A stretch of DNA of 64,000 nucleotides from Sulfurospirillum cavolei (GTDB lineage Bacteria > Campylobacterota > Campylobacteria > Campylobacterales > Sulfurospirillaceae): positions 62,001 to 126,000 of the forward strand of contig NZ_AP014724.1 of NCBI RefSeq assembly GCF_001548055.1, written 5' to 3'. Within the stretch, counting starts at the first letter, position 1; every line of letters starts with the position of its first letter. Shown here piece by piece: positions 1 through 64,000 of this stretch. The translations under genes were made by a program, and so were the position numbers. The notes under the pieces were generated by a model, which saw nothing but the letters and a program-made list of their open reading frames with translations, was not told the DNA's origin and did no database searches.

Positions 1-1
1 C

Positions 2-544
2 GCATTGAAAGTCTTTTTGAAAAATAACAAAGTATGCGGCGAACTCGACGAACAAAAGTTGCAAGCCGTTTCTTTGTACGTGTGGGAGATTTTGCGCGAG
101 GAGGCACACGGACATGCCCATAAAAATATGATACATGTCGAAAAAGATGAAAAATGTCCCGTGTGCGGTATGTTTGTTTACAAATACCCGCGTTGGGCGG
201 CGCGTATGAACTACGTCGATAACGGTAAAAACGTCAGCCATGCCTTTGACGGCGTGAAAGATATGCTCAAGTTTTACCACAACCCTTCCAAATGGGGTAA
301 CTATGCAAAACAACCCGATGATAAAGTCGCTTTATTGGTGACGGATTATTATACGCAAGAAGCGATTGACGGCAAAGCGGCTCTTTACGTTGTTGGAAGC
401 GACATGTACGGTCCGATGGGCAGAGAATTTATTCCGTTTAAAGATGAAGCAAGCGCGCAAAGCTTTTTGAAAGATCATAAAGGAAAACGCGTTCTTCGCC
501 TCAATGAAATCGACGAGGCACTTGTGTACGAGCAAGATAAATAG
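2..544 (+). CDS. NosL-like protein, 5' end possibly outside window
   Basis: The frame is open to the left edge. A TTG at 5 could be a start, but the gene may begin before the window. The visible 179 residues contain a CPVCGM motif near residue 50, followed by a domain with repeated aromatic and Tyr-Gly pairs. This is the pattern of NosL-family proteins, which are periplasmic copper-binding accessory proteins best known from nitrous oxide reductase maturation. The short His-rich stretch before the motif (HGHAHKNMIH) could also bind metal. No signal peptide is visible in the retained part, which agrees with a missing N-terminus. The next gene converges on it. The family assignment is fairly secure, but the metal target and any link to a nos cluster cannot be judged here. 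Confidence 0.7.
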   Translation, partial: ALKVFLKNNKVCGELDEQKLQAVSLYVWEILREEAHGHAHKNMIHVEKDEKCPVCGMFVYKYPRWAARMNYVDNGKNVSHAFDGVKDMLKFYHNPSKWGNYAKQPDDKVALLVTDYYTQEAIDGKAALYVVGSDMYGPMGREFIPFKDEASAQSFLKDHKGKRVLRLNEIDEALVYEQDK

Positions 545-547
545 TTT

Positions 548-1717
548 TTACGCGATGTCGTGAGGTTGTTCGACGATAAAGCCTTGGAAAAGATCACAGC
601 CGAGGGTTCGAGCAATCTCGCGTGCGGCGCGCGAGTTGAGTTGCGAAGCAATTGTTTTGATGCCCTGCTTACGGGCAAGATCGATCATCGCATTGCAGGT
701 TGCTTGTGCTTTAGGATCAATCGCAAAATCACGGATAAGACGGCCGTGAAGCTTCACGTAATCCACGCATCCTTGCGGAAAATAGGCAAGATATTCCGCA
801 CTTTTCACGTTATCCAAAATCAGCGTAAACCCCTCTTGTTTCAGCGTACTTAAGCTCTTTAAGAGCAATTCGCACGGCGTTTTTCCTTCACATTCAACCT
901 CAAGCCATACGTTTTTCGGATCGACGCGGTGTCGTAAAAATGCCAAACGCTCCGCATCAAGGAGATCTTCGTACGAAAGATTGAGCGCAATACGGCGATG
1001 CGCGGTTTGGGTTAATTGGCACGCTTTGTGGACGATACTGCGAAACAAAGCATCGTATAAACCGCGTTCGTGTGCGATTTTGAGGAAAAGTTTCGGCGAC
1101 TGTAACGTTTGGCGATCACACAAGCGCAAAAGACCTTCGTAATAGCATGCCTGTTCTGAAAGATCGACGACGGCTTGGCAATGAAGCGTAATATTTTCGC
1201 GTTCGATCGCTTGTTTCATCATCGTTTCTACCGCTTCTTCGCTTTCGCTAAGGAGCGTATTGGCAAATTCAGAGTAGGTTACGAAAGGTTGATCTTCCGT
1301 TTTGGCAACGCGTAGTGCTTTTTGGGCTTTTTCCAGAGCGTTGAAATGATCGAAACTGATGCCGATAACGGTTTCGACGCGAATGGTCTGATCGTTATAA
1401 TCGTAGTCGAGATTTTTAAGCGTATCGAGCAGTGCAAAGATGAGGTTTTCCATTTTTGAAAGTTCAAACGGAGCATTTTGCAAGAGTATAAATGTGTCGT
1501 CGACGAAGCGATAAAGCGTCATTTCGTACGATAGGGCAAAAGTTTGGAGCGTTTGGGCAAAACGACGCAAAATAAAATCGCCGCCTTCGTCGCCGTGCGC
1601 GATCGTAATAGCTTTAAAGCGTTTGATATCGACGAGAAACAGCTTCGGGCTCTTACATGTCATCATCGCTTCTGAAAAAACATCGAGCGAAGCGACGTCG
1701 GTTAACCGATCTTTCAT
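548..1717 (-). CDS. Degenerate GGDEF-EAL domain protein
   Basis: A soluble protein of about 389 aa with an N-terminal GGDEF-like domain and a C-terminal EAL-like domain. Both active sites look lost. The GGDEF signature reads as FVDDTF. The EAL triad reads EGL, and the metal-binding DDFG region reads LDNVKS. The fold landmarks remain (NLSYEDLL, VWLEVE, GCDLFQGF). It probably senses or signals through protein contacts rather than making or degrading c-di-GMP. The ATG at 1717 was chosen because it overlaps the mobA stop as ATGA. A longer open frame upstream merely runs through mobA. It is the last gene of leuC-mobA-this gene, so it is likely translated by coupling. The catalytic loss is inferred from motifs. 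Confidence 0.85.
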   Translation of the reverse strand: MKDRLTDVASLDVFSEAMMTCKSPKLFLVDIKRFKAITIAHGDEGGDFILRRFAQTLQTFALSYEMTLYRFVDDTFILLQNAPFELSKMENLIFALLDTLKNLDYDYNDQTIRVETVIGISFDHFNALEKAQKALRVAKTEDQPFVTYSEFANTLLSESEEAVETMMKQAIERENITLHCQAVVDLSEQACYYEGLLRLCDRQTLQSPKLFLKIAHERGLYDALFRSIVHKACQLTQTAHRRIALNLSYEDLLDAERLAFLRHRVDPKNVWLEVECEGKTPCELLLKSLSTLKQEGFTLILDNVKSAEYLAYFPQGCVDYVKLHGRLIRDFAIDPKAQATCNAMIDLARKQGIKTIASQLNSRAAREIARTLGCDLFQGFIVEQPHDIA

Positions 1718-2289
1718 AAGCGTCTCTTTGCCTCTTCGTATTCGTCGGGATGATTGACGTTGAAAAAAAGTGCGTCGTCTTGAAACGAAACGAAACGTGT
1801 ACGGCTTTGTGCTAAAACCGAACGTATTTTGTGTTCGTTGTGCTCCAAAAGCGTTCGAATGACGGGAATGATCGAGGGCGAATAGATCGCGCACAATTGA
1901 TGCGAAGACGAAGAGGACGTCGCAACGAGCGCATCGGTTTCGTCATTGAGGTTCGCATACAGCGTTTCAAAGACTTCGGGGGTGACAAAAGGCGTATCGA
2001 CGCTTAAAATGCACACGGGAATTTGGAAATATTCCAAAATCGATAAAAGTGCCACGAGCGGCGAATGCTCTTGGTACGAAGCGGTATCTTCGATAAAAGA
2101 AGCATCAAAGTTAAATTTTGCGCGGCTTTTGGCACTGACATGTAGGCTTTGAAAAAAAGGTTTTAAACGTTGCAGTTGAAATTGCGTGAGCGTTGCGCAT
2201 CCTCCAAAAGGAAGCAACGCTTTGTCGCTTCCCATGCGAGAGCTTTTCCCGCCGGCAATAATGACTAAAGGCAGCGGGATAAAGACCAT
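1714..2289 (-). CDS. mobA: Molybdenum cofactor guanylyltransferase MobA
   Basis: MobA transfers GMP from GTP to molybdopterin to give the guanine dinucleotide cofactor used by periplasmic and membrane molybdoenzymes. The 191-aa protein has the nucleotide-binding signature IIAGGKSSRMGSDKALLPF at residues 10-28, a DTPFV metal-binding motif near residue 98, and a late NVNHPDEY motif, all typical of the family at usual length. The start ATG at 2289 shares one base with the leuC stop (TAATG), and the stop overlaps the next start (ATGA). The three genes therefore form one tightly coupled leftward operon. Molybdoenzymes are widespread in respiratory Campylobacterota, but none lies in this window. 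Confidence 0.93.
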   Translation of the reverse strand: MVFIPLPLVIIAGGKSSRMGSDKALLPFGGCATLTQFQLQRLKPFFQSLHVSAKSRAKFNFDASFIEDTASYQEHSPLVALLSILEYFQIPVCILSVDTPFVTPEVFETLYANLNDETDALVATSSSSSHQLCAIYSPSIIPVIRTLLEHNEHKIRSVLAQSRTRFVSFQDDALFFNVNHPDEYEEAKRRL

Positions 2290-3554
2290 TAAAGCGTTCT
2301 TGGATCGGTAATTTTTCCCATAACGGCACTGGCGGCCGCTACGGCGGAGTTGGCAAGGTAAATCTCGCTGGTGCGCGCTCCCATGCGTCCTACGAAGTTA
2401 CGATTGGTCGTTGCGACGCAACGTTCGCCTTCGCCTAAGATACCCATGTATCCGCCCAAACAAGCGCCACACGTTGGGTTACTAAACACCGCGCCCGCTT
2501 CGACGAAAATATCCACCAAACCTTCTTTTTGGGCTTGCAAAGAGATCTTTTGCGTTGCCGGCGTGATGATAAGACGTGTTTTTCGAGCAACTTTACGACC
2601 TTTTAAGATGCTTGCCGCGATGCGTAAGTCTTCCAATCGACCGTTGGTACAACTGCCGATAAAAACTTGATCGATCGCTAGATCGTCTTTGACCGCTTCG
2701 TTAATGGACTTGCCGTTAGAAGGTAAAAACGGATAGGCAATGACCGGATCAAGGTTCGCGACATCGATATGAAGGACGTGAACATACGTCGCATCGTCGT
2801 CGGAATAGAAAAATTTCGGCTCACGCGTAAGTTTTTTATCGCTTAAAAAGGCTTTGGTCGTTTCATCGACGGCAACGATACCGCTTTTGGCTCCCGCTTC
2901 AATTGCCATATTGCACAATGAAAAACGATCGTCCATGCTAAGGTATGCAACGGTATCGCCCGTAAATTCGAGCGTGCGGTACAAGGCACCGTCGACGCCG
3001 AGTCGGCGGATGACTTCCAAGATGAGGTCTTTGCCGTAGACGTGGCGTTTGGGTTTGCCGCTAAAGACGACCTTGATGGATTCGGGAACTTTAAACCAAT
3101 TTTCGCCCGTAATCATCGCAAACGCGAGGTCGGTTGAGCCCATACCCGTCGCAAACGCGCCTAACGCGCCGTGCGTACAGGTGTGTGAGTCTGCGCCGAT
3201 AATGACGTCGCCCGGAACGACCAGCCCTTTTTCGGGAAGTAGTGCATGTTCGATGCCCATGTCTTTTTCATCAAAGTAGTGTTTGAGATCGTGTTTGTAG
3301 GCAAAATCACGGCTGATTTTGGCTTGGTTGGCACTGGCAATATCTTTGGCGGGAATATAGTGATCCATAACGATACTAAACCCGTCCGGATTGGCAAGTT
3401 TGGTCGCGCCGCTCTCTTCAAACGCTTTAATGGAAATGGGCGTCGTGATGTCGTTGCCTATGACCATATCGATCTTGCATTTGATAATTTCTCCGGCATA
3501 TACCGCGTGTCCGACGTGTTCGCTGAAAATTTTTTCGGTGATGGTTTGTCCCAT
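2289..3554 (-). CDS. leuC: 3-isopropylmalate dehydratase large subunit (LeuC/homoaconitase family)
   Basis: An aconitase-family large subunit that isomerises 2- and 3-isopropylmalate in leucine biosynthesis, with a [4Fe-4S] cluster. The 421-aa length fits the short LeuC type. Cluster cysteines are visible at 302 (IGSCTNGR), 362 and 365 (NPTCGACLGG). GADSHTCTHGALG lies near residue 120. A separate small subunit (LeuD) is needed for activity and is not adjacent. Homoaconitase-type specificity cannot be excluded from the sequence alone. It is the first gene of a leftward operon with mobA. The 5' flank contains a TTACATGTAA palindrome just upstream of the start. Confidence 0.92.
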   Translation of the reverse strand: MGQTITEKIFSEHVGHAVYAGEIIKCKIDMVIGNDITTPISIKAFEESGATKLANPDGFSIVMDHYIPAKDIASANQAKISRDFAYKHDLKHYFDEKDMGIEHALLPEKGLVVPGDVIIGADSHTCTHGALGAFATGMGSTDLAFAMITGENWFKVPESIKVVFSGKPKRHVYGKDLILEVIRRLGVDGALYRTLEFTGDTVAYLSMDDRFSLCNMAIEAGAKSGIVAVDETTKAFLSDKKLTREPKFFYSDDDATYVHVLHIDVANLDPVIAYPFLPSNGKSINEAVKDDLAIDQVFIGSCTNGRLEDLRIAASILKGRKVARKTRLIITPATQKISLQAQKEGLVDIFVEAGAVFSNPTCGACLGGYMGILGEGERCVATTNRNFVGRMGARTSEIYLANSAVAAASAVMGKITDPRTL

Positions 3555-3563
3555 GATAAAACC

Positions 3564-3573
3564 TTACATGTAA
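3564..3573. repeat. Intergenic TTACATGTAA palindrome
   Basis: An exact copy of the 10-bp palindrome that is heavily over-represented in this window. It lies 10 bp upstream of leuC and so could fall within its promoter or leader. See the finding on this motif. Confidence 0.6.
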
Positions 3574-3606
3574 GAATAATGGGAAGATTGTAACACAAAA
3601 AGGTTT

Positions 3607-3639
3607 AAGAAAAAGAAGAGTTGCTTATGCAACCCTTCT
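3607..3639 (-). terminator. Intrinsic terminator after DUF2892 gene
   Basis: Read on the minus strand, an 11-bp stem AGAAGGGTTGC / GCAACTCTTCT (one G-T wobble) closes a 4-base ATAA loop and is followed by TTTTCTT. It starts 8 bp after the stop of the 74-aa membrane protein gene. Confidence 0.75.
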
Positions 3640-3647
3640 CGGACGCT

Positions 3648-3872
3648 CTAACGTCCGCAACCGCAACCGCCGCCGCAACTGCTAGAATCGTCGTTTTTAG
3701 AGGTGTCGATTTTGAAAGGAAGATACGCGGGGCAAAAGTGGATGATCGCACTTCCTAATACGATAACGCCGATGATTCCGAACCAGCTTTGATACGCTAC
3801 GCCTGCTAAAATAATGGCAATTCCTACGATAAAACGAACGGCTCTATCGGTTTTTCCTACGTTGCATTTCAT
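3648..3872 (-). CDS. DUF2892 (YgaP-type) small membrane protein with Cys-Gly tail
   Basis: A 74-aa protein with the DUF2892 pattern: N-terminal MKCNVGKTDRAVRFIVG, then two membrane segments (roughly residues 13-30 and 33-50) and a Pro-containing exit. The family function is poorly known; in YgaP it anchors a rhodanese domain. After residue 62 there is an unusual SSSCGGGCGCGR tail with three cysteines separated by glycines, which could bind a metal or sulfur species. It has a good terminator and is divergent from the peroxiredoxin gene, separated by about 155 bp that carry the latter's promoter. Confidence 0.85.
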   Translation of the reverse strand: MKCNVGKTDRAVRFIVGIAIILAGVAYQSWFGIIGVIVLGSAIIHFCPAYLPFKIDTSKNDDSSSCGGGCGCGR

Positions 3873-3961
3873 GAATGACTCCTTGATTTTGATAATTTAG
3901 GAGTTATTATATCCTATTCTAAAAATAAATCGGTTAAAAATTTAAATAATAAAAATTACTA

Positions 3962-3990
3962 TTGACAAATATTTATCAGTTTGATATACT
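3962..3990 (+). promoter_or_regulatory. Sigma-70 promoter of peroxiredoxin gene
   Basis: TTGACA at 3962-3967, a 17-bp spacer, and TATACT at 3985-3990. The first possible start codon is at 4029. The surrounding DNA (3915-3965) is very AT-rich. A Fur/PerR-type operator could lie there, but I cannot define one. Confidence 0.8.
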
Positions 3991-4028
3991 TCCATCATCA
4001 AAAACAAAAATAAACATAAGGAGCAATT

Positions 4029-4736
4029 ATGGCATGCGATACCAATAAAGTTGAAGCAATCGCTTCTGAAACCGTGCAAGACAATTCCAATAACGAAATG
4101 AAAACACAGGAGAAAAAAAACATGAGTTCCTCTTTAGTTCTACAAAAAGCACCGTCATTCAAAATGGATGCGTATAACGCCAAAACAGGTCATTTTACGA
4201 GCGTAAACAGCGAGGATTATCAAGGCAAATGGCATGTCGTCTGCTTTTATCCGGCAGATTTTACCTTTGTATGTCCGACGGAAATTGCGGCGATGAACGC
4301 CAAATACGACGAATTTCAAGAACTTGGCGTCGAAATTTTGGCGGTTTCGACCGATACCAAATTTTCGCACAAACGTTTTGTCGAAACCGAACCTCTTTTG
4401 GCGGGTTTAAAACTGACGATCGGTGCGGATCCGACCGGTACGGTTAGTCGCGCTTTCGGCGTGATGATCGAAGAAGAGGGAATCGCACTTCGCGGACGTT
4501 TTCTTATCAATCCCGAGGGCGTGTGCGTTGCACAAGAAGTACAAGCACCGATGGTAGGACGTAACGTCAATGAATTTTTACGCCAAGTCAGAGCATGGCA
4601 ACATGCGAGCAAAACGGGCGAAGTATGTCCTGCGGGCTGGAGACCGGGCAAAAAGACTTTGCCGGTAGCAACCGACGTTGAGAAGATGACGGGACGCGTA
4701 GGCGATTACATTACGATCGAAGAGATCTTATCGTAA
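4029..4736 (+). CDS. ahpC: Peroxiredoxin, AhpC/Prx1 type
   Basis: A typical 2-Cys peroxiredoxin that reduces hydrogen peroxide and organic peroxides. The peroxidatic Cys is at 82 in FTFVCPTE and the resolving Cys at 200 in GEVCPAGW (numbering from 4029). Two in-frame starts are each preceded by a good ribosome binding site: ATG 4029 (AAGGAG at 4018-4023) and ATG 4122 (AGGAG at 4108-4112). The family's usual start corresponds to the second, beginning MSSSLVLQKAP. The first adds 31 polar residues with no signal-peptide character. The strong promoter 32 bp upstream of 4029 means both lie on one transcript. The 3' end overlaps the convergent gene by a few bases. Confidence 0.93.
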   Translation: MACDTNKVEAIASETVQDNSNNEMKTQEKKNMSSSLVLQKAPSFKMDAYNAKTGHFTSVNSEDYQGKWHVVCFYPADFTFVCPTEIAAMNAKYDEFQELGVEILAVSTDTKFSHKRFVETEPLLAGLKLTIGADPTGTVSRAFGVMIEEEGIALRGRFLINPEGVCVAQEVQAPMVGRNVNEFLRQVRAWQHASKTGEVCPAGWRPGKKTLPVATDVEKMTGRVGDYITIEEILS

Positions 4737-5135
4737 AAAGCCCTTATAGTCACTCAGAAAATTATGGATACCCTCTTGTGCAAAGAGGGTATCGCTCCAC
4801 GGTTTCGTATCGATCAAATCAAAATAGGCTTCTTTTAAAACATACGCCGATGCTTTGACGTAACGACCTTCTACAAGAAGCTCCACCTCTTTACGCTCGT
4901 AATACTCGCCTTCAAAAGTATCAAGGATGACCAAATCTTCGTCGCACACGTCGTAGTAAACGACGCCCTCGACCGACGCGTCTTTTAGCGGAAAAATGAC
5001 GGGATAAACGTCGTTTTTGATCGCGCGCCTTTCGTAATGGGACAAAGTCGCTTTTTGGGCAAGGTAGTTGCCCTTTACCAGTCGGTGCCAGACGTCTTCA
5101 AACATTAATGATCCGTACGTAAAGAGGTGTGTCAT
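4728..5135 (-). CDS. Gamma-glutamylcyclotransferase-like (AIG2/GGCT fold) protein
   Basis: About 135 aa with the family's N-terminal TYGSLM motif (the YGSL glycine loop) and a DTFEGEYYER segment that supplies the expected acidic active-site residue. Members cyclise gamma-glutamyl groups or cleave related amine linkages; the substrate here is unknown. ATG 5135 was chosen because AAGGAG lies at the right distance upstream. An upstream ATG at 5159 lacks one. The stop lies inside the end of the peroxiredoxin gene, so the two are convergent and overlapping. Confidence 0.8.
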   Translation of the reverse strand: MTHLFTYGSLMFEDVWHRLVKGNYLAQKATLSHYERRAIKNDVYPVIFPLKDASVEGVVYYDVCDEDLVILDTFEGEYYERKEVELLVEGRYVKASAYVLKEAYFDLIDTKPWSDTLFAQEGIHNFLSDYKGFLR

Positions 5136-5238
5136 TGCGTGCTCCTTGGTGAAAATCATACCACGATACGCGCCGAAACCGTGATCAAAAAGTAAACAAA
5201 TGAGGGTATAATAATAAGAAAATCATTCAAGGCTTGAC

Positions 5239-5700
5239 ATGTTAATCCGTCAAACAAGCAATGCGCATGAAGATTTTCGTGCCTTAACGCGTGCGTTGGA
5301 CGCCGAATTAAACGCGCGTTACGGAGCGATGCAAGCGGCATACGACCGCCATAACGTCATCGATCCGATCGAGACGGCGTTGGTCGGTTATGAAAGCTCA
5401 ACGCCTATTGCCTGCGGATGTTTCAAAATCATCGATGCTCAAACGGTCGAGATCAAACGCATGTTCGTGATGCCGGCGTATCGAAGGCGCGGCTTTTCGT
5501 CGCGTATTTTAGCGGAACTTGAATCGTGGGCGTGTACGCTTGGGTATCAACGGGCGCGATTGGAAACGGGCAAATCCCAACCCGAGGCGATCGCCTTGTA
5601 TCGCAAATGCGGTTACGAGGTCGTCGAAAACTTTCCACCTTACGTGGGCATGGACGACAGCGTGTGCATGCAAAAATCTCTAAGGAGCAACGATGGCTAA
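5239..5700 (+). CDS. GNAT family N-acetyltransferase
   Basis: A 153-aa single-domain acetyltransferase. The acetyl-CoA binding motif A is seen as VMPAYRRRGFSSRIL around residues 77-91, followed by LYRKCGYEVVENF near residue 130, both standard GNAT landmarks. The acceptor substrate is unknown. It overlaps the following ogt gene by 8 bp and so is the first gene of a GNAT-ogt-glycerate kinase run. Confidence 0.85.
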   Translation: MLIRQTSNAHEDFRALTRALDAELNARYGAMQAAYDRHNVIDPIETALVGYESSTPIACGCFKIIDAQTVEIKRMFVMPAYRRRGFSSRILAELESWACTLGYQRARLETGKSQPEAIALYRKCGYEVVENFPPYVGMDDSVCMQKSLRSNDG

Positions 5701-6148
5701 GTGTACCATAGACTCTCCCGTGGGGAGATTGATCGCCGAGGTCAACGACGACGCACTCTTAGCGTTGGATTTTGAGCAAGACGGCGAAGTTTACCGTGAC
5801 GAACATCCGCTTTTAGACAAACTTAAGAGTGAGTTACGCGACTATTTCGAAGGAAAACGCAAATCCTTTAGCCTGCCTCTTGCACCCAAAGGAACGCCTT
5901 TTCAAAAAACGGTTTGGCAAACGTTGACGCGTATTCCTTATGGAGCGACGGTCTCTTACAGTACCGAAGCGTCCATGTTGGAACATCCCAAAGCCGTTCG
6001 AGCGGTGGCAAACGCCAACGGCAAAAACAAAATTGCGATTATTATTCCCTGCCACCGCGTGATTGCCAAGAACGGCGGTATCGGTGGATACAGCGGCGGA
6101 CTTTGGCGTAAAGAGTATCTGCTTGCATTGGAGGCAAAGTATCGATGA
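5693..6148 (+). CDS. ogt: Methylated-DNA-[protein]-cysteine S-methyltransferase
   Basis: A suicide repair protein that takes the methyl group from O6-methylguanine or O4-methylthymine onto its own cysteine. The 151-aa protein has the acceptor motif IIPCHRVIA with Cys120, preceded by the DNA-binding segment (TPFQKTVWQTLTRIPYGATVSY). Length and motif order fit the family. It overlaps the GNAT gene upstream by 8 bp, and its stop overlaps the glycerate kinase start as ATGA. Confidence 0.95.
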   Translation: MAKCTIDSPVGRLIAEVNDDALLALDFEQDGEVYRDEHPLLDKLKSELRDYFEGKRKSFSLPLAPKGTPFQKTVWQTLTRIPYGATVSYSTEASMLEHPKAVRAVANANGKNKIAIIIPCHRVIAKNGGIGGYSGGLWRKEYLLALEAKYR

Positions 6149-7284
6149 AAGTTGTTTCGGTCATCGATTCGTTTAAAGGGTGTGCGAGTTCTTCGGAACT
6201 CTCTTCGTGGGTTCGCGAGGCGATTTTAGAGGTCTTTCCCGATGCAAGCGTGCATTCGTGTATGATCGCCGACGGCGGAGAGGGAATGATCGACGCTCTG
6301 CTTGCCAACGTTGAGGGTACACGCCTTACATGTCAGGTTCACGACCCTTTAATGCGTGAAATCGAAGCGCATTACGCCATTTTAAAAGACGGTACGACGG
6401 CCGTTATCGAGATGGCGCAAGCCGCAGGGTTGCCTTTGGTTCAAGCGTCGCAACGAAATCCTTTATTAACGACGACGTACGGCGTGGGTGAACTCATTCA
6501 CGATGCGCTTGCACGAGGATGTAAAAAAGTGATTATCGGACTTGGCGGAAGTGCGACCAACGATGCAGGGATCGGCATGCTTCACGCCTTGGGTTTTCGT
6601 TTTCTCGACCGCGAAGGTCGCGTGCTTTTTCAAGGCGGAGAGGTTTTGGAAAAGATTCATACGATCGATCGAAGCGGTGCGCTTAAAGCATTGAAATCGT
6701 GCGAGTTTATTGCCGCGTGCGACGTGGAAAATCCAATGACAGGCGTTAACGGTAGCGCGCGTGTCTATGCGGCGCAAAAAGGGGCGGACGCTTTGATGAT
6801 AGAACGTTTGGAATCGGGCATGCAACACTTCGCGCAATGTTTGGAGCGGGTGCTGGGGCACGACGTCGCGTCGCAAAAAGGTTCCGGAGCCGCCGGCGGT
6901 ATCGGTGGAGGTTTGCGTGCTTTTTTAAATGCGCGTTTGGCGTCCGGAATCGACATTTTATTGGACGAGATGCGTTTTGACGCACTGATCGAAGATGCCG
7001 ATCTTGTGATCAGCGGCGAAGGACGCATCGATGCGCAATCGTTGATGGGCAAAGTCCTCAGCGGCGTTGCCAAGCGGTGTCAAAAAGCGCATGTTCCGCT
7101 CATCGCTTTGGGCGGCGGTATCGACGACGCGTTGGAAGAACATGTCGGTATTGACGCGCTTTTTTCGATTATGCGCTACCCGATGTGTTTGGACGAGGCG
7201 ATGGACAAAGCCAATGCGCAAAAGCTGACGCGCCAGAGCGTTAAAGAAATTTTTCGGCTGATTCAAGCCGTGCGACGAAAGTAG
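6145..7284 (+). CDS. Glycerate kinase, type I (GlxK/GarK family)
   Basis: A 379-aa ATP-dependent glycerate kinase giving 2- or 3-phosphoglycerate. Family landmarks are DSFKGC at the N-terminus, GGEGM near residue 47, GLGGSATNDAGIGM around residues 131-144, and GSGAAGGIGGGLRAF near residue 247. The start overlaps the ogt stop (ATGA). Position-specific chemistry (2- versus 3-phosphorylation) cannot be told from sequence alone. The gene carries one TTACATGTCA copy at 6326. Confidence 0.9.
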   Translation: MKVVSVIDSFKGCASSSELSSWVREAILEVFPDASVHSCMIADGGEGMIDALLANVEGTRLTCQVHDPLMREIEAHYAILKDGTTAVIEMAQAAGLPLVQASQRNPLLTTTYGVGELIHDALARGCKKVIIGLGGSATNDAGIGMLHALGFRFLDREGRVLFQGGEVLEKIHTIDRSGALKALKSCEFIAACDVENPMTGVNGSARVYAAQKGADALMIERLESGMQHFAQCLERVLGHDVASQKGSGAAGGIGGGLRAFLNARLASGIDILLDEMRFDALIEDADLVISGEGRIDAQSLMGKVLSGVAKRCQKAHVPLIALGGGIDDALEEHVGIDALFSIMRYPMCLDEAMDKANAQKLTRQSVKEIFRLIQAVRRK

Positions 7285-7288
7285 GATT

Positions 7289-8614
7289 ATGAAATACCAA
7301 GAGTTGGTTTTACTGAACGATTTTTTACGCAACTATCGTAAGATCTCGTCCATTCATCGGGTAGACGATAGCGTGCTTCGCATCGTTTTCGAATCGGGAG
7401 AGCCTTTATTTATCGACCTGTCTCGGAATGATTCGTACCTGTTTTACAAAAGCGATTTTAAACAATCCAAACGCTATAGCGCGCCTTTTGACGTCTTGTT
7501 GAACAAGCGTTTTGCCAATGCGACGATCGAGAAGATTGCGGTTGAAAAAAATAATCGGATCTTACGCTTACATGTCAAAGCAAGTTCCAGCTACAAAGCA
7601 CTTTTAACGACCTTGCAGTTGGAGTTTACGGGACGCAATACCAACGCGATTTTGTTGGACGAAAACGAAGTCGTGCTGGAAGCGTTACGGCACATCGACC
7701 CGAGCGTTTCGTTTCGAAGCGTTAAAGTGGGCGAAATTTTGGAGAAACTGCCGCCCAAAGAGATGAAAGAAAAGCCGTTTGTTTTGGAAGAGCCTTTTGA
7801 GGAGTATTTGAAACATGCGTATGAAAAAAGGTTACATGTCAAGCTTTTCGAGCTTAAAAATCAAAAAATCGCGCACTTACGCAAGAAAATCGAAACTTTA
7901 GTTACGGCGATCGAGGCATTGGAAAACGAAGAAGAGCTCTTAGCGCGAAGTACGCAGGCACAAACGCAAGCGTCGATTGTACTTGCCAATTTGCATGCGG
8001 TTAGGGCGTATCAAGAAAAAGTACGTTTGTACGATTTTGAGGGGAAGGAAGTTGACATCGAATTACCCTTGGCGCATTCGCCTCAGCACGCCGCCAATCT
8101 TTTGTTTAAAAAATCGAAAAAATTGCGGCAAAAAGCACTTTCGATCCATCGTCAGCGTGAAAATCTCGAGGAGAAAAAGCTCTTTTTGGAACGCATGGTC
8201 AGTGTCGTCGGTGCGGCGCGCGACGTAGAAGAGATCGGTATTTTGACGCCGAAAGTAACGAAAAGCAAACAAAAAGGGGACGATAAAAACTACGAGACGT
8301 TCTTTTTGGAAGGGTATCGCATTTTGCTCGGCAAAAACGAGAAAGGCAATATCGCGCTTTTGCAAGAGGCAAAAAAGAGCGATATTTGGTTACATGTCAA
8401 GGACGTTCCGTCCGCACATGTCATTATTTGTACCGAAAAACAGAGCGTTCCGGAGACGGTTTTGGTCTTTGCCGCAAAGGTGTGCGTTGATTTTAGTATG
8501 ACGCAAAAGGGCGGTTATTTAGTCGATTATACCCCGCGCAAAAACGTTAAGCCGTATGATGGAGCAAATGTTGCTTATGAAACGTATCAGACCTTAAAGA
8601 TTTACAAAGCATAA
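7289..8614 (+). CDS. NFACT family protein (RqcH-like, fibronectin-binding-like)
   Basis: A 441-aa NFACT protein. The N-terminal NFACT-N domain includes LEFTGRNTNAILLDENEVVLEALRHI around residues 109-135. A central Lys/Glu-rich coiled-coil region covers roughly 185-310. The C-terminal NFACT-R domain includes SDIWLHVKDVPSAHVII near residue 370. In other bacteria RqcH binds stalled 50S subunits and adds alanine tails to nascent chains. This protein is shorter than typical RqcH (about 570 aa), as is common in Campylobacterota, so its role is uncertain. It contains three TTACATGTCA copies, each coding Leu-His-Val-Lys. Confidence 0.85.
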   Translation: MKYQELVLLNDFLRNYRKISSIHRVDDSVLRIVFESGEPLFIDLSRNDSYLFYKSDFKQSKRYSAPFDVLLNKRFANATIEKIAVEKNNRILRLHVKASSSYKALLTTLQLEFTGRNTNAILLDENEVVLEALRHIDPSVSFRSVKVGEILEKLPPKEMKEKPFVLEEPFEEYLKHAYEKRLHVKLFELKNQKIAHLRKKIETLVTAIEALENEEELLARSTQAQTQASIVLANLHAVRAYQEKVRLYDFEGKEVDIELPLAHSPQHAANLLFKKSKKLRQKALSIHRQRENLEEKKLFLERMVSVVGAARDVEEIGILTPKVTKSKQKGDDKNYETFFLEGYRILLGKNEKGNIALLQEAKKSDIWLHVKDVPSAHVIICTEKQSVPETVLVFAAKVCVDFSMTQKGGYLVDYTPRKNVKPYDGANVAYETYQTLKIYKA

Positions 8615-8618
8615 ATTC

Positions 8619-8634
8619 CGGCTCGTAAGAGCCG
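8619..8634 (+). terminator. Weak hairpin after NFACT gene
   Basis: CGGCTC-GTAA-GAGCCG sits 4 bp after the stop, but no T-run follows. It may help to end the transcript or protect the 3' end. It is not a convincing intrinsic terminator. Confidence 0.3.
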
Positions 8635-8720
8635 TATTGGAGAAGAAGAGCGATTCACGTGCCGTAGCGGCTGAAACGGGGGCGTTTTAAAATGCCCGTT
8701 ACACGCATTGGGAGGCGAAC

Positions 8721-9041
8721 ATGGCGGTAGGTCCCATCGGTAGTCTGATTTATGCAAATCAGATGATGCACATTCAAGCCTCGAAAGAGGCGGATTATAA
8801 CAGCAGTGCGCAGATGCAGCAAACCTTGGCGGCGGCGATGCAAAACGAGAAAGAAGAGGTCGTTCAAGAAGTGCGCCCTGCCGAAGAGAGTTACAAGATC
8901 GACCCTGAAAACGAGCATGAGCGTCAAAAGAGCGACGAAGAGCAAGAAGAGCAGGCGCAACACCGCGAAGAACACGCCAAAGAGTCCAAAGAGGAAGAAG
9001 AGGTGCCGTTGCATCAAGGTCTTTTGGATGTCAAAGCTTAA
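8721..9041 (+). CDS. Small Glu/Gln-rich hypothetical protein
   Basis: A 106-aa soluble protein not recognised. The N-terminus (MAVGPIGSLIYANQMMHIQ) is mildly hydrophobic. The rest is dominated by Glu, Gln, Lys and His, with long acidic runs from residue 44 to the end, and is probably disordered or helical. A good ribosome binding site (GGGAGG) precedes ATG 8721. It stands between the NFACT gene and cdsA with 55-110 bp gaps on both sides. The ribosome binding site and the same-strand setting support a real gene. Confidence 0.7.
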   Translation: MAVGPIGSLIYANQMMHIQASKEADYNSSAQMQQTLAAAMQNEKEEVVQEVRPAEESYKIDPENEHERQKSDEEQEEQAQHREEHAKESKEEEEVPLHQGLLDVKA

Positions 9042-9096
9042 CTTCACGTCCGCTTTGCTATGATTCGTGAACATAAAATCGACATAAAGAGTACTT

Positions 9097-9861
9097 ATGA
9101 ACTTTAAAACGTTGTACGAAAGCAATAAAGAGCGCGTCGTCACGGGATTTGGCCTCTTGGCACTCGCCGCCGTGATCGCTTTTGTCAATAGCACGCTATT
9201 GACGTGGGCCATTTTAGGTGTCATGTATCTGTTTGCGTTTCATGAAGCGATGGCACTTTTTAACGTGAAAGACGTGAAGCTTTACGTTTATGCCGTCTTG
9301 TTGTGGCTTGCGGCGTTTTTCTACCCGAACCCAGACGATTTGGTGTACCTCTCTCTCGTGCTTTATCTAGCGGTAATGGCGTACCGTAAAGAGGTCGATT
9401 ATAAACTCCTTGCGCCGTTTTTTTACCCTTCGATTTCGATGTTGTTTTTGTATACGCTCTACCATGATTTCGGCATGAGTGTTTTAATTTGGTTGGTGAT
9501 TATCGTAGCGTTAACGGATACGGGAGCGTATTTTGTCGGTAAGAGTATCGGCAAGACGCCTTTTAGCGCAACTTCTCCGAACAAAACATGGGAAGGTTTT
9601 TTCGGCGGTGTAGGCAGTGCAACCGTAGCAGGAGCGTTGTACGGCACACTTTTCGTTCCGTTATGGCTCTCCTTGGCGATTGCGTTATTCAGCTCGGTTG
9701 CGGCCATCTTCGGCGATCTTTTCGAGAGTTACCTTAAGCGTGAAGCGGGTGTGAAAGACAGCGGTACGCTATTCCCCGGACACGGCGGAATGCTAGATCG
9801 TTTGGACGGTTATCTTTTCGGCGGCGTCGTGATGGTAATTTTGCTTCGAGGACTCGCATAA
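9097..9861 (+). CDS. cdsA: Phosphatidate cytidylyltransferase
   Basis: A membrane enzyme making CDP-diacylglycerol from phosphatidate and CTP, the branch point of phospholipid synthesis. The 254-aa protein has several membrane helices and the C-terminal CDP signature: SPNKTWEGFFGG, GDLFESYLKREAGVKDSG, then PGHGGMLDRLDG. It is followed without any gap by dxr (TAA then ATG), so the pair forms an operon. Confidence 0.95.
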   Translation: MNFKTLYESNKERVVTGFGLLALAAVIAFVNSTLLTWAILGVMYLFAFHEAMALFNVKDVKLYVYAVLLWLAAFFYPNPDDLVYLSLVLYLAVMAYRKEVDYKLLAPFFYPSISMLFLYTLYHDFGMSVLIWLVIIVALTDTGAYFVGKSIGKTPFSATSPNKTWEGFFGGVGSATVAGALYGTLFVPLWLSLAIALFSSVAAIFGDLFESYLKREAGVKDSGTLFPGHGGMLDRLDGYLFGGVVMVILLRGLA

Positions 9862-10929
9862 ATGGTCATACTAGGCTCTACCGGCTCTATCGGCGTCAAT
9901 GCGCTGATCATTGCGGAGCGTTTTAACGTTTACGTCGAAGCGTTGGTTGCCGGAAAAAATATCGCACTTTTGAACGAACAAATCGAAAAATTTCATCCCG
10001 AATACGTTGCTATCAGCGATCCGAAAGATCGCCCTTTCGTGAAACACGCGCACGTGTTTGTCGGCAAAGAAGGGATTTTGGAGCTCTTGGGCAAATGCAA
10101 AAGCCACATCGTTTTGAACGCGTTGGTCGGCTTTGTCGGTTTGGCTCCCAGTATCGAAGCGTTGCGTTTGGGTAAGCAACTCGCCCTTGCCAATAAAGAA
10201 TCCTTGGTCGTAGCGGGGCACCTTTTGGATACCGCGCGTATTACGCCGATCGATAGCGAGCACTTCGGTTTATGGTATTTGCAGGGCAAACGTCCCGTAA
10301 CGCGGATGATGATTACCGCAAGCGGCGGTGCGTTTCGCGATACGCCGTTGGAAGCTTTGCCTCACATGTCGTTTCAAGACGCGCTCAAACACCCCAATTG
10401 GAGTATGGGTGCGAAAATTACGATCGATAGTGCTAGTATGACCAATAAGCTCTTCGAACTGTTAGAAGCCCGTTGGCTTTTCGGATGCGAGCAACTTGAC
10501 GCAATGATCGAACCTAGCTCGCTGATTCATGCTTTCGTGAGCTTTAAAGACGGCAGTACGACCGCACACTTGGCGCAAGCGGATATGAAACTTCCTATCG
10601 CGTTTGCGATGTTGGGCGAAATCAAAGAAGAGATACTCCCTCCGCTTGATTTGAGTACGCTTCAGGGCTTTTCGTTCCAAGCGATCGATCCGAGGCGTTA
10701 TCCGATCTGGGAAATTAAAGAGGAAATTTTAGCCAATCCCACACGAGGCGTCGTGATTAACGCCGCCAACGAAGTGGGCATTACGAAATTTTATAACCGC
10801 GAAATTAACATCGTCGAGTTGGCGGAATTGAGTAAAAAAGCCTTTTTCCGTTTTAAAGAGGTTTCTCCGAGCAATTTACAAGAAGTTTTTGAAATTGATC
10901 GGGAAGTACGGGCTTTTTGTTTACGCTAA
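9862..10929 (+). CDS. dxr: 1-deoxy-D-xylulose 5-phosphate reductoisomerase
   Basis: The second enzyme of the MEP isoprenoid pathway, converting DXP to 2-C-methylerythritol 4-phosphate with NADPH. The Rossmann motif GSTGSIG is at residues 5-11. The substrate and metal segments follow in order: NKESLVVAG, DSEHFG, SGGAFRDTP, and HPNWSMGAKITIDSASMTNK. It is somewhat shorter than the E. coli enzyme (355 aa), which is usual for Campylobacterota. The start lies directly after the cdsA stop. Confidence 0.95.
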   Translation: MVILGSTGSIGVNALIIAERFNVYVEALVAGKNIALLNEQIEKFHPEYVAISDPKDRPFVKHAHVFVGKEGILELLGKCKSHIVLNALVGFVGLAPSIEALRLGKQLALANKESLVVAGHLLDTARITPIDSEHFGLWYLQGKRPVTRMMITASGGAFRDTPLEALPHMSFQDALKHPNWSMGAKITIDSASMTNKLFELLEARWLFGCEQLDAMIEPSSLIHAFVSFKDGSTTAHLAQADMKLPIAFAMLGEIKEEILPPLDLSTLQGFSFQAIDPRRYPIWEIKEEILANPTRGVVINAANEVGITKFYNREINIVELAELSKKAFFRFKEVSPSNLQEVFEIDREVRAFCLR

Positions 10930-10974
10930 ATTTCAAAAATCGTGTGTGAAAAAATCTATCGCAAAGAGGTGTGA

Positions 10975-12228
10975 ATGCTAAGTCGTACCGACTATAACTT
11001 TCGGCTTAAAGACAGTATTATCGGGCTTCAGTTCTTATTTGTTGCCTTTGGGGCATTGGTGTTGGTGCCGATTCTCACGGGGCTTGATCCTAACGTGGCG
11101 TTGTTTACCGCGGGGCTTGGAACGCTTTTGTTTCAATTGACGACGCGTGAGCAAATTCCTCCGATCTTTCTTGCTTCGTCTTTCTCGTTTATTGCTCCGA
11201 TTATCTACGGACTCAAAACGTGGGGCTTACCCGGAACGTTATGCGGTCTTGCGGCGGCGGGACTTTTCTATCTTTTTCTGAGTATTCTCGTTCGCTTAAA
11301 AGGAACGGAATTTTTACATAAAATTTTTCCGGCGGTCGTCGTCGGCCCCGTCATTATGACGATCGGCTTAATTCTCTCTCCGGTGGCGGTCAATATGGCG
11401 ATGGGAAAAACGGGAGACGGAGCTATCGTTCTCGTGCCGCTCCATCAAGCGATGGCGGTTTCTTCTGCGGCATTGTTGGTGACGTTGCTGGTGGCACTTT
11501 TGGGCAAAGGCGTGCTTCGGTTATTGCCTATTTTATGCGGTATCGTTGCGGGGTATAGCGTTTCTTTGTTTTTAGGTATCGTCAATTTTGACGCGGTTGC
11601 CAAAGCTGCGTGGTTTGCGATTCCCCATTTCGTGTTTCCCGAATGGAACGCGGAAGCGATCATCTATATTTTACCGATAGCCATCGCTCCGGCGGTCGAA
11701 CATGTCGGCGGTATTTTGACAATTAGCAACGTGACGAAGACGGATTATTTGAAAAAACCGGGTTTAAAAACGACGCTTTTAGGCGATGCGATCGCCACAA
11801 GCGCGGCTTCATTGCTCGGAGGACCGCCGAACACGACCTATTCGGAAGTGACGGGTGCCGTAACCATCACGAAAGCGTTTAATCCCGCGATTATGACGTG
11901 GGCGGCGATTTTTGCAATTATTTTGGCATTTGTCGGAAAACTCGGCGGACTTTTGGCGACGATCCCCGTTCCCGTTATGGGCGGTATTTTACTGTTGCTT
12001 TTCGGCATTATCGCTTCTATCGGTATCGGAACGATGGTCCGTGAAAAAGTCGATATGAATAACCCGCGCAATATGATTATCGTCTCGATGATCTTAGTCC
12101 TTGCCATCGGCGGCATGGTCGTCGATATGGGCGGCGTCGCGTTTAGCGGTATCGGTTTGGGTGCGATCGCGGGCATCGTACTCAACTTGGTTTTGCCGCA
12201 AGGGCATTATACGAACGAACACGAATAA
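10975..12228 (+). CDS. uraA: Uracil/xanthine permease, NCS2 family
   Basis: A 417-aa inner-membrane nucleobase:cation symporter with about 12-14 hydrophobic segments. The family signature is seen as LGGPPNTTYSEVTGAV near residues 281-296, and the helix-8 segment as PAVEHVGGI. Similarity to UraA-type uracil permeases makes uracil the likeliest substrate, which fits the upp gene at 59.5 kb. Xanthine or another base cannot be excluded. The next gene is a second transporter 15 bp downstream. Confidence 0.85.
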   Translation: MLSRTDYNFRLKDSIIGLQFLFVAFGALVLVPILTGLDPNVALFTAGLGTLLFQLTTREQIPPIFLASSFSFIAPIIYGLKTWGLPGTLCGLAAAGLFYLFLSILVRLKGTEFLHKIFPAVVVGPVIMTIGLILSPVAVNMAMGKTGDGAIVLVPLHQAMAVSSAALLVTLLVALLGKGVLRLLPILCGIVAGYSVSLFLGIVNFDAVAKAAWFAIPHFVFPEWNAEAIIYILPIAIAPAVEHVGGILTISNVTKTDYLKKPGLKTTLLGDAIATSAASLLGGPPNTTYSEVTGAVTITKAFNPAIMTWAAIFAIILAFVGKLGGLLATIPVPVMGGILLLLFGIIASIGIGTMVREKVDMNNPRNMIIVSMILVLAIGGMVVDMGGVAFSGIGLGAIAGIVLNLVLPQGHYTNEHE

Positions 12229-12243
12229 ATTAAAGGAAGAGGA

Positions 12244-13575
12244 ATGGAGTTGATTGAAAAAATCGTATCGACGCTCTCAGGTATCGTCTGGGGTGCTCCG
12301 ATGTTGGTCTTGCTCGTCGGAACGGGCATTTATTTGACGGTAATTTTAAAAGGCATGCAGTTTTGGGCATTACCGCATGCCATGAAGTTGATTTTCCACA
12401 AAGAACATGACGGCGAAGGCGAAATTAGCCATTTTGCGGCATTGATGACGGCACTTGCCGCCACGGTCGGTATCGGAAATATCGTAGGTGTTGCAACCGC
12501 GATTTCCCTTGGCGGACCGGGTGCGGTTTTTTGGATGTGGATGACGGGTCTTGTGGGTATGGCGACCAAATATTCCGAAGCGGTTTTAGCGGTAAAATAC
12601 CGCCAAAAAGGGCATCACCACGGCTTTAAAGGCGGACCGATGTACTATTTGACCTACGGATTAAATATGCCCAAACTCGGTATGGCGTTTGCTATTTTTA
12701 CGGCGTTGGCGGCATTCGGTATCGGTAATATGACGCAAGCCAATGCGGTTGCGACGATTTTGGAAACGCAAATGAGCGTTCCGACATGGGTCACGGGCGT
12801 CGTACTTTTAACGTTGACGGCGGTCGTTATTTTGGGCGGTATCAAATCCATCGGACGTTTTACGTCGTTTCTCGTTCCGTTTATGATTTTGGTGTACGTT
12901 GCGGTTTCGTTGGTGATTTTATGTATGAACCTCGATAAATTACCGCATGCGTTGAGTTTGATTTTTTACCATGCTTTTAATCCGATAGCCGCAGGCGGCG
13001 GATTTGTGGGTGCGACGATGGCGGCGGCAATTCGCTACGGCGTAGCGCGCGGCGTTTTTTCGAACGAATCGGGTTTGGGTTCTGCCCCGATTGCGGCGGC
13101 AGCGGCAAAAACGAACGATCCGGTACGCCAATCGCTGGTCAGTATGACGCAAACGTTTATCGATACGTTGGTGGTTTGTACGATGACGGCACTGATTATT
13201 TTGATTTCCCCGTTTTGGGAACAAGGCGTAAGTCCCGGCGTGATTACGATGCAAAGTTTTACGATGTATCTTGGTTCGTTCGGAACGATTGTCGTCGTTC
13301 TTTCGACGGCGTTGTTTGCGTATTCGACAATTTTGGGATGGAGTTATTACGGCGAAAAGGCGTTTGAGTACCTTTTGGGCGAACGCTTTATTCGTTTGTA
13401 CCGCGTTTTGTTTATTGCAGGCGTTATGGTCGGTTCGATGATGAAGCTGGAGTTCGTGTGGAACTTCTCGGATTTAATGAACGGTATGATGGCGATTCCG
13501 AACTTGATTGCCCTTTTATTGCTTTCCAAAGTCATCTCGTCTGAAACCAATCGTTATTTTACGAGTAGAAAATAG
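12244..13575 (+). CDS. Alanine/glycine:cation symporter (AgcS family)
   Basis: A 443-aa sodium:alanine symporter with about 11 membrane segments. Family landmarks are ALAATVGIGNIVGVATAI near residue 72, GGPMYYL near residue 131, and NESGLGSAPIAAAAAKTNDPVRQ near residue 275. It imports small neutral amino acids with Na+. AAGGAAGAGG precedes the start. It is probably co-transcribed with the permease before it and the phosphoesterase after it (10-bp gap). Confidence 0.92.
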   Translation: MELIEKIVSTLSGIVWGAPMLVLLVGTGIYLTVILKGMQFWALPHAMKLIFHKEHDGEGEISHFAALMTALAATVGIGNIVGVATAISLGGPGAVFWMWMTGLVGMATKYSEAVLAVKYRQKGHHHGFKGGPMYYLTYGLNMPKLGMAFAIFTALAAFGIGNMTQANAVATILETQMSVPTWVTGVVLLTLTAVVILGGIKSIGRFTSFLVPFMILVYVAVSLVILCMNLDKLPHALSLIFYHAFNPIAAGGGFVGATMAAAIRYGVARGVFSNESGLGSAPIAAAAAKTNDPVRQSLVSMTQTFIDTLVVCTMTALIILISPFWEQGVSPGVITMQSFTMYLGSFGTIVVVLSTALFAYSTILGWSYYGEKAFEYLLGERFIRLYRVLFIAGVMVGSMMKLEFVWNFSDLMNGMMAIPNLIALLLLSKVISSETNRYFTSRK

Positions 13576-13585
13576 GACGTTTTGA

Positions 13586-14707
13586 ATGTTTCGCCTCTCC
13601 TTTGCCTTGGCCGCCGTTGCGGTTTTAACGTTGATCAACGTCTATACGTATCGGAGGTTTTTACGACGTTTAGAGCTTTTCGCGCGCTTGGGCAAAGGTA
13701 TGATGTGGGGGACGATTGCGGTAACGCTTTGCGAAATTCTCTATTTCGCGGTGTTACGCCTCGATGCCCTCAATCCGCTTCTTTTCGGTCTTTTTTCGTC
13801 GCTCGTCGGCATTTCGTTTATGCTCTTTTGCGTGGCGATCGTGTACGATCTGGTGCATGTTCCGTATGCCAAAATTCCGCACGATTATTCCAGACGTCTT
13901 TTTCTCAAAACGGTGCTCGACGTAACGATGTTGCTTTTGGCGTTTTCGTATATGTTCAAAGGCTTTATCAACGGCTTTAAAGCACCCGTTTTGAACGAAA
14001 AAGAGGTTTTCATCGACGGATTGGGCGAGCCATTGAGTATCGTACAGTTAAGCGACGTGCATTTGGGCAAAAGCTTGGGCAAAGCGTTTTTGGACGATTT
14101 GGTCTTACGTATCAATTCGTTGGATGCGGATATTGTCGTTATTACGGGCGATTTGGTCGATATGCCCGTCTCCAAAATCGGCGATCAACTGGAGAGTTTA
14201 CGAACGCTAAAGAGCCGTTTCGGGGTCTATTTCGTTCCGGGCAATCATGAGTATTTTTACGGGGTGCATACGATTATGGAGCGTTTGGAAGCTTTAGGCG
14301 TCACGGTGCTGAAAAACCGATCGGTTCTCATCGATGGGCGCATCAATCTGGTGGGCGTAACCGATATGATGGGAAAACGTTTTGATTTTTTACCGCCCGA
14401 TTTACCGCAAGCTTTCTTACATGTTAGAAACGATTTGCCGACGGTTTTGCTCTCACATCAACCTAAAATCGTTCAAGACCTTACCGACGAAAAGGTCGAC
14501 TTGATCATTAGCGGGCATACGCACGGCGGGCAGATTTTCCCGTTTGGGCTTTTGGTGCTTTTAGATCAGCCCTACTTAAGCGGTTTGTACCGCCATTCCG
14601 CCCGTACGCAGGTTTTCGTGAGTAACGGAGCGGGATATTGGGGCCCGCCGGTACGCGTGATGGCACCGAGCGAGATCGTTACATTAAGGTTAAAGGCAAA
14701 GGTATGA
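13586..14707 (+). CDS. Membrane-anchored metallophosphoesterase
   Basis: A 373-aa protein with about four N-terminal membrane segments (to residue 135), then a calcineurin-like phosphoesterase domain. The metal-ligand motifs occur in order: SDVHLG, TGDLVD, PGNHEYF, SHQP, and GHTHGGQ. The architecture resembles YkuE/YaeI-type membrane phosphoesterases, some of which (LpxG) cleave UDP-diacylglucosamine in lipid A synthesis. The substrate here is not determinable. It overlaps the lipoprotein gene by ATGA. Confidence 0.88.
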   Translation: MFRLSFALAAVAVLTLINVYTYRRFLRRLELFARLGKGMMWGTIAVTLCEILYFAVLRLDALNPLLFGLFSSLVGISFMLFCVAIVYDLVHVPYAKIPHDYSRRLFLKTVLDVTMLLLAFSYMFKGFINGFKAPVLNEKEVFIDGLGEPLSIVQLSDVHLGKSLGKAFLDDLVLRINSLDADIVVITGDLVDMPVSKIGDQLESLRTLKSRFGVYFVPGNHEYFYGVHTIMERLEALGVTVLKNRSVLIDGRINLVGVTDMMGKRFDFLPPDLPQAFLHVRNDLPTVLLSHQPKIVQDLTDEKVDLIISGHTHGGQIFPFGLLVLLDQPYLSGLYRHSARTQVFVSNGAGYWGPPVRVMAPSEIVTLRLKAKV

Positions 14708-15243
14708 GATTTTTTTGGATCATCGCTTGCGTGGTTTTCTTTGCCGGATGCAGCGCGAAAGTCGAGGGCTTACATGTAGAGCCGCAAAACGTGGCACAAT
14801 TAACGTCGGACTTACAAGCGTTGGGTGATAACGTCGAGTATAGCGAAGCGCGTCTTTTTGCTTATGAAGCGTTGTCGTATCCGCAAACTTTGGCGGAGCG
14901 TTACGGCTTAGTCTATCCTCCTACACTTCACAATCTTTTAATCAATACGGGACTGAAAGAGCGTGGACTTTGCTATCAATGGAGCGAAGATATGATGGCG
15001 CATCTGAAAGGCTTGCACCTTCAAAGTTTCGATTTACGTTGGGGTGTTGCGAATAAAGGCGAGTTAAACGAACATAATTCGGTGGTTGTCGTAGCCAAAG
15101 GCGGCACGTTTCAAACGGGTATTTTAATCGACCCTTGGCGACATTCGGGCGTGTTGTATTGGGCGAAAGTCTCGGACGATCCGGAATACCGATGGATTGA
15201 AAATCTCTCTCGTAGCAAATATTTCGGTACGGTTACGCAGTAA
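14704..15243 (+). CDS. Conserved lipoprotein of unknown function
   Basis: About 179 aa. The ATG at 14704 overlaps the preceding stop (ATGA) and begins a lipoprotein signal MRFFWIIACVVFFAGC, with a lipobox FAGC and Cys16. The mature part has no motif I recognise; it is mixed alpha/beta with many aromatic residues (GLCYQWSED, LRWGVANKGE, LIDPWRHSG). A longer frame starting at 14638 only extends into the phosphoesterase. It ends 11 bp inside the convergent methyltransferase gene. Confidence 0.8.
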   Translation: MRFFWIIACVVFFAGCSAKVEGLHVEPQNVAQLTSDLQALGDNVEYSEARLFAYEALSYPQTLAERYGLVYPPTLHNLLINTGLKERGLCYQWSEDMMAHLKGLHLQSFDLRWGVANKGELNEHNSVVVVAKGGTFQTGILIDPWRHSGVLYWAKVSDDPEYRWIENLSRSKYFGTVTQ

Positions 15244-15844
15244 GGTTTTTTTTCAGAATAATACGAATCACGCTGGCACGTCCGACATGTTGCGTGCCTT
15301 CGTTGAGCATAACGATCTCTTGAGAGAGCTTGAGCACTTTGCACGGCAAGCGTTTAATCCAAGCGATAATCGCATTAATATCGTACAGTAACAGTGCGTT
15401 TTTCGGGCCCCCGCTGTTGAAGTGAATTTGACTTTCGCTGAAAAGTTCGGCAATAAAAATTCCCTCCGGAGCCAATGCGGCAACGGCTTTTTCAAAAAGC
15501 ATCATCTGCTCGTTTTTTGCCAAATCCAAATAGGTGCAAACGACCGCATCGTAGATGGGCTCTGGCTGCCAATATTCTAAAAGGGTATGACGTGTTTTGA
15601 TCGCGACATAGTGCTCTTTGGCGCGTTTTCGCAGTTTGGCAAGCGCGACGTCGGAAGCGTCAAGAGCTTCGACGTTTAAACCCAAATCGGCAAGGTAGAC
15701 CGCATTGCGACCTTCGCCTTCTCCTAAACAGATGCACCGTTTAGCGTGCACTAAGAGGTCGACATGTTCTTTGATAAAAGCATTGGGCGTTTCACCGTAG
15801 ATCATTTGGGGTGTTTGAAATTTTTCATTCCAAAATGCTTGCAT
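15233..15844 (-). CDS. Class I SAM-dependent methyltransferase (TehB/UbiE-like)
   Basis: A 203-aa single-domain methyltransferase. Motif I is CICLGEGEGRNAVYLAD (residues 37-53), followed by the acidic strand end VEALDAS and motif IV YDAVVCTYLDL. It has no evident target domain, as in small-molecule methyltransferases such as thiopurine or tellurite-type enzymes. Its 5' flank is the tandem structured repeat region at 15948-16232, whose terminators point toward this gene, so it may be expressed through or controlled by them. Confidence 0.85.
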   Translation of the reverse strand: MQAFWNEKFQTPQMIYGETPNAFIKEHVDLLVHAKRCICLGEGEGRNAVYLADLGLNVEALDASDVALAKLRKRAKEHYVAIKTRHTLLEYWQPEPIYDAVVCTYLDLAKNEQMMLFEKAVAALAPEGIFIAELFSESQIHFNSGGPKNALLLYDINAIIAWIKRLPCKVLKLSQEIVMLNEGTQHVGRASVIRIILKKNLTA

Positions 15845-15947
15845 CGACTTCCTTTTGTGACGTTAAAATTATTGTAACACAATTTAAATCAATGCAATCC
15901 TTTTTGAAGTACGTTATACTCAACTTCTCACAAAATGAGTTTTACAG

Positions 15948-15970
15948 AAAAAAAAGCACCGAAGGTGCGC
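15948..15970 (-). terminator. Terminator of repeat unit 1
   Basis: On the minus strand GCACC-TTC-GGTGC is followed by 8 T (15955-15948). This is the strongest of the three copies and lies about 100 bp before the methyltransferase start. Confidence 0.7.
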
Positions 15971-16041
15971 GGGCACTCCGTCTTGGAGAACCCAGCGTTA
16001 GCATAGCTTTTAGAGCTTAGCTCTAAAGGCGTGTTAAAGAT

Positions 16042-16062
16042 AAAAAAGCACCGAAGGGTGCG
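16042..16062 (-). terminator. Terminator of repeat unit 2
   Basis: The same hairpin on the minus strand (GCACC-CTTC-GGTGC, the loop one base longer) with 6 T at 16047-16042. Confidence 0.65.
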
Positions 16063-16135
16063 CGGGCACTCTGCCGAAGAGAACTCAGCGTTAGCGTAGC
16101 TTTTAGAGCTTAGCTTTAAAAGCGTGTTAAAGATC

Positions 16136-16155
16136 AAAAAGTACCGAAGGGTGCG
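16136..16155 (-). terminator. Terminator of repeat unit 3
   Basis: The same hairpin on the minus strand with GGTAC instead of GGTGC, which changes one G-C pair to a weaker C-A mismatch or wobble position, and 5 T at 16140-16136. It is the weakest copy and would be transcribed first. Confidence 0.55.
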
Positions 16156-16248
16156 CTGGCACTCTGCGTGAGAGAACCCAGTGTTAACGCAGTCTTTGGA
16201 GCTTTGCTCTAAAGGCGTGTCAAAGATAAAAACACCAAAGGAGTCACC

Positions 16249-16848
16249 ATGAAATACCCTCTTTTTTTCGAAGCGATCGAGGGCATTTGCCTTTACGATG
16301 CCCTCTCCGAAGCGTTAGGAACGTTTGAAGACGGTATCGTTTCGTTCACGTATCTAGACGTCGTTAAAAATGCGGGACACAGTTGTCCGACGATCGCCGG
16401 TGCGTATCTTAGCGTGCGTGAAGGGCTGAAGGCGTTGTACGAAGGAACAATGCCCGAGAGAGGCAATATCGCCGTTTTTTTTCGCGACGCTCAAGAACAC
16501 GGTACGACGGGCGTGGTCGCCAACGTTTTTTCGCTGATAAGCGGTGCAACCGATACGTGGGGATTTAAGGGCATCGGGACGCACTTTTCACGCACGAATC
16601 GCCTCTTTTTTCAAGCCAATATCGCGACGCCGATCCAAATCGAACGGCTCGATACGCATCAAAGCGTAGGTGTTACGTACGATCCTTCCTGCATTCAGGG
16701 CGATTTGCGTTTGCCGCCGCTTATGAACAAACTTGCGCAAGAGAGCTTGTCGTTTGAAGAAAAAACACTGTTTCAGACACTCTGGCAAGAAAGAGTTCGA
16801 AAAATTTTAGAAAATTTTGATAAAGTAATAACGCTAAACCTAGATTAA
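16249..16848 (+). CDS. FmdE-like domain protein, function unknown
   Basis: A 199-aa soluble protein. The segment NAGHSCPTIAGAYLSVREGLKALY (residues 42-65) and the following DAQEHGTTGVVANVFSLISGAT resemble the FmdE domain (named from formylmethanofuran dehydrogenase subunit E), where the GHxCP motif binds metal. Proteins of this type in non-methanogens have no settled function. AAAGGAG precedes ATG 16249. It is followed after 2-17 bp by the sensor gene. The family link is a judgement from the motif. Confidence 0.6.
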   Translation: MKYPLFFEAIEGICLYDALSEALGTFEDGIVSFTYLDVVKNAGHSCPTIAGAYLSVREGLKALYEGTMPERGNIAVFFRDAQEHGTTGVVANVFSLISGATDTWGFKGIGTHFSRTNRLFFQANIATPIQIERLDTHQSVGVTYDPSCIQGDLRLPPLMNKLAQESLSFEEKTLFQTLWQERVRKILENFDKVITLNLD

Positions 16849-16850
16849 CA

Positions 16851-17462
16851 TTGTCGGAGAAGAGGTTGCTAAACCTTAGGAAACAAAATATTACGAAATG
16901 GATTGTTTTTTTACCCGCTTCCGCCATTTTCTTGACGTTCTTAATGATCGTAACGATCGTGGTTTCGACCGAACGTACCGAATATAAAAAAGCGTTGGAA
17001 GCGGCTCGAATCGATTATGTGAAACGCTCGAAACTGCAAGCCAAAGAGCGTATCGATAAAATCGTCGAGTACGTCAATGAAAACGAGAAAATTTTGATGA
17101 GCGAAGTGCAAGAAGATGTGAAAAATCTTGTGAACCTCGCCTATCAAATTAGCGAAGATACCTACCGAGAAAACACCCGCCTTCCTCGAGACGAGATTCT
17201 CGAAAAGATCAAAACCAAGCTCCGAAACACGCGTTTTTTCAATGACCTAAGCGGCTATTACGTCATCTTTGGTCTGGACGGTACCTGTGAAATGAACGGG
17301 ATGGACCGTAGTTTGGAGGGAAAAAACTTTATCGATTTGCAAGACTCAAGCGGTCGCTACATTATGCGTGAAGGGTTGGCGCGCCTGAAAAAAGAGGAGG
17401 CGTTTGCAACGACGTACGAGTGGAAAAACTCGACGGACAAAGCACCTCGAAAAAAAAAATAG
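16851..17462 (+). CDS. N-terminal part of Cache-PAS-GGDEF-EAL sensor (frame-interrupted)
   Basis: It encodes a short cytoplasmic N-terminus, a membrane segment (around residues 19-41), then a periplasmic Cache-type sensor start with a long helix and DLSGYYVIFGLDGT. The frame ends at a TAG directly after a run of ten A (17450-17459). The rest of the same protein continues in the +2 frame. One extra A would join them as APRKKKIGYIRSY. The start is a TTG, either at 16851 or at 16866, which has GGAG upstream. This is either a phase-variable or slippage-dependent gene, a true frameshift, or a sequencing error at the homopolymer. Confidence 0.7.
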   Translation: MSEKRLLNLRKQNITKWIVFLPASAIFLTFLMIVTIVVSTERTEYKKALEAARIDYVKRSKLQAKERIDKIVEYVNENEKILMSEVQEDVKNLVNLAYQISEDTYRENTRLPRDEILEKIKTKLRNTRFFNDLSGYYVIFGLDGTCEMNGMDRSLEGKNFIDLQDSSGRYIMREGLARLKKEEAFATTYEWKNSTDKAPRKKK

Positions 17463-19753
17463 GCTATATTCGCAGTTACAAGCCTTTAAACATTTACATC
17501 GCCAGCGGAAGGTATGAAGACGAAGTTCGCGAGCGTATCAAAAAAGAGACGCAAAAATTTCTTTTAAGTACGCGTTACGGCGAATACGGCTATATTTTTG
17601 CCTACGACTATTACGGCAATACGATTTCGCACGGCGATCACGCTTTGATAGGGCAAAATCGACTGAACGTCACGACCAATAACCAGTACATTATCCGCGA
17701 CATCGTGGAAGGCGGAAAGCGCAACCTTGAAGGGTTTTTTATGACTTACGAGGCTTCGTACCACCCTGATAACCAAGACAAACGTAAAATCTCTTTCGTG
17801 CGCTCCATTCCTCAGTTTGAATGGGTTGTGGGTACGGGCGTTTATCTGATGGAAGAGAACAATGCGCTCGTGCAGCAAGAAGAAGCGTTAAAGACGAAAA
17901 TGCAATCGACGCTGGTTAACATGTTAGCGGTTTCTATCATCATTATGCTCTTGGTAATGGGCGTAATGTTTTTTATTTCGACCAAACTGCGTTCGGTTTT
18001 GGCGCGCTACGAAAACCATCTCTTGCTCAATAATAAGCAAATCAAAGAGCAAAAACAGGTTTTTGAAACGCTCTACCAAAAATCGGCGGACGGTATTTGG
18101 CTGCTCAAAGAGGGGATTTTCGTCGATTGTAACGAAGCGATCGTGAAGATGTTTAAAGCCAAAAACAAAGACGTGCTCGTGAACGTGACCTTAGCCGATC
18201 TCTCTCCTAAAGTTCAACCCGACGAGCAAAGTTCGTACGAAAAAGCGTTGTGGATGAACGAGTTGGCATTAAAAAACGGTACGCATAAATTTGAGTGGCA
18301 AGTACGCGATTGTGAAGGAAAACTTTTTTGGATCAGCGTTATGATGACGACGATTCATATGGATAAAGGCATCATTCAGCACTGTTCGGTTCGTGATATT
18401 ACGATTCGAAAAGAGCTTGAAGAGGAGAATAAAAAACAAAAAAACCTTTTAATGCACCAAGTCGAACACGATACGCTCACGGGACTGCCCAATCGTAACT
18501 TATTGCAAGATCGTTTGACGCAAGCGATTAAAAAAGCGAGTCGCGACAACAAAGTCTTGGGCGTGATGTTCGTGGACATCGATAAATTTAAAAATATTAA
18601 CGACTCTTTGGGGCACGACGCCGGCGATATGCTTTTGAAGATTATAGCGGCAAGAATGCGTCAGAACGTTCGCGACACCGATACCGTCGCACGCTTGAGC
18701 GGAGATGAGTTTATCGTACTTTTAGACGGTTGTAAGGACGTTAGCGATATTTTTGTCGCTATCAAAAAACTCGTTTATTCGTTCCAAGAACCTTTTATTT
18801 TCGGAAACGAAAGTTTTCAGATCACGACCAGTATCGGCGTCAGCGTCTATCCGCACGACGGCGAAGCGGCAAGCAAGCTTTTAAAAAATGCCGATATTGC
18901 GATGTACAAGGCCAAATCAAAAGGGCGTAACCGTTACGTCTTTTTCGATCAAGAGATGAACCAAGAGACCAACGAGCATTTGGAAATCGAAAAAAACTTG
19001 CGCAAAGCACTTGAACGCGAAGAATTCGTCATATATTACCAACCGCAGATCAACTTGCAAACGGAACGTATCGTCGGACTGGAAGCTTTGATTCGCTGGA
19101 ATCATCCGACGCGCGGGCTAACGACACCGAATTATTTTATTCACGTCGCCGAAGAGAGCGAACTGATCGTCGAAATCGGCAATTGGGTCATCATCGAAGT
19201 CATGAAACAGATGAAATCGTGGTACGATCAAGGATTAAATCCGGGCAAAACGGCGATCAACATTGCCGGAAAACAACTCGAATCAAGCGAGCTGATTAGC
19301 TTTTTAATTCAAAGTCTGCGTCAAAGCGGCTGTCGCCCCGAATGGCTCGAAATGGAGATCGTCGAGCGTTTTATTATGAAAGATACGATCAAGTCGATTG
19401 CTTTATTGAAACGCTTTCGCGAATTGGGGCTTGATATCTCGATCGACGATTTCGGTACGGGGCACTCCTCTTTGGCGTATCTGAAACAATTGCCGATTAC
19501 CAAGCTGAAAATCGATCAAAGTTTCGTACAAAGCCTTGAAGAGAGCAAAGAGGATCGCGCGATCGCCCGAACGATTATCGAGCTCGGACGCGGTTTGGGG
19601 CTCAAAGTCCTTGCCGAAGGCGTCGAGACGAAAGAGCAAAAAGAGTTTATCTACGCAAGCGGTTGCGAATTGATGCAAGGGTATCTTTTTAGTCGTCCCG
19701 TATGTGCGGAGGAGATTGAAACCATGCTCAAAAATCAAGGGCGTATGTTATAA
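17420..19753 (+). CDS. C-terminal part of Cache-PAS-GGDEF-EAL c-di-GMP enzyme (frame-interrupted)
   Basis: Beyond the A-tract it continues the periplasmic Cache domain (GYIFAYDYYGNTISH, WVVGTGVYL). A second membrane segment covers about residues 165-187 of this frame, followed by a PAS domain (YQKSADGIWLLKEG), a GGDEF domain with SGDEF and DTLTGLPNR, and an EAL domain with intact EALIRW, EMEIVE, DDFGTGHSSL and AEGVET. Both output domains therefore look able to bind or turn over c-di-GMP, with phosphodiesterase activity the more secure. The nominal ATG at 17420 lies inside the upstream part and is probably not a real start. Without joining, the signalling half would lack its first membrane anchor and half the sensor. 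Confidence 0.8.
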   Translation: MEKLDGQSTSKKKIGYIRSYKPLNIYIASGRYEDEVRERIKKETQKFLLSTRYGEYGYIFAYDYYGNTISHGDHALIGQNRLNVTTNNQYIIRDIVEGGKRNLEGFFMTYEASYHPDNQDKRKISFVRSIPQFEWVVGTGVYLMEENNALVQQEEALKTKMQSTLVNMLAVSIIIMLLVMGVMFFISTKLRSVLARYENHLLLNNKQIKEQKQVFETLYQKSADGIWLLKEGIFVDCNEAIVKMFKAKNKDVLVNVTLADLSPKVQPDEQSSYEKALWMNELALKNGTHKFEWQVRDCEGKLFWISVMMTTIHMDKGIIQHCSVRDITIRKELEEENKKQKNLLMHQVEHDTLTGLPNRNLLQDRLTQAIKKASRDNKVLGVMFVDIDKFKNINDSLGHDAGDMLLKIIAARMRQNVRDTDTVARLSGDEFIVLLDGCKDVSDIFVAIKKLVYSFQEPFIFGNESFQITTSIGVSVYPHDGEAASKLLKNADIAMYKAKSKGRNRYVFFDQEMNQETNEHLEIEKNLRKALEREEFVIYYQPQINLQTERIVGLEALIRWNHPTRGLTTPNYFIHVAEESELIVEIGNWVIIEVMKQMKSWYDQGLNPGKTAINIAGKQLESSELISFLIQSLRQSGCRPEWLEMEIVERFIMKDTIKSIALLKRFRELGLDISIDDFGTGHSSLAYLKQLPITKLKIDQSFVQSLEESKEDRAIARTIIELGRGLGLKVLAEGVETKEQKEFIYASGCELMQGYLFSRPVCAEEIETMLKNQGRML
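17450..17459 (+). other. Ten-A homopolymer joining two frames of the sensor gene
   Basis: Ten consecutive A. The upstream frame reads CGA-AAA-AAA-AAA-TAG, while eleven A would read on into the downstream frame. Such tracts are known sites of replication slippage (phase variation) and of RNA polymerase slippage. Confidence 0.8.
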
Positions 19754-19784
19754 TCATATAAAACGATGCAATAGGTTTATAACG

Positions 19785-20531
19785 ATGGTACGAAGAGCAT
19801 TTTTAGGCTGGATGGGAGCGAGCGTTTTAAGCGGTACGGTGATGGCCGATGAGATCAAGCACCCCGATATTTGGCTACGCGACGATCAGAAAGAGGTTTT
19901 TAACACGGTGCTCAAAAAGCTCGATCAGATCGAAAAGACGGTCGGCTATGCCAATTTTAATATCTTAAGTTTTGACGAAGCATTAAAAATCGCTAAAAAT
20001 TTCTCCAAAATCGGTGCTTTTAGTCCGAGCGAACTTGCCTATATCGAAGAGGTATTTTACACCGATCCCGTGATTTACGGCTTTTACGGTAAAAAAACGG
20101 TTGAGAAACTTACCAGCGTCGTTGACGAAAAAGAGGTCGTTAAAATTCAAGGAAGCGGGCATTATCTCTTTAAAGGCGAATCGCAAGCCGCGCTTGAACG
20201 CATCGTCAAAGACATCGGTAAAACCGTTATTTTAACTTCCGGCGTACGAAGCGTCGTCAAACAACTCAATTTGCATTTGGAAAAAATCCGCGACGAAAAA
20301 GGCAACATTACCGTTGCGACGCGCTCTTTGGTGCCGCCGGCATACTCATACCACACCGTAGGCGACTTTGACGTCGGTAAAAAAGGGTGGGGTGCTCAAA
20401 ATTTTACCGCCGAATTTGCACGTACCGAAGAGTTCTGGAAGCTTCAAAAATTGGCGTATATCTCCATGCGGTATACGCTTGGAAACGGAGACGGAGTGCG
20501 TTTCGAGCCGTGGCACGTGAAGATCGTATAG
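19785..20531 (+). CDS. Peptidase M15 (D-Ala-D-Ala carboxypeptidase-like), Tat signal
   Basis: About 248 aa. The N-terminus MVRRAFLGWMGASVLSG has a twin-arginine (RRAFLG) followed by a weakly hydrophobic stretch and AxA-like end, suggesting Tat export. The C-terminal domain has the M15 landmarks SGVRS, SYHTVGDFDVG (Zn ligands His and Asp) and EPWHVKIV (catalytic Glu and Zn His). It is likely a periplasmic D,D- or L,D-carboxypeptidase trimming peptidoglycan. ATG 19785 was chosen since the upstream extension is basic and lacks signal character. The stop is directly before the tsaD start. Confidence 0.82.
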   Translation: MVRRAFLGWMGASVLSGTVMADEIKHPDIWLRDDQKEVFNTVLKKLDQIEKTVGYANFNILSFDEALKIAKNFSKIGAFSPSELAYIEEVFYTDPVIYGFYGKKTVEKLTSVVDEKEVVKIQGSGHYLFKGESQAALERIVKDIGKTVILTSGVRSVVKQLNLHLEKIRDEKGNITVATRSLVPPAYSYHTVGDFDVGKKGWGAQNFTAEFARTEEFWKLQKLAYISMRYTLGNGDGVRFEPWHVKIV

Positions 20532-21533
20532 ATGATTTTAAGCATTGAAAGTAGCTGCGACGATAGCTCGATCGCGATTACGCGATTACGCGATAAAAAA
20601 CTTCTTTTTCACAAAAAAATTTCTCAAGACGCGGAACACGCGAAATACGGTGGCGTCGTACCCGAACTTGCCGCACGCTTGCATGCGGTGACACTTCCTA
20701 AAATTTTAGAAGAAGCAAAGCCTTATTTTAACGAGCTTAAAGCCATCGCCGTCACTAATGAGCCGGGACTCTCCGTGAGCTTGGTGGAAGGTGTGAGCAT
20801 GGCAAAAGCCCTTAGCGTTGCGCTTGAACTTCCTCTTTTGGGGATTAACCATCTCAAAGGGCATATCTGCTCTTTGTTTATCGAAGAGGAAACCCTGTTT
20901 CCGATGGATGTTTTACTGGTCTCTGGCGGACATACGCAGCTTTTACATGTAAAGAGTTTGAGTGAGATAAAACTGCTTGCAACCACGATGGATGATAGCT
21001 TTGGCGAGAGTTTTGATAAAGTGGGAAAAATGCTAGGACTTCCCTATCCTGCGGGTTCTATCATCGAAAAATACGCCCAAAGAGGCGATGCGAAGCGGTT
21101 TGATTTTACGATTCCTTTGCAAGGCACTTCGTCAAAACTGCTTGCGTTTAGTTACTCGGGGCTTAAAAACCAAGTGAGGCTTTGCATCGAAGCATTGGGA
21201 ACTTTGGATGAGCAAACGCTCTGCGATGTGTGCGCTTCGTTTCAACGAGTCGCCGTGGCACACCTGATGCAAAAGATCAAAAAAGCGTACAAAGAGCGAA
21301 CCGTGGAGCATTTCGGCGTGGTGGGAGGTGCGAGTGCAAACCTCTACTTGCGCGGCGAGCTTGAGGCTTTTTGTGCCGCTAAAAAAGCAACGCTACATAC
21401 CGCAAAAATGGAATTTTGCTCCGACAATGCCGCGATGATCGGGCGATGTGCGGTTGAAGCCTATGCGCAAAAAGCGTTTGTCCGTCTGGAAGATTTGAAA
21501 GTGCGCAGTACGTCGAAAGATATTTTTTACTAG
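20532..21533 (+). CDS. tsaD: tRNA N6-adenosine threonylcarbamoyltransferase
   Basis: TsaD transfers threonylcarbamoyl to A37 of ANN-decoding tRNAs. The ASKHA-type N-terminus SIESSCDDSSIAI is present. Metal ligands H107 and H111 lie in HLKGH, and LLVSGGHTQLLHV and GVVGGASAN follow at expected places. Its length of 333 aa is normal. It starts directly after the M15 peptidase stop. The base composition changes from CpG-rich to CpG-poor about one third into the gene, which hints at recombination. It carries an exact TTACATGTAA at 20943. Confidence 0.96.
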   Translation: MILSIESSCDDSSIAITRLRDKKLLFHKKISQDAEHAKYGGVVPELAARLHAVTLPKILEEAKPYFNELKAIAVTNEPGLSVSLVEGVSMAKALSVALELPLLGINHLKGHICSLFIEEETLFPMDVLLVSGGHTQLLHVKSLSEIKLLATTMDDSFGESFDKVGKMLGLPYPAGSIIEKYAQRGDAKRFDFTIPLQGTSSKLLAFSYSGLKNQVRLCIEALGTLDEQTLCDVCASFQRVAVAHLMQKIKKAYKERTVEHFGVVGGASANLYLRGELEAFCAAKKATLHTAKMEFCSDNAAMIGRCAVEAYAQKAFVRLEDLKVRSTSKDIFY

Positions 21534-22048
21534 TTCTCAAAATAAACTTTAAGTTTATTTTCTAGCTCTATGCATGAATCGTGTAACGATTTATGAGCGG
21601 TATCAATGATGATATATTCTTGTTCCCACGGATGGTATTCTCGTTTAAATATATCTTGCCAAGTCGGGAGATGAAGATTTTTGATATCGGTTTTTCGTGT
21701 CTCAATACGCAAACGATGTTCTTTTGGATCCGAACATATTATTTCGATATTGACAAATAAAGCGTTATGCGATAAAGCAACGGCTTCCCATTCCTCCCGA
21801 GTCATTTTCCATGGATTGCAACTATCGGCAATGACGCTTTGCCCAAGCGCAAGATTATCTCCGGCGATACGATAGGCTAGCCGATAGCCTTCTCCTTGAA
21901 CTTTGTAATTGCATAAATCTTGTATGCCTTGCTCTATGGTATCAAGCCTAAGATAAGCGGCTTGCGTCGTGCGAGCCAATTCTTTTGCAATCGTCGTTTT
22001 ACCGGCACCCGGAAGTCCTGAAAAAATATACACTATAGGTTGTTGCAT
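21530..22048 (-). CDS. P-loop kinase-like ATPase
   Basis: A 172-aa protein with Walker A GLPGAGKTT at residues 11-19 and a likely Walker B or substrate loop VIADSCNP near residue 75. It resembles small AAA_33-type or zeta-toxin/gluconate-kinase-like phosphotransferases. The substrate is unknown, and no antitoxin partner is next to it. It ends 4 bp inside the tsaD end (convergent). The sequence is more AT-rich than the neighbours, which suggests acquisition. Confidence 0.75.
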   Translation of the reverse strand: MQQPIVYIFSGLPGAGKTTIAKELARTTQAAYLRLDTIEQGIQDLCNYKVQGEGYRLAYRIAGDNLALGQSVIADSCNPWKMTREEWEAVALSHNALFVNIEIICSDPKEHRLRIETRKTDIKNLHLPTWQDIFKREYHPWEQEYIIIDTAHKSLHDSCIELENKLKVYFEN

Positions 22049-22069
22049 GGGTGCTACTTTATGTAAAAA

Positions 22070-22843
22070 TTATAAAATAATAATCTCTTCTTCCAGTCGG
22101 ATGCCGAAACGTTTTAAAACTTCCTCTTTGACTTCGGTTATCAGCATGATAGCTTCCTCGTAGGTTCCACCGCCGAGATTGACCAAAAAGTTGGCGTGGA
22201 CGTTGCTAAACATCATATTGCCAACGCGTTTGCCTTTAAAGCCTGCCTCTTCGATCAGTTTACCTGCAAAGTGTCCCACGGGGTTTTTAAAACAGCTTCC
22301 GGCACTGGGTTCTTTGGGTTGATTGTCACGCATTTTTTTAAACATGGAGAGCAGATTTTCATCAAAACCGTTTTGACATGTAAAGGTGGCTTCGTAGATG
22401 ACACCTTCTATTTTAGCGAAGCGGTAGCCGTGTTCTATCTGTGATTTTTCCACCCAGCCGTGCTCGGTGCGAATGGCGATGAGGTTGTTGAAAATTTCCC
22501 ACTCTTTAAGCCCCGCATTCATTGCTACCATGCCGCCAAGCGTTCCTGGAAGTTTTTGCATCAGTTCAAAGCTTGAGAGATCATGCTTTTTGGCAAAGGA
22601 GAGGATTTTCCCGCTCGGCGTCGCACCGCCTACATGTAAGATATTTTCTTCCAAACGGATAAAGTCAAATGTTTTGCCAAGCATTGCTAAAGGCGGCGGC
22701 GTAGGGCTTACCAAAAGATTATTTGCGCCGCCGATAATGGTGCAACCTTTGGGGCGCGGCGTGATGGAATCTAGCAGTAAGACATCCAGCGTGGGGCCGA
22801 TTTTGATGCTGGAAAAGGTGGAAAAATTGATGGATTTTGTCAT
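22070..22843 (-). CDS. murB: UDP-N-acetylenolpyruvoylglucosamine reductase
   Basis: An FAD/NADPH enzyme making UDP-MurNAc in peptidoglycan synthesis. The 257-aa length fits the short Campylobacterota form. Landmarks are IIGGANNLLVS (FAD loop), PGTLGGMVAMNAG, and PSAGSCFKNP with the catalytic Ser region, plus a C-terminal ANFLVNLGGGT. The ATG at 22843 follows the fliQ stop with no gap, so murB is transcribed after fliQ. Confidence 0.95.
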   Translation of the reverse strand: MTKSINFSTFSSIKIGPTLDVLLLDSITPRPKGCTIIGGANNLLVSPTPPPLAMLGKTFDFIRLEENILHVGGATPSGKILSFAKKHDLSSFELMQKLPGTLGGMVAMNAGLKEWEIFNNLIAIRTEHGWVEKSQIEHGYRFAKIEGVIYEATFTCQNGFDENLLSMFKKMRDNQPKEPSAGSCFKNPVGHFAGKLIEEAGFKGKRVGNMMFSNVHANFLVNLGGGTYEEAIMLITEVKEEVLKRFGIRLEEEIIIL

Positions 22844-23110
22844 CTAAAAAACAAACGAGGGAATCATCTCGATCATACGGGTCGTAAACTCGATCATCAT
22901 GTTCATCATCCACGGCATCGTAAAAATGGCGACCACGATCGTGATAAGAATTTTAGGAACAAAACTCAGGGTCGATTCGTTGATTTGCGTAACGGCTTGG
23001 AAAATGCTGATCGCAAGACCCGCCACCATTCCCGCAAGCAGCATCGGCAACGAGAGGTAGAGCGCGATTTTAAACGTTTCGACGCCCAAGCCGATGAGTT
23101 TTGCTTCCAT
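22844..23110 (-). CDS. fliQ: Flagellar type III export protein FliQ
   Basis: An 88-aa membrane protein of the flagellar export gate, with two helices (about 13-40 and 50-75). It shows the family sequence LPMLLAGMVAGLAISIFQAVTQINESTLSFVPK. The ATG at 23110 has GAGGG upstream. The open frame continues far upstream, but that part is mqnD out of frame. It lies between mqnD (12-bp gap) and murB (no gap), all leftward. Confidence 0.95.
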   Translation of the reverse strand: MEAKLIGLGVETFKIALYLSLPMLLAGMVAGLAISIFQAVTQINESTLSFVPKILITIVVAIFTMPWMMNMMIEFTTRMIEMIPSFVF

Positions 23111-23121
23111 AAACTTTTCCC

Positions 23122-23985
23122 TCAATCGTTTCGCAACGCTTCGTACTCTTTGGGGATCAAAAAGTCGCGCGCATGGATTTTTTGGTCGAAAAAGCCGTGG
23201 GTATATCCCAATGAAAAAAGCAAATCGATCGCTTCGTATTGGGCGTCGTTCATCTCGATAGAGTGTTCGTTGGCGTAAAGCCCGAGATACGTTTGCAGCG
23301 TGGCATGATCGACGCGTACGAGACGGCGTTCTAGAAGCATTTTTGAAAGCATATTTTGGTGCGTATGGGCGATCTCTACGGCTCGGATCAGTGCTTTTTC
23401 GCATTCGATGGCGCACAGTAGCGGCATTGAACGACGCAACGCCATACCGCCTAAAGGAAGCGGTAACTCTTTAGGGCAAAGCTCTTTCCAAATATCCCAA
23501 AGCTCTTTTTCGACGACGAGGGTATCGTCGTAGCCGAGAATGCTTTCGTGAATCAAAACGCCCGCGTCGACTTCGCCTTGCAAAACGGCTTTTTCAATCT
23601 CTAAAAAGTTTTTGTAAACGATGCGAGCATCCGGATAAGCGATTTTGAAGAGCAGCGCGTTGGTCGTATGCGTTCCGCTCAGCGCGACTTTGAAATTGCG
23701 TTTGAGTTGGGTCTCTTTTTTCTTAATGAGCTTCGGTCCGTACCCTTCGCCGAAACTGACCGCCGTGCGAAGGAGCGCGTAGTCGTTTCGAATTTTAGGA
23801 TAGAGCGCAAAGCTGATTGCGGTGACGTCGTAAGTGTTTTTGAGTGCCTCAAGGTTCAGCGTTTCGATGTCTAAAGCGATGTTGTCAAAGCGCATATCTT
23901 TAAGATCGACCCAACCGAATTTAATCGCGTAATACATAAAAATATCGTCGGCGTCGGGGGAATGCGCTACGGTTAATCTCCTCAA
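23122..23985 (-). CDS. mqnD: 1,4-dihydroxy-6-naphthoate synthase (MqnD)
   Basis: An enzyme of the futalosine menaquinone pathway that releases 1,4-dihydroxy-6-naphthoate from cyclic dehypoxanthinyl futalosine. The 287-aa protein has the signature AHSPDADDIFMYYAI at the N-terminus and a periplasmic-binding-protein-like fold (VALSGTHTTNALLFK). MqnA lies in the same window at 61.6-62.3 kb. It is the first gene of an mqnD-fliQ-murB run. Confidence 0.93.
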   Translation of the reverse strand: MRRLTVAHSPDADDIFMYYAIKFGWVDLKDMRFDNIALDIETLNLEALKNTYDVTAISFALYPKIRNDYALLRTAVSFGEGYGPKLIKKKETQLKRNFKVALSGTHTTNALLFKIAYPDARIVYKNFLEIEKAVLQGEVDAGVLIHESILGYDDTLVVEKELWDIWKELCPKELPLPLGGMALRRSMPLLCAIECEKALIRAVEIAHTHQNMLSKMLLERRLVRVDHATLQTYLGLYANEHSIEMNDAQYEAIDLLFSLGYTHGFFDQKIHARDFLIPKEYEALRND

Positions 23986-24100
23986 AACGATCCTTTAAAA
24001 ATAGAGTGGCTTATTTTAGCATATTGCAGATTGAAATATTTTGAGAGAGGGTTTTAATTTTTCACTACAATCCGTTCAAAGGGCTTTTTCAAGCTCGAAA

Positions 24101-24109
24101 TGCTACAAT
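24101..24109 (+). promoter_or_regulatory. Possible extended -10 promoter of recA
   Basis: TGCTACAAT, a TG-extended -10 element, 27 bp before the recA start, without a clear -35. That is common for housekeeping promoters in Campylobacterota. Confidence 0.45.
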
Positions 24110-24135
24110 AATATCATTACGGAAAAGGGTCATTC

Positions 24136-25179
24136 ATGCAAATTGACGAAAATAAGAAAAAAGCGTTAGACTTGGCGATCAAGCAGATCGATAAGGCGTT
24201 TGGAAAAGGTGCGCTCGTTAGACTCGGCGATCGCGTCGTCGAGCCGATCGCGTCGATTAGCACCGGTTCGCTCGGATTGGATTTAGCTTTGGGAATCGGA
24301 GGGATTCCTCAGGGACGTATTATCGAAGTGTACGGACCGGAAAGCTCGGGTAAAACGACGCTTTCGCTTCAAATTATCGCCGAAGCGCAAGCCAAAGGAA
24401 GCGTGTGTGCGTTTGTGGACGCAGAGCATGCCTTGGACGTAAAATACGCGGGCAATTTGGGCGTGGATATCGAAAACCTTTTGGTATCGCAACCGGATTT
24501 CGGCGAACAAGCACTCGACATCGTCGAGACCTTAGCCAGAAGCGGCGCGGTCGACGTGATCGTCATCGACTCCGTTGCGGCGTTAACGCCTAAAAGCGAG
24601 ATCGAAGGCGATATGGGCGATTCACATGTAGGGCTTCAAGCGAGGCTGATGAGTCAAGCACTCCGAAAGCTAACGGCGGTCGTTCATAAAATGAACACGA
24701 CGGTTATTTTTATCAACCAAATTCGTATGAAAATAGGAACGATGGGATACGGATCGCCCGAGACGACTACCGGCGGAAACGCTTTGAAATTTTACGCATC
24801 GGTACGGATCGACGTACGCAAGATCGCAACGCTGAAACAAGGCGAAGAGCAAATCGGTAACAGGGTCAAAGCAAAAGTCATTAAAAATAAAGTAGCGCCT
24901 CCGTTTCGTCAAGCAGAGTTCGATATTATGTTTGGAGAGGGTATCTCTAAAGAGGGTGAACTCGTCGATTACGGCGTTAAGCTCGATATTATCGATAAAA
25001 GCGGTGCATGGTTTAGCTACAACGAAACCAAACTCGGGCAAGGGCGTGAAAACGTGAAGGCCTTTTTGAAAGAAAATAAAGAACTAGCCATAGAAATCGA
25101 AGAAAAAATAAAACAAGCGATCAACGGCAATGCCATGGTCATGGCATGCGGAGCAGACGACATAAAGGACGATGAATGA
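24136..25179 (+). CDS. recA: Recombinase RecA
   Basis: The strand-exchange ATPase for homologous recombination and repair. The 347-aa protein has Walker [10 protein letters not shown] at residues 67-75, [10 protein letters not shown] as Walker B, the NQIRMKIG loop, and a C-terminus rich in acidic residues. AAGGGTC precedes ATG 24136. The stop overlaps the eno start (ATGA), the same recA-eno order seen in C. jejuni. No LexA box was seen upstream. Confidence 0.98.
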
Positions 25180-26444
25180 TTTATATTGAAGATATTGTAG
25201 CAGACGAAGTGCTAGACAGTAGGGGCAATCCTACCGTACGCGCTACGGTCACCTTGAGTGACGGTACGTGCGCAAGCGCAATCGTTCCAAGCGGTGCAAG
25301 TACGGGCAAACGCGAAGCGTTAGAGCTTCGAGACGGCGATAATCGCTATATGGGCAAAGGCGTATTAAAAGCTTGCGAAAACGTGAACGGTGAAATTTCG
25401 GACGAGCTAATCGGGCTTAGTCCGTTTAATCAAGCCGTGATCGATCAGGCGATGAAAACGCTTGACGGTACGGACAATTACGGACGTTTAGGCGCCAATG
25501 CGGTTTTGGGCGTTTCAATGGCGGTCGCACGTGCGGCGGCGTTGAGTTTGGATATTCCTTTGTACCGCTATTTGGGCGGTAGCAATGCGATGACGCTTCC
25601 TACACCGATGTTTAATATTATCAACGGCGGTAGCCACGCCAACAACAGCGTCGATTTCCAAGAGTATATGATTATGCCTTTAAATTTCGAGAGCTTTACC
25701 GAAGCGCTTCGTGCGGCGACCGAAGTGTACCATCATTTGAAAAAATTAATCGCGGCAATGGGCGAGAGTACGGCTCTGGGCGACGAGGGCGGCTTTGCTC
25801 CGAATCTTAAAGATAACGAAGAGCCGATTAAAGTGATTATGGAAGCGATTGAAAAAGCGGGCTATAAACCCGGTATCGATATTGCGATTGCACTTGATGT
25901 TGCGAGCAGCGAGCTGGTCTGTGAAGGCGGTTATCGACTCGAATCCGAAAAACGAACGCTCAGCAGTGCCGAAATGGTGACGTATTATGAAAACCTCTGC
26001 GCAAAATATCCGATCGTTTCTATCGAAGACGGTTTGAGCGAAGACGACTGGGAAGGCTGGAAACTTTTGACCGATAGACTCGGTGCTAAAGTCCAACTCG
26101 TCGGCGACGATCTTTTTGTTACCAATAAAAAAATCTTAGCCGAAGGTATCGCTAAAGGTATCGGTAATGCCATTTTAATTAAACCGAATCAAATCGGTAC
26201 CGTGACCGAGACGATGCAAACCGTTCGCTTGGCGCAACGCAATAACTACAAATGTATTATGAGCCATCGAAGCGGCGAGAGCGAAGACGCATTTATCGCC
26301 GATTTCGCGGTAGCTCTTAATACGGGTGAAATCAAAACGGGCGCGACGGCGCGCGGCGAGCGAACGGCAAAATACAATCGCCTGCTTGCGATCGATAACG
26401 AACTCGTCGTAGGCGAGTATATCGGTAAAGAACTCTTTGTTTAA
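25176..26444 (+). CDS. eno: Enolase
   Basis: Converts 2-phosphoglycerate to phosphoenolpyruvate. The 422-aa protein has [39 protein letters not shown] and [15 protein letters not shown], the metal and catalytic segments in normal order. It starts inside the recA stop (ATGA) and ends sharing one base with the next start (TAATG). Confidence 0.98.
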
Positions 26445-26719
26445 TGAGCGATGTTTTAGACGAATTTGAAGATGAAAAAGAAGAAGAGGGCGGAACGGCT
26501 CTCTTCTCTTTGAAAATTTTGGGTTTGGTCGTCGTCGTAGTGGGTTTCGGTCTTTACATCGGAGACGTGCTTTTCGGTAAAAGTTCGTTAGACGTCTTAC
26601 TCAATCTTCAGGCCGATAAAGATACCCTAAGCGTTAAGATTCAAAGCCTTAAAGAAGAGAATGCGGTGTTACAAAAAGAGTATTTCGAGCTTAGGCAGTT
26701 AGACCCCGATAAACGCTAA
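26444..26719 (+). CDS. FtsB/DivIC-like septum formation protein
   Basis: A 91-aa bitopic protein: an acidic cytoplasmic N-terminus (1-17), a membrane helix at about 21-43, then a coiled coil (about 52-82, LLNLQADKDTLSVKIQSLKEE). This is the layout of FtsB/DivIC. The family is inferred from layout and from its place after eno, as in Campylobacter. The start shares a base with the eno stop, so it is translationally coupled. Confidence 0.75.
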   Translation: MSDVLDEFEDEKEEEGGTALFSLKILGLVVVVVGFGLYIGDVLFGKSSLDVLLNLQADKDTLSVKIQSLKEENAVLQKEYFELRQLDPDKR

Positions 26720-26732
26720 ATAAGGAGAGCAG

Positions 26733-27440
26733 ATGCGCAAGGTTCTTTGGCTTTTACTATCACTTTTTATGATTGCAGAAGCGAGGGAAAATCCTTTCGA
26801 ATCCGCCGAATCCAAAACGATCGGGAAAGCAACGCAAGTCGAAGAAACGCGTACGGATTTTTCCACCGCCTCCGTTACGCTTCCCTCCAGTGCGCGTATT
26901 TTACGCAGCCTTACCCTTACGTTCCAAAATCTTGACGGCTCGATCAGTGAAGAGATCGTCGCCGTTGATCAAAATATCGATTGGCACCAACCCTTAATCC
27001 TCTCGGCGCAAAAAGCAGTACCTTTGAAAGAAACCAAAGAGTCCAATACCACGCAAGCTCTTGTTAACGCCATCAAAGAGAAAAAAGAAGAAACTCCCAA
27101 AAGCGTTACGTTGCCGAAGATAACGACTCCTAAAAAAGAACCCGATCCTTTAAAATTTAACACTACGTTGGCTTTAAGCGTGAACGGTAACGAGATTTCT
27201 ATTTTTACGCAAGATGCGAAAGTGCGCGATTTTTTGATTGCCGACCCGTATAAAGTCGTGGTTGATTTTAAAAAGAACAATACGCTTGCCACGCAAACGC
27301 TGACGATTGCGCAAGCACCTTTCGTTTCGGCGACGCTTGGCGGGCATGACGGATTTTACAGGGTGGCGATTTTGCTAGACGGGCATTATCGTTACGATAT
27401 TTTGCCCTTTAACGGCGGGTATGTGATTAAACTCAAATAA
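26733..27440 (+). CDS. AMIN domain periplasmic protein
   Basis: A 235-aa protein with an N-terminal signal peptide (MRKVLWLLLSLFMIAEA). A charged, Lys/Thr-rich linker around residues 90-140 is followed by a C-terminal AMIN-type domain with its beta-strand pattern (KVRDFLIADPYKVVVDFK, DGFYRVAILLDGHYRYDI). AMIN domains localise proteins to peptidoglycan or outer-membrane machines. It follows the FtsB-like gene by 13 bp, which fits an envelope or division role. Confidence 0.8.
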   Translation: MRKVLWLLLSLFMIAEARENPFESAESKTIGKATQVEETRTDFSTASVTLPSSARILRSLTLTFQNLDGSISEEIVAVDQNIDWHQPLILSAQKAVPLKETKESNTTQALVNAIKEKKEETPKSVTLPKITTPKKEPDPLKFNTTLALSVNGNEISIFTQDAKVRDFLIADPYKVVVDFKKNNTLATQTLTIAQAPFVSATLGGHDGFYRVAILLDGHYRYDILPFNGGYVIKLK

Positions 27441-27481
27441 GTTTACGTTGATTCTTTTTGACATGTCGGAAAGAAAATAAA

Positions 27482-27526
27482 AAAGAGCGCGTAACATGTA
27501 AGGGGAATCCTTACATGTTACTTTTT
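27482..27526. terminator. Bidirectional terminator built from two ACATGTAA motifs
   Basis: A perfect 13-bp stem GTAACATGTAAGG (27491-27503) / CCTTACATGTTAC (27509-27521) with a 5-base loop GGAAT. It is flanked by A-rich sequence on the left and TTTTT on the right, between convergent genes. Both arms are copies of the over-represented ACATGTAA motif. Confidence 0.85.
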
Positions 27527-28811
27527 AAAGTTCGTATTTGGGTGTTCTCTCAAGCGGTCCTAAATAGTGTTGTCGCGGTCGGGCGATTTTCATATCGGGT
27601 TGTTCTTTGAGTTCGATCCATTGCGCGATCCATCCGGGCGTTCGACCGATAACGAAAATAACCGCAAACATCTCTTTGGGGATTTTGAGCGCTTGCAAAA
27701 TGAGTCCGGAGTAAAAATCGATATTCGGATAGAGCTTGCGTTTGATAAAATAATCGTCGTTTAAAGCGATCTCTTCGATACGGTGCGCAACCGCCATTAA
27801 TTCGGTATCTAACGCTAAATCGCTCACCAATTGTTTTTGAAGGTTTTTCAAAATCGTCGCACGAGGATCGAAGTTTTTATACACCCTGTGTCCAAAGCCC
27901 ATCAATCGAAACGGATCGTTAGGGTCTTTGGCTTTCGCGATAAATTTATCGACGTTTTCGACTTTGCCGATCATCTCCAATTGGCGAATGACCGATTCAT
28001 TCGCACCGCCGTGGGCTCGACCCCATAAGGCTCCGATACCGGCACTGATAGCCGCGTAAGGATGCGCATGGGTGGACGCAACGACGCGAACCGCCGTCGT
28101 GGAAGCATTTTGCTCATGGTCGGCATGCAAGGTAAAAATCGTATCGAGCGCTTTGACTTCGATCGGTTTGAGATCGATATGATGATGCGGGTAGCCTCGC
28201 AACATGTACAAGAAGTTTTCGGTAAATCCTTTATCCAAATCGGGATAGATAATCGGAAGCCCTTGCGAATAACGGTACGAAAATGCCGCAATTGTAGGAA
28301 TTTTTGCAACGACGCGGTGCGCCATCTCTTTCACTTGATCGGGCGAATCCAAATCCAAGTGATCAAAATAAAAAGCCGAAAGTGCTGAGACTGCGGCGGA
28401 GAGAATCGCCATCGGATGCGCGTTGTCCGGAAACGCGTCGAAGAGTTTTCGCATACTTTCATGAATAAACGAACGTTTTTTGAGTTCCATTAAAAAGTTT
28501 TTGTATTCGTCTTTAGAGGGTAACTCTTTGTGCAAAAGCAGATACGCCGTATCCAAAAAAGATTTTTTCGTCGCCAAATATTCGATATCGTATCCTCGAT
28601 ACATCAATTTGCCGATATCGCCGTCGATGTACGTGATGCGTGAGCGACAGCTTGCGGTCGAGGTAAATCCGCGATCGAGCGTAAACATTCCCGTTTCGGG
28701 ATAAAACGTAGAGATATCCACGACATCGGGTCCCATCGTAGATTTTAAAATCGGAAATTCAAAAGTTTTACCCGTACGGTTGTCGGTCAGGCTAATAGAA
28801 TCTTTACTCAT
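27525..28811 (-). CDS. gltA: Citrate synthase
   Basis: A type II citrate synthase condensing oxaloacetate and acetyl-CoA. Motifs are the active-site HADHEQNAST, FGHRVYKNFDPRA and a C-terminal GRTPGWIAQWIE. The ATG at 28811 was preferred over 28817 because AAGGA is at proper distance only for the former. The length of 428 aa is normal. A single-gene unit with the terminator at 27.5 kb. Confidence 0.96.
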   Translation of the reverse strand: MSKDSISLTDNRTGKTFEFPILKSTMGPDVVDISTFYPETGMFTLDRGFTSTASCRSRITYIDGDIGKLMYRGYDIEYLATKKSFLDTAYLLLHKELPSKDEYKNFLMELKKRSFIHESMRKLFDAFPDNAHPMAILSAAVSALSAFYFDHLDLDSPDQVKEMAHRVVAKIPTIAAFSYRYSQGLPIIYPDLDKGFTENFLYMLRGYPHHHIDLKPIEVKALDTIFTLHADHEQNASTTAVRVVASTHAHPYAAISAGIGALWGRAHGGANESVIRQLEMIGKVENVDKFIAKAKDPNDPFRLMGFGHRVYKNFDPRATILKNLQKQLVSDLALDTELMAVAHRIEEIALNDDYFIKRKLYPNIDFYSGLILQALKIPKEMFAVIFVIGRTPGWIAQWIELKEQPDMKIARPRQHYLGPLERTPKYEL

Positions 28812-28986
28812 ACGCATCCTTTTTCAAATAATAATTTATTATATCAAATCTTTCGTTTCGCAGATAGTCTAAATTGTAAGCACAATTGAATTAGAGAGAA
28901 GATGATTTAAAAAGTTAGTTCAAAAATTTTAGAATAGGCTTCGCGCAAAATGGAGTATGAGTACAATCAACGCATGCGACACAGGC

Positions 28987-29046
28987 ATAAACCGTTGCGC
29001 ACAAAGCCTAAAATGTCTCTTTCAGGCATTGCGCGCAACGGTTTAT
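28987..29046 (-). repeat. 14-bp inverted repeat with structured loop after bioB
   Basis: ATAAACCGTTGCGC (28987-29000) is repeated perfectly inverted at 29033-29046 around a 32-base loop, which itself can pair GCCT with AGGC. It lies about 20 bp after the bioB stop. No T-run follows on the minus strand, so it is not a standard intrinsic terminator. It could be a 3'-end structure, a binding site or a small repeat. The rest of the 256-bp gap between gltA and bioB shows nothing else that I can name. Confidence 0.55.
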
Positions 29047-29067
29047 CGTGCATCGTTTTTGAAGGTT

Positions 29068-29910
29068 TTAGGCATGACATGTACGGGCGATTTCGTAGCC
29101 TAAGCGTTCGATCATCGCACGATCGCGCTCAGGCAGTTCCCCTTTGGTCGTGAGGTAATCGCCGATGACGATCGCGTCCGCACCCGCTTCAAAAATATCA
29201 CATTCGGGCGAAAAGGTCGTCTCTCTCCCGCCTGCAATCATTAAGCGCGTTTGCGGAAGGGCTTGGCGTATTTGCCGAAGAATAGTCAATGCCTCTTCTT
29301 CGCTCAGGTGCGCCGTTTGAAGCGGCAATGCCGCATTATGGATAAAAAAGTTGATCGGCATCGTAAAAGGATTGAGCGATTGAACGCTTTGAATGAACGC
29401 TTGGCGGTCTTCTTCGCTCTCTCCCAGCCCGAAGATGCCTCCGCTACAAAGTGCTAGTCCCGCTTCTTTCGCATTAAGACAGGTTTGGTAACGCGCTTCC
29501 CACGAATGCGTCGTGCAAATACGTTCGTAAAAGGCTTGAGAGGTCTCGAGATTATGGTTATACGCATCGATGCCGGCACCTTTCAGTGTTTTGAGTTGAT
29601 CGACGCTGGCGATGCCGTTACAGGCGATGAGATGAATGTCTTGAAGTTCCGCCTTGATCGCACGTGCAGCTTCGCAGACGTAGGCGAGTTTTTTATCGTC
29701 TAAGCCTAAGCCCGAAGTGACCAAACAAAAGCCGATCGCTCCGTTTTTTGCCGCATTTTTTGCTTCAAAAACGATTTGCTCGATCGATTTGTATTTGTAA
29801 TGCGCAATATCGGCTCGATGATGCGCACTTTGCGTACAAAAGCCGCAATCTTCCGCACAACTTCCGCTAGAGATATTACTAATAGCACATAAAAAGATGG
29901 ATTTTTTCAT
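29068..29910 (-). CDS. bioB: Biotin synthase
   Basis: A radical SAM enzyme inserting sulfur into dethiobiotin. The CxxxCxxC motif is C18, C22, C25 (SGSCAEDCGFCTQS). NHNLETSQAFY and FGLGES follow in order. The 280-aa length is the short form typical of Campylobacterota, lacking about 40 residues compared with E. coli. It stands alone between topA and gltA on the same strand. Confidence 0.95.
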   Translation of the reverse strand: MKKSIFLCAISNISSGSCAEDCGFCTQSAHHRADIAHYKYKSIEQIVFEAKNAAKNGAIGFCLVTSGLGLDDKKLAYVCEAARAIKAELQDIHLIACNGIASVDQLKTLKGAGIDAYNHNLETSQAFYERICTTHSWEARYQTCLNAKEAGLALCSGGIFGLGESEEDRQAFIQSVQSLNPFTMPINFFIHNAALPLQTAHLSEEEALTILRQIRQALPQTRLMIAGGRETTFSPECDIFEAGADAIVIGDYLTTKGELPERDRAMIERLGYEIARTCHA

Positions 29911-29975
29911 AGACGGTATTTTCCTTCATCATTCATAGAGTTTTGCAAGGAGACGCATTGAGCTAAAGAAGCCAA

Positions 29976-29994
29976 AGACGCTTGTTAGGCGTCT
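29976..29994 (-). terminator. Weak hairpin at topA 3' end
   Basis: A 6-bp stem AGACGC/GCGTCT with a 7-base loop spans the topA stop and is followed on the minus strand by TTTGGCTTCTTT. It is only a marginal terminator. Confidence 0.3.
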
Positions 29995-32069
29995 ACTTTA
30001 TGCTTGCATTTAATGCACTCAAAAATCTCTTTTTTACGCAGTTCGCGTTTTGCCATAATGTAGCCGCATTCGGGGCATTTTTTATCGGTCGGTTCGTAGT
30101 TGGAGATAAATTTGCACTTAGGATAGTTTCCGCAACCGAAAAATTTTCCGCGACGGGAACTTCGCTCGATAATCTCGCCTCCGCATTCGGGACACGGAAC
30201 GCTTAAGGTAATTTTCTCCTTCGGCGCGGCGGCGGTCGTTTTTTTGAGGTTTTGGGTGTACTTACATGTTGGATAGGTACTGCATGCGATAAACTCGCCG
30301 AAGCGTCCTTTGCGTCTGACGAGTTCTTTGCCGCACTCAGGGCACATTTCGCCGGTGAAAACGACCACTTTTTGGCTTTCGATGCCCGTTTTACCTTGAG
30401 CGACTTGCGCCTCAAACGGTTCGTAAAACTCCCATAAAATCGATTGCCAGTCCTCTTTATCTTCGGCGATAAGGTCTAAACGCTCTTCCATTGTCGAGGT
30501 AAACGAAGAATCGACGATTTGCGGAAAATGTTTTTCCAAAAGTTCGGTGACTTGAAACGCAATTTCAGTAGGAACGATCTGCTTTTTCTCGATGCCGATG
30601 TATTCGCGTGCACTCAATACCGAGATCGTCGGTGCATACGTCGAAGGACGACCGATACCCAAACTTTCGAGTTTTTTGATCAAGCTTGCTTCGGAGTAGC
30701 GTGAAGGCGGTTCGGTAAAATGCTGATTGGCATCTAGTTTACTGAGCGTGACGGTTTGCTGGAGTGAGAGGTTCGGAAGCAGTTTGTCTTTGTCGTTATC
30801 GCCGTACACTTTGTAAAAGCCGTCGAAAAGAAGTTTTCTTCCCGTTGCTTTAAATTTACCGTGCGTGCTTTCAAAGATGAGTGTTTGCGACTCGAAACGC
30901 GCGTTGGTCATTTGAGACGCTAAAAAGCGATTGTAAATCAGTGCGTAGAGCTTGAACTCGTCGGGTTTAAGGTACTCTTTGGCAATTTCGGGCGTAAACG
31001 ATAAAATGGTTGGACGAATCGCTTCGTGCGCCTCTTGCGCTCCTTTACTTTTGTTGGCATAGAAACGGGGTTTCTCCGGCAAATAAGCTTCGCCGTAGGC
31101 TTTTTGAATCGTTTCGCGCGCCGCATGAATCGCCTCTTGTGCAACGTTTAAAGAGTCGGTTCGCATGTACGTGATGACGCCCATCGTGCCTAAGTGCGTT
31201 TGCACGCCCTCATAAAGCGTTTGCGCCAAAATCATTGTTTTTTTCGGAGAGTATCCTAGTGAACTCGAAGCACTTTGTTGAAGCGTCGAGGTCATAAATG
31301 CCGGACTCGGAGAGCTTTCGCGCTCTTTCTTCTCGATTAACGCAACTTGAAAACTTTCGTGCACCAGCGTCTCTTTGATTGCCTTAGCGCGCGCCGCGTT
31401 CTGGATGCTCATTTTTTCGATTTTTTCGCCTTCAAACTCGATTAACGAGGCTTCGACGGTTTTGTTAAAGAGCGCATCGATACTCCAAAACTCCTCTTCT
31501 TTAAACGCGCGGATCTCTTTTTCGCGATCGACGACGATTTTAAGTGTGGAGGATTGTACCCTGCCGGCACTGAGTCCCTTTTGGATTTTAGAAGAGAGTA
31601 GGGGCGAGAGTTTGTAACCGACGATACGATCCAGCAATCGTCTGGCTTGTTGCGCGTTGATGCTGCTTTCGTCTAAGACGCGCGGATGCTCCAACGCATG
31701 CGTGATGGCGTGTTTGGTAATTTCGTGAAAAACGATGCGCGGCAAGCTTTTGGGATCTTTTCCGATCGCCGTAGCGATGTGAAAGCCGATCGCCTCTCCT
31801 TCTCGGTCCTCATCGGTCGCGATATAGACTTGATCCGCTTCTTTTGCCAACTCTTTGATCTCTTTGACCACGCTTGCGTGATCTTTGGAGACGCGGTACT
31901 CGGGTATAAAGGCTTTATCTTCGATTTTGATACCGAAACTGCTTTTGGGAAGATCGCGAATATGACCCTTAGATGCGACAACCGTATAGTTTTTGCCTAA
32001 AAAATTCTTAATCGTTTTTGCTTTTGTCGGGGATTCGACGATAATGAGATTTTTCACTAATTTTTCCAT
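29985..32069 (-). CDS. topA: DNA topoisomerase I
   Basis: A type IA topoisomerase relaxing negative supercoils. The 694-aa protein has the TOPRIM segment (NLIIVESPTKAKTI, DEDREGEAI), the active-site Tyr301 in YMRTDS, and three C-terminal Cys4 zinc fingers starting CPECGKEL, CPECGGEI and CPECGYIM. The second has a CGNYPKC centre and the third a CIKC end. ATG 32069 is used; a GTG four codons later is possible. The 5' flank holds a TTACATGTAA site. Confidence 0.97.
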   Translation of the reverse strand: MEKLVKNLIIVESPTKAKTIKNFLGKNYTVVASKGHIRDLPKSSFGIKIEDKAFIPEYRVSKDHASVVKEIKELAKEADQVYIATDEDREGEAIGFHIATAIGKDPKSLPRIVFHEITKHAITHALEHPRVLDESSINAQQARRLLDRIVGYKLSPLLSSKIQKGLSAGRVQSSTLKIVVDREKEIRAFKEEEFWSIDALFNKTVEASLIEFEGEKIEKMSIQNAARAKAIKETLVHESFQVALIEKKERESSPSPAFMTSTLQQSASSSLGYSPKKTMILAQTLYEGVQTHLGTMGVITYMRTDSLNVAQEAIHAARETIQKAYGEAYLPEKPRFYANKSKGAQEAHEAIRPTILSFTPEIAKEYLKPDEFKLYALIYNRFLASQMTNARFESQTLIFESTHGKFKATGRKLLFDGFYKVYGDNDKDKLLPNLSLQQTVTLSKLDANQHFTEPPSRYSEASLIKKLESLGIGRPSTYAPTISVLSAREYIGIEKKQIVPTEIAFQVTELLEKHFPQIVDSSFTSTMEERLDLIAEDKEDWQSILWEFYEPFEAQVAQGKTGIESQKVVVFTGEMCPECGKELVRRKGRFGEFIACSTYPTCKYTQNLKKTTAAAPKEKITLSVPCPECGGEIIERSSRRGKFFGCGNYPKCKFISNYEPTDKKCPECGYIMAKRELRKKEIFECIKCKHKVDA

Positions 32070-32071
32070 CT

Positions 32072-32081
32072 TTACATGTAA
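32072..32081. repeat. Intergenic TTACATGTAA palindrome before topA
   Basis: An exact palindrome (12 bp as TTTACATGTAAA) located 3 bp upstream of the topA start, between topA and the divergent flagellin gene. Confidence 0.6.
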
Positions 32082-32136
32082 ACATTTTTGCGTATTCTAT
32101 CGAAAAAAAAATCTTTTGAAAACTATGCGTTAAAAC

Positions 32137-32163
32137 TAAAGTTTTTTTTGAGGGTGTCGATCT
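32137..32163 (+). promoter_or_regulatory. FliA (sigma-28) promoter of flagellin
   Basis: TAAAGTTT (32137-32144), 11 bp, then GTCGATCT (32156-32163). This matches the FliA consensus TAAAGTTT-N11-GCCGATAA at the -35 and at the CGAT core. It lies 53 bp upstream of the flagellin start. Confidence 0.85.
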
Positions 32164-32216
32164 TGTTTTCATCAAAGGCAAGGATGCCTGCGAAATTACA
32201 GATAAAAGGATTTATC

Positions 32217-34637
32217 ATGGGTTTCCGTATTAATACTAACACCGCTGCCTTGACGGCTCACACAAGTGCAACGATGAACAACAGAAGTTTGGACAACTCT
32301 CTTGCCAAACTTTCTTCAGGTCTTCGCATCAATAAAGCGGCAGATGACGCTTCAGGTCTTGCAATTGCAGACTCTTTGAGATCACAAGCAAGTTCTTTGG
32401 CTCAAGCGGTCTCTAACGGTAACGATGCGATCGGTTTGATTCAAACGGCGGACGGTGCTCTTAACGAGTACTCTTCAATTCTTGATACCATCAAAACTAA
32501 AGCTACTCAAGCTGCAAGTGATGGTCAAAACTCTACAACACGTTTGGCGATCCAAAAAGATATCGATAAGTTGATGGAAGAACTTAACATCATCGCAAAA
32601 ACGACGTCTTTCAACGGTCAAAAACTTCTTTCCGGTACATTTACCAACAAAGAATTCCAAATGGGTGCAAGTGCAAACGAGAGCGTAAAAGTCAGTATCG
32701 CTTCTGCACAAACAAGCCAAATCGGACAAGTTAGTACAGCTGATTTGTCACTTGCCAGTGCAGGCGTTAATCAACTTACGCTTAAAAGTGCTACTTCAGG
32801 CAAAGAAATTCAACTTGCCTCCGTTAATATTCAATCCGACAATGACCCAGAACACGGTATGGGAAAACTTGCCGACTTGATTAACCAATACACGGGTGAC
32901 ACGGGAATTTCCGCAAAAGCGGTTGTTACGAGTACGACGGCGGCCATTACTGCCGGTACGACAGGTAGCGATTTTGCAATCAACGGCGTTAATATCGGTT
33001 CTATCAATGTTACGGTAAACGATGCAGACGGTACGCTTTTAACGGCAATCAATAACAAATCAACCGAAACGGGCGTAACGGCAAGCAAAACGACAGACGG
33101 CAAGATTAAACTTACGTCATCAGACGGTAGAGCTATCAGTGTTACGGGCGATCTTTCCGGCGTAACGACAAGCACCAATAAAGACTTAAGCACCGTAGGA
33201 CATCTTGAAGTAACACAAGCCGGTTCTTCTACGTTCCAAATTACGGGTTCTAAAATGGGTGCAGCCGTTGGAGTAGACTTTACGACCGCTGCTACTGTCA
33301 CAACGGTTGAAGACTCCGTTCTTGCAATCGGTAGTTCGTTTGCGGCAGAGAGTACTTTAGCTGCAGGCAGTTCTTTGGGCGGTGATTTTACGTTAACGGC
33401 GTCTTTTACTGCAAGTACGGACACCTTGTTGAAAACAGGTTCTACGATAGCTTCCGGTTCAACTATCAGCAAAGATACGACATTAGGTGCTACGTTAAAT
33501 ACGAATGCAGACGCCACGCTCAGCAGTGATATGCTGATTAAAGCCGGTTCCGTTCTTGCGGCAGGTTCTGTTTTAGATGCTGGTACGACCTTGATGCAAG
33601 ATATCGATAACGGCGGTACGTTGTATAAAGCCGGAACGGTTCTTCATACCGATCTTATTTTGTCCGATCAAGTAACGCTCTCAAAAGATATGTTGATGAA
33701 AGTAGATGTTCTTGATGCGGATGCTATGATCGCAGCAGGCAGTAAGCTTTTAGCCGGTACGGTACTCGGAGCGGATATCGTTGTTTCTTCTCAAGTGACG
33801 ACAAGCCAAGATATGGTTATTAAAGACAATACGGTTCTCGTAGCCGGTAGTATCATGAAAGCCGGAACGGTTCTTGGCGATAAATTAGCGCTCGGAGCCA
33901 ATACGCTTACGACGACGATCGAGTCTAAACTTGCCGGTTCATCTGTTTTAAGTACGGGTGCTTCGATTAAAGAAAACTCTACACTTGGAGCATCTGTTCA
34001 ATTTGCTGCTGACAAAAATATTAACCAAGATATGGTTATTAAAGAAGGCTCTATTTTAGCAACGGGTAGTATCTTAAAAGCCGGTACGGTTATCAATCAA
34101 GACCTTACTGCCGCACAAGTCGGTTCAGGTAGCGGTCCTGGAATTAAAGCCGGTACGACTTTAGGTACAGACGTTACGTTGACGGCAAGTATGGTTGTTA
34201 CCGACGACTTTACGATGATCAAAGGAACTTCAGGAACAAATGCTACTATTAAAGCTAATTCTACGATTGCTATGAACTCTAAAGGTGGACAAGATAGCGT
34301 TGAACTTAACAATGAAGCGTTTACCAACCTTTCAAAAATTGACGTTACGACTTTAGAGGGCGCTATGAAAGCGATCGACATCGTTACTGCGGCGATTACC
34401 AACCTTGATAGTATTCGTTCCGATCTCGGTTCTGTTCAAAACCAAATCACGAGTACGATTAACAACATCTCCGTAACGCAAGTAAACGTTAAATCAGCGG
34501 AATCTAATATCCGTGATGTTGACTTTGCTGCCGAGTCTGCAAGCTTCTCAAAATATAACATCCTTGCACAATCAGGAAGTTATGCGATGAGCCAAGCAAA
34601 CTCTGTACAACAAAACGTTCTTAAACTACTTCAATAG
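32217..34637 (+). CDS. fla: Flagellin, large, with repetitive central domain
   Basis: The major filament protein, 806 aa from ATG 32217 (AAAGGA 7 bp upstream; the upstream frame is untranslated leader). Conserved D0/D1 regions are at both ends: residues 1-170 (MGFRINTNTAALTAH, LSSGLRINKAADDASGLAIAD) and the last ~110 ending in AMSQANSVQQNVLKLLQ. The middle, about residues 375-690, consists of degenerate repeats of the type AGSxLxAGTxLxxD with DMVIK or DMLIK between them, suggesting a beta-solenoid. Ordinary flagellins are about 500 aa. Many Ser/Thr are available for Pse glycosylation. FliA promoter upstream, terminator downstream. Confidence 0.95.
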   Translation: MGFRINTNTAALTAHTSATMNNRSLDNSLAKLSSGLRINKAADDASGLAIADSLRSQASSLAQAVSNGNDAIGLIQTADGALNEYSSILDTIKTKATQAASDGQNSTTRLAIQKDIDKLMEELNIIAKTTSFNGQKLLSGTFTNKEFQMGASANESVKVSIASAQTSQIGQVSTADLSLASAGVNQLTLKSATSGKEIQLASVNIQSDNDPEHGMGKLADLINQYTGDTGISAKAVVTSTTAAITAGTTGSDFAINGVNIGSINVTVNDADGTLLTAINNKSTETGVTASKTTDGKIKLTSSDGRAISVTGDLSGVTTSTNKDLSTVGHLEVTQAGSSTFQITGSKMGAAVGVDFTTAATVTTVEDSVLAIGSSFAAESTLAAGSSLGGDFTLTASFTASTDTLLKTGSTIASGSTISKDTTLGATLNTNADATLSSDMLIKAGSVLAAGSVLDAGTTLMQDIDNGGTLYKAGTVLHTDLILSDQVTLSKDMLMKVDVLDADAMIAAGSKLLAGTVLGADIVVSSQVTTSQDMVIKDNTVLVAGSIMKAGTVLGDKLALGANTLTTTIESKLAGSSVLSTGASIKENSTLGASVQFAADKNINQDMVIKEGSILATGSILKAGTVINQDLTAAQVGSGSGPGIKAGTTLGTDVTLTASMVVTDDFTMIKGTSGTNATIKANSTIAMNSKGGQDSVELNNEAFTNLSKIDVTTLEGAMKAIDIVTAAITNLDSIRSDLGSVQNQITSTINNISVTQVNVKSAESNIRDVDFAAESASFSKYNILAQSGSYAMSQANSVQQNVLKLLQ

Positions 34638-34674
34638 TTTTAGATAAGTTTTTGCGAAAACGTTCTTCAATGAA

Positions 34675-34702
34675 TATCCAAGGTTCTAAAGAACCTTGGA
34701 TA
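34675..34702 (+). other. 12-bp stem-loop after flagellin
   Basis: TATCCAAGGTTC-TAAA-GAACCTTGGATA, perfect, 37 bp after the stop and before the terminator. No T-run follows it. It probably stabilises the abundant mRNA or acts with the next hairpin. Confidence 0.7.
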
Positions 34703-34710
34703 GACACTTC

Positions 34711-34748
34711 AAACCCGCGTTGCATCATTTCGCAACGCGGGTTTTTTT
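34711..34748 (+). terminator. Intrinsic terminator of flagellin gene
   Basis: A perfect 13-bp stem AAACCCGCGTTGC / GCAACGCGGGTTT with an 8-base loop and a run of T to 34748. Its A-rich left side lets it serve the convergent Maf gene, whose stop codon it overlaps. Confidence 0.93.
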
Positions 34749-36756
34749 ATGCCTTTAAAAAACTTTCTAATTTTGAAACGTATGTCGTAGAGATTTTAAG
34801 CAATTGACGTATTAGGAGCGTATTAAGCGGTTGAATATGTTTAAGAGGCTGCTCGAGCTCTTCGGTGTTGAAGAAGTCGTAGATATAACTGAGAATAATT
34901 TGAAAGTATTGATAATAAACTTCCGCCAAATTCGAGCCGGTTTTATTCTCCATATCGCTTAAATCCCATGAAAGCTTTGCTAGCGTCGTGAGATATGCTT
35001 CGACGGTAGCGTATTTTTTCTTTTGGAACGTTTTGACGACTTTCTCAAGTTTTTTAGCTTCGTTGACTTGGTAAAGCATTTGTGCACGGTCTTCTTGGTT
35101 AAAGCGTGCTTCGGAAATCGTACTGAAAAAAGTACCGAGTTGTGCTTGGGTTGCCGTGTAGTTAAGCGGTTCAAACTTTTGCCAGTCGTACGTTTCGACA
35201 TGTAAAGGTTCGCAGTCTTCCAAATAAGCACCGTTACTCAAGTTGTAGATGTGATGATGCTCTTTTTTGAGCCGCTCGGTAAATAAAGCAGCTTGTTCGA
35301 TAGAGAGTTTATAAGCCTCAAGCGTAGGAATGTGCTCCAAAAAATTGCCTTTGACATACGTTGCGGAGGCGTTAGGATCTAAAGACGCATTGTGCGTTTC
35401 TACGGCACCTTTTGCTTGATACGGATGATATCCGCCGTGCGTTTGCATGGTATCGGGATCCAGTGCTAAGTCTACACCTAACATGTACATGTCGGAGATA
35501 CCCAAAATCATCATAATTCCAAGCGTATATTCGCCGACGCTCGGTGCCGAAAAATAGCCGAATCCTTTTTTGTACTCGGTTCCTTGCTCGATAAAATAGA
35601 TACGATCCTTATGAAAGCGACTAACGGTTTTCTCATCGACATTGGAAGCAAGAATAGCGATAACGTCATGAAAATAGGTTTGCGGATCTAAGCCTTCAAA
35701 GAGTAAAGCACTGTTTTCACCCGGATCGATGTGTACGACGATGTTCGGCTTAATCCCGTGTGCGTGTAAAAGTCGACATGTCGAAAGTGCGGAAACGATG
35801 ATGAACCGATCGCGATTGGCGGTGAGCCATTCGATATTCTTGAGGGTCGAAGGGCCGGAAAAAACCATCAGAACAGGCTTGTCGCTCAAAATGTTTCCTT
35901 CTCTGCCGTGATAACGCATCATAAGATTGATAAAAGCATAATTTTGAACCAAGTATTTCGGGGAATCGACGTAGCGCAATAAAATGGCACTGTAACCGTA
36001 ATTGATATAATCTTGCGAAAGTACATGTCCTTGCAACCTTTGCAATTCGCTTTGGTAATGAACCATAAAAGGAACATGTTTGATGTTAAGGTTGTGATTG
36101 TTGCCGGTATTTAAAAATGCCACGAAGAGTTCCCTCTCCGCCACTTCATCGTCCGTAAGCGAAAAAAAAGCGATACGATCATTTAAAACGTGTGCATAAT
36201 CCGTGACGAACAAGGATAATCTGAAAAGTTCTAAATTTTTTTCTTTGATGAAGATAATTTTCGACTTTAATTTTTTGATAATTCCTTGAAGGTACAGCCC
36301 TAATCCGACGCCTAAAAAGATGACTTTCGCGGATTGTTTCATATGCGTCGTATCCGGCGCATATTTTTTCGTATAGTTGATAATTTTAATGGTTGCCCAT
36401 AAAGCGTTATGAAAAGAGAGTTCGCTTTTGTCGATGAGTTCGGCTTGTTCTTCACTGGCTCGACAATATTTTTGTGCTTTAAAAACACCGCCCGTTTTTT
36501 TGAGATCGTATGCATCGATTATTTTTTGCGCACTACGTAGGCTATTCTCATTATAAAGGTATTGCAAAGAAGAGAGCTCGCAAACGTCGAAATACCCTTC
36601 GTCTTTATACTCTAATGCGTATTGTTCCGCATATTTTCCTTCTTCGATTAGCATGTTTAAAAGAGCGATTTTGTCATAGACGGCTTTATGAGAGGTTTGG
36701 AAATACGCTAAATTTTTTTGAAACGTAGTGAGTGCTTGCTGTTCGATGTTTTCCAT
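34747..36756 (-). CDS. Motility accessory factor (Maf), flagellin glycosyltransferase family
   Basis: A 669-aa cytosolic protein of the Maf/DUF115 type, held to transfer pseudaminic or legionaminic acid to flagellin. The central 6-HMPK-like domain is seen as PVLMVFSGPSTLKNIEWLTAN (near residue 290), IKPNIVVHIDPGEN and MYMLGVDLALD. Flanks are helical. It is convergent with the flagellin and lies downstream of the pse genes, exactly the context expected for the last step of flagellin glycosylation. Confidence 0.92.
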   Translation of the reverse strand: MENIEQQALTTFQKNLAYFQTSHKAVYDKIALLNMLIEEGKYAEQYALEYKDEGYFDVCELSSLQYLYNENSLRSAQKIIDAYDLKKTGGVFKAQKYCRASEEQAELIDKSELSFHNALWATIKIINYTKKYAPDTTHMKQSAKVIFLGVGLGLYLQGIIKKLKSKIIFIKEKNLELFRLSLFVTDYAHVLNDRIAFFSLTDDEVAERELFVAFLNTGNNHNLNIKHVPFMVHYQSELQRLQGHVLSQDYINYGYSAILLRYVDSPKYLVQNYAFINLMMRYHGREGNILSDKPVLMVFSGPSTLKNIEWLTANRDRFIIVSALSTCRLLHAHGIKPNIVVHIDPGENSALLFEGLDPQTYFHDVIAILASNVDEKTVSRFHKDRIYFIEQGTEYKKGFGYFSAPSVGEYTLGIMMILGISDMYMLGVDLALDPDTMQTHGGYHPYQAKGAVETHNASLDPNASATYVKGNFLEHIPTLEAYKLSIEQAALFTERLKKEHHHIYNLSNGAYLEDCEPLHVETYDWQKFEPLNYTATQAQLGTFFSTISEARFNQEDRAQMLYQVNEAKKLEKVVKTFQKKKYATVEAYLTTLAKLSWDLSDMENKTGSNLAEVYYQYFQIILSYIYDFFNTEELEQPLKHIQPLNTLLIRQLLKISTTYVSKLESFLKA

Positions 36757-37380
36757 TTAGCCTCTTTTTTCCATTAAAAACCACGTTAAATCTCCTTGAA
36801 TAAAGACGGGATCTCTACGGTATACAAAGCCATAGTCGATTAACTGTAAATCAGGATACGTATCCATGAGCTCTCCGGCAAAATCGCGTTTATACATTTT
36901 TTCGCTAAAGCCTCTATAGGGAATTTCCATCGGCGTCGGATTGTAATATTCGATCAGGCAGATGTAGCGTCGAGAGCTCTCGTACATTGTTTGATAGACG
37001 TGCGGAAGGGCTTGAGGGTCAATATGAATCAAAACGCCTTTGGAAAAGACGAGGTCATAAGGCGAAGGTGCCGAAAAATCTAAAATGGATTTATGGTGTA
37101 CGTGAAGGTCGTGAATTTTTTTGAGTTCGTTGACCGCCGTTTCGTTAATTTCGACGGCATTGAGCTGCGCATGCGGTAGGAGAGTTTTTAAAGCATGGAT
37201 ATTCATACCGATATTGGCACCGAATTCGATGACGGATTGAACATGATTCGTGCGTTTCAAAATCGATGCAAAAAGTGCCGTATTAGAGGCTAAAAGCCAT
37301 GCCCCTTGGTTTCGTTGAATGTATTCATCGCCAAATTTTCCAGCCCAAAATTTTTCTTGCTCTGTTTGATACGTTTTCAT
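36757..37380 (-). CDS. Methyltransferase, pseudaminic acid biosynthesis-associated type
   Basis: A 207-aa class I SAM methyltransferase. The N-terminus QEKFWAGKFGDEYIQRN matches the start of the family annotated as pseudaminic acid biosynthesis-associated methylases. The SAM motif is VIEFGANIGMNI near residue 50, and the motif IV region is YDLVFSKGVLIHI. It may methylate Pse or a precursor. It abuts the Maf gene (stop then ATG) within the glycosylation run. Confidence 0.85.
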   Translation of the reverse strand: MKTYQTEQEKFWAGKFGDEYIQRNQGAWLLASNTALFASILKRTNHVQSVIEFGANIGMNIHALKTLLPHAQLNAVEINETAVNELKKIHDLHVHHKSILDFSAPSPYDLVFSKGVLIHIDPQALPHVYQTMYESSRRYICLIEYYNPTPMEIPYRGFSEKMYKRDFAGELMDTYPDLQLIDYGFVYRRDPVFIQGDLTWFLMEKRG

Positions 37381-37437
37381 CTAATAGCTCCATCCTCATC
37401 AAAGTTTAATCTAGTAAGCAACAAGTATTCCGAGGTA

Positions 37438-38082
37438 TTATGCGTTGAGCGATTTCCACGCCGCCTCTTTGGTAATGCTGATTTGAAAATTATAAGGGAG
37501 TTGTCCGTGTTCGACGATGATCTCTCGTGAAAAGTTTTGAATAATAAAATCCGAAATTTCAAACGGATTGATGTAGAACATAGTCTCTTCTTTAAAATTC
37601 GTATAGGTTGAAATTGCGTTAAAAATAACTTTTTTGTTTGCCAAAGCGTACATTTTTTCAATAAAAGAGCAAATCCATTGAAAATCTTGTCCGTAATTAC
37701 TGTTAAAAAGACCGCTAAGAACGACGTAATCAAATGTATCGTTGAGCGTATCGTTTAAAATATCAACCACGCTAAAACGCTCGCTATACTTTGGATAAAG
37801 CTCTTTAGCACAATCGATTAAAAGCGCGTTGATATCGTAGCCGTTGTATGTTCCTCGAAAACCAGAGTAGTTCAAATGCCTCAATAAGCCACCGTTACCG
37901 CAACCGATATCTAAAACGGAAACATTACTCTCATTTGGGATGTGTTTGGCAATCAGATGATAACGATAAAGAGCTTTTTGTTCGTCGTCCCAGTGTACGG
38001 ACGCTAAGGTATGCGCACCGAATTTGTGAGCCGAATCGTTGTAAATAGCAATAGCGTTTTCTTTAATGTTTGCAGAATGCAT
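37438..38082 (-). CDS. Class I SAM-dependent methyltransferase
   Basis: About 214 aa with the SAM motif VSVLDIGCGNGGLL near residue 56, YNGYDIN as the acidic strand end, and FDYVVLSGLFN. The ATG at 38082 was chosen for its GGAGG eight bases upstream. It lies 20 bp inside the previous gene. It resembles the methyltransferase at 48375 in fold and size, with the same WNSKYxQ or DDEQKALYRY type of N-terminal preface. It may act on the flagellar glycan or on flagellin. Confidence 0.82.
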   Translation of the reverse strand: MHSANIKENAIAIYNDSAHKFGAHTLASVHWDDEQKALYRYHLIAKHIPNESNVSVLDIGCGNGGLLRHLNYSGFRGTYNGYDINALLIDCAKELYPKYSERFSVVDILNDTLNDTFDYVVLSGLFNSNYGQDFQWICSFIEKMYALANKKVIFNAISTYTNFKEETMFYINPFEISDFIIQNFSREIIVEHGQLPYNFQISITKEAAWKSLNA

Positions 38083-39130
38083 TCGTGACCTCCAACTTAA
38101 ATTGATCAATGAGTCGAATCAAAGGCTCATAGTGATAGAATTTGATAGCTTGCATATGCGAGATCGTCTGGGCACCCATGCCTCGCTTAAAATGCGAGAT
38201 ATTGAGCTCTTTTTCGTCCGCATAATCGGTAAAACCGTTAATTGCATTTAAAATACACGGCTCTCCGAATCCGAAAGTCGTGAAATTTTGTTCTTTGAAA
38301 TAGACGATAGCATGCCATAGCAAGTAATGATTTAACGGTAAATGGTGAAAAAGTTCACGTGTGTCGTAAGCACTACTGGCGTAAATAACGTTGCGGGTGT
38401 CGTGGAAAAAATAGTTTGCCATTACGATGGAGTCTTGATAACAAACGGCAATGACGGTTGCTAAGCGGTTTTCGATAAGGGTAAATTGCTTGCGGTATAT
38501 TTCATCGCTTTTTGGAATTTTACCGGCATTTTGCATATGAATTTTATGAAAAGCGACATACGTCTGATGCATGGTTTGCGCATTGGAATGATCCGAGTAA
38601 AGAATGGAAAACGCATCGTTTTTAATGACGGAGTTGATGAAAGATTTGTAGCGTTTTCGAAGGTTTGTCCAAAGCTCTTCTTTCGAGGTTTGCAGATCGA
38701 GCGTACCTGTCGTGCTCGTCGTATCTATAAAACCGTATAATCGTAGTCGATTAAAGCGGCTGTCTTCGAACGCCGAGAGTTTAAATTTGACGAGTGAAAT
38801 ATTGAAAAGTGCACAAATAGCGTCAATTTTTTCAAAAATCGCTTCTTCGTATTTATGAGAGCATGCCAAGGGTGCTATGACGTATCCTTCGGCTATCGAA
38901 ATCGATAACCCGTCGTGCGTACTCGTCTCTATCGGCAGAAAGCAAATACCCACGCATCGGTTATTTTCTTCTACAACGAAACTTTGATCCATATGCAACC
39001 GACTGCTATAGGAGAGCGCGTATTCTATGAGTGCTAAGGCGTAATGAAAGTCGCTACGATGTGTGCCGAGGTACTCGTTCCATAATCGTTCAAACGTCGG
39101 TGCATCTTCATGCTTAAAAATAAAATTCAT
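38063..39130 (-). CDS. GNAT/FemAB-like acyltransferase
   Basis: About 355 aa. The second half has a GNAT/FemX-like core (LWTNLRKRYKSFINSVIK, FHKIHMQNAGKIPKSDEIYRKQF, VIAVCYQDSIVMANYFFHDT, LNHYLLWHAIVYFKEQNFTTFGFGE), similar to BioF2-like or FemAB acyltransferases that add amino acids or acyl groups to sugar-linked amines. ATG 39130 overlaps the preceding stop (ATGA). Lying between an aminotransferase and methyltransferases, it could acylate an amino sugar. The substrate is unknown. Confidence 0.72.
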   Translation of the reverse strand: MNFIFKHEDAPTFERLWNEYLGTHRSDFHYALALIEYALSYSSRLHMDQSFVVEENNRCVGICFLPIETSTHDGLSISIAEGYVIAPLACSHKYEEAIFEKIDAICALFNISLVKFKLSAFEDSRFNRLRLYGFIDTTSTTGTLDLQTSKEELWTNLRKRYKSFINSVIKNDAFSILYSDHSNAQTMHQTYVAFHKIHMQNAGKIPKSDEIYRKQFTLIENRLATVIAVCYQDSIVMANYFFHDTRNVIYASSAYDTRELFHHLPLNHYLLWHAIVYFKEQNFTTFGFGEPCILNAINGFTDYADEKELNISHFKRGMGAQTISHMQAIKFYHYEPLIRLIDQFKLEVTNAFCKH

Positions 39131-40449
39131 GAGTGTCGATCCGTGAACAGTTCCTCTTTGTTTTCCCATACTTTGCGAAACGCTCTTACCACATCGTCCA
39201 TATCGTCTTTGCTCATACCCGGGCGCATCAGCTCGTGGGTAAAAAGGCGCTCAAAATGCAGGCTTTCGCACACAGGGCAGTTGCCTTTTTGGTAGGTTAC
39301 AGTGGAGAGGTTAAACGGATAGCCTTTGCTTCCAAACGCGATTTTGTGCGCAAAAAGCGGTTGCAAGTAGATCGGTTTTACATATCCGCATCCGATTAAA
39401 ACATCGGAATCATCACGCATAATGGTGCGAGGAAGTTCCGCTTTGACCGCTTTGATGAAAACATCGCGAGAAACGCCCGCTAACGTGGCATCAAACTCTA
39501 AAGGATGAACGTAAAAAGCGTGTTTGGCGTGCTCGCGAATCGTGGTTGTTTTGAGGCACGGAATGCTTTTAAGTGCTTCGTTGATGTAGGCGACATTTTC
39601 TTGACGCGTTTTGAGTAAAGAGGGCAGTTTTTTAAGCTGTTCACGCGCCACTGCACACTCCATCTCGGTCATACGAAAGTTAAAGCCGACCATGTTGACA
39701 AGGTCATTTGGTGTGTCAAAGCCTTTATTCGCGATGACCGATTCGGCGTGGTTGCGGATGAGTTGGAGTTTATTGGCAAGGGCGTCATCATTGGTGACGA
39801 TGACACCGCCTTCGCCTGAGTGGATGTGTTTGTGGTAATTGAGTGAAAAAACACCCATATCGCCAAGCGTGCCCGCAAATTCATTTTTATACATGGCACC
39901 CGGGGCTTGCGCCGCATCTTCGATGACGATGAGGTTGTGCTTTTGTGCCAGTGCATTGATGGCTTCCACATCGTAAGGTTGCCCAAAAATGTCAACAACA
40001 ATGATCGCTTTGGTTTTGGGGGTAATCTTTTGCTCAACGCTTTTAGGATCCAAGCAGTAAGTATCTTTTTCCACATCGGCAAAAACAGGAATACCACCGT
40101 AAAAAAGCGGGGCAACAGCGGAGGCTGACATGGTGTAGGGGCTGACGATGACTTCATCGCCCGCTTCAATTCCAGCCGCTCCTACCGCGCAGATGAGTCC
40201 TGAGGTAGCGGAGTTCACACTGATGGCATGTTTGACGCCAAAAAACGCTGCCCACTCTTTCTCAAAAGCGCGCACTTCATTTCCGCCGTAAAAATCCTCA
40301 TGCCAAGCACCCAGATACGTGGAGAGTTTTCCGCTACGAAGCACACGAAGCACGGCTTCTTCTTCCTCTACGCCTATGGTGTTGTACGCGGGGAAAGGGG
40401 TGGTTCTGAGTTTTTCTGCACCATTAATCGCTAATTTTTTCATTTTCAT
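39127..40449 (-). CDS. DegT/DnrJ/EryC1/StrS aminotransferase
   Basis: A 440-aa PLP-dependent sugar aminotransferase. The N-terminal segment LAINGAEKLRTTPFP, the glycine loop NSATSGL, VIEDAAQAPGA, and the Schiff-base lysine in LNYHKHIHSGEGG are visible. The long C-terminus (after about residue 370, with CPVCESLHFERLFTHELMRP) matches subfamilies that aminate dTDP- or UDP-keto sugars. It is next to a Gfo/Idh oxidoreductase, a pair that typically oxidises then aminates a sugar. The ATG overlaps the upstream stop (ATGA). Confidence 0.88.
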   Translation of the reverse strand: MKMKKLAINGAEKLRTTPFPAYNTIGVEEEEAVLRVLRSGKLSTYLGAWHEDFYGGNEVRAFEKEWAAFFGVKHAISVNSATSGLICAVGAAGIEAGDEVIVSPYTMSASAVAPLFYGGIPVFADVEKDTYCLDPKSVEQKITPKTKAIIVVDIFGQPYDVEAINALAQKHNLIVIEDAAQAPGAMYKNEFAGTLGDMGVFSLNYHKHIHSGEGGVIVTNDDALANKLQLIRNHAESVIANKGFDTPNDLVNMVGFNFRMTEMECAVAREQLKKLPSLLKTRQENVAYINEALKSIPCLKTTTIREHAKHAFYVHPLEFDATLAGVSRDVFIKAVKAELPRTIMRDDSDVLIGCGYVKPIYLQPLFAHKIAFGSKGYPFNLSTVTYQKGNCPVCESLHFERLFTHELMRPGMSKDDMDDVVRAFRKVWENKEELFTDRHS

Positions 40450-41402
40450 TTCTCTTTTGCAATGGTTTCAAAAATTTTCGCATGAACATCGATCTGTTCT
40501 TGCAAGATCTGTTTGCAGGTTATATCGTCGTTTTGGAGCAAAAATTCAAGGGAATGAAGCGCGTAGTGTTGCAAGGTATTGGGCAGGGTTTCTTCGTGCT
40601 CCAAACTAAAATAGCCTTCGTACAAAGGGGAAGGTTTTTTGACAAACGACTCGATGCGAGAGCCACCCTCTTTGATCTCCACTTTACCACCTTCAAACCA
40701 GAGAATCAGCTCAAACGCCGAATAAGGAAGCTCTTCCATGCAACTAAGAATACCTCTCGCCTCTTTACATGTAACCTCAAAATCACCACTGATGTCTTCG
40801 TGTAAACGTTTTACATGTAAAGATTTTATGGTCTCTATCTCTCCGAAAAAGTGGCTCAAAACGGCCAACATGTGTACACCATTGTGCAGAAGCCCTTTGG
40901 TGAAAATGCCTTGAAAGCGTACGATTTTTCCCCATTTTTGAGCGGCAATATCATGGGCAAGTTTGATAAACGAAGGGTCATACCTGCGCATTAGATGAAT
41001 CAAGACTTTTTTCTCGCTAGAAAGAAGTAGGGGTGCGATGCGAGCGAGCTCTTTAGCCGTTGCGACTAATGGTTTTTCACAGATAATGGCTTGCAAATTT
41101 TTTACATGTAAAGCCTCTTCCAATGCGTTGGCATGAAATTGTGTCGGTGAAGCGATGGCGAGCAGGTCGATGGTTTCGTACTGCAACAAAGCGTCCAGCG
41201 AATGGTAAACACCCATTTCGCCCCAACGACCAATAAACGCGCTCTGGTTGGTGCTGTTTGGCTCACAGATGGCGACCAGTTTGCAGTGAGGGTGTTTGGA
41301 AAATGCGTGAGCATGCGAGGCGATGTTCGCACTCTTAGGCGAGTCGATCAAACCGCCGATGCTTCCTGCTCCAACGATGGCACATGAGAGGACTTTTTGC
41401 AT
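40446..41402 (-). CDS. Gfo/Idh/MocA family sugar oxidoreductase
   Basis: A 318-aa NAD(P)-dependent dehydrogenase. The Rossmann loop is IVGAGSIGG (residues 9-17), and the Gfo/Idh landmarks IASPTQFHANALEEAL and ICEKPLVATAKEL (EKP motif) are present. Together with the adjacent aminotransferase it may convert a nucleotide sugar to an amino sugar in the flagellar glycan pathway. It contains three ACATGT-family palindromes (40764, 40811, 41100), a very high density. Confidence 0.88.
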   Translation of the reverse strand: MQKVLSCAIVGAGSIGGLIDSPKSANIASHAHAFSKHPHCKLVAICEPNSTNQSAFIGRWGEMGVYHSLDALLQYETIDLLAIASPTQFHANALEEALHVKNLQAIICEKPLVATAKELARIAPLLLSSEKKVLIHLMRRYDPSFIKLAHDIAAQKWGKIVRFQGIFTKGLLHNGVHMLAVLSHFFGEIETIKSLHVKRLHEDISGDFEVTCKEARGILSCMEELPYSAFELILWFEGGKVEIKEGGSRIESFVKKPSPLYEGYFSLEHEETLPNTLQHYALHSLEFLLQNDDITCKQILQEQIDVHAKIFETIAKEK

Positions 41403-42397
41403 TAGTTTCCTAGCTGTTTTTCTAAGAATAAAGCAAAATCCATACCGAAATCTTCGGGGTTTTCGCCAATGATGTGAAGTTGAGACAGTGTGAAATTTTC
41501 AAAGCTTTTCAGCTGGTTGGTTTTGGGCAGAGGAACGCAACACTCTCTTTGGTTTGAAGGGATGTAGGAGATCACTTTTTTACCCAAGAGGTATGCGGTA
41601 TAAAGTGCGATGGTGTCGATACCGATGACCACTTTGGAACACGCAATGTCTTCTAAAAGCGTGGCGTGGCTAAAGGTGGCACTTGGATCAATCGCGTGGT
41701 AACATTCGGGAGTATCGGAAGGATGAAGGCGAATGAGGATATTTTTGCACCCAAATTTTTCTTTACATGTAAGGATGTCTGTAAACACTTCTTTCTCGGT
41801 AAACCCCCAACCGTAGGCATCGCCAAAGATGCGTGTTGCTACTTTAGCGGTGGGTTCACTTAAAAAAAGCAAGGTGTCACTCTCTAGAATACTTCCTAAA
41901 ACATTTTGCGCCTCTTTGAGTTGCGTCGCCAAGGCATAATTTTTGATGGCGATAACGTTAGGAAGCCCAAAAGATTGGGCTTTGTCAAAACTCGTTTGAT
42001 CGTGCGCCGCGATGAAAGAGGGCAGGTTGTTCTCCCAATTTTTTTCAGGGTATCCGAAGCGTTCACGGTAGTTTGTCCAGTGGTCTAAGAAGGCAATGCT
42101 AGGAATGTTGTGTGCTTTGGCATAAGCTAAAAAGTGGTACTCAAGGTGATTTTGCCAACCTGTGCCATAGAGGATGATAGAAGGGGTAAATGAAGAAAGT
42201 TTCGCTTCTATATCGCTTTTCTCTGGCGTTATCTCACACCAAAAATGCTCCAGTTTTTTAGCTTTGATGAGCGTGTAGCAGGGTGAATCGGCTAAAGCAA
42301 AAATGCGAAATTCTCCTACAGGCAAAGAAGCTTTCAAAAGTTCTAAAAGTATCTCAGCCCCTCCTGCATCGTGGGCAAAAAGAGCGATTTTTCTCAC
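41402..42397 (-). CDS. Unknown protein of glycan cluster, GT-B-like
   Basis: About 331 aa starting at GTG 42397, which overlaps the pseI stop (GTGA). The pattern is alpha/beta: an N-terminal nucleotide-like loop IALFAHDAGGAEILLELLK, then ILYGTGWQNHLEYHF, IAFLDHWTNYRERFGYP, ILIRLHPSDTPECYH and VVIGIDTIALYTAYLLGKKVISY. The second half resembles the nucleotide-binding half of GT-B glycosyltransferases or of UDP-GlcNAc 2-epimerase-fold proteins. I do not recognise the family. It lies between pseI and the Gfo/Idh gene. Confidence 0.65.
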   Translation of the reverse strand: MRKIALFAHDAGGAEILLELLKASLPVGEFRIFALADSPCYTLIKAKKLEHFWCEITPEKSDIEAKLSSFTPSIILYGTGWQNHLEYHFLAYAKAHNIPSIAFLDHWTNYRERFGYPEKNWENNLPSFIAAHDQTSFDKAQSFGLPNVIAIKNYALATQLKEAQNVLGSILESDTLLFLSEPTAKVATRIFGDAYGWGFTEKEVFTDILTCKEKFGCKNILIRLHPSDTPECYHAIDPSATFSHATLLEDIACSKVVIGIDTIALYTAYLLGKKVISYIPSNQRECCVPLPKTNQLKSFENFTLSQLHIIGENPEDFGMDFALFLEKQLGN

Positions 42398-43431
42398 TCG
42401 AAATCTTCCTTGCAAAGTCGCTCTCCAAAGTTTAACGCTTTTGTGGCGCATTTGCCTAAAACCTCTTTGAGATATTTTGGATGCAGTCCATACCCGGGGC
42501 GAATAGAGCGGACGTTTTCTTCGCTTAACACTTCGCCTTTGGCAATCTCTTTCGCCACATAAAGACTGCGTGAAAATTGCCTGCCTTTGATGCTTTTTTC
42601 ATCGGTGTTGTAGGTGGGTTTCCCTAAGAGTTTTTCTGTGTCACGCACCGCTTGAACCATTTGTGTAAACGCTTCCACATCGAGCGAAAAAGAGGCGTCC
42701 GCACCACCGATGCTTTTGTCTAAAATGAAATGTTTTTCGATGACTTTAGCCCCCAGTGCTACGGCAGTAATGGGAGCGGTAATGCCTAATGTATGGTCTG
42801 AAAACCCCGAGATAACGCCAAAATGTTTGGCAAGATCGGGTATGGTTAAAAGGTTCGCACCCTCAAGTGGGGCAGGGTATGAGGAGGTGCATTGCAATAA
42901 AATAATGTTGTCATTTCCCTCTTTTTTGCAAATCGCTACCACATCTTCGATCTCACCTAGTGTTGCGATGCCCGTGGAGATAATCATAGGTCGTTGTTTG
43001 GAAGCCATATAGCGTACCAACTCATAGTCTGTGATCTCAAAGCTCGCCACTTTGTAAGCGGGTGGATCAAATTGCTCCAAAAAGTCCACAGCGCTTTTAT
43101 CAAACGGTGTGGAAAAACAAAGCAGTCCTTCCTCTTTGGCAACCTTGAAAAGCTCTTTGTGCCACTCCCACGGGGTATAGGCATCTTGGTAGAGCTCATA
43201 AAGGGTTTTGTTATCCCACAGCGTGCCGCCTTTGACAACGAAGTCCTCTTTATCACAGTTAAGCGTTAAGGTATCGGCGGTGTAGGTTTGAAGTTTGATG
43301 GCATCAGCGCCCGCTTTTTTAGCCGCCCGTATGGTCGCTTTGGCAGTCTCAAGGCTGTGCCCATGGTTGGCGGAGAGTTCGGCGATGATGAGTGTTCGCG
43401 TGCCATCTAAATTAAAATGACCGATGTTCAT
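42394..43431 (-). CDS. pseI: Pseudaminic acid synthase
   Basis: A NeuB-family enzyme condensing 2,4-diacetamido-trideoxy-L-altrose with PEP to give pseudaminic acid. The 345-aa protein has the PseI-type start LIIAELSANHGHSLETAKATI, KLQTYTADTLTLN, SFEITDYELVRY, LLQCTSSYPAPLEGANL and a C-terminal SAF (antifreeze-like) domain with SRSLYVAKEIAKGEVL. It is overlapped by pseH upstream and by a GTG start downstream. Confidence 0.95.
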   Translation of the reverse strand: MNIGHFNLDGTRTLIIAELSANHGHSLETAKATIRAAKKAGADAIKLQTYTADTLTLNCDKEDFVVKGGTLWDNKTLYELYQDAYTPWEWHKELFKVAKEEGLLCFSTPFDKSAVDFLEQFDPPAYKVASFEITDYELVRYMASKQRPMIISTGIATLGEIEDVVAICKKEGNDNIILLQCTSSYPAPLEGANLLTIPDLAKHFGVISGFSDHTLGITAPITAVALGAKVIEKHFILDKSIGGADASFSLDVEAFTQMVQAVRDTEKLLGKPTYNTDEKSIKGRQFSRSLYVAKEIAKGEVLSEENVRSIRPGYGLHPKYLKEVLGKCATKALNFGERLCKEDFE

Positions 43432-43900
43432 GACTTAGCTCCATGCAAATAACCTCTTTTTCATTGACCATTTTACGCCCTTTTTCGCAAAATCCAAATT
43501 TTTCATACAACGTTTTAGCCTTCGTGTTGCTCTCAAAAACTTCCGCTTTAAGTGTGTGCACGTTTAAAGTCTTAAACGCGTACGCCACAATGGCGTCCAT
43601 CAAAAGTGAACCGACGCCTTTTTGATGAAGCGTGGGGTTGGCGTAGAGTCCCATCACGGCACTCTCGTTTGAAATGTCGTTAAAGTCGATCACGCCTATA
43701 TCAACACCTTCATGCTGCACTAAGAAGTAACGTCTATCTTTGCGTGTTTTTAAACTCTCAATAAAGCTAAAATGCTCAGCTTCGCTGATGGCGTTTTCAT
43801 TGTACATGTACGCTCTCACCTCTTCATGGTTGCGCCATGCCAAAATCATCTGTTTTTGAACTTTACTCAGCGTTGTAAAGTTGCATAAAAGAAGACGCAT
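43412..43900 (-). CDS. pseH: UDP-4-amino-sugar N-acetyltransferase PseH
   Basis: A GNAT acetyltransferase acting on the C4 amine in the Pse pathway. In 162 aa it shows WRNHEEVRAYMYNENAIS at the N-terminus, GLYANPTLHQKGVGSLLMDAIVAYAF (acetyl-CoA loop around residues 84-110) and a late ESNTKAKTLYEKFGF. It overlaps pseG by 38 bp and pseI by 20 bp. The start is taken as ATG 43900; a shorter start is possible. Confidence 0.92.
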   Translation of the reverse strand: MRLLLCNFTTLSKVQKQMILAWRNHEEVRAYMYNENAISEAEHFSFIESLKTRKDRRYFLVQHEGVDIGVIDFNDISNESAVMGLYANPTLHQKGVGSLLMDAIVAYAFKTLNVHTLKAEVFESNTKAKTLYEKFGFCEKGRKMVNEKEVICMELSHEHRSF

Positions 43901-44726
43901 TCCACTCCTTTAAAACAGGGTATCCCTGCTTTTGAAGATATGCAAACATATCGTCTTGATTGTTTGCCACTTTAATGGCGATGAAAGGCACTTCCATAAA
44001 AAGCACCTCATGCACCATGACGCTGGGTGTTACAACGGCAAGACGGCTTTGATGAAGCAGTTTAGCGACTTCCTTGGAGTTTACATGTAACGCAATGTTG
44101 GGTTTATCTTGGACGTAGTTTTGAAGCTCGCTTAGATGTGCGTTTGCACCAGTCGTGAGTACGCTTACATGTAAAGAGTGCGGAAGCGTTTTTAAAATGT
44201 CGAGAGTGATGTTAGACGCGTCCGTTCCACCCATCGCGACTAAAACATCGTAGATTTTCTCGCGTGTCTGTTTTTTTTCTTCTTTAAATTCATCGCGAAT
44301 GAGCGTGTATAAAATCCCGCAACGAAGTTCACACCGTGGCGGTACTAAACCTTTGTAGCGCTTTTTGTCGGCTGAAATATTGTGGTTGAGTAAGATGTCA
44401 CAGTGATGCGCTTGGTAGGTGTCATCAAAGCTTAGGATTTTCACCCCAGTAGCCTCTTTGACTTTACGCTCAAAATCGGCGTCAATACCGTAATGATCGA
44501 TCACCAAAAGGTTTACATGTAAAGATTTGATAAGGGCTATAAGTTCGTCTGCGTTGTTTGAGTTTAAAATTTTGACTTCGTAAGGAATCGAAGCGATGAT
44601 GTTGCCCTCTAGATTTTGGCAGGCAAAGATGACTTCACCCTCAAAACTTTTAGCAAGCACCAAATCACGCATGATATGCCCAAGCCCGATGGTGCTTGAG
44701 CTGTCACTTCGAATCAAGGTTCTCAT
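43863..44726 (-). CDS. pseG: UDP-2,4-diacetamido-trideoxy-L-altropyranose hydrolase PseG
   Basis: Removes UDP from the 2,4-diacetamido sugar before condensation with PEP. About 287 aa, starting at ATG 44726, which overlaps the pseF stop (ATGA). The GT-B-like fold shows SDSSSTIGLGHIMRDLVLA with the catalytic His in GLGHIMR, LVIDHYGID, DVLVAMGGTDASN and TPSVMVHEVLFMEVPFIAI. It carries three TTACATGTAA copies (44082, 44164, 44513). Confidence 0.93.
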   Translation of the reverse strand: MRTLIRSDSSSTIGLGHIMRDLVLAKSFEGEVIFACQNLEGNIIASIPYEVKILNSNNADELIALIKSLHVNLLVIDHYGIDADFERKVKEATGVKILSFDDTYQAHHCDILLNHNISADKKRYKGLVPPRCELRCGILYTLIRDEFKEEKKQTREKIYDVLVAMGGTDASNITLDILKTLPHSLHVSVLTTGANAHLSELQNYVQDKPNIALHVNSKEVAKLLHQSRLAVVTPSVMVHEVLFMEVPFIAIKVANNQDDMFAYLQKQGYPVLKEWNASSFMQLYNAE

Positions 44727-45408
44727 GCGAGATTCAGTGCTCTCATCATAAATTCGGCTCTTATCCAATCTTCTGGCGTGTCGATGTCTTGCACCAAATG
44801 GCGCGGTAACAAAACAGCGGTAGAGTGGGGTGCAAAGATGACTTTGCCCTCTAACCACGCTTCTGGCGTTCCCCAGTAAAACTGTCCCGCATCGTGGTAC
44901 GCCTCTTCCAAATCTTGGCTACGTACGGCAAAATTTTCAGGCGAGAACATCTCAACACGGTCATCGTTGGTGAGCCTGATGGCGCGCTGGATCGGGAAAG
45001 GAAAACTGGTGGCACTAAAGCAATACGCGGCTTTACATGTAAGCAGTTTTTGGTAGGCTTCTTGAATGTAAGTTGGTTGCACAAAAGGGGCGGTGGCATA
45101 GATACAACAGACCGCTTCAACCTCGCTGATGTCGCTAACAGAAGCGTTAATTGCATGGGCGATGACGGGAATGGTCGCCGTGTGGTCATCACTCAGCTCT
45201 TTGGGGCGCATAAAAGGAACGTCGGCTCCAAGGGAGCGAGCGTACGCGGCAATCTCTTCATCGTCAGTGCTCACAACAATTTTATCAAAACAACCGCTTT
45301 TTTGGGCGGCTTCAATGCTATAGGCGATCATCGGTTTGCCACAAAATGCTTTGATGTTTTTACGAGGAATGCGTTTGCTACCGCCTCGTGCGGGAATAAT
45401 GGCAAGTC

Positions 45409-45412
<4 letters not shown>
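44723..45412 (-). CDS. pseF: CMP-pseudaminic acid synthetase
   Basis: Activates pseudaminic acid with CTP. About 229 aa, with the nucleotidyltransferase signature IIPARGGSKRIPRKNIKAFCGKPM at the N-terminus, VVSTDDEEIAAYARSLGADVPF, YATAPFVQP and the late VQDIDTPEDW. ATG 45412 overlaps the pseC stop (ATGA) and was preferred over ATG 45421. Confidence 0.95.
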
Positions 45413-47546
<2,134 letters not shown>

Positions 47547-47585
47547 TTAAAATTTTAAAAAGCAATTTTGATTCCGCTTCGTCAT

Positions 47586-47615
47586 TTGACAAGCGTATCT
47601 TTGGAGTAGTATAAT
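47586..47615 (+). promoter_or_regulatory. Sigma-70 promoter of FlaC-like gene
   Basis: TTGACA (47586-47591), an 18-bp spacer, TATAAT (47610-47615), 28 bp before the start codon. It is not a FliA promoter, unlike the large flagellin. Confidence 0.8.
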
Positions 47616-47643
47616 AAAGAGATCTTTACAAAAGGAGCCTGTG

Positions 47644-48363
47644 ATGACCATTTCAAGCAGTTCCAATAACCAAATTTTAAACCTCATTTCTCAAAATAAA
47701 AACTCTACCGACACGACCTTGGAAAAACTTGCGGCAACACGCGAATTAACGGGAGCCGATAGTGCAAGCCTGATCTTTTCCGATGCGCTCGCTTCACAGA
47801 TTTCGTCTATCAGTCAAAATGTCCAAAATGCCAACGAAACGGTTAGTATGTACCAAATCGCAGATAGCTCTTTACAAGCGATCGGTGCGGGGACGGAGCG
47901 ACTGAACGATCTTTCCGTACGCTATAACAGTGCTTCTTTAAACAGCAATCAAAAAGCGATGCTCCAAGAAGAGTTCGACGCGATCAACCAATCGATGCAA
48001 GACATCGCGAACCAAACGACGTATAACGGCATTAATTTGCTTTCGCAAAGCTACGGGCTCGACGTCTCGGGATTAAGCACGTTAAGCATCGACGATCAGC
48101 AAGGCATTAACGATTTTTCGCAAAGTATTGCTTCGCTTTCCGCAACGGCAAGTTCGCGTATTAACGGTGCGGCTAGCGATATTACCAACGCGTTAACGAC
48201 GATTACGAATTTGAGCAGCGCCGATTCTCAAATTTCACAAACACCTTTAGATCAAAAGATCGCACAAATGAACAGCGACGAGATCAAACTGACAAGCTCC
48301 GTTTTGTCTCAGATTCACCAAAACAGTATGATGCAACAAAGCATTTCGGCACTGTTGGTCTAA
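47644..48363 (+). CDS. FlaC-like short flagellin homologue
   Basis: A 239-aa protein consisting only of flagellin D0/D1-like ends: DTTLEKLAATRELTGADSASLIFSDALASQISS at the N-terminus and IHQNSMMQQSISALLV at the C-terminus, with no variable centre. It resembles C. jejuni FlaC, a protein of similar size that is secreted by the flagellar export system and is not needed for the filament. ATG 47644 sits 6 bp from AGGAG; GTG 47641 is an alternative. The gene is Ser/Asn/Gln-rich. Confidence 0.82.
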   Translation: MTISSSSNNQILNLISQNKNSTDTTLEKLAATRELTGADSASLIFSDALASQISSISQNVQNANETVSMYQIADSSLQAIGAGTERLNDLSVRYNSASLNSNQKAMLQEEFDAINQSMQDIANQTTYNGINLLSQSYGLDVSGLSTLSIDDQQGINDFSQSIASLSATASSRINGAASDITNALTTITNLSSADSQISQTPLDQKIAQMNSDEIKLTSSVLSQIHQNSMMQQSISALLV

Positions 48364-48374
48364 CCTTTTTTTGA

Positions 48375-48965
48375 ATGCCCCGTATTAACAATCAAGCATT
48401 TTACGAAAAAGCCATCAAGCGGTACGGATGTACCGCGCGAGGCTTGAACTGGAACTCTAAATACTCCCAATACCTTCGATTTGAGATGATTCACGATCTT
48501 GTGGGCGATGCGCTATCCTCGTCAAAAATCGTCGATGCCGGTTGCGGTTTCGGGGATTTGTATTTTTTTCTGAAACAAAGAGGTTCGCTTCCGCGTTGTT
48601 ACGTCGGGTACGATCTTGTGGACGAAGCCGTTTTCGTGGCACATAAACGCACAAAGCAACGCATCGTCAAATGCGATATTTTAAACGACGTGCTCGAAGA
48701 TGCCGACTTTTACATCGCCAGCGGTTCGATGAATATTTTAAACCGTTTCGAGACTTTTTTGTTTATTCGTCGTTGTTTTGAAGCTTCGCGCAAAGGCTTC
48801 GTGTTCAATTTGCTCAAAGGCGAAGACAAAGAGGGGCATTTTAACTATTTTTTGCCGCACGAAATTGAAGCGTACGTGAACGAATTCGCTTACGACGTAA
48901 AAATTAAGGACGATTATATGGAGGGAGATTTTACGGTGTTACTTTTAAAAGAGGCGGCGGAATGA
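48375..48965 (+). CDS. Class I SAM-dependent methyltransferase
   Basis: A 196-aa protein with KIVDAGCGFGDLYFFLKQ (SAM motif I, near residue 52), YVGYDLVDE and DADFYIASGSMNIL. It is similar in layout to the methyltransferase at 37438, including a WNSKYSQYLRFEMI preface. It lies 11 bp after the FlaC-like gene and overlaps the hydrolase start by ATGA. Substrate unknown. Confidence 0.82.
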   Translation: MPRINNQAFYEKAIKRYGCTARGLNWNSKYSQYLRFEMIHDLVGDALSSSKIVDAGCGFGDLYFFLKQRGSLPRCYVGYDLVDEAVFVAHKRTKQRIVKCDILNDVLEDADFYIASGSMNILNRFETFLFIRRCFEASRKGFVFNLLKGEDKEGHFNYFLPHEIEAYVNEFAYDVKIKDDYMEGDFTVLLLKEAAE

Positions 48966-49741
48966 TCTTGCGTATACTCGCAGGCGTAGCGGTACTGTAT
49001 GTGCTTGCCATAGGCTATATGTATTTAACGCAAGACGATCGGATTTTCCCGATAAAGCATGTCCTCAAAGAAGCACCGCCGATGAGCGATGCGATCAGCC
49101 CTTTGACCTTACATGTCGCAGACGGTGCGGTTTTGGACGGAGTGTTGAAAAAAGACGAAGAGCCGAATGCGCCGCTGATTCTCTATTTTGGAGGAAACGG
49201 CGACGACGCGACGCATTTTGCCGTGCAATCGCCGCAAGGTTACGATATGATCGCGTTTAACTATCGCGGTTACGTCGGAAGCACGGGCAAGCCTTCCGAA
49301 GAAGCCTTGTTTCACGATGCCCTGAAAATTTACGACCACTACGCCAAAGGGCGTAAGGTATTTGTGATCGGGCGGAGTTTAGGAACGTGCATCGCAACGT
49401 TTTTAGCAAGCAAACGCGTCGTAGACGGGTTGATTTTGATCACGCCGTACGATTCGATTCTCTCTTTAGGTCAACGCAAATACCCGCTTTTCCCGGTTGC
49501 TTTGTTATTAAATTATCCTTTTGAGACGACGCGTTATCTGCCTTTCGTGAGTGTGCCTATCGGCATTATCGAAGTGGAAAACGATGGGATGATTCCGCGT
49601 TATCATTTGGAAAAACTGCTAGAAGCAATGCCTTGCGAGCCTATGCATGTCGTATTGACTCAAACGACGCATCAAAAGGTCTTAGACGACCCGAATTTTA
49701 CCCCGCAATTACAAATTTTATTAGGAAAAATGGATGAATAA
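48962..49741 (+). CDS. Alpha/beta hydrolase, membrane-anchored
   Basis: A 259-aa protein with an N-terminal hydrophobic helix (residues 2-22). The hydrolase core shows LILYFGGNGDDATHF, DMIAFNYRGYVGSTGKPSE and the nucleophile elbow GRSLGT (Ser near residue 137). Asp and His candidates are in VENDG and TTHQK. It resembles ABHD13/BEM46-type serine hydrolases of unknown substrate. It overlaps genes on both sides (ATGA and 8 bp). Confidence 0.82.
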   Translation: MILRILAGVAVLYVLAIGYMYLTQDDRIFPIKHVLKEAPPMSDAISPLTLHVADGAVLDGVLKKDEEPNAPLILYFGGNGDDATHFAVQSPQGYDMIAFNYRGYVGSTGKPSEEALFHDALKIYDHYAKGRKVFVIGRSLGTCIATFLASKRVVDGLILITPYDSILSLGQRKYPLFPVALLLNYPFETTRYLPFVSVPIGIIEVENDGMIPRYHLEKLLEAMPCEPMHVVLTQTTHQKVLDDPNFTPQLQILLGKMDE

Positions 49742-50906
49742 AGTATACGTAAAACACTCCATCGTCCCCAAACTCAGACGCTTTACGCCTTGGGTCTATG
49801 CCAATGAAATCGACTCCGATCCGGAAGAGTTTCAAAGCGGCGAAGTCGTTGCGCTTTTTTCCAAAAAAGACGGCTTTTTAGGAACGGCGTACGTCAATCC
49901 CAAGTGCGCTATTTTCGCACGAATCCTTAGTTTTGGCAAAGAGGAGATCGGCAAAAAGTTTTTCCATAACCGCATCAAAAGAGCCATTGCCAAACGCGAA
50001 GCGCTTTTACATGTAAACAACGCGGTTCGCCTCATTCACTCTGAAGCGGACTTTTTACCAGGGCTTATCGTCGATAAATATGGCGACGCGCTTTCCGTTC
50101 AGATCAACACCGCGGGTATGGAAGCATTTCGTGAGCTGATCATCAGCACCCTTAAACACTTGATGAACCCCTCGTGGATCGTTGAAAAATCTGACGTACA
50201 TTCACGAGAAATCGAAGGCTTGGAGAGCAAAAACGGCACGCTGTTTGGTACACCGATGAAGCAGTTTACTCTTCTCGAAAATGGTTTGAACTTTTTAGTC
50301 GACATCGAAGATGCCCAAAAGACAGGCTTTTACCTTGACCAACGCAAAAACAGAGCCATCTGCGCTAGCTACATCAAAGAGAACGACACCGTGCTTGACC
50401 TCTGCTGTAACGCGGGTGGTTTTGGCATCTACGCGCTCTCAAAGGGCGCAAAAAATGCCGTGTTTGTCGACATCTCCGAATCAGCGATAGAGCAAACCAA
50501 AGCCAATTTAGAAGCCAACGCGATGGAGCATTTCGAAGCCTATGCCGCCGATGCGTTTACCTTTATGAAAGAGAAAAAGTACAAAAATAGCTTTGATCTG
50601 ATCGTACTAGACCCGCCATCGTTTGCCAAAACCAAAGAACAAGCCAACGGTGCGAAACGAGGCTTCAAACACCTTTTGATGGAAAGCACCAAAGCAGTAA
50701 AAGATAGCGGTCTAATCGCCCTTTTCTCCTGCTCCTTTCACGTCGGCAAAAAAGAGCTTTTAGAGATCGCGATGGAAGTCTCCCACGACCTGAAAGTGCA
50801 GTACATTTTACTAGAGCAAATGCAACAAGACTCAGACCATCCCTGTTTGATTAACGCAAGTGCGTCGTTTTATCTGAATGGGTTATTGCTCCGGGTTGAG
50901 AAGTAA
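49734..50906 (+). CDS. rlmI: Class I rRNA large-subunit methyltransferase (RlmI-like)
   Basis: A 390-aa RNA 5-methylcytosine methyltransferase family member. An N-terminal PUA domain covers about 1-75 (VYVKHSIVPKLRRFTPWVYANEI), followed by HSEADFLPGLIVDKYGD, SAM motif I VLDLCCNAGGFGIYAL near residue 220 and motif IV VLDPPSFAKTKE. The E. coli homologue modifies C1962 of 23S rRNA. Base composition becomes less CpG-rich after about 50.1 kb, within the gene. Confidence 0.88.
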   Translation: MNKVYVKHSIVPKLRRFTPWVYANEIDSDPEEFQSGEVVALFSKKDGFLGTAYVNPKCAIFARILSFGKEEIGKKFFHNRIKRAIAKREALLHVNNAVRLIHSEADFLPGLIVDKYGDALSVQINTAGMEAFRELIISTLKHLMNPSWIVEKSDVHSREIEGLESKNGTLFGTPMKQFTLLENGLNFLVDIEDAQKTGFYLDQRKNRAICASYIKENDTVLDLCCNAGGFGIYALSKGAKNAVFVDISESAIEQTKANLEANAMEHFEAYAADAFTFMKEKKYKNSFDLIVLDPPSFAKTKEQANGAKRGFKHLLMESTKAVKDSGLIALFSCSFHVGKKELLEIAMEVSHDLKVQYILLEQMQQDSDHPCLINASASFYLNGLLLRVEK

Positions 50907-50950
50907 TTGACAAGCTTTTGTGATCGCTGTATAATACTATGGTATTATAC
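50907..50950 (+). promoter_or_regulatory. Consensus promoter with palindromic operator of toxin-antitoxin pair
   Basis: TTGACA (50907-50912), exactly 17 bp, TATAAT (50930-50935). The palindrome GTATAATAC (50929-50937) / GTATTATAC (50942-50950, with 4 bp between) overlaps the -10, the expected place for antitoxin autorepression. Confidence 0.85.
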
Positions 50951-50968
50951 AAAACAGGAGGTCGCATT

Positions 50969-51217
50969 ATGAGACAGACCACAAGCATTAAGCTAGATCC
51001 CACTGTCAAACAAGAAGCACAAGAAATATTTGCAACCCTTGGCTTAACACTTGGCGAAGCAGTCAATCTTTTTTTACATCAAGTACGCCTTAGAAAAGGC
51101 ATTCCTTTTGACATCGAAATCCCCAATGCTAAAACGCAGCAGATACTCCAAGAGATTCGAGAGGGTAAAAATGTAGAAGCATTTTCATTGGATGCGTTAA
51201 AACGTGCCCACGCTTAA
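50969..51217 (+). CDS. RelB/DinJ-type antitoxin
   Basis: An 82-aa protein with a ribbon-helix-helix start (MRQTTSIKLDPTVKQEAQEIFATLGLTLGEAVNLFLHQV) and a C-terminal tail likely to wrap the toxin. ATG 50969 has AGGAGG upstream; the earlier ATG in the operator region is not a start. It overlaps the toxin by 14 bp. Confidence 0.9.
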   Translation: MRQTTSIKLDPTVKQEAQEIFATLGLTLGEAVNLFLHQVRLRKGIPFDIEIPNAKTQQILQEIREGKNVEAFSLDALKRAHA

Positions 51218-51473
51218 ACGGCATAAAGTATTTTTGAAAGATTATGCCCATGCCAAATTAACAGACACGCAGTTTGAAAAACTTGTCTTATTTTTAGCGC
51301 TTCTTAAAGAGGGTAAAGAGCTCCCACCCGAATCCAAAGACCATGCGTTAAAAGGGAATTGGAAGGATTTTAGGGAGTGTCATTTGGGTGGTGATGTATT
51401 GCTGGTATATCAAAAAATTGATGATGAAATTGTGTTGGCAAGACTTGCAACGCACAGTGAGCTTTTTGGGTAA
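51204..51473 (+). CDS. YafQ-type mRNA interferase toxin
   Basis: An 89-aa RelE-superfamily toxin. PPESKDHALKGNWKDFRECHLGGDVLLVYQK and a late THSELF match YafQ, a ribosome-dependent mRNA interferase. It starts at GTG 51204 inside the antitoxin end, so the two are translated together. Residues of the YafQ active site (His, Asp and Arg in DHALKG, RECH and TH) are present, so it appears functional. Confidence 0.9.
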   Translation: MPTLKRHKVFLKDYAHAKLTDTQFEKLVLFLALLKEGKELPPESKDHALKGNWKDFRECHLGGDVLLVYQKIDDEIVLARLATHSELFG

Positions 51474-51498
51474 TTTGAATGATAAAAAGGATGTGTCA

Positions 51499-52125
51499 AT
51501 GAACAGAATAAAAGCATATACGAAGTGTAACCGTGAATTTTTAGAAAAACTTGAAGCATTATTAGTCAAAATAGAAATTTTTGACAGCAACCAAAGAAAT
51601 ATGCTTTTAATAGGATTTGTGAGAAATGCTTTAAGCCATTATCTTTCGATAAATATTTTGATTGAAAACAAGTTGTATAACTCGGCGTTTGCATTGGTTC
51701 GTGTTTTATTTGAAGGTGTTGTTCGAGGTCGCTACATGTATTATATTTTAGATGACATAGATATATCTAAAATGTACACAAGTCAGGATTGGGATAAATT
51801 TTTTGGCAAGTTTGGAGGGATGTGTCAAGCGTTAGATAATCATTATGGTGGGGATTTTTTTGTAAAAACGAAAAAGACTGCATGGAAAACGATGAATGAT
51901 TACACCCATACAGGAGCCAATCAAATTGCTCATAATTTCAATGAGGCACAAAATAAAATTGAAGCAACTTTTAGTGAAGTTTTAATTTGTAATACTTTGA
52001 AAAGCAATTTTGAAGTATTTAAAACCTTTGTGATTTTGTTTTTAGAAGTTGGGTTACATCAAGGAAATATTACCAAAGAGGAATTGGAAGAAATAGCTGA
52101 TTTTGATTTGAAAGAAGAGGTGTAG
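51499..52125 (+). CDS. AT-rich hypothetical protein, HEPN/DUF6988-like
   Basis: About 208 aa, nearly all alpha-helical. Segments LLIGFVRNALSHYLSINILIENKLYNSAFALVRVLFEGVVRGRYMYYI and KTMNDYTHTGANQIAHNF suggest a relation to DUF6988-like helical proteins, but this is tentative. ATG 51499 follows AAGGATG. The gene is markedly AT-rich compared with the neighbours and lies 25 bp behind the toxin-antitoxin pair, which suggests horizontal arrival and perhaps a defence role. No catalytic motif is evident. Confidence 0.6.
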   Translation: MNRIKAYTKCNREFLEKLEALLVKIEIFDSNQRNMLLIGFVRNALSHYLSINILIENKLYNSAFALVRVLFEGVVRGRYMYYILDDIDISKMYTSQDWDKFFGKFGGMCQALDNHYGGDFFVKTKKTAWKTMNDYTHTGANQIAHNFNEAQNKIEATFSEVLICNTLKSNFEVFKTFVILFLEVGLHQGNITKEELEEIADFDLKEEV

Positions 52126-52133
52126 AAGTAGCT

Positions 52134-52589
52134 TTATGCTACCTCAAACTTCCCTTTATCGATAAAACTCAAAAATTCCGCTTTGAATTTCGTGCGATTT
52201 TCTTTTTCTTGAATCCATGCAAGGTGAATGGAGCGTTCGGCTTCGATGATGGGAAACCATGTTTTTTGTAGATCGTGATCGAGCATACAACGATCGTAAA
52301 TGGACTCTAAAAAGTTCCAGACGATAAACGCGTAAAGACGGTATTCGGCTTTTTGTTCGTCGTTTCTTTCGAGCTCTTTGCGCACGAGATGCGGTTTGCT
52401 AAGGGCTTCTTTGAGAATTTCAAAATACATTTTATCCAATTCGCCGTAGTGCATAATTTGCATCGTTTTTCGGTAGGTGCGCATCGAGTATAAAAGCGCA
52501 AAAATTGCAAGCAACGTCGCAACGACGCCCATCATCGAACTAATGGCCGTCCACATGGTTTCATATTCGTCATTCAGGAAAATTTCCAT
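52134..52589 (-). CDS. Small membrane protein, unknown function
   Basis: About 151 aa. One membrane helix is at about 13-35 (AISSMMGVVATLLAIFALLYSM), followed by a helical cytosolic domain with many charged and aromatic residues (FIVWNFLESIYDRCML, FPIIEAERSIHLAWIQEKEN). The layout resembles other single-pass hypothetical proteins of the DUF4760 type; no function is assigned. ATG 52589 has AAAGGA upstream. It is convergent with the AT-rich gene. Confidence 0.65.
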   Translation of the reverse strand: MEIFLNDEYETMWTAISSMMGVVATLLAIFALLYSMRTYRKTMQIMHYGELDKMYFEILKEALSKPHLVRKELERNDEQKAEYRLYAFIVWNFLESIYDRCMLDHDLQKTWFPIIEAERSIHLAWIQEKENRTKFKAEFLSFIDKGKFEVA

Positions 52590-52600
52590 CGATTGTCCTT

Positions 52601-53239
52601 TTAAATCAAAGTAAAAGAGTGCGGGGCGTCTTTGAGCATAAGCGCGATGCGAGCGTCGTTTGATTCGCATCCGTAAACGTTCGTGTAGAGTTTTTCAAGC
52701 CACGTTTGAAGCCTCTCTTTCGAAACTTCGCGCAGGCTTGGATGGTACACTAAAAGCTCCATCGGCGGAGCGTCTTCTTTTGTTTGTGAAGGCAAAATAT
52801 AATCAAACGGGTCGATTTTCAACGCGCCCAAACGGCGGTAAAACATTTCCCTTTTTTCACGAATTTCTTGCTCCGCGGAGCTCTTTTCCGGCGAATCGAT
52901 TTCGATCAAAAGCGCACGAACACCGTAGTTTTGATACAGAGCGTCGACGCTTTGTTTTAAGAGCGTCGAGCCAAGACCGATGCCGCGAAGTGTCTCATCG
53001 ACCGCCATATATTCCAACAAAAAAAAGTCTTCGTTCCATGGATGATACATAATGCAAAATCCAACAATTTTTTCGTCGTTATACGCAAGGTAAATGGTGT
53101 AAAAAGAGGCACGGCACATTGCCAAAAGCACCTCACGAGGTTTTTGTTCGCTTGGAGGAAACGCGGTCGAGTAGATGGCGTAAAAGCCATCGAACTCTTG
53201 TGTATGATCGTGCTCTAAAGCTTTAACATGTAAAGGCAT
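52601..53239 (-). CDS. GNAT family N-acetyltransferase
   Basis: A 212-aa protein with the acetyl-CoA loop DETLRGIGLGSTLLKQSV near residue 80, EYMAVDETLRG and a late MFYRRLGALKIDPFDYILPS. The substrate is unknown. It is followed by the small membrane protein 11 bp downstream, and lies 6 bp after dcd on the same strand. Confidence 0.82.
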   Translation of the reverse strand: MPLHVKALEHDHTQEFDGFYAIYSTAFPPSEQKPREVLLAMCRASFYTIYLAYNDEKIVGFCIMYHPWNEDFFLLEYMAVDETLRGIGLGSTLLKQSVDALYQNYGVRALLIEIDSPEKSSAEQEIREKREMFYRRLGALKIDPFDYILPSQTKEDAPPMELLVYHPSLREVSKERLQTWLEKLYTNVYGCESNDARIALMLKDAPHSFTLI

Positions 53240-53245
53240 GGCACG

Positions 53246-53806
53246 TTATTTTAAGATGCGCGGTAAAGTGATGCCCGTTTGACCTTGGTACTTACCGTGT
53301 TTGTCTTTGTAAGTGGTTTCACATGCGGTGTCGCCTTCTAAAAACAGCACTTGCGCGATGCCTTCGTTGGCATAGATTTTTGCCGGAAGCGGCGTGGTAT
53401 TTGAGATTTCGATGGTAATGTGACCTTCAAACTCCGGTTCGAACGGCGTCACGTTTACAATGATGCCGCAACGTGCATACGTGCTTTTTCCGAGGCAAAT
53501 CGCCAAGACGTTTTTGGGGATGCGAAAGTATTCGACCGTGCGTGCCAACGCAAACGAATTAGGCGGAACAATGCAAATATCACCTTCAAAATCAATCACA
53601 TTTTTATCGTCAAATTCTTTAGGATCGACCACGGTCGAATTGACGTTCGTGAAAATTTTAAATTCACGCCCGACGCGGATGTCGTATCCGTAACTGCTCA
53701 CGCCGTAACTGACGACGTCGCGCCCGACTTGGTCTTCGCAAAAAGGCTCTATCATGCGCTCTTTGAGTGATTTTTCTCGTATCCAACTGTCTGCTTTTAA
53801 GCCCAT
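53246..53806 (-). CDS. dcd: dCTP deaminase
   Basis: Deaminates dCTP to dUTP on the route to dTTP. The 186-aa protein has [30 protein letters not shown], the catalytic segment [30 protein letters not shown] and a C-terminal [11 protein letters not shown]. It is the first gene of the dcd/accB divergent pair; in C. jejuni dcd also neighbours accB. Confidence 0.96.
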
Positions 53807-53848
53807 AAAAGTACCTTTATCGTATTAAGTGAGTGTATATCTTTAGTA

Positions 53849-53859
53849 TGGTATTATAA
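53849..53859. promoter_or_regulatory. Possible divergent promoters of dcd and accB
   Basis: TGGTATTAT reads as an extended -10 for accB, and on the other strand the overlapping TATAAT could serve dcd. Both lie about 45-50 bp from their start codons. No clear -35 elements. Confidence 0.35.
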
Positions 53860-53907
53860 CACATTTTATGTCATGCCGAAAAACGGCAAAATTTGAGGAG
53901 AAACCGA

Positions 53908-54390
53908 ATGGACAAAAATGAAATTAGAGAGTTAATGCGAATTTTTGATAAAAGCGATATTACGAAATTAAAAATCAAAGAAGGCGATTTTAGCATTGAG
54001 CTTCAAAAGGGATTTGAAAGCAACGTCAGTTATGCAAGTGCTCCCGCGCCTATGATGTCGATGCCTACGGCAATGCCTCAAGTTGCACCGGTTGCGGCAG
54101 CCTCCGCTCCGGTTATGGGCGGAGAAGCGAGCATCAACGCCGCTCCTTCGGGGCTAAATATCAAATCGCCGATGGTCGGTACGTTTTACAAATCTCCGTC
54201 TCCCGGAGCCGCACCGTTTGCCAAAATCGGCGATGTTATCCGTAAAGGTCAACCGATCGCGATCATCGAAGCGATGAAAATTATGAACGAATTGGAAGCG
54301 GAATTTGATTGTAAGATTTTAGATATTCTCGTTGAAGACGGTCAGCCGGTCGAGTTTGACATGCCGATCTTCTTGGTGGAGAAAGTGTAA
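53908..54390 (+). CDS. accB: Biotin carboxyl carrier protein of acetyl-CoA carboxylase
   Basis: A 160-aa carrier. The N-terminal domain is followed by an Ala/Pro/Met-rich linker (about 42-80) and the biotinyl domain with EAMKIMNE, biotinylated Lys124. The ATG at 53908 has GAGGAG upstream. The stop shares one base with accC (TAATG). Confidence 0.96.
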   Translation: MDKNEIRELMRIFDKSDITKLKIKEGDFSIELQKGFESNVSYASAPAPMMSMPTAMPQVAPVAAASAPVMGGEASINAAPSGLNIKSPMVGTFYKSPSPGAAPFAKIGDVIRKGQPIAIIEAMKIMNELEAEFDCKILDILVEDGQPVEFDMPIFLVEKV

Positions 54391-55721
54391 TGAAAATTGA
54401 AAGAATTCTTATTGCCAATCGCGGCGAAATCGCTCTTCGTGCAATAAGAACCATCAAAGAAATGGGCAAACAAGCCATTGCCGTTTACTCCACGGCGGAC
54501 AAAGATGCGCTCTATCTCCAACATGCGGATGCGAGCATTTGCATCGGCGGGGCAAAATCAAGCGAGAGCTATTTGAGCATTCCTTCCATCATTAGTGCCG
54601 CGGAGATTAGTGGATGCGACGCTATTTTCCCCGGATACGGCTTTTTGAGTGAAAACCAAACGTTTGTCGAGGTATGCCAACACCATAACATCAAATTTAT
54701 CGGACCTTCTGTGGATTCGATGGTTTTGATGAGCGACAAATCCAAAGCCAAAGAAGTGATGAAAAAAGCAGGTGTTCCCGTTATTTTAGGAAGCGACGGT
54801 GCGCTCAAAGACGTGCAAGAAGCAAAAGATCTCGCAACGCAAATCGGACTTCCCGTCATCATCAAAGCCAGTGCGGGCGGTGGCGGACGCGGTATGCGTG
54901 TGGTTGAAAAAATGGAAGATTTGGAAAAATCCTATCTTGCCGCAGAAAGCGAAGCACTCAGTGCCTTTGGCGACGGTACGCTTTACATGGAAAAATACAT
55001 CAAAAATCCGCGTCATATCGAAGTGCAAGTCATCGGCGATAGCCACGGAAACGTTGTGCATATCGGTGAGCGCGACTGTTCCATGCAGCGACGCCACCAA
55101 AAACTAATCGAAGAGTCACCTGCCATCGCGCTGGATGATAAAACCAGAGCGCGCCTTCACGAAGTGGCGGTTAAAGCCACTAAATACATCGGCTATGAAA
55201 ATGCAGGAACGTTTGAGTTTCTCTTGGATGCGGATAAAAACTTCTACTTTATGGAAATGAACACGCGTTTGCAAGTCGAACACTGTGTCAGCGAAATGGT
55301 CAGCGGTATCGATATTATCGAATGGATGATTCGCGTTGCCGAGGGTGAAAAACTTTTTGATCAAAGCGCGCTTCATTTTAAAGGGCATGCTATCGAATGC
55401 CGAATTACCGCGGAAGACCCCGTGAAGTTTATCCCAAGCCCCGGAAAAATTACGAAGTACATCGTTCCCGGAGGGCGCAATGTCCGTATGGATTCGCATG
55501 CGTATCAAGGCTATACCGTGCCGCCGCATTACGACTCGATGATCGGTAAATTGATCGTGTGGGGCGAGAACCGAGAACGTGCCATCGCAAAGATGAAACA
55601 AGCACTCAGCGAGTTACAAATCGAAGGTATTAAAACCGTCCGCGATTTTCATCTAGCAATGATGAACAATCAAGATTTTATCGATAACCGCTTCGACACG
55701 AACTATCTTTCCCATCATTAA
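54390..55721 (+). CDS. accC: Biotin carboxylase subunit of acetyl-CoA carboxylase
   Basis: An ATP-grasp enzyme carboxylating biotin. The 443-aa protein has RILIANRGEIALRAIRT, the glycine loop KASAGGGGRGMR, ERDCSMQRRHQKLIEESP and NTRLQVEH, all typical. It works with AccB and with AccA/AccD, which are not in this window. A strong bidirectional terminator follows. Confidence 0.97.
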   Translation: MKIERILIANRGEIALRAIRTIKEMGKQAIAVYSTADKDALYLQHADASICIGGAKSSESYLSIPSIISAAEISGCDAIFPGYGFLSENQTFVEVCQHHNIKFIGPSVDSMVLMSDKSKAKEVMKKAGVPVILGSDGALKDVQEAKDLATQIGLPVIIKASAGGGGRGMRVVEKMEDLEKSYLAAESEALSAFGDGTLYMEKYIKNPRHIEVQVIGDSHGNVVHIGERDCSMQRRHQKLIEESPAIALDDKTRARLHEVAVKATKYIGYENAGTFEFLLDADKNFYFMEMNTRLQVEHCVSEMVSGIDIIEWMIRVAEGEKLFDQSALHFKGHAIECRITAEDPVKFIPSPGKITKYIVPGGRNVRMDSHAYQGYTVPPHYDSMIGKLIVWGENRERAIAKMKQALSELQIEGIKTVRDFHLAMMNNQDFIDNRFDTNYLSHH

Positions 55722-55747
55722 CATCTGAACTACTCAATTCCCATAAA

Positions 55748-55785
55748 AAAAGGGGAGTTTGCGTTAAACCGCAAACTCCCCTTTT
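55748..55785. terminator. Bidirectional terminator after accC
   Basis: A 16-bp perfect stem AAAAGGGGAGTTTGCG / CGCAAACTCCCCTTTT with a 6-base loop between the convergent accC and SurA-like genes. It is flanked by A-run and T-run and so works in both directions. Confidence 0.92.
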
Positions 55786-55816
55786 GGGGTACTTCTCTTT
55801 TAAACGTTTAAGAGTG

Positions 55817-56674
55817 TTAAGGTGCTCGTACCACTTGTATATTGGCGGAAGATTTGAGTTTTTCAAAATAATCGTCGATCGATTGTTTCTCTTTGCCGTC
55901 GGCTAATTTTCCATAAATATAATTTTTAGCGTTGTCGAACGAAATGGCTTTAACGTCATGTTTGTTTTTGACAAAAAACATCACGTAGCCTTGATCGGTT
56001 TTAACAACGGACGAAAATTTTCCGACCGGCGTTTTATTCAACAATCCGGCTAAGTTTTGATCCATTTTCGTTGCTTCAAACGTCGTATCTTTGAGCTCAA
56101 CGTCGCTCATAGCACTCATAGGGTTGTTTTGAATCGTCGTTAAGCTTTGTTGATTGGCACTCGAATAAATAGAAACGTCAAAGGAAGCGGCTTGCGAAAA
56201 TTCGTTTTGGTTTTCGTTGTAATACGCCAGCAATTCACCGTCGCTTAGTTGTTTCATCTTATCGCGTACGATTTTTTGATACAGTTTATCGCGTTGCAAT
56301 TTTTTCTTAATCTCTTCTTTGTACTCTAAAGTATCGATATTTTTGGAACGAAGCATATTTAAAAAGTCGTAAGTGCTCATTTGGTTGTTAATCGCCAGTT
56401 TATCGATATGTTGATCGACTTCAAAACCGTCGACGCTAATGCCTTGTTTTTTAATTTCGGAATCTTCGAGTTTTTGACGAACTAAAATATCTAAAGCTTC
56501 TTTTTTGGAAATTTGAAAACGTTGAGAATATTTGAAAACGTCGAAAAGCGTAATCGGTTCTTTATTGATAATAACCGAAACACCGTCTAAGGTAGCGGCG
56601 GTCACTATCGATGGCGTTAAAAATAGGGTCACCCCTAAAGTTACCAAAGTTAACATTGTGCGTTTAAGCTTCAT
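55817..56674 (-). CDS. SurA-like periplasmic chaperone
   Basis: A 285-aa protein with a signal peptide (MKLKRTMLTLVTLGVTLFLTPSIVTAA), a SurA_N-like helical domain (INKEPITLFDVFKYSQRFQISKKEALDILVRQKLEDSEIKKQG) and a degenerate PPIase domain (TPVGKFSSVVKTDQGYVMFFVK). It is likely an outer-membrane protein chaperone, as its C. jejuni counterpart Cj1289 is. That gene also follows accC. It is divergent from gltX. Confidence 0.82.
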   Translation of the reverse strand: MKLKRTMLTLVTLGVTLFLTPSIVTAATLDGVSVIINKEPITLFDVFKYSQRFQISKKEALDILVRQKLEDSEIKKQGISVDGFEVDQHIDKLAINNQMSTYDFLNMLRSKNIDTLEYKEEIKKKLQRDKLYQKIVRDKMKQLSDGELLAYYNENQNEFSQAASFDVSIYSSANQQSLTTIQNNPMSAMSDVELKDTTFEATKMDQNLAGLLNKTPVGKFSSVVKTDQGYVMFFVKNKHDVKAISFDNAKNYIYGKLADGKEKQSIDDYFEKLKSSANIQVVRAP

Positions 56675-56874
56675 CCATAATCCTTTTTTTTAAGAAAAAT
56701 CGCTATATAATCGTAACTGTATTAAAAATAAGAGGCCACGAATGATAACATTTTTTTTGACAAAAAAAATTAAAAAAACGGTTATTAAGCTCCTCGCGTA
56801 GAATTTTTGTGCTTCTCGTAACAAAATGATACATAATTTTTACATAATTCCACTTCAATTGATAAAGGTTAGTC

Positions 56875-58269
56875 ATGATCGTGACACGTTTTGCCCCGAG
56901 TCCTACGGGATATTTGCATATCGGCGGGCTAAGAACGGCACTGTACAGTTATTTATGGGCAAAGAGAAACAACGGTAAATTTTTACTTCGCATCGAAGAT
57001 ACCGATTTGGCACGCAACTCGAAAGAGGCGGCGGAAGCGATAAAAGAGGCATTTCAATGGGTCGGGTTGGATTTTGAAGGCGAAATCGTCTATCAATCCG
57101 AGCGTTTCGATCTTTACAAACGCTACGTACAAGAGCTGCTTGATGCGGGGAAAGCGTATCGATGCTATATGAGCAAAGAAGAGCTTGATGCCCTTCGCGA
57201 AGAGCAAACGGCTCGCAAAGAACGTCCCCATTACGACGGTCGATACCGTGATTTTACGGGTACGCCTCCGAAGGGCGTTGAGCCCGTCATTCGTATTAAA
57301 GCACCGACAAGCGGAGTGATTTCGTTTGTGGACGGCGTTAAAGGCGAAGTGAGTTTTAATGCCAGCGATATGTTAGACGATTTTATTATTGCACGAAGCG
57401 ACGGTACACCGACGTATAACTTCGTCGTCGTTATCGACGATGCGCTCATGGGCGTGAACGAAGTCATCCGAGGCGACGATCACCTCTCCAATACGCCCAA
57501 ACAGATTATTTTATACGAGGCGTTAGGATTTGACGTTCCGAAATTCTATCATGTTCCGATGATCCTCAATCCCGAAGGGAAAAAGCTCTCCAAACGCGAC
57601 GGTGCGATGGACGTTATGGCATATCAAAAAGAGGGATATTTGCCCGAAACGCTACTGAACTTTTTGATTCGTTTAGGGTGGAGCCACGGAGATCAAGAGA
57701 TCTTTTCGATGGAAGAGATGATCGCCTTTTTTGATCCTTCCCATATCAATAAATCGGCTTCGGCGTACAATCAAGAAAAATTGCTATGGCTGAATTCTCA
57801 TTATATTAAAGAGGCAAGCTATGAGCGTTTAATCGAAGCATTGCGCTTTTTTGACGTTGATCTTGCGCCGCATCCCAAAAAAGAGCTTTTGATCGATGCC
57901 GTGCGCGATCGTGCTAAAACCTTGGTCGAGTTTGCAACGATGATTCGACAGATCGTCGATGCTCCGAAAACCTATGACGAGAAGGCAATTGAGAAATTTT
58001 TGGACACAAAAGCCGTAGAAATTTTGAGCGAATACAAAAATACGCTTAAAAACGCTCCCACTCTTGAAAAAGCGAGTGAATTTGAAACACTGACAAAAAA
58101 CTTTTTGGAAGAACGCGGCTTAAAGCTGAAAGATTTAGCGCAAGCCATACGCATTGCCATGGTCGGTAATTCCGTCAGCCCTTCGATTTTTGAAGTTTTG
58201 GAAATTATCGGCTTTGTACATGTTATCGAGAGAATTGAAGCATTAATCATTTACAAAAAAGGAGTTTAG
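56875..58269 (+). CDS. gltX: Glutamyl-tRNA synthetase
   Basis: A 464-aa class I synthetase with the HIGH-type motif HIGG at 15-18 in FAPSPTGYLHIGGLRTAL and the KMSKS-type motif KKLSKRDGAM near residue 240. Campylobacterota carry two GluRS paralogues, one of which charges tRNA-Gln. By neighbourhood (after accC, before malic enzyme and upp) this resembles C. jejuni GltX2. Which tRNA it serves is not decidable here. About 200 bp of very AT-rich DNA lies upstream. Confidence 0.94.
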   Translation: MIVTRFAPSPTGYLHIGGLRTALYSYLWAKRNNGKFLLRIEDTDLARNSKEAAEAIKEAFQWVGLDFEGEIVYQSERFDLYKRYVQELLDAGKAYRCYMSKEELDALREEQTARKERPHYDGRYRDFTGTPPKGVEPVIRIKAPTSGVISFVDGVKGEVSFNASDMLDDFIIARSDGTPTYNFVVVIDDALMGVNEVIRGDDHLSNTPKQIILYEALGFDVPKFYHVPMILNPEGKKLSKRDGAMDVMAYQKEGYLPETLLNFLIRLGWSHGDQEIFSMEEMIAFFDPSHINKSASAYNQEKLLWLNSHYIKEASYERLIEALRFFDVDLAPHPKKELLIDAVRDRAKTLVEFATMIRQIVDAPKTYDEKAIEKFLDTKAVEILSEYKNTLKNAPTLEKASEFETLTKNFLEERGLKLKDLAQAIRIAMVGNSVSPSIFEVLEIIGFVHVIERIEALIIYKKGV

Positions 58270-59547
58270 GTGAGTAGTAAAGGTAAAGTGACGAAAGAAG
58301 AAGCATTAGAGTACCACGTCGGCGGTAAAATCGCAATTAACGTTAAAACACGTTGCGACAGTGCAAGAGATCTTTCTATGGCGTATACTCCGGGTGTTGC
58401 ACATCCGTGCTTGGAAATCGAAAAAGACAACGAGTTGGCGTATACGTATACCAATAAAGGGAATCTGGTTGCGGTCATTACGGACGGTACGGCGGTTCTC
58501 GGACTCGGTGATATCGGTGCGGTTGCCGGAAAACCCGTTATGGAAGGTAAATCGGTTTTATTTAAAAAATTTGCCGACGTTGATGCTTTCGATATTGAGT
58601 TAGACGAAAAAGATACCGATAAAATTATTGCGATTTGTAAAGCCCTTGCTCCGACGTTCGGCGGTATTAACTTGGAAGATATTAAAGCACCGAAATGTTT
58701 TGAAATCGAGCAAAAACTTCAAGCAAGCGTGAATATTCCCGTTATGCACGACGATCAGCACGGTACGGCGATGATTACTTCCGCGGGATTGATTAACGCG
58801 CTTGAAATCAGCGGTAAAAAAATCGAAGAGATGAAAATCGTCGTTTCGGGCGCAGGAGCCGCAGGGATTGCGTGCGCTAAAATGTACAAACTTTTAGGTG
58901 CGAAAAATATCGTTATGATCGACTCTAAAGGCGTGATCCATAAAGGAAGAACGGACTTAAACGCGTATAAAGCGGAATTTGCGCTTGAGACAAGCGACCG
59001 AACGCTTGAAGATGCGATGAAGGGCTCGGATATGTTTTTAGGACTTTCCGCTCCGGGCGTCGTAACGGCCGAAATGGTCAAATCGATGAATCCGCATCCG
59101 ATCATTTTCGCCCTTGCCAACCCGACGCCGGAAATTTTACCCGAAGAAGTACATGCCGTTAGAAACGACGTTATGATGGGGACGGGCAGAAGTGATTATC
59201 CGAACCAAGTGAACAACGTTTTAGGTTTTCCGTTTATCTTCAGAGGCGCATTGGACGTAAAAGCGACGAAAGTGACCGAAGGCATGAAAATGGCGGCGGC
59301 GGTTGCTTTGGCAAAATTGGCGAAAGAGGACGTTCCCGCCTACGTGAAAGCGGCGTATAACGGTGAAGAGTTAAAATTCGGCTACAACTATATTATCCCT
59401 AAACCGTTTGACAGACGCGTTTTGGTATGGGTTTCCGTTGCCGTTGCCGAAGCTGCAATTAAAGACGGCGTCGCACGCGTCGAAAATTTTGATCTTAACG
59501 CGTACAAAGCAAAACTTCAAGCCATCATCGATGCGGAGCAAAAATAA
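58270..59547 (+). CDS. NAD(P)-dependent malic enzyme
   Basis: Oxidative decarboxylation of malate to pyruvate. The 425-aa short form shows [11 protein letters not shown] near the N-terminus, [12 protein letters not shown] and the nucleotide loop [15 protein letters not shown]. It lacks the C-terminal phosphotransacetylase domain of MaeB. The GTG start directly follows the gltX stop, so it is in the gltX operon. Cofactor preference is not assigned. Confidence 0.93.
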
Positions 59548-60189
59548 GTGAAAAACGTCCATGTCATCAAACATCCGTTGATTGAGCACAAGCTTTCGAT
59601 CTTACGCGATGAACGAACGGAACCGTTTCAGTTTCGACTTTTGGTCGACGAAATCTCTTATTTGATGCTCTTTGAAGCGACGCGCGATTTGCCTTTGCGC
59701 GACGTGAGCGTCAAAACGCCCGTAGCAACCGCACAAACGAAAAAGCTTGACGCGAAGATCATGATCTGCCCGATTCTTCGGGCGGCTCTTGGTATGCTTG
59801 ATAGCGTTTTCAAGTTAATTCCCGATGCGAGTGTGGGCTTTTTGGGATTTCAACGCAATGAGCAAACCTTGGAGGCGGAATTTTATTATGCGAAACTTCC
59901 TTCAGATCATACCGAGCGTACCGCGATTATCATCGATCCGATGTTTGCCACGGGCGGAACCGCCATCGATGCGGTGAATTTCTTAAAGTCCAAAGGGGTT
60001 AAAGATATTCGCTTTTTATCGCTTGTCTCGGCACCCGAAGGCTTGAAACGTTTTTACGAAGTTCATCCGGATGTTCCGGTATTTACGACATGTATCGATG
60101 AAGGATTGAACCAACACGGGTACATCGTTCCCGGTCTTGGAGATGCGGGAGATCGTGTTTTCAATACGCAAGGTGCTTCGGTTAAATAA
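59548..60189 (+). CDS. upp: Uracil phosphoribosyltransferase
   Basis: Salvages uracil to UMP with PRPP. The 213-aa protein has KHPLIEHKLSILRDE at the N-terminus, ICPILRAALGM, the PRPP-binding IIIDPMFATGGTAIDA and the C-terminal YIVPGLGDAGDRVF. The GTG start follows the malic enzyme stop directly. The uracil permease candidate at 11 kb would supply its substrate. Confidence 0.96.
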   Translation: MKNVHVIKHPLIEHKLSILRDERTEPFQFRLLVDEISYLMLFEATRDLPLRDVSVKTPVATAQTKKLDAKIMICPILRAALGMLDSVFKLIPDASVGFLGFQRNEQTLEAEFYYAKLPSDHTERTAIIIDPMFATGGTAIDAVNFLKSKGVKDIRFLSLVSAPEGLKRFYEVHPDVPVFTTCIDEGLNQHGYIVPGLGDAGDRVFNTQGASVK

Positions 60190-60195
60190 CCGCGT

Positions 60196-60217
60196 ATGAG
60201 CCCTTTAAAGGGCTCAT
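60196..60217. terminator. 22-bp perfect palindrome between upp and gdhA
   Basis: ATGAGCCCTTT and its inverse meet without a loop between convergent genes. Followed by CTTCTTA, it is a weak terminator candidate in the upp direction. Confidence 0.5.
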
Positions 60218-60221
60218 CTTC

Positions 60222-61583
60222 TTACACCGCCCCTTGGTCGATCATGGAGTCGGCTACTTTTCGAAATCCCGCGATATTGGCTCCGAGCATAAGGTTTCCT
60301 TCTTCGTTGAACTCTTTTGACGTGGCGTACGCAAGATCGAAGATCGACTTCATAATCGCGTGAAGCTTGGTATCGACTTCGGAAAAACTCCATTTTTGCA
60401 TGCTGGCGTTTTGACTCATTTCCAATTGACTGGTCGCAACACCGCCTGCGTTTGCGGCTTTTGCAGGTCCGTAGAGGATACGGTTGGCTAACATGTAAGC
60501 GATGGCTTCGGGCGTACTTGGCATATTGGCACCTTCGTTGACCAAACGGCATCCGTTGTGATGCAAGGTTTGAATATCGCGAAGGTTAAGTTCGTTTTGC
60601 GTCGCACTCGGAAATGCCGCAAAACACGGAATCGACCAAACGCCGTTCGTTCCTTTTTCATACGCGTCGACCGGAATGTAGCGAGCGTTCGGATAGTGTT
60701 TGAGGTATTCGCTCAGTTCTTGGCGTTTGATCTCTTTAATCGTTTTAAGGGTGTTAAAATCGATACCGTCTTTATCGTAAAGCATCCCTTTGGAATCGCT
60801 ACATGTAACGGGTGTCGCTCCCATTTCGTAGAGTTTTTGAATCGTATATAACGCGACGTTTCCGGCACCCGAGACCGTACAAATTTTACCTTTGAGCGAA
60901 TCGCCTTGTTTGTTGAGAATATTTTCCGCAAAATAGACCGAGCCGTATCCCGTTGCTTCCGTGCGTGCTAACGAGCCTCCCCAATTCAATCCTTTACCGG
61001 TTAATACGCCGTCGAAACGTCCCGTGAGGCGTTTGTATTCGCCGTACATGTAGCCGATTTCTCTGCCTCCTACGCCGATATCGCCTGCGGGAATATCTTT
61101 GGTTTCGCCGACGTATTTGGCAAGTTCGGACATAAATGCCTGACAAAAACGCATAATTTCACCTTCGCTTTTGCCCTTAGGATCGAAATTGCTCCCGCCT
61201 TTCGCGCCGCCGATCGCCAGTCCCGTAAGGGAGTTTTTGAAAATTTGTTCAAACCCTAAAAACTTGACGATTCCCAAATTAACGCTCGGATGGAAGCGAA
61301 GGCCGCCTTTGTACGGTCCTATGGCGGAGTTAAACTGAACGCGGTAACCGATATTGGTTTGAATTTTTCCGCTATCGTCCATCCAAACGACGCGGAAAAT
61401 AATTTGCCGCTCGGGAATCACGAGACGCTCTAAAACATTATTGTGAAGGTATTTCGGTTCGGATGCTAAAAGAGGTTCTAAGGATACAAGTACCTCTTCG
61501 ACGGCTTGATAAAACTCGGCTTGTCCGGGCGTGCTTTGTCGCGTAGAGTGTAAAAGACGTTCGATCACGTGTTTAATCGGCAT
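60222..61583 (-). CDS. gdhA: NADP-specific glutamate dehydrogenase
   Basis: Assimilates ammonia into glutamate. The 453-aa hexameric type has GPYKGGLRFHPSVNLGIVKFLGFEQ, the active-site GGAKGGSNFDPKGKS, PAGDIGVGGREIGYMYGEYK and the Rossmann VSGAGNVALYT. ATG 61583 has AAAGGAG upstream and lies 11 bp inside mqnA, so the two are co-transcribed. Confidence 0.96.
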   Translation of the reverse strand: MPIKHVIERLLHSTRQSTPGQAEFYQAVEEVLVSLEPLLASEPKYLHNNVLERLVIPERQIIFRVVWMDDSGKIQTNIGYRVQFNSAIGPYKGGLRFHPSVNLGIVKFLGFEQIFKNSLTGLAIGGAKGGSNFDPKGKSEGEIMRFCQAFMSELAKYVGETKDIPAGDIGVGGREIGYMYGEYKRLTGRFDGVLTGKGLNWGGSLARTEATGYGSVYFAENILNKQGDSLKGKICTVSGAGNVALYTIQKLYEMGATPVTCSDSKGMLYDKDGIDFNTLKTIKEIKRQELSEYLKHYPNARYIPVDAYEKGTNGVWSIPCFAAFPSATQNELNLRDIQTLHHNGCRLVNEGANMPSTPEAIAYMLANRILYGPAKAANAGGVATSQLEMSQNASMQKWSFSEVDTKLHAIMKSIFDLAYATSKEFNEEGNLMLGANIAGFRKVADSMIDQGAV

Positions 61584-62265
61584 GAGACTCCTTTGAAACA
61601 AAATGGGTGTCGAGGAAGCGAGATTTTTTCAAAAATAGCGAAAGGGCTTTTTGCTCTTTCGTTGCAATCGTATAGCTGATGAGCTTTAGATATTCACGAA
61701 TGTCGCGCGCGGATATGGCGCGCTCGTTTGCGTAAGTCTCCAAAACGTAGCGGGGAATTTTAATCGGAGCTTTGATAAAACGTTGGGCAAGTTTTTTATA
61801 AAACGTTTGGTGACGATTAACGCAAAAGCGTGCAAAAACAAACGGTAAATGCGTGCGCGTATGCCAAACTTCCGCCAAATCGACGTATGCGGTAGGGTTT
61901 TGCAAGTAGAGTTTGAGCGCTCTATCTCCGATAAACACTTCGCCCTCTAGACCCAAGACGCGACAGAGCATATTGGACGTTGCCGAAGCGGGGTCTGTTT
62001 TACACATACCTTGCGAAATGATCACGCTTTTAACGTTTTTTTGTGCAACGATGCCGACGTTAAGCGGCGTAACGGTTTTGCGTTTGCTCTCGATGCTGGA
62101 GATAAAAGCGGCATCGACTTTGCGTTTGCGTAATTTGCGGTTGATAACGGAAGGAACGTCTTTTTGGTGTTCGCATGAGCGTTTAAAAGCGTTAGGCAAA
62201 GAAGATCTTTTGAGAAAAACGTGAAACGGAAGAAGATTGATGTAATCTATCTTTCCAAAGACCAT
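61573..62265 (-). CDS. mqnA: Chorismate dehydratase (MqnA)
   Basis: The first step of the futalosine menaquinone pathway: chorismate to 3-enolpyruvylbenzoate. The 230-aa protein has the family start GKIDYINLLPFHVFLK, VDAAFISSIES and GDRALKLYLQNPTAYVDLAEVW. It is upstream of gdhA and overlaps it. MqnD at 23 kb belongs to the same route. The 200-bp region upstream shows no feature I can name beyond AT-rich sequence. Confidence 0.92.
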   Translation of the reverse strand: MVFGKIDYINLLPFHVFLKRSSLPNAFKRSCEHQKDVPSVINRKLRKRKVDAAFISSIESKRKTVTPLNVGIVAQKNVKSVIISQGMCKTDPASATSNMLCRVLGLEGEVFIGDRALKLYLQNPTAYVDLAEVWHTRTHLPFVFARFCVNRHQTFYKKLAQRFIKAPIKIPRYVLETYANERAISARDIREYLKLISYTIATKEQKALSLFLKKSRFLDTHFVSKESHAD

Positions 62266-62464
62266 AACGACTCCTTTGGAATTAAAGTCAAGGGACTATT
62301 ATAGCCAACCTTGAGCGGACTTCGTACGTATGGCGGCGAAATTCTTTTTCTAAGAGGCTTTATAGAACTATCTTGATACAATAGAGCTCGTAAGAACGTG
62401 TTTGTTAAAAAGTAAAAGCGTAAATGCTCAGTAAAAGATTAAAAATCGTGAGGAATCAAAAGAG

Positions 62465-63220
62465 ATGATCGAATCGTTATTAAACGCCGAAGCGTTGATG
62501 GCATTGGTGACGCTAACGGCGTTGGAAATCGTTTTGGGTATCGACAATATTATTTTTATCGCCATTTTGGTCGGGCGTTTGCCTGCACATCAGCGCGACC
62601 GCGCACGTATTTTCGGTTTGGCATTGGCGATGTTGACGCGTATTATGCTGTTGTTGTCGCTTTTTTGGATTATGAAACTGACCGCTCCTTTGTTTACGGT
62701 GTTTGCGCAAGAGATTTCCGGCCGCGATCTTATTTTGATTATCGGAGGATTATTCTTGCTTGCCAAATCGACGATGGAGATTCACCACGACGTCGAAGAA
62801 GATCCCGAAACGGAGACCAAGGAGTTGAAAAAAAGTGCTCGAGGGTTTTTGAATACACTGATTCAAATTGCGGTTTTAGACATCGTTTTTTCGCTTGATT
62901 CGGTTATTACCGCCGTGGGAATGGCCAATAATATTATTATTATGATTTTAGCCGTCGTGATTGCCGTAGGCGTGATGATGTTCGCTTCCAAAGCCATTTC
63001 GGATTTTATCGATGCCAACCCGACGATTAAAATGCTGGCACTTTCATTCTTAATTTTAGTCGGCGTTACGTTGATTGCCGAAGGACTTGACCTGCATATT
63101 TCAAAAGCCTATGTCTATTTTGCGATGGCGTTTTCGTTGGCGGTCGAATCGATCAATATCTACAGTCGCAAGAAAAAAGCTAAGCGATCTATAAGCAGAG
63201 CAGTCAAAAAAGAGGCGTAA
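62465..63220 (+). CDS. TerC family membrane protein
   Basis: A 251-aa protein with about seven membrane segments and the family's duplicated motif with Asp residues in the membrane: ALEIVLGIDNIIFIAIL and LDIVFSLDSVITAVGM. Members export or handle metal ions such as Mn2+ and Ca2+ or help exported metalloproteins. A basic tail (SRKKKAKRSISRAVKKEA) follows. It runs 2 bp ahead of the MreB-like gene. Confidence 0.9.
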   Translation: MIESLLNAEALMALVTLTALEIVLGIDNIIFIAILVGRLPAHQRDRARIFGLALAMLTRIMLLLSLFWIMKLTAPLFTVFAQEISGRDLILIIGGLFLLAKSTMEIHHDVEEDPETETKELKKSARGFLNTLIQIAVLDIVFSLDSVITAVGMANNIIIMILAVVIAVGVMMFASKAISDFIDANPTIKMLALSFLILVGVTLIAEGLDLHISKAYVYFAMAFSLAVESINIYSRKKKAKRSISRAVKKEA

Positions 63221-63222
63221 CG

Positions 63223-64000
63223 ATGCTATTTTCAGGGCGTTTTTCACAAGGGTTTGCGATCGATTTGGGAACCAACAATACGCTTGTGTACCAACCAAAT
63301 CGCGGTATTATTTTAGAAGAACCCACGTCGATCGCGTACGATCAAAGGCGTCGCTCGTTTTTCGATTGCGGCGAGAGTTCAAAAAGAATGTTCGGAAAAA
63401 ACCCAGAGCATATCGAAGTGATGCATCCGCTTTCAAAGGGTGCTATCTCCAATTTAACCGTAGCAAAGGCATATATCAAAGAGGTGATCAGACGTATGAC
63501 GCCGCGTCGCTTGTTTCGACCGAATGTCGTGGTAAGCGTACCGAGCGATCTAAACGCCATGGAGCGCAATGCCGTGACCGAAGCGTGCAAAGAAGGCGGT
63601 GCACGCGATGTATTTTTGATTAAAGACCCTTTCTCGGCGGCATTGGGTTCGTTTCAAGCGATCGAGCAACCGCAGGGTGTTTTAGTTCTCGATATCGGAG
63701 CGGGCGTGAGCGATATATCGTTACTTTCGTGCAACGGTATCGTGATGAATAAATCGCTACGTATGGCGGGAAACGATTTTGATGAAGCGATCATCGAGTA
63801 TTTTAAAACGCACCATCGTCTTTTGATGTCACAGCGCGACGCGGAAATGCTCAAAAAAACCTTGGGAAATCTTTGTTTGACGGAAGAAAAGCACCTTCGT
63901 ATCAGCGTCAAAAATATGATAACGCGCATGCCGCAAAGCGTTGAAATCAGCTCGTACGACATTCACAAAGCCATAGTGCCCTTAGCCGACAAGATCGTCG
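63223..64000 (+). CDS. MreB/Mbl-like actin homologue, 3' end outside window
   Basis: The frame is open from ATG 63223 to the window edge (259 complete codons). It shows the phosphate-1 segment GFAIDLGTNNTLVYQ, VVVSVPSDLNAMERNAVTEACKEGGARDVFLIKDPFSAALG and the phosphate-2 segment VLDIGAGVSDISLLS, the order of MreB. It is more divergent than a typical MreB (Asn-Asn for Ala-Asn in the first loop; SGRFSQGF N-terminus), so it may be a second paralogue. No mreC is visible. Confidence 0.85.
   Translation, partial: MLFSGRFSQGFAIDLGTNNTLVYQPNRGIILEEPTSIAYDQRRRSFFDCGESSKRMFGKNPEHIEVMHPLSKGAISNLTVAKAYIKEVIRRMTPRRLFRPNVVVSVPSDLNAMERNAVTEACKEGGARDVFLIKDPFSAALGSFQAIEQPQGVLVLDIGAGVSDISLLSCNGIVMNKSLRMAGNDFDEAIIEYFKTHHRLLMSQRDAEMLKKTLGNLCLTEEKHLRISVKNMITRMPQSVEISSYDIHKAIVPLADKIV

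Follow-up and report, generated by a model that had tools for sequence, protein, structure and literature searches.

The 64,000-nucleotide window of the Sulfurospirillum cavolei genome analysed here holds a triplet of structured repeats in the gap between two divergent genes, a methyltransferase gene and an FmdE-like gene, and the locus raises the question of what these repeats are, which strand carries their function, and which of the two genes they serve. The array spans 15949-16227 (plus strand) and consists of three direct repeats, each 93 bp long and in register with the next, comprising unit 1 (15949-16041), unit 2 (16042-16134), and unit 3 (16135-16227), with identities to unit 1 of 83% and 75% for the other two. 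Tandem Repeats Finder reported just two arrays in the window and placed this one at 15942-16232 (score 407; 3.1 copies of period 93). An initial annotation had described three tandem units with covarying stems and favoured an RNA function, and both proposals held: the helix that reads CTCC/GGAG in unit 1 reads CTCT/AGAG in units 2 and 3, a compensatory change, and appears as UUGC/GCAA and UUUC/GAAA elsewhere among 83 copies from the genus, part of the strong covariation described below.

The same annotation had taken the minus strand to be the RNA strand, and this was not upheld. Plus-strand folding compared with dinucleotide shuffles gave z-scores of -5.3, -3.8, and -3.9 for units 1, 2, and 3, respectively, whereas minus-strand folding was weaker (-4.0, -2.0, and -0.3). 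The difference stems from the wobble pairs, which are G-U on the plus strand and A-C on the minus strand (e.g. GTACC/GGTGC in unit 3; TTTGGAGC/GCTCTAAAG), and the plus strand is therefore the one on which folding has been kept.

Each unit contains three hairpins, located at 15956-15968 (H1), 15976-15988 (H2), and 16006-16030 (H3) in unit 1, at 16048-16061, 16069-16081, and 16099-16123 in unit 2, and at 16141-16154 (with one G-U pair), 16162-16174, and 16192-16216 in unit 3, all on the plus strand. A pseudoknot joins the strand at 15972-15974 with loop 15980-15982 in unit 1 and the strand at 16065-16067 with loop 16073-16075 in unit 2; in unit 3 the corresponding strand is weak and the loop is GCGTG. 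Immediately to the left lies a degenerate palindrome (15923-15949, plus strand; ACTTCTCACAAAATGAGTTTTACAGAA) that resembles the TAGACTTCTTGCAAAAC..TTTTGCAAGAAG of full-length copies and by this resemblance is the apparent remnant of the element's left inverted-repeat end. It is the only end kept in the window array, the right end being absent.

The core conserved across the order is one small RNA of about 87 nt, composed of H1, an H-type pseudoknot, the near-invariant AGYGUYARCGYAG, and H3; its full consensus is H1, GRGC, H2 with loop GCYGA, AACNYAGYGUYARCGYAG, H3, and CGU. The pseudoknot pairs R-G-C, directly 5' of H2, with G-C-Y of the H2 loop. In the genus alignment, standard pairs fill 97.5% of pair cells and double changes occur at 18 of 25 pairs, values reached by no shuffle. 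An order-wide alignment of 110 copies, which was aligned to the covariance model and thus leans towards it, has 97.1% of pair cells paired and 824 double-change cells against 259 in shuffles, a combination of pairing and double changes matched by 0 of 500 shuffles; slid controls on the same alignment were less than 57% paired. The pseudoknot is not in the model, and in the same alignment its variable pair is A-U in 52 copies, G-C in 51, G-U in 3, and another combination in 2. A nested GRG:CYC outer helix of H2 proposed by RNAalifold was rejected, its middle pair being unpaired in 39 of 110 copies, and the pseudoknot took its place. Covariation is present in every helix, both in the genus and across the order, and the three repeats almost certainly belong to a real class of structured RNA.

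Several variants of the core were observed. H3 appears to be inverted in place (AACGTAG..CTACGTT) at three loci (L070; L099, 2041-2127; L123, 1424-1468), as if the hairpin had been flipped in the DNA, and in a small number of copies from across the order additional stems are inserted into H3 or the region of the H2 loop while the remaining core is kept (L331, L332, L342, L343, L353, L358). A sibling RNA type has the same 3' domain (AACGTAG-H3-CGT) and a different 5' domain (CTGCCTCG-AAAG-AGGCAAGCTTTAGTGCC); it is found at L072, L088, L103, and L128, in the S. cavolei genome itself (L025, near 1750-1850), and at L403, L406, L413, L416, L422, and L425.

The repeats are part of a large dispersed family. 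In the 2,698,323-base S. cavolei genome, blastn found 26 places, and a covariance model (R1) built from 83 non-redundant genus copies found 47 units in 36 loci at E <= 0.001, with 1-4 units per locus. All 24 Sulfurospirillum genomes searched contain the family (5-74 copies each), other genera of the same taxonomic family contain 0-4 copies, and within a Campylobacterales sample matches were obtained in 92 of 299 genomes and 23 of 81 genera, including one 1.8-Mb genome with 68 copies (G195). Among the matches listed for the 397 Campylobacterota genomes searched, none lies outside the Campylobacterales. The covariance search proposed in the initial annotation was thus carried out, and copies in other genera keep the stems; its suggestion of a repeated mobile element is likewise supported, by the 47 copies in this genome and by insertions relative to array-free relatives. 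It had recognised no RNA family, in agreement with Rfam 15, which gave no family in the window at the gathering threshold, only chance-level matches in the array region at E <= 10, and no match on the element in eight diverse relatives. A sub-threshold match to SECIS_3 was recorded at a relative's locus (L193, 232-290; 33.3 bits against a cut-off of 63, E 0.0005). No description of the element was found in the literature searched, mostly the main texts of freely available papers. One study among these surveyed a single Arcobacter genome and consigned several unnamed motifs to its supplements (PMC6429828).

The array lies upstream of an FmdE-like gene (16249-16848, plus strand; 199 aa; weak Pfam FmdE match, E 0.013, below the cut-off) with orthologs in 23 of 24 genus genomes. 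A -10-like TATACT at 15915-15920 (plus strand) is the putative promoter of this gene and the array, and the gene's Shine-Dalgarno sequence, AAAGGAG (16237-16243, plus strand), begins 10 nt past the end of unit 3; AAGGAG is conserved in relatives, and each unit lies upstream of an A-rich spacer and Shine-Dalgarno sequence. In relatives, the aligned -10-like box (GTTACAATC, GTTAAAATC, GTTATAATA) keeps its position whether or not the array is present. Six relatives without it (G012, G014, G015, G019, G021, G022) have the -10-like box, a short spacer, and the Shine-Dalgarno sequence; an array in this leader is found only in S. cavolei (three units) and a sister genome, G025 (two units; protein 90% identical), and in both it sits between the corresponding box (TATACT in S. 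cavolei) and the Shine-Dalgarno sequence. From this arrangement, the window array is very probably transcribed within the 5'UTR of the FmdE-like gene. Downstream, a Cache-PAS-GGDEF-EAL gene seems to be split into two plus-strand frames (16851-17462 and 17420-19753) with a dCache_2 domain common to both and an adjoining run of ten A (17450-17459); a frameshift, homopolymer phase variation, or a sequencing error is possible.

The other neighbour is the methyltransferase gene at 15233-15844, for which the initial annotation had considered the units as tandem attenuators or riboswitch-like leaders on the minus strand. The idea draws on terminator-like hairpins with T-runs on that strand, which had been reported in each unit and are present in unit 1 (15956-15968) and unit 2 (16048-16061), two sites against 0.6 expected in shuffles, with unit 3 failing. 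The weaker minus-strand folds and the A-C mismatches on that strand speak against it, as does a conserved minus-strand box at 15871-15894 (ATTGTAACACAATTTAAATCAATG), outside the array, which contains a -10-like TTACAAT (15871-15877) and is likely the methyltransferase promoter. Since this box stands between the methyltransferase gene and the array, on the gene's side, the array would lie outside that gene's leader, as far as starts predicted from sequence rather than mapped can tell; the gene and its box are also kept in relatives without any array. This reading is accordingly highly improbable for the array, but part of the proposal survives elsewhere: in G017, G018, G020, and, in degenerate form, G028, a single copy distinct from the array and oriented the other way forms the sense leader of the methyltransferase. 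With the array before the FmdE-like gene and these separate, opposite copies, this intergenic region has received at least two insertions, both of them sense leaders.

The ends of the element bear on how it moves. Full-length single copies in the genus have a left palindrome starting TAGACTTCTTGCAAAAC and a right palindrome ending AAGAACTCTA or AAGAAGTCTA, with TA at both ends, a possible target duplication. The genome G017 contains an intact-length IS5-family element of about 909 bp (L246, L247) with ends TAGACTTCTTTCATAAC, two differences from TAGACTTCTTGCAAAAC, and with HTH_Tnp_4 and DDE_Tnp_4 domains in a transposase frame split in two. MITEs of 166 bp with the same TAGACTTCTTTCATAAC ends but without the RNA core occur in S. 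cavolei (L254, 343-508, corresponding to G000:C1:840542-840707) and in relatives. Judging from the similar ends, the IS5-family element may mobilise the RNA element. In G195 this core has ATGCCATTAAGTTAA and TTAACTTAATGGCAT at its boundaries, which are unrelated ends, and insertion sites differ between species. Mobilisation by a RAYT/Y1 transposase was rejected: the RAYT-like Y1 gene of S. cavolei (L132, 1108-1866, minus strand) is flanked by GGGGTCAGGGCTAAAC palindromes unrelated to the element, with no core nearby, and no Y1 match is listed in the copy-rich G195 and G221. Viral spread was also set aside, with one IMG/VR match, likewise just upstream of a start codon.

Orientation was counted from gene calls made by a simple script of our own. 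Tandem arrays in the genus precede a sense gene in 20 of 20 cases at a median of 26.5 nt from the start, a count that includes orthologous loci and so is not one of 20 independent events, and of the single copies lying between same-direction genes 62 are sense and 34 antisense. Within S. cavolei, 25 of 36 loci, including 7 of 7 arrays, precede a sense gene. The bias is weaker order-wide, with 45 sense and 28 antisense copies between same-direction genes, 21 convergent, and 6 divergent. Plus-strand pairing is kept in each setting, the G-U:A-C ratios being 82:5 for sense, 51:3 for antisense, and 22:1 for convergent copies. An independent array with the same placement as that of the window is found in G263 (L432, about 2790-3250), where five tandem copies spaced 90 bp apart, four of which are nearly identical, fill the nusG-rplK gap within a ribosomal-protein operon and end a short A-rich stretch before the rplK Shine-Dalgarno sequence. 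Diverged copies also occupy rpmJ leaders in families f4 (L288, L295) and f6 (L310).

In another family, f17, copies precede dnaK, groEL, nifU, rpmA, and other genes and are followed by a module of two competing hairpins, in which the strand CCUUCAUUUU can pair either with an upstream AAUGRAGG or with AAAAUUAAGG, the Shine-Dalgarno sequence. The Shine-Dalgarno helix is 89% paired, the competing upstream stem has a median length of 8 bp and goes beyond shuffles in 19 of 33 cases, and at L431 all three strands have changed in concert. Some of these modules follow no recognisable core or the sibling RNA, which in f17 precedes the same Shine-Dalgarno module as the core does, and the module is therefore a partner and not part of the core. 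No switch module was seen in the window leader. Genes downstream of copies include MscS, an AIRS-domain (ThiL-like) protein, TGT, a histidine kinase, a tRNA U5-methyltransferase, an MnmA-type protein, and a periplasmic binding protein and, elsewhere, DnaK, GroEL, NifU, L36, L27, and L11. No common pathway was found among them, and a riboswitch for one pathway was ruled out on the lack of shared function.

Taken as a leader, the array would have arisen as follows. A pseudoknotted RNA of about 87 nt would spread as part of a small mobile element, which, in a recent ancestor of S. cavolei and G025, would have inserted immediately downstream of the -10-like box of the FmdE-like gene, its core then multiplying into the tandem triplet. 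The promoter of the FmdE-like gene would transcribe the array on the plus strand as 5'UTR, and the folded units upstream of the Shine-Dalgarno sequence would change the translation or stability of the downstream message, the effect, its direction, and its trigger all being postulated here; the f17 leaders, in which this core leads into a Shine-Dalgarno switch of two hairpins, offer an analogue from one other family. The array is thus read, with slightly better than even confidence, as an order-wide mobile pseudoknotted leader RNA most likely acting in cis on the FmdE-like message. Counting against this, about half of the order-wide classified copies are not sense leaders, and their plus-strand fold is kept all the same, which is what a selfish element would show. 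The missing common pathway among downstream genes and the window leader's lack of a switch module also weigh against it.

The strongest counter-reading is that the fold serves the element itself, an RNA or single-strand DNA structure needed for its own copying and not for host genes, with leader copies surviving in sense because the reverse orientation would put a terminator-like hairpin and T-run into the message. The minus-strand terminator-like sites and the plus-strand pairing of antisense and convergent copies fit this account, as do insertions that differ among species, lineage-specific amplification such as that in G195, and ends that vary between lineages. Selfish DNA, however, has no need to confine its tandem arrays in the genus to sense leaders or to conserve a module that hides the Shine-Dalgarno sequence beside the core in f17; plain IS5-type movement requires only ends and no internal RNA fold, and the antisense copies could simply be young. 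A selfish element is considered a real but minority possibility. Compact autonomous folds in repeated units would also suit a set of three separate small RNAs that act in trans from the array locus, but a simple scan of both strands found nothing promoter-like within the units, the units contain no plus-strand T-run terminator, and the close, fixed spacing to start codons suggests a role in cis, making this unlikely. Dispersed palindromic repeats often act as DNA, for example as a recombination hotspot or protein binding site; that the array does so without RNA function is very unlikely given the order-wide compensatory change in all helices, including the pseudoknot, and the strand-specific excess of G-U over A-C pairs.

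More tentatively, the family may be an undescribed, order-wide class of cis-regulatory RNA answering a global growth or stress signal, spread on different transposon ends and placed before ribosomal-protein, chaperone, Fe-S, amino-acid, and accessory genes, which would rewire genes wherever it inserts and set dose through the number of tandem copies. That an RNA with a pseudoknot, near-textbook covariation, and as many as about 70 copies in one genome is missing from Rfam 15 and from the papers searched represents an RNA annotation gap for a whole order. If the leader reading is true, a mobile element delivers a folded regulatory RNA into 5'UTRs, and tandem duplication can adjust how many copies are present; if the selfish reading is true, strong selection acts at the RNA level on a repeat carried by DNA, and a new mobility mechanism is called for.

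Among known systems, REP/RAYT repeats share the dispersed hairpins and a GTAG foot 5' of H3, but here the palindromes beside the genome's sole Y1 transposase are different ones, and no Y1 matches are listed for genomes rich in the element. Riboswitches resemble the element in its compact pseudoknotted core upstream of a Shine-Dalgarno sequence and in the competing hairpins of f17, one of which hides that sequence; the element differs in not forming one regulon, in its many antisense copies, and in a window leader without the switch module. Full-length genus singles, with similar ends (TAGACTTCTTGCAAAAC) flanking at TA, are like IS5-family MITEs, but the ordinary 166-bp MITEs are without the RNA core, and the core occurs elsewhere on unrelated ends (G195). 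The closest parallel is the BOX element of Streptococcus pneumoniae, a small dispersed composite repeat (boxA-boxBn-boxC) with end modules bearing inverted repeats like those of IS elements, an inner module whose tandem number varies, predicted RNA folds, and effects on downstream genes that are reported to differ with orientation (PMC3049150). Singles with both palindromic ends and arrays of 1-4 cores give the present element the same composite architecture; the likeness is of architecture only, in a different phylum, and no sequence relation is claimed. The inner module here is a pseudoknotted RNA that covaries strongly and extends across the order, and in arrays the right end is lost and the copies point towards start codons. 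On the best reading, the nearest known kind is therefore a BOX-type repeat, but one whose inner module is a covarying, pseudoknotted RNA conserved across the order.
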